From NCBI GenBank assembly GCA_004357655.1, contig SMVQ01000206.1, positions 1 through 34,744 of the forward strand: a stretch of 34,744 nucleotides of DNA, given 5' to 3'. The DNA is from Planctomycetota bacterium (GTDB lineage: Bacteria; Planctomycetota; UBA1135; GCA-002686595). The notes under the pieces are model-generated. The model was not told the origin of the DNA, ran no database searches, and saw only the letters and a program-made list of their open reading frames with translations. The translations under genes and the position numbers were made by a program. Below, piece after piece: positions 1 through 34,744 of the stretch. The stretch's first letter is position 1. Each line of letters opens with the position of its first letter.

Positions 1-857
1 AGGAACAAGATCGGGAAGGCCGGCGCGAGCAGACGCCAGGCGCGCTGGCTCTCCAGCCGTATGGCGTGCCGGCGGCTCCAGGATCCGGGCGCGACCCAGG
101 CCCGCATGAGCAGGAGCCCGGCCGTGCCCGCGAGCACGAACGCCTGGAGCTCGAGCACACCGTGGCACCAGAGGATCGACGAGATCGAGCCCGCCTGACC
201 CCAGTGCGTGGCGACGGCCGTGTAGGTGCCCAGCATCAACCCGTTCGAGCCGACCGCCATCAGGTACAGGGGCGGGATGAGACCGAGGGCGAAGAACACG
301 ACCGCGACCTTCATGTTGTTGCCCATGATCGCGCCGGCGGCGCCGGGTGACTCGCCGAAGCCGAAAGTGAAGTTGCCGCGGAACGGCTCGCCCGCCTCCG
401 TGGCGCGCAGTTGGGCGATCTCCGCGTCCACCGCCGCCGGGTCGAACAGGGTGTAGGCGAGCTGCAGGTTGTCCGCGACGAGCACGAAGCTGCCCAGGGC
501 GAGACCGTAGAAGACGACGAAGGTCGCCAGGACGAGCTTCCACTCGGCCCGGATCGTGCGCGGAGCTTCCGCCAGGAAGAAGTGCATCGAGCGCGACAGC
601 AGCCTGCTCGCCGGGCGATCGATGTCGCTGTACAGGATGCTGTGTGCTCGCAACAGGACGGGTCGGATCCGGGCGAGCGATTCCGGGTCGTCCTCGCCGG
701 TCTCGAGCCGGGCGAGGAGCGACGAGGCGTGCCGGTAGAGGCGCGGCAGGTCCGCGAGCTGCTCGGCGGTGAGCCGGCGCACCCCGGACCGGCCCGCGAT
801 GGAGACGATCGCGGTCAGCCGCCGGACGTGTCGCTGGTCCTCCTCGGAGAAGCTCAT
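1..857 (-). CDS. SpoIIM-family (stage II sporulation protein M-like) membrane protein, C-terminus beyond window
   Basis: The minus-strand frame is open from an ATG at 857 to the window edge, giving about 285 residues without a stop, so the C-terminus is missing. The N-terminal ~100 residues are soluble, helical and charged. The stretch RSMHFFLAEAPRTIRAEWK then leads into a first hydrophobic helix, a periplasmic-looking loop with an FRGNFTFGFG segment, and further helices containing NNMKVAVVFFALG and the HGVLELQAF motif typical of the SpoIIM/DUF95 family. Outside endospore formers this family is not tied to sporulation and is commonly found next to RDD-domain proteins, as here: the RDD gene starts 83 bp away on the other strand. 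The role is unknown; membrane organisation or transport is only an inference. The family call is solid, the function is not. Confidence 0.82.
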   Translation of the reverse strand, partial: MSFSEEDQRHVRRLTAIVSIAGRSGVRRLTAEQLADLPRLYRHASSLLARLETGEDDPESLARIRPVLLRAHSILYSDIDRPASRLLSRSMHFFLAEAPRTIRAEWKLVLATFVVFYGLALGSFVLVADNLQLAYTLFDPAAVDAEIAQLRATEAGEPFRGNFTFGFGESPGAAGAIMGNNMKVAVVFFALGLIPPLYLMAVGSNGLMLGTYTAVATHWGQAGSISSILWCHGVLELQAFVLAGTAGLLLMRAWVAPGSWSRRHAIRLESQRAWRLLAPAFPILF

Positions 858-940
858 GGGGACATTCTGCGCAACCGTTCCCCATCCAAACAGGCCGCTC
901 CGCCCTTCCGTGCCGCTCCGTGCCCGGTCATCATGGCGCG

Positions 941-1720
941 ATGCCGAAGCTCGCCATGCAGACCGCGGAAGGGGTCACGCTGGAGCTCGACCTGGCGGGG
1001 GCGGGGAGTCGGTTCGCCGCGGGCCTGATCGACGGGATGCTGATCCTGACCATCACCCTCGGCTTCCTCGTCCTGGCGATCCTTCTCGGGGGCGTCGACG
1101 TCACCGGCTTCTCGAACTTCGTGCTCGGGCTCGTCGGGATGGGCAACATCCTGTTCCTGGTCGCGTACAACGTCGTATTCCCCATCGTTTGGGACGGGCA
1201 GACGCCGGGGAAGAGGGTCATGGGGTTGCGCATCGTGAGCGCCGAGGGTCATCCCGCGACGCGGATGCAGATGCTCGTCCGCGGGCTCCTGTGGATCGTG
1301 GACGTGCTCGTGCTCGTGCCCATTTCCATCGGCGTGCTCCTCATCGCGGTGACGGAGAAGCGCCAGCGGCTCGGCGACATCGTGGCGGGCACGCTCGTCG
1401 CGCGCGAGGCGCCGCTGGGCGTGGCGTCGGAGCCGTGGCCGCGGGAGTCGTGGACGGGGCTCGTGCAGCGGCATCTCGCCCTCGGCCCCGCCGTGCTCGA
1501 GCAGCTCGACGGGGAAGATCTCGCCTTCCTGCGCGAGGTGATCACACGCCGGGGGATCGAGGAGTTCAAGCGCAGGCCCCTGCTGCGGCGCGTGGCGAAG
1601 CACTACCTCGACCGGCTCGGGCTCGAGCAGGCGGCGGATCCGCGCACGGTGCTGAAGGAGCTGTACCTGTTCCTGAGGGAACAACGAGGAGTGCTCCAGC
1701 AACCGTCTGCCGGAAGCTAG
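941..1720 (+). CDS. RDD family integral membrane protein
   Basis: This encodes about 259 residues from ATG 941; a GTG at 920 is an alternative in-frame start but adds only seven poorly fitting residues. The RDD signature is visible: an Arg in GSRFAAGLIDG at the start of helix 1, a second helix ending in NVVFPIVWDGQTPGKRVMGLRIV, and a third helix ending in the RLGDIVAGTLVAR motif. A soluble helical C-terminal tail of about 100 residues follows and is rich in Arg, Glu and Leu. RDD proteins are often transporters or membrane-complex partners, but this one cannot be assigned a substrate. It is divergent from the SpoIIM-family gene, a common pairing. The stop codon TAG (1718-1720) lies exactly at the left end of the inverted-repeat element that follows. 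Confidence 0.85.
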   Translation: MPKLAMQTAEGVTLELDLAGAGSRFAAGLIDGMLILTITLGFLVLAILLGGVDVTGFSNFVLGLVGMGNILFLVAYNVVFPIVWDGQTPGKRVMGLRIVSAEGHPATRMQMLVRGLLWIVDVLVLVPISIGVLLIAVTEKRQRLGDIVAGTLVAREAPLGVASEPWPRESWTGLVQRHLALGPAVLEQLDGEDLAFLREVITRRGIEEFKRRPLLRRVAKHYLDRLGLEQAADPRTVLKELYLFLREQRGVLQQPSAGS

Positions 1721-1880
1721 TGTTCTGCGCCAGGAGTTCGTGTGCATTGGCCGTGACGCCCAGTGTCCAGGGCAAGGCGCTTTGATTCGTATGCGCTGTG
1801 ATACTCGGAGCAGGCGCAACGCAGGCATGGGCGCTGGGAGGTGCGGGCAATGTGCACGAACTTCTGGTGCAGGACACTAG
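1717..1880. mobile_element. 164-bp MITE-like imperfect inverted repeat in a CTAG, between convergent stop codons
   Basis: Positions 1717-1769 pair with 1828-1880 in a 53-position stem: 41 Watson-Crick pairs, 9 G·T pairs and 3 mismatches. The two outer ends both read CTAG, and just inside them is GTGT(T/C)CTGC(G/A)CCAG. The short size, lack of coding capacity, terminal inverted repeats and TA flanks inside CTAG fit a nonautonomous element of the IS630/Tc1-mariner type, which duplicates TA; IS630 is known to favour CTAG. The interior, about 1770-1827, has no gene. The left CTAG supplies the TAG stop of the RDD gene and the right CTAG the stop of the M50 gene on the other strand. No transposase is present in the window, so mobility is inferred. 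It may alternatively be a structured RNA or a bidirectional terminator. Confidence 0.65.
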
Positions 1881-2800
1881 TCCTCGCCGAACCCGCGCAG
1901 GGAGCCGCGGAAGCGCTCCATGCGCTCGATCTCCTCGTCGCTGATGCCGTGTCCGTCGCTCGGGGGGGCGTCCGGTTCGGCCGGGCGCCGGGGGGCGGCG
2001 GCTGGATGCGCGCCGTCGAACAGGCGCTCGTCGCGGTAGTGCGACTGTCCGGCGGCGTGCATGGGGCCGAAGATCGATGCGAACGGGCCGCCCTGCCCGA
2101 ACGCGACCGACACTTTCCCGAAGGGCGACAGGCCGTGGCGCATGCGGACCGCGAACAGCTCGCGCGCGCCGACCGACCAGACGAAGAACGCGATGAGGGG
2201 CAGGAAGCAATTGAAGGTGGCGATGCCCGCGAACACCATGAGCAGCGCCATGTATCGACTGACCTTCACGGCCTTCTCAGTGGCCCCGACCCAGTCGCCG
2301 TTGCGACCCAGGATTGCGCGCAAGACGCGTCCGCCGTCCATCGGGAAGGCCGGCAGGAGGTTGAAGGTGCCCAGCATGAGATTCAGCACCAGGAACTGGC
2401 CGAGGTAGCCCGCTCCGATGCCGCCCGTGCCCAGGAGTCGCTCCGTGCCCGATCCGTTCCCCAGCAGGAAGAAGGGTAGGGCCAGGGCCGCGAGGGCGAA
2501 GTTCACGAGCGGGCCCGCGATCGCGATCCAGCCTTCGACGCGCGAGTCCTCGGGGATCTCCGACATGCGCGCCATGCCCCCGAGCGGCCAGAAGGTGATG
2601 TCGAGCACCCGGATCCCGAAGTGCTGCGCCACGAGGCTGTGGCCGAGCTCGTGCAGGAGCACGAGGCCGAACAGCATCATCATGGTGAGCGCCATGTTCG
2701 CCCCCATGAACAGGACGATCGCAGCCATCATCATCAGGAACAGGACGGGGACCCGGATGTGGATGCCGAAGATGCGGCCGAGGTAGAGGGAGCCGTTCAA
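1877..2800 (-). CDS. M50 (site-2 protease type) membrane zinc metalloprotease
   Basis: This encodes about 307 residues. The protein begins LNGSLYLGRIFGIHIRVPV, the usual start of Rv2869c/SpoIVFB-like M50 proteases, so I take the TTG at 2800 as the start. The reading frame stays open upstream, but the only other candidate, a GTG near 2939, would overlap the divergent gene. The zinc motif HELGH is at residues 50-54 inside a transmembrane helix, and the second metal-site motif is NLLPAFPMDGGR near residues 160-175. Four to six hydrophobic helices are visible, and no PDZ or CBS domain. A hydrophilic tail of about 70 residues follows. Such enzymes cut transmembrane substrates, often anti-sigma factors; the substrate here is unknown. 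The C-terminal stop (1877-1879) lies in the right end of the MITE-like element. Confidence 0.85.
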   Translation of the reverse strand: MNGSLYLGRIFGIHIRVPVLFLMMMAAIVLFMGANMALTMMMLFGLVLLHELGHSLVAQHFGIRVLDITFWPLGGMARMSEIPEDSRVEGWIAIAGPLVNFALAALALPFFLLGNGSGTERLLGTGGIGAGYLGQFLVLNLMLGTFNLLPAFPMDGGRVLRAILGRNGDWVGATEKAVKVSRYMALLMVFAGIATFNCFLPLIAFFVWSVGARELFAVRMRHGLSPFGKVSVAFGQGGPFASIFGPMHAAGQSHYRDERLFDGAHPAAAPRRPAEPDAPPSDGHGISDEEIERMERFRGSLRGFGED

Positions 2801-2832
2801 GGTAGGGTGGGGGGGGGTGGCGACGACAGGGA

Positions 2833-2842
2833 CCTTATAAGG
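2833..2842. promoter_or_regulatory. AT-rich palindrome CCTTATAAGG in the divergent intergenic region
   Basis: The perfect 10-bp palindrome CCTTATAAGG sits in the 165-bp space between the M50 gene (start 2800, minus) and the AOR-family gene (start 2966, plus). It is a conspicuous AT-rich island in GC-rich surroundings and lies 33 bp upstream of the M50 start, suitable for a -10 element or operator. No convincing -35 hexamer is visible in either direction, so this is a weak call. Confidence 0.3.
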
Positions 2843-2965
2843 GATGGCTGCGGGGCCGTCGGCCCGAATACGGTGCGGACGTGGGTTCCTTCGAGCAGAA
2901 TCGGGAGGATCGCGGCCGAGGGGGGTGAGCCAATGCACCCCTTGGGCTACGCTCGGAGAGGATTC

Positions 2966-5116
2966 ATGCGAGGGCCTGAGGTTGATTCGCGGCCGCGCCT
3001 GCTCGAGGTCGACCTCGATACGTGGCGCCGGGAGGGTGAACGCGCGCTGGAGCCGCGTGGCTGGGAATGCTCGGATCCGCTGCTCGAGCGTGTCGGGTCC
3101 TGGTCGGGACCGGCGCTCGCGCTCGCCCGCCTCCTCGCGCAGCCCGAAGAGGACGCGTTCGCGCTCGCCGTCGGCGAGTGCGTGCGGCGCGGGCTGCCGA
3201 CGGCGGCGCGCACGACGGTCATGGGGCGTTCGCCACTCTCGGGGCGCCTCGCCGAGGGGCAGGTGGGCAGCGACCTCGGGCGGCGGCTCGCGTCCGTCGC
3301 CGATGTGCTCGTCATCCGCGGCCGGACCCATCTCCCCGGCGCGGTGCTCGTGCTCGGCGACGGGGCGCGCGCGGAGCTGCGCGCACTGCCCGAGATCGTG
3401 GGTGCGGACCCGGTCGCGACGCACCGTGCTCTGCGCGAGCGGTTCGGGCCGTGCGCGAGCCTGCGCGTCGGGGCCGCGGGGGAGCGCGGCGTCGCGTTCG
3501 CCAACCTCGCCGCGGGCGATGACCCACCGAGCTTCGTGGGGCGCGGCGGACTGGGGGCCGCGCTCGGCCGCCTCGGCTTGAAGGCCGTCGTGCTCACCGC
3601 GCAGCCCGTCCCAGGCGTGGAGCATGGCGAGCTGGTCGAAGCGCTCACGCGCTCACCGCGGCTCGTCGCGCGCGGCGCCGGCGGCACGATGGAGCTGATG
3701 CAGGCCTTCGGCGTGCGCGGCGACCTGCGCGCGCGTGGCTACAGCGAGCCCTTGCCGCGCGAAGTCGGTGTGCGCCTCGCGCGTGAAGCCGAGGACGCCG
3801 GGCGCGAGCGCAAGGGGTGCAAGGGCTGCCCGACGCCGTGCGGCTGGGTGTTCGAGCGCACGAGCGGCGCCCGGCAGGGCGCGCACTTCAGCGCCGTCTA
3901 CGCGCTCGGCACGAACCTCGGGCTCGAGGGTTTCGACGACGCCCTGGCGCTGCTCGCGGTGTGCGACCGGTTCGGGCTGGACGCGAAGGAGGCCGGGGCA
4001 TGCCTCGCGCTCCTCGCGCGGGAGCGCGAGCACGGAGCGCTGGGCGGCGCGCGCCTGTGGGGCGACCGGGTGGCGCTCGAGCGCACCCTCGAGGACCTGG
4101 CCCTTGGGCGTGGGGACGGCGGGCGACTCGCGGCGGGCGCGGCGGCGTACGCGCGGAGTCGCGGCCTCACCGGCGACGCGGCCGACGTCCACCGCGAGGC
4201 CGCGCGCCGGGAGTCGAACCTCGCTTCGGTCCTCGGCCAATGCGCCGGCGCGCGGGGCCCGGAGCCCATGCGCACTTTCCCGTTCCTCCCCACCGACGGG
4301 GTGGAGCGGGCGCGGCTCGTGGCGCTCGTGGCCCCGCTCGAGCTGCCGCCCGGGGCCGAGGACCCGCTCGACCCCGCGGGCAAGGGGCGGCTCGTCGTCT
4401 GGCACGAGAACCTCGTGCTCGCCATCGACGCCGCCGGCTTCTGCGCGTTCTCGGCCGCCGGCCTCCTCGCCGACGGCGTCACCACGCTCGACCAGCTCGC
4501 GGAGTGGATCGCACCCGCGGCGCTCGCCGACATGCCGGGCGGCGCGGACGCGACTCCCGGTGCACGACTGCTCGCGGCGGGCGCGACGCTCGCGCTCCTG
4601 CACCACGCGGCCAATCGCGCGCGCGATGGGGCCCGGGACGAACCGCCGGCGTGGGCCCGCAGCGACCTCGAGCGCCCCGGCATGCTCGACGAGTACCGCC
4701 GCTTCCGGGGCCTGGACCGCGATGGCGCTCCCACGGATGAGGCCCGGGCGCGGCTCGGCACGGTCGCGCTGCTCGAGCTCGGGCTGGACGAGGGGCCGGC
4801 CGCACCCGCCGCGGTCGTGGCGCCGGCAGCTGCAGTCGCGACGGTCGGCCGCCGGCCGGGACGCGTGACGCTCGCGTGCTCGGGGCCGCTCGCACGGATG
4901 CTCGGAAACGAGACCGAGGTCGAGCTCGCGCTCCCGTGCTCGGTCGCCGAGGTCCTGCACGCGGTCGCCCGGACCCACCCGGAGGCCGCCGCTGGACTCG
5001 TACGCGACGGTCGGCCGGTCCCCGCAGTCTATCGCGCGGGGAGCCGCCTGGCTCCGGCCGAAGAGGTCCGGACCGGCGACTGCCTGGACCTCGTGGTCGC
5101 GGTGTCGGGGGGGTGA
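2966..5116 (+). CDS. Aldehyde:ferredoxin oxidoreductase-family protein with fused C-terminal MoaD/ThiS-like domain
   Basis: This encodes about 716 residues. The AOR family oxidises aldehydes with a tungsto- or molybdopterin and one 4Fe-4S cluster, passing electrons to ferredoxin. Family signatures are RSPLSGRLAEGQ, SLRVGAAGERGVAFANLAAGDD, GRGGLGAALGRLGLKAVV, and Cys ligands at 285, 288 and 292 (CKGCPTPC) with a fourth at 493 (GFCAFS). The spacing parallels the four cluster ligands of Pyrococcus AOR. After an Ala/Val/Pro-rich linker (~610-630), residues ~631-716 form a MoaD/ThiS-like beta-grasp domain that ends SGG, the diglycine of sulfur carriers. The N-terminal pterin-binding part is divergent, so cofactor and substrate are uncertain. 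The start at 2966 is preceded by GGAGAGGA; an in-frame ATG at 2933 behind GAGGGGGGTGAG adds 11 residues and cannot be excluded. The GT9 gene follows after 13 bp. Confidence 0.83.
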   Translation: MRGPEVDSRPRLLEVDLDTWRREGERALEPRGWECSDPLLERVGSWSGPALALARLLAQPEEDAFALAVGECVRRGLPTAARTTVMGRSPLSGRLAEGQVGSDLGRRLASVADVLVIRGRTHLPGAVLVLGDGARAELRALPEIVGADPVATHRALRERFGPCASLRVGAAGERGVAFANLAAGDDPPSFVGRGGLGAALGRLGLKAVVLTAQPVPGVEHGELVEALTRSPRLVARGAGGTMELMQAFGVRGDLRARGYSEPLPREVGVRLAREAEDAGRERKGCKGCPTPCGWVFERTSGARQGAHFSAVYALGTNLGLEGFDDALALLAVCDRFGLDAKEAGACLALLAREREHGALGGARLWGDRVALERTLEDLALGRGDGGRLAAGAAAYARSRGLTGDAADVHREAARRESNLASVLGQCAGARGPEPMRTFPFLPTDGVERARLVALVAPLELPPGAEDPLDPAGKGRLVVWHENLVLAIDAAGFCAFSAAGLLADGVTTLDQLAEWIAPAALADMPGGADATPGARLLAAGATLALLHHAANRARDGARDEPPAWARSDLERPGMLDEYRRFRGLDRDGAPTDEARARLGTVALLELGLDEGPAAPAAVVAPAAAVATVGRRPGRVTLACSGPLARMLGNETEVELALPCSVAEVLHAVARTHPEAAAGLVRDGRPVPAVYRAGSRLAPAEEVRTGDCLDLVVAVSGG

Positions 5117-5129
5117 TGAGAACACGCCC

Positions 5130-6191
5130 ATGGGCGACATCCTCATCCTGAAAACCGCCGCACTCGGCGACGTCCTGCGGACCACCTCCATCCTGCCGGG
5201 GCTGAAGTCGCGCGACGCCGATGCGCGCGTGACCTGGCTGACCGCGCCCGCGGCGGTCGAGCTCGTCGAGCGGCACCCGCTCGTCAGTCGGACCCTGGCG
5301 CTCGATCCCGGCGACGCCGCCGCCACGGCTGCGCTCGAACGCGAGCTCGGTCGGCGGCGTTGGGCGCGCGTGCTCTCCTTCGACGATGAGGAGCCGCTCT
5401 GTCGGCTCGCGACCGCGATGGACACGGACCGGCTCTCCGGCGCCTACCTCACGGCGGCGGGCGCACGCGCCTACACGGCGGACGTCGCGCCGTGGTTCGA
5501 CATGGGTCTGCTCTCGACCCATGGCAAGCTCGCGGCCGACCGCTTGAAGCTCGAGAACCAGCGTTCCCACGCTGCGATCTTCGCCGCCATGCTCGACGTC
5601 CCGATGGGCCGGCCGGAGCTCGTGCTGCCGGAATCGGCGGCGAGCTTCGGGGCGCGGTTCGCCGAACGCGAGCGGCTGAGCACGAGCGCGCCCGTGATCG
5701 GCCTCAACACGGGCGCCGGCGGGCGCTGGCTCACGAAGGCGCTCCCGGTCGAGCGTACCGTCGAGCTCGCGGCCCGTATCGCCGCCGGCCTCGACGGTGC
5801 CGGCACGTTCCTCGTGCTCGGTGGCGAGCCCGAGGCCGAGCGCAACGAGCGGATCCTCCGCGGGCTACAGAGCCTCGATCCCGCCGTGCGCGCCGTCGAC
5901 GCGGGCACGCGCAACTCGCTCGCCGAGTTCGCCGCGCTCGTAGACCTCTGCGACGTCCTCGTGACGTCCGACAGCCTCGCCCTGCACATCGGCGTATCCC
6001 GGCGCATCCCCGTGGTGGCCTTCTTCGCCCCGACCTCGGCGGCGGAGATCGAGCTCTACGGCCTGGGGGAGAAAGTGCTCAGCACGGCCTCCGACTACTG
6101 CTCCTACCGGCCGGACGCGGACAACTCCACGATCACCCCCGCGCTGCTCTCCGAGGCGGTCCTGCGCCAGCTCGCGCAGGCGCGTCCCTGA
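5130..6191 (+). CDS. Glycosyltransferase family 9 (heptosyltransferase-like)
   Basis: This encodes 353 residues. It opens with MGDILILKTAALGDVLRTTS, the N-terminal GT9 motif that places an acidic residue near the acceptor. The C-terminal nucleotide-sugar half contains IGLNTGAGGRWLTKALP, FLVLGGEPEAERNERIL, and LVTSDSLALHIGVSRRIPVVAFFAPTS, the last being the conserved (D/S)-S-x-x-x-H-x-(A/G) region of ADP-heptose:LPS heptosyltransferases. It is probably a cytoplasmic, membrane-associated enzyme adding a heptose or related sugar to a lipid-linked core. This fits the ADP-heptose genes at 26.5-31.3 kb, although those are about 20 kb away. The start lies 13 bp after the AOR-family stop, suggesting co-transcription, but no biochemical link between the two is apparent. 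The exact acceptor cannot be read from sequence. Confidence 0.85.
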   Translation: MGDILILKTAALGDVLRTTSILPGLKSRDADARVTWLTAPAAVELVERHPLVSRTLALDPGDAAATAALERELGRRRWARVLSFDDEEPLCRLATAMDTDRLSGAYLTAAGARAYTADVAPWFDMGLLSTHGKLAADRLKLENQRSHAAIFAAMLDVPMGRPELVLPESAASFGARFAERERLSTSAPVIGLNTGAGGRWLTKALPVERTVELAARIAAGLDGAGTFLVLGGEPEAERNERILRGLQSLDPAVRAVDAGTRNSLAEFAALVDLCDVLVTSDSLALHIGVSRRIPVVAFFAPTSAAEIELYGLGEKVLSTASDYCSYRPDADNSTITPALLSEAVLRQLAQARP

Positions 6192-6338
6192 GGGCGCGCC
6201 AGGTCGGATCCGTGGCGAAGTCGCGGCGCGGGCGGGTTCGACACACGGCGTGCGGTCGGCCCTCATCCATTACCATGTGCGCCGCCGCCCGCCGGCCAGA
6301 ATGCCATGCGGCCCCGCCAGTCCGAGGGTGCCCCTCCC

Positions 6339-6545
6339 ATGCCTACCAAGTGGACCTACACCGTCGCGAAGATGCTCCAGGGCATCGGCCTCGTGGTCAT
6401 CCTCGTGGGAGTCTTCATGAGCATGAGCCTCGGGTTCCAGGACGAGGGGCTCTCCTCGATGAAGATGGAGTTTCAGGGCCTGATGGTCGGCGGGAGCCTG
6501 TTCCTGGCCGGATGGCTGCTCGAGCGGACCGCGGGCAGGCCCTGA
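6339..6545 (+). CDS. Small hypothetical membrane protein with two predicted helices
   Basis: This encodes 68 residues if translation begins at ATG 6339; an ATG at 6306 would add 11 residues. The sequence has two hydrophobic stretches, around MLQGIGLVVILVGVFMSMSL and FQGLMVGGSLFLAGWLLE, separated by a short polar loop. It ends in ERTAGRP. The hydrophobic pattern and codon use match a real small membrane protein. I recognise no family. It follows the GT9 gene by 147 bp, and that gap shows no clear promoter or hairpin. Confidence 0.6.
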   Translation: MPTKWTYTVAKMLQGIGLVVILVGVFMSMSLGFQDEGLSSMKMEFQGLMVGGSLFLAGWLLERTAGRP

Positions 6546-6693
6546 GTTCCCACCTGAGCCGCGGTGGGCTACACTGGTAGCGGGTGTCCCCGGCTCGATG
6601 GACCCCTCACGATCCCCGTCGCGGCCACCCAGGCGCATCCTCTGGACTTTCCGCACGGCGGGTTCTCTCCGAAACCCACCCAGCGCACCCCTC

Positions 6694-6699
6694 TATTAA
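6694..6699 (+). promoter_or_regulatory. Possible -10 element TATTAA upstream of the FG-GAP gene
   Basis: TATTAA lies in the 221-bp gap (6546-6766) before the secreted FG-GAP protein, 67 bp upstream of its ATG, and is the most AT-rich hexamer there. There is no good -35 match 16-18 bp upstream, so this is only a candidate. I see nothing else in the gap. Confidence 0.22.
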
Positions 6700-6766
6700 G
6701 GGGACTTCTCCCACGTCCCCATGTCCTACCGCTGCCATCGGCGCGATTCCCTCCACCACCGATCTC

Positions 6767-13641: not shown

Positions 13642-15522
13642 TCAGCGGAAGTTTTCCAGGAAGACCCGCCAGTCGCTGCGTTGGAGCGCGGTGTTCATGT
13701 AACCGGCGCGCTCCGTGGCGCCGGGTAGCTCCGCCTCCAGCTCGGCGCGCACCGCGTTCGCCACGCGCTCCAGTGGGATGATCTCCTCGCCCGCGAGCTC
13801 GAACAGCCAGCACGCGGGCCCGATCTGCACCGGCTCGGTCAGCTCGCCCGGCTTCAGGGCGAAGAGCGCTGATCGGACCGTGTCGGGGAAGTTCGTGAAG
13901 GGGAAACGCTCCGGGGCGCGGCCGCCGTTCGCGCGCGTCGGATCGTCGGAGTGTCGCTCGGCGAGCACGCCGAAGTCCTCGCCCGCGAGCGCTCGGCTCC
14001 GGAGCTCCGCGAGCTCGCCCATGGTCTTCCCGATCGCGGCCTCCGCGATCGCGTTCAGCTCCTCGCGGGGGATGCCGGCGATGTCCGTAGGCAGCACGAT
14101 CGCCTGCCTGATCATGCGCACGTCGAGCAGGCGGCCGCCGGGTCCGTACGTCGCTTCCCAGTGCGCGCGCACCTCCTCGGGCCCGATCACGCGCGCTGCC
14201 GCCATCAACTGCTCCACGGTCAGGTCGACTCGCGCGCGCACGGTGCGCTCGCGACGATTGCGCTCCTCCGTGCTGCCCTTCCGCGCGATGTCGAGCAGCC
14301 ACTTCTGCTTGTCCCCGTCGAAGAACCGATCGATGAGGCCCTGGATCTCCATGTCGACGCGGGCCTGGACTTCCTGCGCGGTGACGGTGATTCCGGCTGC
14401 GCGTGCCTCGCGCTCGATGAGCCAGCCTTCGACGAACGAGCGCGCGAGAGTGGAGCCCCGACTGACGCCCAGCCAGGCCGCGTAAGTGCCGCGCGAGATC
14501 TCCTGGCCAGAGATCGCGAGCACGACATCATCCGGCGCGTCGCCGCCCGAGGTCATGGCGGGCCGGACCTCGACGACACATCCGTCGCGGAGGCGCGCCC
14601 TGAGATCTTGCATCTCCCCAGCGTCCGCCGGACGCGCGTGGAGCTCCTCGCGCAGGGCGTCCGCCACGTTCTCCAGTGCGACGCGCTCTTCCCGGACGAG
14701 CTGGAACAGGTTGTAGTGCCCTCGTCCGTACACTGGAGCGGAGATCTCCTCCGGGGCGAGGGCGTACACGACGTCGAGCGCCTCCGCGGGCCAGCCGCCG
14801 CGGTCGACCTGTTGCTCGAGCACGCCGTCCTGCCTGCGCGACGCCTCGTCCTCGCTGTACTTCGCGATGAGATCCGTGAAGCTCTCGCCGGCTGCCGCCC
14901 GGTCACGCAGCACGCGCAGGCGCGCCACGAGACGCGCCTTCGTCTCGCGGGTCAACTGTTGTCGCTGCCCGGTCGACACCTCGCCCTCGGGCGTCGGGAC
15001 GACGAGCCGTAGGCGGAGCGCGCGCACGACGAGTCGGCGCCCGTCACGACCGTACCGGCGCTCGAAGAGCGTGCGGACATCCTCTTCGGTGACGACCCGC
15101 TCGGCGGCAAGGATCCCGTCGGCGAGGAGACCCGGCCGCGTCTCGAGCGCCTGCCGGAGCTCGTATTCCCGCTCGGTCGAACCGAGATGCTCGAGCTCCG
15201 CGAGCCACCGCGAGCGGTCTCCGCGGAAGGCGCGCTCGACCCGCACGTCCACTTGTTCGCGCACGTGCCGCAGGACGTCCTCGTCCGAGACCGTGACGCC
15301 GACCTCGCGCGCCGTGCGCTCGATCATGTGGACGGTCACGAAGCTGTCGACCCGGGCCTCGCCCCGGAGCTCCACGAGCCACGCGGCGAACGTACGCCAC
15401 GGGATCCCGACGCCGTCGATGACGATCGCGGGCGCCGCGTCGTCCTGCGCAGCACCGGCCGCGACCGGCGCGACGAAGGGGAGGGCCGAGAGCACGGTGA
15501 GGAGGAGCGATCGGCTGTGCAT
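13642..15522 (-). CDS. Secreted peptidyl-prolyl isomerase with two tandem SurA/PpiC-like halves
   Basis: This encodes 626 residues. It begins with a Sec signal peptide (MHSRSLLLTVLSALPFVAPVAAGAAQ). The mature protein has two similar halves. Half 1 (~30-315) opens IVIDGVGIPWRTFAAWLVELRGEARVDSFV and contains a parvulin-like segment ending YSEDEASRRQDGVLEQQVDRGGWP...VYGRGHYNLFQLV. Half 2 (~330-626) opens VVLAISGQEISRGTYAAWLGVSRGSTLARSFV and contains HSDDPTRANGGRAPERFPF...QIGPACWLFELAGEE. Each half is a SurA-N-like helical chaperone domain followed by a PpiC (rotamase) domain, so this looks like an internal gene duplication. It probably assists folding of exported or outer-membrane proteins in the periplasm. 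It lies 84 bp behind the ABC exporter genes on the same strand. Catalytic competence of each parvulin domain cannot be judged by eye. Confidence 0.85.
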   Translation of the reverse strand: MHSRSLLLTVLSALPFVAPVAAGAAQDDAAPAIVIDGVGIPWRTFAAWLVELRGEARVDSFVTVHMIERTAREVGVTVSDEDVLRHVREQVDVRVERAFRGDRSRWLAELEHLGSTEREYELRQALETRPGLLADGILAAERVVTEEDVRTLFERRYGRDGRRLVVRALRLRLVVPTPEGEVSTGQRQQLTRETKARLVARLRVLRDRAAAGESFTDLIAKYSEDEASRRQDGVLEQQVDRGGWPAEALDVVYALAPEEISAPVYGRGHYNLFQLVREERVALENVADALREELHARPADAGEMQDLRARLRDGCVVEVRPAMTSGGDAPDDVVLAISGQEISRGTYAAWLGVSRGSTLARSFVEGWLIEREARAAGITVTAQEVQARVDMEIQGLIDRFFDGDKQKWLLDIARKGSTEERNRRERTVRARVDLTVEQLMAAARVIGPEEVRAHWEATYGPGGRLLDVRMIRQAIVLPTDIAGIPREELNAIAEAAIGKTMGELAELRSRALAGEDFGVLAERHSDDPTRANGGRAPERFPFTNFPDTVRSALFALKPGELTEPVQIGPACWLFELAGEEIIPLERVANAVRAELEAELPGATERAGYMNTALQRSDWRVFLENFR

Positions 15523-15606
15523 GTGGACGTGGCGGAGTCGAGGATGGGGAGGGCGCAGAGCGCAGGAATGTAGGGCGGCAGGCCGCGATCGATGGCGCGG
15601 GCGCCG

Positions 15607-17439
15607 TCAGACCGCTTCGGCGGCGCCGTCCTGCACCTCGAACTGCATGGCGTAGAGCCGCGCGTACAGGCCACCCTCGGCGAGGAGCTCGGAGTGCGTG
15701 CCTCGCTCGCGCAGGCGGCCCTTGTGCATGACGAGAATCTGGTTCGCGCGGCGGATCGTCGACAGGCGGTGCGCGACGACGAGCCCGCTGCGGCCGGCGA
15801 GGAGCGATCTCGTCGCCTGCTCGATCCGCGCCTCGGTGGCCGAATCGACGCTCGCGGTGGCCTCGTCGAGGACGATGATGTCCGGTCTGCCGGCGAGCGC
15901 GCGAGCCATGGCGAGGAGCTGGCGCTCGCCCGTCGAGAAAGTCGCGCCGCGCTCCGCCACCTCGGACTCGAGCCCGCCTTGAAGTCGCTCGATGAGCACG
16001 TTCGCGCGACTCGTCTCGAGCGCCTCCTCGAGCGAATCGGCGTCGACCTCCGGCCGATCCATCACGAGGTTGTCGCGCACGGTCCCCGCGAAGAGGTAGT
16101 CCTCCTGGAGGACGAGCCCGAACCGGCGCCGCAACTCGCCCGTCTCGAGCTCGCGGATGTCGACGCCGTCGATGGAGATGCTCCCCGACGTCGGGTCGTA
16201 GAAGCGCAGGAGGAGGTTGACGAGCGTTGACTTGCCCGCGCCCGTCGCGCCGACGAGGGCGACGGTCGTGCCGGGCGGAATCTCGAACGAGACATCCTCG
16301 AGCACGGGCTTGCCCTCGACGTAGGCGAAGGAGACGTGCTCGAAGCGGACGTGACCCGGCGTCCCCGAGCCCCGGGCGATCACGCGCGGCGTCTCCGGCG
16401 AGCGCACCGTCGGCTGCGTATCGAGCACCTGGAAGATCCGCTCCGCTGACGCGAAGGCGGACTGCAGCACGTTGTAGCGCTCGCCGAGCTCGCGGATGGG
16501 CCGGACGAGGAGGGCGAGGTAGAACCAGAACTGCAGGAAGAGGCCGAACGTCACTTCGCCGGTGAGCGACAGGCCGACGGCGATCCACAACGCGGCGCCC
16601 TGGATGACGTACACCGCGAGGGACATCGACGGATAGAAGAGGGCGAAGAGAAAGATCGTGCGCCGGTTCGCGTCGAAGTACCCGTCGAGATACTCGTGGA
16701 AGCGCTCTGACGTGCGCTGCTCGCGGCGGAAGACCTGCACGACGCGGATGCCCGAGAGGATCTCCTGGAGGTAGCCGTTGAGCGCCGCGAGCCGCGAGCG
16801 CACGACCCGGTGGGCGCGCCGCGCGCCGCCCCGAAAGGCGATCGAGATCCCGATGAGCAGGGGCGTCGTGAGCGTGACCGTCAGCGCGAGCTTCCACTGC
16901 AGGAGGAACAGGATCCCGATGATGACGACCACCTTCAGCATGTCGAAGAACAGGACGACCACGCCGGACGTGAACATCTCGTTCAGGTACTCGACGTCAC
17001 TCGTCACGCGCGTGACGAGCGATCCCGTCGGTTGCTTGTCGAAGAACGTGAGATCGAGGCGCTGCATGTGCAGGAACAGTTGCCGGCGCAAGTCGTGGAT
17101 CACCGCCTGGCCCGTGCGCGCGATCTGCGCCACCTCGAGGTACCGGAAGCCGATCTCGATGAAGATCACGACGAGGTAGACGGCGACCCAGCCGAGGAGC
17201 GACTGCACGAACGGGGCGGTGTCGACGACCCCGGCCGCCTTGCTGGCCGCGATCGGTCCGTCGAGGGCGCGCCGCCACACCCACGGGCCCGTGAGCTCGA
17301 GCGCGAGCAGCGCCGCGAGGATGAGGAAGCTCTGGATGAACAGCTTCTTGTGCGGTTTGACGAACGCCAGGAGGCGCAGGAAGAGGCTGTGGTCCCACAC
17401 CCTGGTGGCCACGACTTCGTCGGAGGAGTAGGGGCTCAT
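15607..17439 (-). CDS. ABC exporter half-transporter, MdlB-like subunit
   Basis: This encodes about 610 residues from ATG 17439, which overlaps the upstream gene's stop (ATGA). Residues ~30-330 form the six-helix exporter transmembrane domain. The nucleotide-binding domain has Walker A GATGAGKS (397-404), Q-loop Q445, Walker B plus catalytic glutamate IIVLDE (E526), D-loop SVDS and switch H557. The signature motif is degenerate: FSTGERQ (501-507) in place of LSGGQ. With the partner subunit encoded just upstream it should form a heterodimer in which this subunit supplies the working Walker B glutamate. The homologous E. coli MdlAB and TmrAB-type transporters export lipids, drugs or peptides; the substrate here is unknown. 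The neighbourhood with a periplasmic PPIase and peptidase suggests envelope biogenesis. Confidence 0.9.
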   Translation of the reverse strand: MSPYSSDEVVATRVWDHSLFLRLLAFVKPHKKLFIQSFLILAALLALELTGPWVWRRALDGPIAASKAAGVVDTAPFVQSLLGWVAVYLVVIFIEIGFRYLEVAQIARTGQAVIHDLRRQLFLHMQRLDLTFFDKQPTGSLVTRVTSDVEYLNEMFTSGVVVLFFDMLKVVVIIGILFLLQWKLALTVTLTTPLLIGISIAFRGGARRAHRVVRSRLAALNGYLQEILSGIRVVQVFRREQRTSERFHEYLDGYFDANRRTIFLFALFYPSMSLAVYVIQGAALWIAVGLSLTGEVTFGLFLQFWFYLALLVRPIRELGERYNVLQSAFASAERIFQVLDTQPTVRSPETPRVIARGSGTPGHVRFEHVSFAYVEGKPVLEDVSFEIPPGTTVALVGATGAGKSTLVNLLLRFYDPTSGSISIDGVDIRELETGELRRRFGLVLQEDYLFAGTVRDNLVMDRPEVDADSLEEALETSRANVLIERLQGGLESEVAERGATFSTGERQLLAMARALAGRPDIIVLDEATASVDSATEARIEQATRSLLAGRSGLVVAHRLSTIRRANQILVMHKGRLRERGTHSELLAEGGLYARLYAMQFEVQDGAAEAV

Positions 17440-19181
17440 AGCTCGGAGAGCTCCTCCTGACGCTGCTGCTGGGCCCAGGTGCGACCGTACCAGCCGTCCT
17501 TCTGGACCAGCTCGTCGTGGGTGCCCAGGTCTTCCACCGCGCCGTTCTCGTCGAGGACCAGGATCTGGTCCGAATCCCTCACCGTGTTGAGCCGGTGGGC
17601 CGCGAGGATCACCGTCCGACTCTCGCCTTCTTCTCGAAGGTGCGCGATGAGGCGCCGTTCCGTCTCGGTGTCCACCGCGGAGAGGCAGTCGTCGAGCACC
17701 AGGATCCGCGGATCGCGGGCGAGGGCGCGGGCGATGCACGTGCGCTGGCGCTGGCCGCCCGACAGGGATACGCCGCGTTCGCCGATGAGCGTCTCGATGT
17801 CCTGCGGGAACTCCGCGACCTCCTCCGTCATGCACGCGCGGTCGATCAGCCGTCGGAGCTCCGGCTCGTCAAGGTCTTCGTCAGCGCCGAAGCGAATGTT
17901 GTCCGCGTACGTCTCCGAGAAGAGGAAGCTGTCCTGCGGCACGTAACCGAGCGCGCCGCGCAAGGCCGGAAGGCGCAGGTTGCGGATGGGCACGCCGTCG
18001 AGCCGGATCTCGCCCTCGGCATCGAAGAGGCGGCCGATCAGGTTGAGCAACGTCGACTTGCCCGAGCCGGTCGGGCCGACGATACCGACCGTGCTCCCGG
18101 CGGGAATCGTGAGGTCGACGCCGGAGAGCGCCGGGCGCTCCGCACCCGCGTACGTGTAGCCCACACCTTCGAGCTCGAGCGCGCCCTCGAACGTGTCGCG
18201 CGGGTCGGGCACTCGGGGCTCCTGGATATCCGACTCGGTGCGGAGGAGCTCGTCCACGCGCTGCGCGCTGGCGAGGGCGCGCGGAGCCATGCCCGCGATC
18301 CAGCCGAGGGCGATGAGCGGCCAGAACACCTTGAACGTGAGGTCGATGAAGATCAGCAGGTCCCCGTTCGTCAGGTTCCGGTCGACGAGACCCATGCCGC
18401 CGATCACGAGGATCGCGACGAACGTCAGGTTGTTCGCGAGGTGGATCGCGGCGTGTGTCTTGCCGCGCACGCTCGCGAGGCGGATCTGGTTCACGCGGTT
18501 CGTCTCGCTCGTCTCCCCGAAGAGTCGCGCTTGTTGGTCCTCGCGGTTGTAGCCCTTGACCACGCGGATGCCGGCGAAGTTCTCCTGCGCCCGGTGGCTG
18601 ATGTCCGCGAGGCTCTCCTGCACGGCGACGGAGTACCGGTGGAGCTGCGGCGAGAAAGCCTTCATGGCGAGGCCCATCAGCACCATGGGCAGCACCATCG
18701 TCAGGGCGAGCGCGGGCTCCATCGTGAAGAGCAGCCCGATGCTGATCGGGACGATCACGACCGCGCCCAGCGAGTACATGAGTCCGGGACCGAGGAACAT
18801 GCGCAGGTTCTCGACATCGGAAGTCAGTCGGCTGACGATGTCGCCCGAGCGGCTCTTGTTGTGGAAGTCGAACGAGAGCGACGTGAGCTTGTCGAAGAGG
18901 TCCTGCTTGAGCTCGACCTCGAACCGCCGTGAGACGACGACGATCAACCAGCGCTGAAAGTACCGGAACACACTGTGGACGAGCGCGAGGATCGCGAGGA
19001 GCGCGAGCAGGCCGACGAGGAAGCCGCGGTCGGTCGCGCCCTCGAGCCCATCGATCGCGCTCCCGATCGTGAGCGTCACGCCGATGTCGGCGAGCTGCGC
19101 CAGGGGGATGCAGAGGATCCCGAGGGTCAGGGGCCGCTTGAAGCGCAGGAAGCGCTGGAAGAACTGCCAGAGGAGCCGCAC
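17436..19181 (-). CDS. ABC exporter half-transporter, MdlA-like subunit
   Basis: This encodes 581 residues from a GTG at 19181, with a weak GAAGG ribosome binding site just upstream. Residues ~15-310 form the exporter transmembrane domain. The nucleotide-binding domain has Walker A GPTGSGKS (369-376), a canonical signature LSGGQRQ (473-479), switch H529, and Walker B ILVLDDCLSAVD, where the catalytic position is Asp498 instead of Glu. The LDD...SAVD arrangement is the hallmark of MdlA-like subunits of asymmetric heterodimers. Paired with the downstream subunit, its LSGGQ completes the one competent ATP site, while its own Walker B belongs to the degenerate site. The 171-bp gap upstream (19182-19352) has no recognisable gene; it may hold the promoter, but no clear hexamers are visible. 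Confidence 0.9.
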   Translation of the reverse strand: MRLLWQFFQRFLRFKRPLTLGILCIPLAQLADIGVTLTIGSAIDGLEGATDRGFLVGLLALLAILALVHSVFRYFQRWLIVVVSRRFEVELKQDLFDKLTSLSFDFHNKSRSGDIVSRLTSDVENLRMFLGPGLMYSLGAVVIVPISIGLLFTMEPALALTMVLPMVLMGLAMKAFSPQLHRYSVAVQESLADISHRAQENFAGIRVVKGYNREDQQARLFGETSETNRVNQIRLASVRGKTHAAIHLANNLTFVAILVIGGMGLVDRNLTNGDLLIFIDLTFKVFWPLIALGWIAGMAPRALASAQRVDELLRTESDIQEPRVPDPRDTFEGALELEGVGYTYAGAERPALSGVDLTIPAGSTVGIVGPTGSGKSTLLNLIGRLFDAEGEIRLDGVPIRNLRLPALRGALGYVPQDSFLFSETYADNIRFGADEDLDEPELRRLIDRACMTEEVAEFPQDIETLIGERGVSLSGGQRQRTCIARALARDPRILVLDDCLSAVDTETERRLIAHLREEGESRTVILAAHRLNTVRDSDQILVLDENGAVEDLGTHDELVQKDGWYGRTWAQQQRQEELSEL

Positions 19182-19352
19182 GCCTTCAGCCTAGCAGCCC
19201 GTGCTGGAGCGCGCGGCGTGTCCGGAAGTGGCGGGGTTCGCGCCGGCGAGGCGCACAGGCGACGCGTGTTCCGTGAGTACTCGGAGAGGGTGCGAGGCAG
19301 CCGGCGCGGATCCGGTGGCTTCTGGGCGGGTCGTGTGTTTCACCACGGGCTG

Positions 19353-21449
19353 CTACCGTTCGTCGGCCTGCTCCCACTCGGTGCGGAGGGCGTGGACGGC
19401 GTCGAGGAGGAGTGCGTGTTCGGCGTCGAGCGCCTCGGAGCCGAGCGCGACGGCCGCGCGCAGGGTGGGGAAGGTCTCCGCTCCGTACCCTGTCTCGAGC
19501 CCCGGCGCCCAGAGCCGGTTCTTGAACCACGGCCGATCCGCGAGCCCTTCCCGTAGCTCGAGCGCACTGTAGAAGGTAGCGATGGGGCGCTGCGCGAGCT
19601 CTCGCTCGATCTCCGCCGAGGTCGCGATCGCGATCACACCGGCGGGCGCGCCGGGAGCGATCAGAGCATCGAGCGCGAGGAGCCGCTCGCGTTCGGGCAC
19701 CGCGGCGGCCGTCGCCAGGCGGTCGAACGCCGCACTCAACGCTTCGGCCCGCTCGGCGCCGAGCCAACTCTCCGAGGCGCGCGCATGGCGCGCCATCTCG
19801 GTCGCCGCTTCCGAGTCGTCGAACGCAAGGCGCCCGAGCGTGGCGAGGTCCTCGAGCAGCACCGCCAGGAACCGGCCGGCGAGCTCGTGCCCGATGAAGC
19901 CCGGGTCGAGGGTTCGCTCCACTTGGAGGAAGTCATCGAACGCCGTGTGGTACTGGCCGCCCCGATTGCCGCGGAACGAGATGTCGACGACGGGCAGCGA
20001 CAGGTGGTGCAGGAAGACCGCGAAGTCCGAGCCCGAGCCGGGCAGGCCGAGTTGCGGCGCGCCCTCGGTCGATTCCAGCCATTGCTGCCACAAGGTCCGG
20101 GCTGCGTCGCCGTTCGCCGGGTCAGGGGCGGGCACCCTTGCGAGCGAGTGCGCGAGGACGCCGAGGAGGCCCGGTGTACCCGAGGCTCCGAAGCGCGTCC
20201 CGCTCACGGCCACATCCGCGTTCACGTAGACGAGCGCGTGCTCGCGCAGCCACCCGGCGTTCGCCTCGCCCCACTCCGTGCTGCCGATGAGGCCTTGCTC
20301 CTCGGCGTCCCAGAACGCGATCGCGATCGAGTAGCGCGGCTTCCAGCCCGCCTTCACGCGTTCACCGAGCCGCTGTGCGGCGCGCAACAGCGCGACCGTC
20401 CCCCCGCCTGCGTCGTTCGCGCCGCGCACCCACGCGTCGCGGTGGTTGCCTGCGATCACGACGTCCTCGGACACGCCGCGCAGCCGGCCGATCACGTTGC
20501 GAATGGTGCGCACCTCGCGCGGCGCGTCGACGATGATCCGCACCTCGACCGGACCGGGTCCGACCTGGACGCTCATCTTCGTCCCATCCGCCTGCGCGAT
20601 GCGTTTCGTCGCGAGGCGCGCGCGGATCGCCGCCGCCTCGCGCGCGGGGATCGGCGTGCAGGGGATCCGTGGCAGGAGCGCGTAGAGCTCCTCGCTCGAG
20701 AGCCGCGGCCGCGCGGACTCGCCGCCCGGCGCCGGGGAAGGAAAGCCGGGTGTCGAGGGATCGCCCGGCGCGCGGCCCATCGGCGCGATCGAGCCCCGTT
20801 GCACCGCCCAGTCCGGCTTCCAAGGACCGGCGGGCCAGGTCGCGCCCCGCTCCGCGCCGTCGTCACTCGGATCGCTGAAGAGCAATACACCCGTGCATCC
20901 GAACTCGGTGGCGAGCTCGACCTTGATGCCGCGGTAGCCCTGCCCGTAGCGGCAGAGTGCGATCTTGCCCGCCAGGTCGACGCGCGCCGCCGCGAGGCGT
21001 TCGAAGTCCGCGCGCGTCCCGTAGCCACAGTCGACGACGGCGCCACGCACGTCACCGCTCGCGGACCACGCATTGAATGGCGGGATGTCGCCAGGCGGGA
21101 TCGCATCGGGATCGAAGCGCTCCCTGCGCTCCGAGAACGGGGCGGTGGCGATCGAGTCGGAGTACAACCCGACGACCACCCGGCGCGGCAGCGAGAGCAG
21201 CACCGCGCGCTCGTCGAGCTCGACCTCGAACCCAGCCGCCACGAGGTGCCGCGCGACCATCCTGGCCGCACGCAGCGAGCCGGTGGTCCCCGCGAGCCGC
21301 GCCTCCTCGGTCAGCTCGAGGAGCAGGGCGCGCGCGGGCGGACCCGCGACGTCCTGCGGCGCCGCCTGGACGGGCGGGACGAGCGGGGCGAGCAGGAGCA
21401 CGGCGGCGGCGAGGCGCGGAGCCGCTGGGAACGGGGAGAATCGGTGCAT
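19353..21449 (-). CDS. Secreted M28 zinc peptidase of the glutamate carboxypeptidase II (PSMA)-like type
   Basis: This encodes 698 residues. A signal peptide (cleavage near VQA/AP, residue ~29) sends it out of the cytoplasm. A protease-associated domain (~95-300) is inserted before the catalytic core and contains GAVVDCGYGTRADF and AGKIALCRYGQGYRGIKVELATEFG. The binuclear zinc site is complete: H336 (GNHRDAW), D346 (GANDAGGG), catalytic base E383 and ligand E384 (WDAEEQG), D412 (NADVAV) and H501 (QYHTAFDD). The spacings H-D 10, D-E 37 and E-D 28 match human GCPII. A helical C-terminal dimerisation-like region follows. It probably trims peptides in the periplasm as an exo- or dipeptidase; exact specificity is unknown. 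The gene is divergent from the HAD-kinase gene. Confidence 0.88.
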   Translation of the reverse strand: MHRFSPFPAAPRLAAAVLLLAPLVPPVQAAPQDVAGPPARALLLELTEEARLAGTTGSLRAARMVARHLVAAGFEVELDERAVLLSLPRRVVVGLYSDSIATAPFSERRERFDPDAIPPGDIPPFNAWSASGDVRGAVVDCGYGTRADFERLAAARVDLAGKIALCRYGQGYRGIKVELATEFGCTGVLLFSDPSDDGAERGATWPAGPWKPDWAVQRGSIAPMGRAPGDPSTPGFPSPAPGGESARPRLSSEELYALLPRIPCTPIPAREAAAIRARLATKRIAQADGTKMSVQVGPGPVEVRIIVDAPREVRTIRNVIGRLRGVSEDVVIAGNHRDAWVRGANDAGGGTVALLRAAQRLGERVKAGWKPRYSIAIAFWDAEEQGLIGSTEWGEANAGWLREHALVYVNADVAVSGTRFGASGTPGLLGVLAHSLARVPAPDPANGDAARTLWQQWLESTEGAPQLGLPGSGSDFAVFLHHLSLPVVDISFRGNRGGQYHTAFDDFLQVERTLDPGFIGHELAGRFLAVLLEDLATLGRLAFDDSEAATEMARHARASESWLGAERAEALSAAFDRLATAAAVPERERLLALDALIAPGAPAGVIAIATSAEIERELAQRPIATFYSALELREGLADRPWFKNRLWAPGLETGYGAETFPTLRAAVALGSEALDAEHALLLDAVHALRTEWEQADER

Positions 21450-21541
21450 CGCAGGGGGCGGGGAGGCAGGGCGGCAGGGCGGCTGGGACGAAGAGTAAAG
21501 GAAAGCAGAGGGAGGTGGGCGACCGCGGACCGAACTCCTCG

Positions 21542-21562
21542 AATCGGGTCGGGTGCCCGATT
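21542..21562. promoter_or_regulatory. 7-bp perfect inverted repeat upstream of the HAD-kinase gene
   Basis: AATCGGG (21542-21548) and CCCGATT (21556-21562) are separated by seven bases in the 126-bp divergent region, 13 bp before ATG 21576. It may be an operator or a hairpin in the leader that could limit ribosome access. A purine-rich tract (about 21491-21519) lies just before it. No function is shown. Confidence 0.3.
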
Positions 21563-21575
21563 ACCCTGCGACCGC

Positions 21576-22895
21576 ATGATGCCGCCTCCCGACTTCCCGT
21601 TCGACGCCGTCCTGTTCGACCTCGACGGCACGCTCGTCGCCACCGACCGGTTCTGGCCGGAGGCGGCTCGCATCGGGGCGAAGCGCGCGTTCGCCGAGCT
21701 CGGGCTCGAGCGCGCCCTGCCCACGCGTGACGAGTGGATGAGCATGGTCGGGTACGCGATCGAAGACGGCTTCGCGAACGTGTTTCCGGACCTCTCCCGT
21801 GCGGATCGCGCGCGCGTGATGGCGTGTTGCCTGGCAGAGGAGGATAGCGCGCTCCGCGCGGGTCGCGCCGCCACGCTGCCCGGCGTGCGGGACGCGCTGA
21901 CGGACCTCCGGGCGCGGGGCGTGCGCCTCGGCATCGCGAGCAACTGCGGGCAGTCCTACCTCGACACGATGATGCACGAGCTCGGCCTCGACCGGTGGTT
22001 CGAGGAGGGGCGATGCCTCGACTCGCCGGGTGCCCTGGACAAGGCGGGCATGCTGGCGGACCTCCTCCTCACGTTCGGCACGCGCAGCGCCGTCATGGTG
22101 GGTGACCGGCGCGGTGACCGGGACGCGGCCTGGGCCAACGGTCTGCCCCACGTGCACCTCGCGCGCGGGTACGCCGGCACAGGCGAGAGAATCGAGTGCG
22201 AAGCGACGATCGAGGGCATGGACGAGCTCGTCCCCCGCCTCCTCGGGCGCGCGGACTGGATTCGCGGAGCGCTCGCGCGCCTCGATCCCGCGGCGGAAGC
22301 GCGATCGATCGGCATCACGGGCCGGACGGGATCGGGGAAGAGCCTCTTCGCGCGCGACCTCGTCCGGTCGCTCGTGGCCGCGGGGCGGCCCGCCGCGCTG
22401 TGCGCCCTCGACGACTTTCTGCGCCCTCTCGCGGAGCGCGAGGCGGACGGGCCGGATGCGTCGGAGGGTCCCGGCGGGCCGGAGTGCCCCCTCGGCCGGG
22501 CCTTCGACATCGATGCGCTCGAAGCGGACGTCCTCGCGCCGCATGCGCGCGGCGAGGCCGTCGAGCTCGAGCGTGCGGCGGGGGAGCGGCAGGGGTCCGG
22601 GACGCGCCGGGCGAGGGTCCACATCCCAGCCGGCGCGACCCTCGTGCTCGAGGGCCCCTGCCTCGCGCACCCCCGCCTGCGACCGCGGATCGATCGCGTG
22701 CTGTACCTCGACGTGCCCCGCGAGACTCTCGTGCGGCGCATCGCGGGGCGGGCGGCGCGACCCCACGGGCCGGGGCAGCCCGGGGGGGGCCGCACCCACG
22801 AGCTGCCCGCTCAGGCCGCGTTCGAGGCCCTGTCCCCCGTCCCAGAGGGCGTCGACCTGGTCCTCTCCGCCCAGAACGCCCTGGGTCCCGCTTGA
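21576..22895 (+). CDS. Fusion of a HAD-family phosphatase and a uridine kinase-like P-loop kinase
   Basis: This encodes about 439 residues from ATG 21576 (a second ATG follows immediately). The N-terminal ~225 residues are a HAD hydrolase of the phosphoglycolate phosphatase/beta-phosphoglucomutase class: DLDGT at 15-19 (nucleophile D15, acid/base D17), SN in LGIASNCGQS, a Lys in DSPGALDKAGML, and GDRRGDRDAAWANG. From ~245 the protein becomes a P-loop kinase: GITGRTGSGKS (P-loop 249-256), LCALDDFLRPL, RAFDIDALEADVLAPHARGEAVELE, LVLEGPCLAHPRL and RVLYLDVPRETLVRRIAGRA, all in the order seen in uridine kinase/phosphoribulokinase-like proteins. A phosphatase and a kinase in one chain suggest control of, or successive steps on, a small phosphorylated metabolite. 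The substrate is unknown. An eight-G run (22782-22789) lies in frame near the end. Confidence 0.8.
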   Translation: MMPPPDFPFDAVLFDLDGTLVATDRFWPEAARIGAKRAFAELGLERALPTRDEWMSMVGYAIEDGFANVFPDLSRADRARVMACCLAEEDSALRAGRAATLPGVRDALTDLRARGVRLGIASNCGQSYLDTMMHELGLDRWFEEGRCLDSPGALDKAGMLADLLLTFGTRSAVMVGDRRGDRDAAWANGLPHVHLARGYAGTGERIECEATIEGMDELVPRLLGRADWIRGALARLDPAAEARSIGITGRTGSGKSLFARDLVRSLVAAGRPAALCALDDFLRPLAEREADGPDASEGPGGPECPLGRAFDIDALEADVLAPHARGEAVELERAAGERQGSGTRRARVHIPAGATLVLEGPCLAHPRLRPRIDRVLYLDVPRETLVRRIAGRAARPHGPGQPGGGRTHELPAQAAFEALSPVPEGVDLVLSAQNALGPA

Positions 22896-22899
22896 ATTA

Positions 22900-22915
22900 G
22901 GGGGCCCGCGCCCCC
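22900..22915 (+). terminator. G5/C5 hairpin after the HAD-kinase gene
   Basis: Five Gs (22900-22904), CCCGCG, and five Cs (22911-22915) form a short stem-loop five bases after the HAD-kinase stop. No T-tract follows. It could be a weak terminator separating this gene from rpoZ. The remaining 132-bp gap shows nothing else clear. Confidence 0.28.
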
Positions 22916-23014
22916 AAGATGGTGGATCCCACTCCACGGGTTGGAGATTGGATCGAAGCCCGCCGCCCGTCCCAGGCAGGCCCCGTCTCCGGCCGTTCCG
23001 CCTTTTTCCGCCTC

Positions 23015-23022
23015 AGGAAGAG
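23015..23022 (+). promoter_or_regulatory. Ribosome binding site AGGAAGAG fixing the rpoZ start
   Basis: AGGAAGAG ends five bases before ATG 23028 and is one of the better Shine-Dalgarno matches in the window. It favours this start over the in-frame ATG at 22941, which would add 29 Pro/Arg/Ser-rich residues unlike the family. Confidence 0.55.
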
Positions 23023-23027
23023 CCCTC

Positions 23028-23255
23028 ATGGAGCTGACGCTTCCGCAACGTCTCCAGCAGTCCGTTCAAGGATCGTTTCACAAAACGGCGCTCTTGCAGA
23101 AGCGCGTCCGCGAGCTGATCCGCGGCGCCGCGCCGCTCATCGAGACGCGCGATGTGAACCCGATCAAGATCGCCTTCCTCGAGATGGAGCGCGGGCTCAT
23201 CGAGCTGATCCCCGATGAGGAGCACTCCGGCGTTCCTCCGAATCCGAACCTCTGA
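23028..23255 (+). CDS. rpoZ: RNA polymerase omega subunit-like protein (RpoZ)
   Basis: This encodes 75 residues. The core FHKTALLQKRVRELIRGAAPLIE followed by NPIKIAFLEMERGLIEL matches the planctomycete form of omega, in which the usual KRxRxL helix is preceded by a short strand and followed by a helix ending the fold. Omega assists assembly of the beta' subunit of RNA polymerase. The usual upstream neighbour gmk is absent; instead a HAD-kinase fusion precedes it and lpxK follows after 23 bp. The identification rests on a short conserved helix, so a small unrelated helical protein remains possible. Confidence 0.6.
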   Translation: MELTLPQRLQQSVQGSFHKTALLQKRVRELIRGAAPLIETRDVNPIKIAFLEMERGLIELIPDEEHSGVPPNPNL

Positions 23256-23278
23256 CCGCGCAGCGGCCCGGCCGCCGC

Positions 23279-24436
23279 ATGCTCTTGAAGCAGGGCGCCG
23301 CGAGACCCGCGGATCACTTCCCGATGAGTGAGAGGCTCGAGCGACGGCTCGCGCGGCGCGGCGGACGTGTCGAGTTCCTGCGCCTCCCGGCCGCACTCTT
23401 CGGAGTGGCGGCGCGCGCGCGCTCCGCGCTCTACGACCGGCGGCTCCTGCCCGTGACGGAGCTCGACGTACCCGTCGTGAGCGTCGGCAACCTCACTGCG
23501 GGCGGCACGGGCAAGACGCCGATGGTGGCCTGGATCGTGCGTGCTCTCGCGGGTCGCGGATGGCGTGCTGGAATCCTGTCGCGCGGCTACGGACCTTCGG
23601 GCTACGGACCTTCGCGTGTTCGCTCGCGTGCGGAGGGGCTGACGCGCAACCTGAACGACGAGGGCCGGCTGCTCGCGCGCCTTCTGCCCGATGTCCCCCA
23701 CGTGCAGGACAAGCACCGCGTGCGCGGTGCGTGGCTGCTCGCCCGACAGGGCGTCGACGCGATCGTCGTCGACGACGGATTCCAGCATCGCCGCCTGCAC
23801 CGCGACCTCGACGTCGTGCTCGTCGACGTGACGCGGCCGTGGGGGCTCGCCGCGCCGCCGGAAGGGGGCGAGCCCGTGCGCGCGTTTCTGCCGCGCGGCC
23901 TGCTGCGCGAGCCTCCGCCCGCGCTCGCACGCGCCGACGTGATCGTGATCACGCGGGCCGACGCCGCGTCCGAGGCGGAGCTGGCGCGGCTTTCCGGCCG
24001 TATCGAGGCGTTCGCCCCGGGTCGGCCGATCGCCCTGGCCCGCCACGCGCCCGTCGCCCTGCGCGCCGCGGACGGCACCGACGCCGGGCTCGGGTTCCTC
24101 GGGGGCCGCGCGGTCGACCTCGTGAGCGGAGTCGGCAATCCGGAGGCTTTCGAGGCGACCGTCCGCGCCCTCGGCGCCACGGTGCGCGAGCACCGGGTGT
24201 TCCCCGACCACCACGATTACGGCCCGGAAGACCTGGCCGGCTACGGAGAGCGCCCGGTCGTCACGACCGCCAAGGACGCGGTCAAGCTCGAGTGCTTCGC
24301 GGGCCCGCTGTACGTGCTCGACGTCGAGCTCGAGTTCGTCTCCGGCGAGAGTGTGCTGCACGCTCTGCTCGAGGCGCTGCCCGAATCCCCGCGCCTCCTC
24401 GAGCGGCGCGCGTTGCACGAGGGACTCCATGGCTGA
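23279..24436 (+). CDS. lpxK: Tetraacyldisaccharide 4'-kinase (lipid A 4'-kinase)
   Basis: This encodes 385 residues from ATG 23279, or 370 from ATG 23324 (MSERLERRL); neither has a strong ribosome binding site. LpxK phosphorylates the 4' position of the lipid A disaccharide at the inner face of the membrane. Hallmarks are VVSVGNLTAGGTGKTPMV (P-loop), ILSRGYG, NDEGRLLARLLPDVPHV, the DDGFQHRRLHRDLD motif, and the C-terminal FPDHHDYGPEDL and VVTTAKDAVKL blocks. A perfect 15-bp tandem duplication gives GYGPSGYGPS right after LSR, in a conserved loop, which is unusual. The last eight bases overlap the start of the acyltransferase gene. Its presence argues that the organism makes lipid A. Confidence 0.92.
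   Translation: MLLKQGAARPADHFPMSERLERRLARRGGRVEFLRLPAALFGVAARARSALYDRRLLPVTELDVPVVSVGNLTAGGTGKTPMVAWIVRALAGRGWRAGILSRGYGPSGYGPSRVRSRAEGLTRNLNDEGRLLARLLPDVPHVQDKHRVRGAWLLARQGVDAIVVDDGFQHRRLHRDLDVVLVDVTRPWGLAAPPEGGEPVRAFLPRGLLREPPPALARADVIVITRADAASEAELARLSGRIEAFAPGRPIALARHAPVALRAADGTDAGLGFLGGRAVDLVSGVGNPEAFEATVRALGATVREHRVFPDHHDYGPEDLAGYGERPVVTTAKDAVKLECFAGPLYVLDVELEFVSGESVLHALLEALPESPRLLERRALHEGLHG
23585..23614 (+). repeat. Perfect 15-bp tandem duplication inside lpxK
   Basis: GGCTACGGACCTTCG occurs twice head to tail (23585-23599 and 23600-23614). It keeps the reading frame and duplicates Gly-Tyr-Gly-Pro-Ser in the LSRGYG region of LpxK. It looks like a recent replication-slippage event. Confidence 0.9.
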
Positions 24437-25490
24437 CGGGACTTCCGTCGAAGATCGCTTCGCCGACAGGATCATCGGCTCGTCGAGGGAACACGAGTGG
24501 CCCGTCGCCCCCGCCGACGCGTCCTATCCGGACGACAGTGTCCGCGCCTGGGCGGAGTATCTCGCGCTGCGCGGCGTGCTGCGCGGGCTGTTCCTCGCGC
24601 CGCGCCCCGTGTCCTCCGGGCTAGTCGGTGCTCTCGCGCGCGCCTGCAAGCTGGTCGACCGCAGGCACTCGAATGCGGCGCGCCGTTTCGTGCGCACGGC
24701 GCTGCCGCACCTCAGCGCCGCGGACGTCGAGCGCACCGTGCTCGGAGCGTGGCGGCACATGCTCCACGTCGCGGTGGAATCGGAAGGGCTCGGGGTGCGC
24801 CTCGCCGGACGCCGGTTCGGCGATCACTTCGAGCTCCGAATCTCGCCCCAGGCCGCGGAGCTCGTCGCGTCGGATCGCGGCTTGTTGTTCGTCACGGCTC
24901 ACATCGGCAACTGGGAGGCTTCGTGCTTCGCGATGTCCGCGCTCAGCACCCGACCGGTGTACGCCGTGGGCAAGCCGCCGCGCAACGGCCCGCTGTCGCG
25001 GCGCATGCAGGCTATGCGAGAGCTGGCGGGCATCCGGGTGCTCCCGCGACGCGGCGCCATGAAGGCCATCCCGCAGATCATCGCCGCCGGTGGGCGCGTC
25101 GGCCTGCTGCTCGACCAACGAGCGCGCAAGAAGCCGGTCATCGTGCCGTTCTTCGGGCACCGCGCGCGCTGCGACCGGACGGCAAGCGTCCTGCTCCGGC
25201 GGCTCGCGGCGCCCATCGTGTTCTACGCCTGCTACTGTGCTGGCGGGCCCTTTCGGTACCGCCTCGTGCTGGACGAAGTGCTCATGCCCGAGGACCTCGC
25301 GGGCAAGCGGCCCGCGGGCATCGCGACCCGGATCAACGAAGGGCTGGAGCGCTTGATCCTCGCGCAGCCCGATCAGTACTTCTGGCTCCACGACAGGTAC
25401 CGGGACGTGCCCGCTCGGACACCGGAAGATGGCCCGGAAACGGCGAGTTCTCCGGAATCCGTTTCCAACGAAGTGGTGGAGCCCGCATAG
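24429..25490 (+). CDS. LpxL/HtrB-like lysophospholipid/lipid A acyltransferase
   Basis: This encodes about 353 residues from ATG 24429, overlapping lpxK by eight bases. The family's catalytic HX4(D/E) motif is HIGNWE, within LLFVTAHIGNWEASCFAMSA. The second block is YAVGKPPRNGPLSRRMQAMRELAGIRVLPRRGAMKAIPQIIAAGGRVGLLLDQRARKKPVIVPFFGHRA, and the C-terminal block ends in LAQPDQYFWLHDRYRDVP, all in standard order. These enzymes add secondary acyl chains to lipid A from acyl-ACP. The first ~90 residues are more polar than usual and have no obvious membrane anchor helix. Tight linkage to lpxK supports a lipid A role. Which acyl position it fills cannot be read from the sequence. Confidence 0.87.
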   Translation: MADGTSVEDRFADRIIGSSREHEWPVAPADASYPDDSVRAWAEYLALRGVLRGLFLAPRPVSSGLVGALARACKLVDRRHSNAARRFVRTALPHLSAADVERTVLGAWRHMLHVAVESEGLGVRLAGRRFGDHFELRISPQAAELVASDRGLLFVTAHIGNWEASCFAMSALSTRPVYAVGKPPRNGPLSRRMQAMRELAGIRVLPRRGAMKAIPQIIAAGGRVGLLLDQRARKKPVIVPFFGHRARCDRTASVLLRRLAAPIVFYACYCAGGPFRYRLVLDEVLMPEDLAGKRPAGIATRINEGLERLILAQPDQYFWLHDRYRDVPARTPEDGPETASSPESVSNEVVEPA

Positions 25491-25543
25491 AGTAGCGGGC
25501 GACGCCCGCCGGCCGCCCGGGCCCTGTAGCCTCCAGCCTCAGC

Positions 25544-26533
25544 ATGGATTCCACGAACATGAGCGCGCACCCCTTCGAGGAGATGCGCGAGGTCACGACC
25601 TATCCGCTGGCCGGTCGCCGGAGCCTGGTGTCGATCGAGGACTTCTGCGAGGTGCCCGAGCCCTTGCCCGGCTTCGGGGCCTTCGTCGATTCTCTGCCGG
25701 ACATCTACGCGGGGACGGCGTTCAAAGACCTCGTCGGGCGCATCGTCGCTGCCCGCATGGGCGGGCGTCCCGTGGCCGTCGCGCTCGGGGCGCACGTCTT
25801 GAAGGTCGGGCTCGCCCCGCTCGTGATCGATCTCATGCGTCGCGGCGTCATCACGGACGTGGCGATGAACTCGGCTGGAGCGATCCACGACTTCGAGATC
25901 GCGACGGTGGGGCGCACGTCCGAGGACGTGGACGAGCAGCTCCCCCAGGGGCGCTTCGGGTTCGCCGAAGAGACGGGCGCGGGGCTCGCCGATGCCGCCG
26001 CGCGCGGCGCGCACCCGCACGAAGGCGAGGAACCGGGATTCGGCCGGGGCCTGGGGCGGATCCTCCTCGAGCGCGACGCGCCTTACAAAGCGCTCTCTGT
26101 GAGCGCCGAGGCGGCCCGGCTGGGGATCGGCCTCACGGTGCACGCTTGCATCGGCGCTGACATCGTGCACATGCACCCGCGCGCGGACGGGGCGGACATC
26201 GGCGCGGCCTCGATGGCTGACTTCCGGCACGTCTGCAAGCTCGTCAGCGAGCTCGACGGCGGCGTATGGATCAACATCGGTTGCGCAGTCGTCCTGCCGG
26301 AGGTCTTCCTCAAGGCGGTCAGCGTGGCGATCAACCTCGGGTCGGACCTCTCCTCCATGACGACCGCGAACCTCGACATGATCCGTCAGTATCGCGCGGA
26401 GACGAACGTCGTGCGGCGGCCGCCGGGACGCGGCATCTCGATCCTCGGCCAGCACGAGTTGCTCCTGCCGCTCCTGCGCCAGGCCGTGCTCGCCAAGCTC
26501 GCGTCGGCGGGCTTCGAGGGGGGTGAGGTATGA
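25544..26533 (+). CDS. Deoxyhypusine synthase-like (DHS-like NAD-binding fold) protein
   Basis: This encodes 329 residues from ATG 25544 (ATG 25559 is an alternative). The blocks ALGAHVLKVGLAPLVIDLMRRGVITDVAMNSAGAIHDFEIATVG, the DVDEQLPQGRFGFAEETG segment, and the C-terminal FLKAVSVAINLGSDLSSMTTANLDMIRQYRAETNVVRRP resemble bacterial proteins placed in the deoxyhypusine synthase family. Genuine DHS uses NAD and spermidine to modify a lysine of eIF5A, but bacteria rarely have a suitable eIF5A, and I cannot align the catalytic lysine by eye. The gene starts 53 bp after the acyltransferase and overlaps hldE by ATGA, so it may serve in heptose or lipid A metabolism, for instance adding a polyamine or acting as an NAD-dependent transferase. 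Family assignment is moderate; function is unknown. Confidence 0.55.
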   Translation: MDSTNMSAHPFEEMREVTTYPLAGRRSLVSIEDFCEVPEPLPGFGAFVDSLPDIYAGTAFKDLVGRIVAARMGGRPVAVALGAHVLKVGLAPLVIDLMRRGVITDVAMNSAGAIHDFEIATVGRTSEDVDEQLPQGRFGFAEETGAGLADAAARGAHPHEGEEPGFGRGLGRILLERDAPYKALSVSAEAARLGIGLTVHACIGADIVHMHPRADGADIGAASMADFRHVCKLVSELDGGVWINIGCAVVLPEVFLKAVSVAINLGSDLSSMTTANLDMIRQYRAETNVVRRPPGRGISILGQHELLLPLLRQAVLAKLASAGFEGGEV

Positions 26534-28011
26534 CGGAGTCCTGGGCCCTCCTGAAGCTGCTCGAGCACTTGGAGCGTCCGCGCGTGCTCATCGTGGGCGA
26601 CTTCATCATGGACCGCTACGTCACCGGCGAGGTGGCTCGCATCTCCCCCGAAGCGCCGATCCCCGTGCTCCTCGCGAAGACGTCGGAGCTGCGCCTCGGC
26701 GGCGCGGGCAACGTGGCGGCCAACCTGCGCGCCATGGAAGCGGACGTCCAGGTGATCGGCGTCGTGGGCGACGATGCCCACGGGCGCGCCATGCGGACGA
26801 TGCTGGACGAGCAGGGCTGTGACGCCAGCGCTCTGGTCGTCGACCCGACGCGCCCGACGATCGAGAAGACCCGGATGATCTCGGGCGTGCACCAGATGCT
26901 GCGCGTCGACTGGGAAGATCCGAGCCCCATCGGTCGGGATACGATCGATGCGATCCTCACTGCCCTCCGTCCTGCCGTGTCGGCGGCGCAGGCCGTCGTG
27001 ATCTCCGACTACGGGAAGGGCGTGCTCGTCCCCGAGGTCGTGCAGTGTCTCATCGCCACCGCCCGCGAAGCGGAGATCCCCGTCCTCGTCGACCCGAAGG
27101 ACGCGGATTTCAGCCTGTACGAGGGGGCGACGCTCATCACGCCGAACAAGAAGGAGGCGCAGCGCGCCCTCGGGCGGACGATTCGATCGCTCGCGGAGCT
27201 GCCGGCGGCGGCTGACGAGCTCATCGCGCAAGCGGCCCTGGCATCGATCGTCATCACGCTGGGGCCCGACGGCATCTACTACCGCTCTCGGGATGGAGCG
27301 GAGGGTCGTGTGCCGGCGCGTGCCCGCGACGTGTTCGACGTGACGGGCGCCGGGGACACGGTCGTGGCGCACCTTGCAACGTACATCGCCGCCGGGGTCG
27401 ACATGGCGAGCGCCATCGCACTCGCCAACATCGCGGCGGGCATCGTGGTCGGGCGCATCGGTACCCAGACGGTGACGCGCGGTGAGCTCACGGCCCGGCT
27501 CCAGGACGAGCTGCCGAACATCGGCAAGGTGCTCGACGACGCGGCCCTCGACGGCGCGCTCGAATCGTGGCAGCGCGATCGGCGGCGCGTCGTCTTCACG
27601 AATGGGTGTTTCGACATCCTTCACGCGGGCCACATCGACTACCTCCGCTTCGCCGCTTCGCATGGCGACGTTCTGCTCGTCGGCGTGAACGACGACGACA
27701 GCGTGCGCCGGCTCAAGGGCGAATCGCGCCCGCTCAATCCGCTCGCGGACCGGTTGACGGTCCTCGCCGCGCTCGAGATGGTCGACGCGGTCATCGCGTT
27801 CGGCGAGGACACCCCGAAGGAGATCGTCGAGCGCGTCACGCCCGACGTGCTCGTGAAGGGCGAGGATTGGAAGGACAAGGGGGTCGTCGGACGCGAATGG
27901 GTGGAGATGCACGGCGGTCGGGTCGTGCTCGCGCCGCTCGTGCCGGGGCGCTCGACGACGAGTATTCTAGAGCGCGCCCGCGGCGGCGCTGGCGTCCCGG
28001 AGCGGAGCTGA
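26530..28011 (+). CDS. hldE: Bifunctional heptose 7-phosphate kinase / heptose 1-phosphate adenylyltransferase
   Basis: This encodes 493 residues. The N-terminal ~320 residues are a PfkB-type kinase with VGDFIMDRYVTGEVARISPEAPIPV, RLGGAGNVAANLRA, LVDPKDADFSLYEGATLITPNKKE and the catalytic DVTGAGDT. The C-terminal ~145 residues are a cytidylyltransferase-type domain with VVFTNGCFDILHAGHIDYL, LLVGVNDDDSVRRLKGESRPLNPL and PDVLVKGEDWKDK. HldE makes ADP-D-glycero-D-manno-heptose precursor by phosphorylating O1 of heptose 7-phosphate and adenylylating heptose 1-phosphate. It starts by a 4-bp overlap with the DHS-like gene. All landmarks are intact. The same two activities recur as separate genes at 29696 and 30775. 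Confidence 0.93.
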   Translation: MTESWALLKLLEHLERPRVLIVGDFIMDRYVTGEVARISPEAPIPVLLAKTSELRLGGAGNVAANLRAMEADVQVIGVVGDDAHGRAMRTMLDEQGCDASALVVDPTRPTIEKTRMISGVHQMLRVDWEDPSPIGRDTIDAILTALRPAVSAAQAVVISDYGKGVLVPEVVQCLIATAREAEIPVLVDPKDADFSLYEGATLITPNKKEAQRALGRTIRSLAELPAAADELIAQAALASIVITLGPDGIYYRSRDGAEGRVPARARDVFDVTGAGDTVVAHLATYIAAGVDMASAIALANIAAGIVVGRIGTQTVTRGELTARLQDELPNIGKVLDDAALDGALESWQRDRRRVVFTNGCFDILHAGHIDYLRFAASHGDVLLVGVNDDDSVRRLKGESRPLNPLADRLTVLAALEMVDAVIAFGEDTPKEIVERVTPDVLVKGEDWKDKGVVGREWVEMHGGRVVLAPLVPGRSTTSILERARGGAGVPERS

Positions 28012-28016
28012 GAATC

Positions 28017-29696
28017 ATGCGCGTACTCTTCATCTACCCGAACCTCTACACCCAGATGGGGTTCAACCACGGACTCGCGTCCCTGTCCGCGGTCCTGCGC
28101 GCGGCCGGGCACGAGACCCGGCTCGTCAACCTGAACGAGAACCTACCGCCCGTGCCGACGGCGGACGACGTCGTGGCGCTCGTGCGCGAGTGGCAGCCCG
28201 GGCTCGTCGCATTCTCGTGCCTCACGATGCAGTACCCCGGCGCCCTGGAGATGGCGCGCCACCTGCGGTCCCGAGCGCGGGACGAGGGCTTCCACCTGCC
28301 GCCCTTCGCCGTGGGCGGGATCCACCCGACGATGGTGCCCGAGCTCGTGATGCGCGACGGCGTGTGGGACCACGTGGGCATCGGCGAGTGCGAGAACGCG
28401 CTGCTCGAGCTCGTGACGCGCATCGAGCGCGGCGAGTCGCCCGACGACGTGCCGAACTTCATCTCTTGGCGTGGCGGCGAACGGCCGAGCGGGGCCGCCG
28501 ACGGCGCGGTGACCGACGAGGAGTGGGTGCGCAACGCGGTCGGCGAGTTCCCGGCGCTGGACGACATGCCCGAGCCGGACTACGAGCTCTTCGACACGGC
28601 CCGGATCACCGCGCAGAAGCACGGCTGGTTCGGGCTGATGACGAGCCGCGGCTGCCCCTACCGCTGCACGTACTGCCTGAACCATCGGGTGATGGACCTG
28701 TACAAGGCGGACCTCGGGCGCAGCGTCGCGGGGCTCGGGTTCCTCCGCTACCGCCCGGCCGACAAGATGATCGCCGAGATCCAGGGGGTGCTCGAGCGCT
28801 ACGAGGTCGGCACCTTCATCCTGGACGACGACCTGTTCACGATGAACCCCGAGCATGCGATCGCGTTCTGCGACGCCTACGCCGCCGCGGGCATCGACGT
28901 TCCCTTCGTCGTGAACTCGCACGTCAAGCGCCTCGACCCACGCGTCGCCGAGGCGCTGGCGCGCGCCGGCTGCCGGATCTTGAAGCTCGGCATCGAGTCC
29001 GGTTCGCCGCGCGTGCGAACCGAAGTGCTGAAGCGGCACATGAGCCAGCGCGATATCCTCGAGACCGTCGCGTCGGCCGATAGCTGCCGCCTGCATACCT
29101 CGGCGTTCCTCATGGTCGGGCTTCCGACCGAGACCCGCGACGAGCGCTGGGAGACCGTCGACCTCCTCGCCCGCGCGCGCGTCGGCCGGTTCCGGACATC
29201 GTTCTTCTACCCGTTCCCCGGGACCGAGGGTTACGACTTCGCGGTGAGCGGTGGCTACGTCTCGCGCGACCTGCAATCCGAGGTGTCGGACTTCACGGAT
29301 GGGAGCATCCTCGACTTCGGCCCGGAGGAAAACCTGTTCATCGACAAGCTGGGCACGGTGATGCCGTGGTTCGTGAACAGCCGCCTCGACCGCTTCGGTG
29401 CAGCGCCGGCCGCGGCGCGCTATCACGCGCCCGTCAAGGATGTGCTCGCGATGGACGCGGACGAGTGGGTCGCGTTCAAGCCGGGGGTGCGCGAGCTCGA
29501 CGCGGAGCTGTCCGCGGTGTGCGTCCGGGCCGGCGAGCTTCACTACGCGATCCGCTACAACGCGTTCATGGGCGTGCGCTCCGACTACTACCTGGCGGAG
29601 GAGGTCGGAATCGAGTGGGCCACGGCCGCGGCAAAACCCGTTGGCGAGCGACTCATGGACCTGGCGCTCGCGGCTGCGGCTTCGGAGACGTGCTAG
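28017..29696 (+). CDS. B12-binding radical SAM enzyme, function unknown
   Basis: This encodes about 559 residues from ATG 28017, five bases after hldE. Residues ~1-130 are a cobalamin-binding Rossmann domain (MRVLFIYPNLYTQMGFNHGLASLSAVLRAAGH; IHPTMVPELVMRDG; VGIGECENALLELV) that lacks the DxHxxG base-off motif, as is common in this class. The radical SAM core has CxxxCxxC in SRGCPYRCTYCLNHR, FILDDDLFTMN, VNSHVKRLDPRVAEALARAGCRILKLGIESGS and the FYPFPGTEGYD block. These enzymes methylate unactivated carbons or do ring contractions on sugars, lipids, antibiotics and hopanoids. Placement between two heptose-activation modules suggests a change to heptose, lipid A or the linked core. The exact reaction is inference. 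Confidence 0.85.
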   Translation: MRVLFIYPNLYTQMGFNHGLASLSAVLRAAGHETRLVNLNENLPPVPTADDVVALVREWQPGLVAFSCLTMQYPGALEMARHLRSRARDEGFHLPPFAVGGIHPTMVPELVMRDGVWDHVGIGECENALLELVTRIERGESPDDVPNFISWRGGERPSGAADGAVTDEEWVRNAVGEFPALDDMPEPDYELFDTARITAQKHGWFGLMTSRGCPYRCTYCLNHRVMDLYKADLGRSVAGLGFLRYRPADKMIAEIQGVLERYEVGTFILDDDLFTMNPEHAIAFCDAYAAAGIDVPFVVNSHVKRLDPRVAEALARAGCRILKLGIESGSPRVRTEVLKRHMSQRDILETVASADSCRLHTSAFLMVGLPTETRDERWETVDLLARARVGRFRTSFFYPFPGTEGYDFAVSGGYVSRDLQSEVSDFTDGSILDFGPEENLFIDKLGTVMPWFVNSRLDRFGAAPAAARYHAPVKDVLAMDADEWVAFKPGVRELDAELSAVCVRAGELHYAIRYNAFMGVRSDYYLAEEVGIEWATAAAKPVGERLMDLALAAAASETC

Positions 29697-30778
29697 TGCC
29701 CGATGCCGCGAGTCCGATGGAGGGACCGGCGGCGGTCGAGCGCTCCGAGCACGTCCCCGACTTCGGAGCGCTGCGCGTCGCCGTGGCCGGTGATCTCGTC
29801 GTCGACCACTACCTGTTCACGCGCCCGCGGCGCTTGTCGCGTGAGGCGCCCGTCCTGGTCGTCACGCACGAACGGGAAGCGGTGAGCGCCGGGGGCGCCG
29901 CCAACGTTGCGCGCAACCTGCGCGCGCTCGGCGCGTCGGTGCGCGTATTCGGCATCGTGGGGGAGGACGAGAGCGGTCGCGAGCTCGAGCGCGAGCTCGA
30001 GCAGGACGGCATCGACGTAGGCGGCCTCCTACGCGTCGACGGCTGGATCACGCCGACGAAGACCCGAATCCTCGCCGCTGAGTCGCGCCGGAGCCTGCAG
30101 CAGATCCTGCGCATCGATCGTGAACCCGCCCAGCTCGTCCACGAACGGGTTCAGGCCGAGGTTGCGGCGCGCGTCGGCGCGATCGGTGAGGACGTCGACG
30201 CGGTCATCGTGTCCGACTACGAGTACGGGATCGCCGGCAGCGCGCTGGCAGGGGTCGCGCGATCGCTCGCGGAGCGTGGGACGATCGTCGTGCTCGACCC
30301 GCGGCGTGAGTTCGAGTCGTTCACCGGTGTGACCGCGATGACCCCGAACATGGAAGATCTCGCGGGGTACGCCCGCGTGACGGTCGATGCCCTGGACGAC
30401 ATCGAGTGTCTACGTGACTGCGCGCGCGCGCTGCTGCGCGAGGTGAAGACGCGTTGGCTGCTCGTCACGCGCGGAAACGGGGGCATGGCCCTCTTCGGCG
30501 AAGACCTCGATCCGGCCGGCGTCGCGGTGCCCGCCTCGGGCACGGGGGAGATCACGGATGTGTGCGGTGCGGGGGACACGGCGGCGGCGGTGTTCGGGCT
30601 CGCGCTCGCCTCCGGGGCCCTACCCACCGATGCCATGCGGTACGCGAACGCGGCCTCGGGCGTGGTCGTCATGGCCCACGGCGCGGCGGTCTGCACCCCT
30701 TCCCAGCTCGCGCTCGCGCTCGTGGACGCGCCGCACGTGTCGCGGCTCGGAGGAGAACGCGCGCGAGGCCGGCGGTGA
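29696..30778 (+). CDS. PfkB-type heptose kinase, HldA-like (second, stand-alone)
   Basis: This encodes about 360 residues. I take the GTG at 29696, which overlaps the preceding TAG by one base and has GGAGA upstream; ATG 29717 is an alternative. Kinase motifs are [67 protein letters not shown] and the catalytic [14 protein letters not shown]. They align with the N-terminal half of hldE in the same window, including the RxSxEAP segment that marks the heptose kinase branch rather than ribokinase. It could be a redundant D-glycero-D-manno-heptose 7-phosphate kinase or one for another heptose. It overlaps the nucleotidyltransferase gene by GTGA, so kinase and transferase are probably made together. 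Confidence 0.85.
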
Positions 30779-31266
30779 GCGGAGCTGAGGTCTCGACGCG
30801 GGAGGCGGCGGCGGAGCGGCTCGCCGCCCTGCGCGGCGCTGGCGCGGCCGAACGCGTCGTGCTCGCGAACGGGTGTTTCGATCTCCTGCACGTCGGCCAC
30901 GTGCGGTACCTCGCGGATGCGAGCGGGCGCGGGGACCTGCTCGTCGTGGCCTTGAACACCGACGCCTCTGTCGCCCGGATCAAGGGCGACGGCCGGCCGT
31001 TCGTGCCGTTCGCGGAACGCGCGGAGATCGTCGCGGCGCTCGCGTGCGTCGATCTCGTCGTTCCGTTCGACGAGCCGACGCTGGAGGCGACGCTCCGGAT
31101 CCTCCGCCCCGACGTTCACGCCAAGGGCACGGACTACACCGTGGAGACCGTGCCGGAGGCCGCGATCGACCGTGAGCTGGGAATCGAAGTGGCGATCTGC
31201 GGCGATCCCAAGGATCACTCATCCACGTCGGTGCTGAGTCGACTGCGGTCCGGGGCGCTCGAGTGA
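30775..31266 (+). CDS. Heptose 1-phosphate nucleotidyltransferase, HldC-like
   Basis: This encodes about 163 residues from GTG 30775 in the GTGA overlap with the kinase gene. It is a stand-alone cytidylyltransferase-fold enzyme: [23 protein letters not shown] carries the HxGH nucleotide-binding motif, with [52 protein letters not shown] and [10 protein letters not shown]. It matches the C-terminal half of hldE. The likely reaction is transfer of an adenylyl group to a heptose 1-phosphate. In species with split genes, hldA and hldC do the work of hldE; here both formats coexist, so the second pair may serve a different sugar. It overlaps the next gene by GTGA. Confidence 0.87.
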
Positions 31267-32099
31267 GCCCGGGGGCGGTGCGCTCCAAGGCCACGGGCGT
31301 CGCGCTGCTCCTGGCGGGGTTCCTCATCGCAGCCTACGGGGCGGTGTGTGGCATCGGCGGCGGACTCTTCGCAGTTCCGATCCTCCACTACGTCTTCAAG
31401 CGCTCCCTCAAGTCGGCCGTGGCGACTTCGCTCTGCCTCGTGTCCGCGTCGGCGCTCTCCGCGACGATCATCGAGTCCTTCCACCCCGAGAATGCGCTGC
31501 GGTGGTCGCTCGTGGCGGTGGTGCTCAGCACCGCGCTGCTCGGAACGCAGGTCGGAATGTGGATCGCGCATCGGCTCGCGACCCGCACGCTCAAACTCGT
31601 GTTCTGCCTCGTGCTCGGCGTCGTGGGCTTGAAGCTCATTCTCGCCTCGAGCGCGGTGAACGGCGCGGTGATCGCCGGCTTCACCCTCGACACCAGCGCC
31701 TACCTCGTGGCCGCGGTCACCGGCGTATTCGCGGGGATCGCGGTGCCGCTCCTCGGAGTGGGCGGGGGGCTCGTGGTCGTACCCGCATTGCTCTTCGGCC
31801 TCCCCGAAATCGGCTACCTGGGCGCGAGGGCGACGAGTCTCGCCGTGGCGACCGTCACGGCCTCGCGTTCCGTATGGATGTACGGACGCGACGGACTCGT
31901 CGACTGGCGCTCGGCGGAGTGGTTCGCGGGAGGAGCGCTCTTCGGCGCGGTCCTCGGCGTGGAGCTCGTACACCTCCCCGGGGCGCCTGAGCTGGGGCGG
32001 ACGCTCCTCGGGGTGGCCTTGTGCTTCACGGCTTTCCGGTTCGGGTGGGACTGGACGAAGACCCGCCGCGGCGCGCCGTCCGACCCTGACCGTTCCTGA
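31263..32099 (+). CDS. TauE/SafE-family membrane permease
   Basis: This encodes 278 residues from GTG 31263, overlapping the preceding stop as GTGA. The pseudo-symmetric family signature appears twice: [22 protein letters not shown] near the N-terminus and [23 protein letters not shown] in the second half, each followed by a conserved alanine/threonine/serine region ([15 protein letters not shown] and [22 protein letters not shown]). Seven or eight hydrophobic helices are predicted. Members export sulfite, sulfonates or other anions. Its translational coupling to heptose genes is unusual; it may be a passenger or export a by-product. It converges on the GDH genes, with a ten-G tract in the 22-bp gap. 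Confidence 0.82.
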
Positions 32100-32111
32100 A
32101 ACGGAAAGGGA

Positions 32112-32121
32112 GGGGGGGGGG
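32112..32121. repeat. Ten-G homopolymer between convergent genes
   Basis: A run of ten Gs directly abuts the stop codon of the GDH-like gene (minus strand, 32122-32124) and lies 12 bp past the TauE stop. It is one of four G runs of eight or more in the window (also 2809-2817, 11067-11074 and 22782-22789). It is prone to slippage in replication and to sequencing error. Confidence 0.85.
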
Positions 32122-33435
32122 TCACGCGTAGATGCCCCGCAGCTCGTCGGCGGCCGTCACGCGCTTGACCGCGAGCACGTTCGCCGCCTTGCGCAGGGTG
32201 ATGTCGTACTCGTCCTGCTCGGCCCGCACGGCGAGCCAGGCTTCGCGCATGAAGCGGTTCAGGCGCTTGCGAACGACGTCGCCGATCCACGCGAACCCGT
32301 GCCGGTTCTGGGCCCACTCGAAGTAGGCGATCACGACGCCGCCGCCGTTCGCGAGGATGTCCGGCACGATGGGGATCCCCCGATCCTCCAGGATGCGGTC
32401 GGCGCGCGCGGAGACGGGACCGTGAGCGCCCTCGATGACGACCCGGGCCTGCACCCGGTGCGCGTTCCGGGAGTGCACGGCATTCGGGATCGCGCATGGC
32501 ATCAGCACGTCGCACGGTCGTGTGAGCAGCTCGGCGTTCGAGATGTTCTCGGCTCGGCCGTCGAACCCGCGCAGGCTCTTGTGCACCTTGCGCCATTGGA
32601 GGATGGCGGGGATGTCGAGCCCTTTCTCGTCGAAGAGCGCCCCGTGGACGTCCGAGAGGCCGATCACCCGTTTGCCTTCCTCGTGGAGGATGCGCGCCAG
32701 GTTGCCGCCGACGTTGCCTGCGCCCTGAATGATCACCTTCAGTGGGCCGCGCGGGAGGCCGAAATGGGGCACCGCGAGGCGGAGGATCGCGCGCAGACCC
32801 TGGGCCACCGCGTCGGCGCTGCCGAGTGATCCCGCGAGCGAGAGCGGCTTGCCGGTGACGGCGGAGTTCTGGGTGAACCGCGAGTGGGTGGAGAGCGTGT
32901 CCATGACCCAGGCCATGGTCTGCTCGTCGGCGCCGACGTCCGGGGAGAACACGTCGCGGTTCGGCCCGACGTCGGAGAGCAGGTTTGCCGTGTAGCGCCG
33001 CACAGCGCGCTCGAGCTCGGCGCTGCTGCGTTCCTTCGGATCGATCCGGATGCCCCCCGACGATCCACCGAAGGGCACGTGAAGGATCGCGCACTTCCAC
33101 GTCATCCAACCCGCGAGCGCGCGCAGGTCATCGATCCGGAGATCCGGCTCGAGGCGCAGAGGGCCCAGAAAAGGACCGAGCCCCGCGTTGTGCTGGATGC
33201 GGTACCCGTCGTAGACCGCGAACGAGCCGTCGTCGAGCTCGACGGGGATCGAGACGGCGATCTCACGGTCGGGTCGACGCAGGATCTCGTACTCGCTGTC
33301 CTCGACGCCGATGAGCGCCGCCGCGGCGTCGAAGCTCGCCATCATGTGCTGGAACGGGCTCTCCTCGTCGAGCGGTGGCGTGCTGGGGAGGACCTTCTCC
33401 TCGCCGTTCGCGTCGGGCTCTTCAGGCTCAGTCAT
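32122..33435 (-). CDS. Degenerate glutamate dehydrogenase paralogue (probably non-catalytic)
   Basis: This encodes 437 residues. The overall fold is Glu/Leu/Phe/Val dehydrogenase: [63 protein letters not shown] and IVPDILANGGGVVIAYFEWAQN are in family order. But the catalytic region is altered. The lysine that binds the substrate carboxylate (GPCKGG in the neighbour) is L90 in GPFLGP, and the catalytic lysine of PFGGAKGG is S126 in PFGGSSGG. K114 and D166 are kept, as is the dinucleotide-binding GAGNVGG. It starts by a one-base overlap (TGATG) right after the canonical enzyme gene, so it is likely co-translated and may form a hetero-oligomer as a regulatory subunit. In Thermus a GdhA/GdhB pair of this kind is known. 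Confidence 0.85.
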   Translation of the reverse strand: MTEPEEPDANGEEKVLPSTPPLDEESPFQHMMASFDAAAALIGVEDSEYEILRRPDREIAVSIPVELDDGSFAVYDGYRIQHNAGLGPFLGPLRLEPDLRIDDLRALAGWMTWKCAILHVPFGGSSGGIRIDPKERSSAELERAVRRYTANLLSDVGPNRDVFSPDVGADEQTMAWVMDTLSTHSRFTQNSAVTGKPLSLAGSLGSADAVAQGLRAILRLAVPHFGLPRGPLKVIIQGAGNVGGNLARILHEEGKRVIGLSDVHGALFDEKGLDIPAILQWRKVHKSLRGFDGRAENISNAELLTRPCDVLMPCAIPNAVHSRNAHRVQARVVIEGAHGPVSARADRILEDRGIPIVPDILANGGGVVIAYFEWAQNRHGFAWIGDVVRKRLNRFMREAWLAVRAEQDEYDITLRKAANVLAVKRVTAADELRGIYA

Positions 33436-34721
33436 CAGGCGAAGAGGCCGCGCAGGCGGTAGACGGAGGCCACACGGCCGATGGCGACGATGTAGGCGGC
33501 GGTGCGCATTCCCACCCCGTACTTCTCCGCCGTCCCGGCCACCTCATTGAAGGCCTTGACGATGATCTGCTCGAGGCGCGAGTTCACGATCTCCTCCGTC
33601 CAGAAGTAGCCCATCCGGTCCTGGACCCATTCGAAGTAGGAGACGGTGACACCACCGGCGTTCGCCAGGATGTCGGGGACCACGAGCACCCCGCGCTCGT
33701 CCAGGATGTCGGAGGCGAGCGCCGTCGTGGGGCCGTTCGCCCCCTCGACGATGAGGCGCGCCTTGATGCGGTCGACATTGTCCGTCGTGATCTGATTCTC
33801 GGTCGCGGCCGGCACGAGCACGTCGCAGTCGAGCTCGAGCTGGCCCTCGTTCGGGAGGTGGTCCGCCTCCGCATATCCCGTGAGTCGCCCGGTCGCGCGG
33901 ATGTGAGCGAGCACAGTCGGCACGTCGAGCCCGTCCGTGTTCAGGATCGTGCCGTACATGTCGGAAATGCTGATGACCTTGTACCCCTCGCGGTGCAGGA
34001 GGAGCGCAGCGATGCCGCCGACATTGCCCGCGCCCTGAACGACGACGCGCGAGTCCTCGGGTCTCTGCCCCATCGACTTCAGGGCCTCGTTGCAGGTGAG
34101 CATGACCCCGCGTCCGGTCGCCTCGACCCGCCCACGGCTTCCACCGAGGGAGAGCGGCTTGCCTGTCACGATCGCGGTCGTCGTTTGCCGGACGTGCATG
34201 GAGTAGGTGTCCATGATCCAGGCCATCGTCTGCTCGTTCGTCCCCATGTCCGGCGCGGGGACGTCGCGGTCGGGGCCGAGAATGTCCATGATCGCCGCTG
34301 TGTAACGGCGCGTGAGACGCTCGAGCTCGCTGTTCGACATCTGGCGCGGGTCGCAGATCACGCCGCCCTTGGCGCCGCCGAAAGGGATGTCGACGACCGA
34401 GCACTTCCACGTCATCCAGGCCGCCAGCGCGCGCATTTCGTCGAGGTTGACGTCGGGCGAGAACCGGATACCGCCCTTACAGGGGCCGCGCAGGAAATTG
34501 TGCTGGACGCGGAAGCCCGTGAAGACGTGGATGGACTTGTCGTCCATCATGATGGGGAGCGCGACAGTCAGCTCACGATCGGGTTGTCGGAGGACTTCGC
34601 GCAGGCCGCCTTCGAGGCCCAGGTGGTCGGCCGCGGTCTCGAACCCCTTCGCCATCGAGAGGAAGGGATTGAACTCGTCTCGTTTCGCCCGGGTTTCGGC
34701 GACGACGGATCCGGAGGACAT
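33435..34721 (-). CDS. Glutamate (Glu/Leu) dehydrogenase, catalytic type
   Basis: This encodes 428 residues from ATG 34721. It is a standard GDH that interconverts glutamate and 2-oxoglutarate plus ammonia with NAD(P). The substrate lysines are K82 (GPCKGGIRF), K106 (MTWKC) and catalytic K118 (PFGGAKGGV), with acidic D158 ([14 protein letters not shown]), all at family spacing. The dinucleotide motif is [18 protein letters not shown]. The C-terminal part contains [26 protein letters not shown], with the Asn-Ala-Gly-Gly motif, and ends [15 protein letters not shown]. Length and order are normal, and it is the upstream member of a two-gene unit. Cofactor preference cannot be settled by eye. Only 23 bp of upstream sequence is in the window, so its promoter is not visible. 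Confidence 0.92.
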
Positions 34722-34744
34722 GGTGTAGGGGACCGACCCGTGGG

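Follow-up and report, generated by a model that had tools for sequence, protein, structure and literature searches.

The element at positions 1717 to 1880 of the window, that is, of the whole stretch of 34,744 nucleotides analysed here, belongs to a large family of mobile hairpins of about 165 bases in Planctomycetota. The family keeps its fold on just one strand, which suggests a role in its spread for a single-stranded molecule, probably RNA. On balance we consider it probable that this is a non-autonomous mobile hairpin in which the fold of one strand has been selected in the spreading lineage, most likely as RNA. The original prediction, that all nine transition differences in the inverted repeat give G·U pairs on the plus strand, is confirmed: the 55-base arms have 42 Watson-Crick pairs, nine G·T or T·G and no A·C on that strand. 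The count of nine wobbles stands, while the three mismatches over 53 positions become four over 55, three of them G·A and one G·G. Nine of nine is indeed improbable by chance (p = 0.004), but it is weak alone, being a single case selected from the entire window, and becomes solid only with the ratio of 66 to 4 found across the superfamily. The plus strand folds into a single hairpin of -106.9 kcal/mol (z -10.4), and the minus strand reaches -70.6 kcal/mol (z -6.2). An exact inverted-repeat search of the window did not pick up this hairpin, its arms being imperfect. A scan of the window against Rfam returned no family at the gathering threshold, and a scan of five loci at E ≤ 1 gave one weak match, located outside the element. 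In the titles and abstract openings of the open-access literature on Planctomycetes repeats, IS1182 MITEs, structured RNA and G-U hairpins we found no description of it.

Table 1. Positions of the two hairpin elements, their parts and the stop codons within their ends
Feature	Positions	Strand	Remarks
Mobile hairpin element	1717..1880	+	core strand is the plus strand; 164 bases, CTAG at both ends
Outer left arm	1717..1748	+	terminal inverted repeat, CTAG start
Outer right arm	1849..1880	+	CTAG finish
Inner stem and conserved core	1753..1844	+	covariance model R1, 64.7 bits, E 1.8e-12; a match by construction, the window copy being 1 of the 20 model sequences
Asymmetric core, GCAAGGCGC...GCAACGCAGG	1772..1825	+	degenerate form of the family core
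TAG within left CTAG	1718..1720	+	stop of plus-strand ORF 920-1720
TAG within right CTAG	1877..1879	-	stop of minus-strand ORF ending at 1877
Second, diverged element of the superfamily, CTAGCAGCCCGTG...CACGGGCTGCTAC	19191..19356	+	12 G·U, 0 A·C
TAG in right end of second element	19353..19355	-	stop of minus-strand ORF 19353-21449

The genome of the window contains 39 matches to the element, two of them full-length (93% and 83%), and several have in common with it only the central 60 bases or so, with quite different outer arms. A pattern of the terminal inverted repeat (TIR) matched 153 ends in genome G016 and 15 in G000, with none for the reversed-pattern control, and the number in G016 indicates a family that is large and in places recent. 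A core-pattern search found 83 matching stretches in genome contigs and none in viral contigs; all are labelled Planctomycetota or Planctomycetes except the contigs of isolate Bpl_4, labelled 'bacterium'. A loosely defined core pattern produced mainly noise, and a stricter one 95 matches, from which three spurious rows (L036 at 863, L045 at 2219 and L122 at 471) and a duplicate register of L027 were removed by hand; exclusion of those with a core longer than 62 bases or without both ends left 61. A later extraction yielded 129 hairpins, of which five with a weak core score (<20) were dropped, and grouping by arm identity placed the remaining 124 core-bearing hairpins in 16 families. The elements are short, multicopy and without a transposase gene, mostly 163-169 bases long with CTAG ends and 156-157 bases between repeats with GGGCCC ends. 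The covariance model detects members in 58 of the 392 Planctomycetota genomes, and often several per genome. It also recovered the second element of the window, which is absent from the model sequences and had been overlooked by sequence search (match at 19227-19320, 51.8 bits, E 1.3e-9).

The core is asymmetric and therefore fixes a strand on which mismatches can be scored. In the 16 family consensus sequences the arm pairs comprise 759 Watson-Crick, 54 G·U, 6 A·C and 67 other pairs. When the second window element is added and strict arm limits are used (17 consensus sequences), the transition-type mismatches on the core strand are 66 G·U and 4 A·C. The non-transition mismatches are biased in the same direction, with 27 G·A versus 6 C·T and 25 G·G versus 6 C·C, besides two A·A and one T·T. 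In the outer 32 bases, where the arms of the families differ most, there are 23 G·U and 2 A·C (p = 2e-5); the inner arm has 43 and 2, although ancestry there is common to the families and the cells are not all independent. In 15 of the 16 families the consensus folds better on the core strand than on the complementary one. Distant loci have 83 G·U and 40 A·C over 27 matches, several with arms extended into flanking DNA. In the five core-less hairpins with at least four transitions the majority direction accounts for 24 of 29, with 19.2 expected from coin tosses. One-sidedness thus extends to these hairpins: the core may not be required for the bias, which may be a general trait of long hairpin repeats here.

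Recent changes, specific to single copies, were counted from the paired state in only the seven of 16 families represented by three or more copies. They comprise 44 G·U and 48 A·C, 24 G·A and 19 C·T, and 7 G·G and 11 C·C; by mutation at paired sites they are 25 G>A, 22 C>T, 23 T>C and 22 A>G. Mismatches containing G stand to the complementary ones containing C as 118 to 16 among fixed differences and as 75 to 78 among recent ones (Fisher p = 6e-13, subject to the common ancestry of family cells). Since the recent changes are unbiased and the fixed ones biased, the bias belongs to the spreading lineage and not to mutation in resident copies. Selection on a one-strand fold that acts on spreading lineages, rather than on each resident copy, fits these data best. 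A·C as frequent as G·U in other copies, named originally as what would refute the prediction, holds for copy-specific mutations and strongly fails for family-fixed differences. Decaying MITE is likewise only half correct as a label, since resident copies decay with no pairing bias whereas the family as a whole is large and, in places, recent.

For the covariance alignment 20 inner regions were chosen from 27 prepared sequences. The seven left out (L088, L034, L043, L274, L067, L073 and L142) partly have different core hairpins, and the choice favours a clean alignment. In this alignment 22 of the 33 inner-hairpin pairs have changed on both sides (13.9±1.7 in shuffles), and 105 cells have done so, compared with 36.6 when shuffled. 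Paired cells amount to 87.8%, as against 30-46% with slid partners, a measure that is favoured by a structure partly derived from the fold of one family. Covariation therefore supports a common fold, as would be expected of a structured RNA. Two adjacent inner pairs retain U·G, one in 12 and the other in 9 of the 20 sequences, and their flanking pairs covary. In the core a repeated GA/GA internal loop, which presumably forms sheared G·A pairs, has a closing stem on one side and a terminal hairpin on the other, both of which covary. Selection on a plus-strand hairpin, one of the two explanations put forward originally, is thus supported by the strand bias across families, the covariation and the conserved internal loops.

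One and the same core is found within CTAG ends that match an IS1182-family element, within an IS1380-type end and within TNA-flanked GGGCCC ends, and these ends therefore belong to different transposase families. Genome G019 has a 1557-base IS1182 element (L305, 379.6 bits with a cut-off of 270). Its terminal repeat of 21 bases, which includes CTAG, is matched exactly by that of hairpin L040 from this genome. The CTAGCAGGC family has a partial terminal-repeat match with L315 in G009. In G043 an arm of hairpin L397 has 20 bases in common with one end of an IS1380-family element, the other end of which was not found in the contig. Comparison of 30 transposase loci with hairpins of the same genome gave one useful match, and in the elements compared no transposase parent was found for the CTAGTGTYCTG ends of the window copy. 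CTAG-ended autonomous elements do occur in host genomes, and the conserved core is in none of the insertion sequences examined. In most GGGCCC-ended copies, read by eye, the flanks are TAA/TAA or TTA/TTA. The other type has an almost invariant CTAG at either end, which makes a duplication indistinguishable from element sequence without an empty site. Two further candidates were rejected: IS630 (PF13358) has no matches in the genome of the window, and IS701-type elements (PF13546) have CTAG ends but different terminal repeats.

These observations suggest the following model. The outer 20-32 bases or so would be terminal inverted repeats for DDE transposases inserting at CTAG or, in other families, at TNA, and the inner stem and core would be a conserved structured module that functions in single-stranded form with a fixed polarity, most likely an RNA copied from the plus strand. 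New families would descend from copies with a well-folding plus strand. In this way the lineage would accept G·U and the mild G·A and G·G changes, all compatible with the fold, and would lose the disruptive A·C, C·C and C·T; once inserted, a copy would decay freely. The RNA nature of the molecule, its transcription and a role of its fold in mobility rather than for the host are inferences. Against the model, a sigma-70-like promoter had no match in 1500-2100, a result that says little for this phylum. A more far-reaching form of the model is possible but rather doubtful, namely that a structured RNA module found throughout the phylum takes over terminal repeats from DDE transposons that are unrelated to one another (IS1182, IS1380 and TNA-type), keeping its core as the mobility ends change, and that its RNA fold is needed in the spreading lineage.

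The main competing explanation, which we consider unlikely, is that a strand-specific step of mobility requires the core strand to fold as single-stranded DNA, in the manner of IS200/IS605 or REP/RAYT systems. Selection does seem linked to spreading and not to resident copies, and Y1-type transposase genes are present in seven of the eight host genomes tested. The order in which mismatches are tolerated (G·G, G·T and G·A, but not A·C, C·C and C·T) also suits DNA. From recent to fixed differences G·G is enriched more strongly (25/7) than G·U (66/44), so that DNA mismatch stability fits at least as well as RNA. Against this, the elements are bounded by TIRs, with CTAG or TNA repeats, that match DDE elements, and G016, with at least 40 scored copies, has no match to a Y1 transposase. 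Moreover, the 39 copies placed in G016 are divided into 20 leading and 19 lagging relative to a weak skew, without a replication-fork orientation bias, which together with the missing Y1 match argues against a single-stranded DNA mechanism. RNA is more likely than single-stranded DNA to be the functional molecule.

It is improbable that the hairpin acts in host mRNA as a 3'-end stabiliser, RNase III site or terminator. ERIC-, NEMIS- and bcr1-like repeats are reported to act in this way (PMC3733652), and the window copy ends two convergent genes. Among CTAG-type elements, 58 of 181 intact ends have a gene end on their TAG, although random CTAG strand-sites in the same flanks are gene ends in 46 of 239 cases, only a modest two-fold excess (genes were called by a simple open-frame and third-position rule). 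Genes ending exactly on an element lie on the antisense side in 28 cases and on the sense side in 13, favouring the side that transcribes the other strand. This and the lack of any U-run in 1500-2100 speak against the terminator that had been proposed, and resident copies are without pairing selection. The nine differences are largely common to close copies, as they would be if they had arisen by chance in one master copy and then been inherited, and taken alone they have p = 0.004. Such a frozen accident is nevertheless very improbable and is contradicted by the same direction over 17 families with differing outer arms, 23 to 2 in those arms. Least probable of all, and rejected here, is the other original explanation, strand-specific C-to-T deamination of an exposed or transcribed strand. 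Plus-strand C>T would yield G·U in both arms, but recent C>T and G>A are balanced, and G·G over C·C and G·A over C·T are biased too, beyond what deamination can make.

Bacterial MITEs are usually viewed as the passive ends of dead insertion sequences. Here, by contrast, the inside is conserved and the ends are variable. The comparison of fixed with recent differences points to selection of one strand's fold in the spreading lineage and not in resident copies; it allows one to test directly whether the movement of a non-coding element benefits from its RNA fold, and the statistic is simple and usable on other hairpin repeats. REP/REPIN sequences with RAYT are also intergenic palindromes with a strand-polar foldback. 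They are described as 20-40 bp long with GTAG or CGTC tags (PMC3733652), while the present elements have about 165 bases, CTAG or TNA and, in G016, no Y1 transposase. IS1272, of the IS1182 family, is reported to target stem-loops (PMC5678879) and to replace the target stem-loop without target duplication. The L040 hairpin shares its terminal repeat with the IS1182 element of G019, whereas the present hairpins have CTAG at both ends and a core in no insertion sequence examined. The bcr1, ERIC and Correia/NEMIS repeats, compared by description (partly PMC3733652), are likewise intergenic, multicopy, non-coding and strongly folded, with about 130-170 bases, but they have other hosts; the present core is phylum-wide and sits in exchangeable ends. 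The candidate structured RNA Rhodopirellula-1 is listed for Proteobacteria and Planctomycetes (PMC2864571), a likeness in host group.

Several minor observations were made. The window element lies exactly between two convergent genes, its CTAG ends (1717-1720 and 1877-1880) carrying both stops, an arrangement seen in 4 of 92 elements examined. Two core-less hairpins, L197 (87-260) and L184 (345-518), have an end resembling an IS1380-type end, and their transitions in the aligned stretches are all one-directional (7/7 and 4/4, respectively). A 185-base hairpin with CTAGTGTCCTG ends, L154 at 1488-1673, falls below the core threshold and has five G·U and no A·C. Many contigs of isolate Bpl_4 (JAAELL records) stop within a hairpin copy, which suggests that the repeat breaks assembly and that copy numbers from drafts are too low. 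A further hairpin of about 60 bases (GGTAAGCCCCGGT...GGGGACCCC) is present in the core loop of L011, L012, L013 and L022-L025 in the genome of the window. This insertion occupies one and the same core site across families with different ends, as if the core had been exchanged or invaded as a unit.
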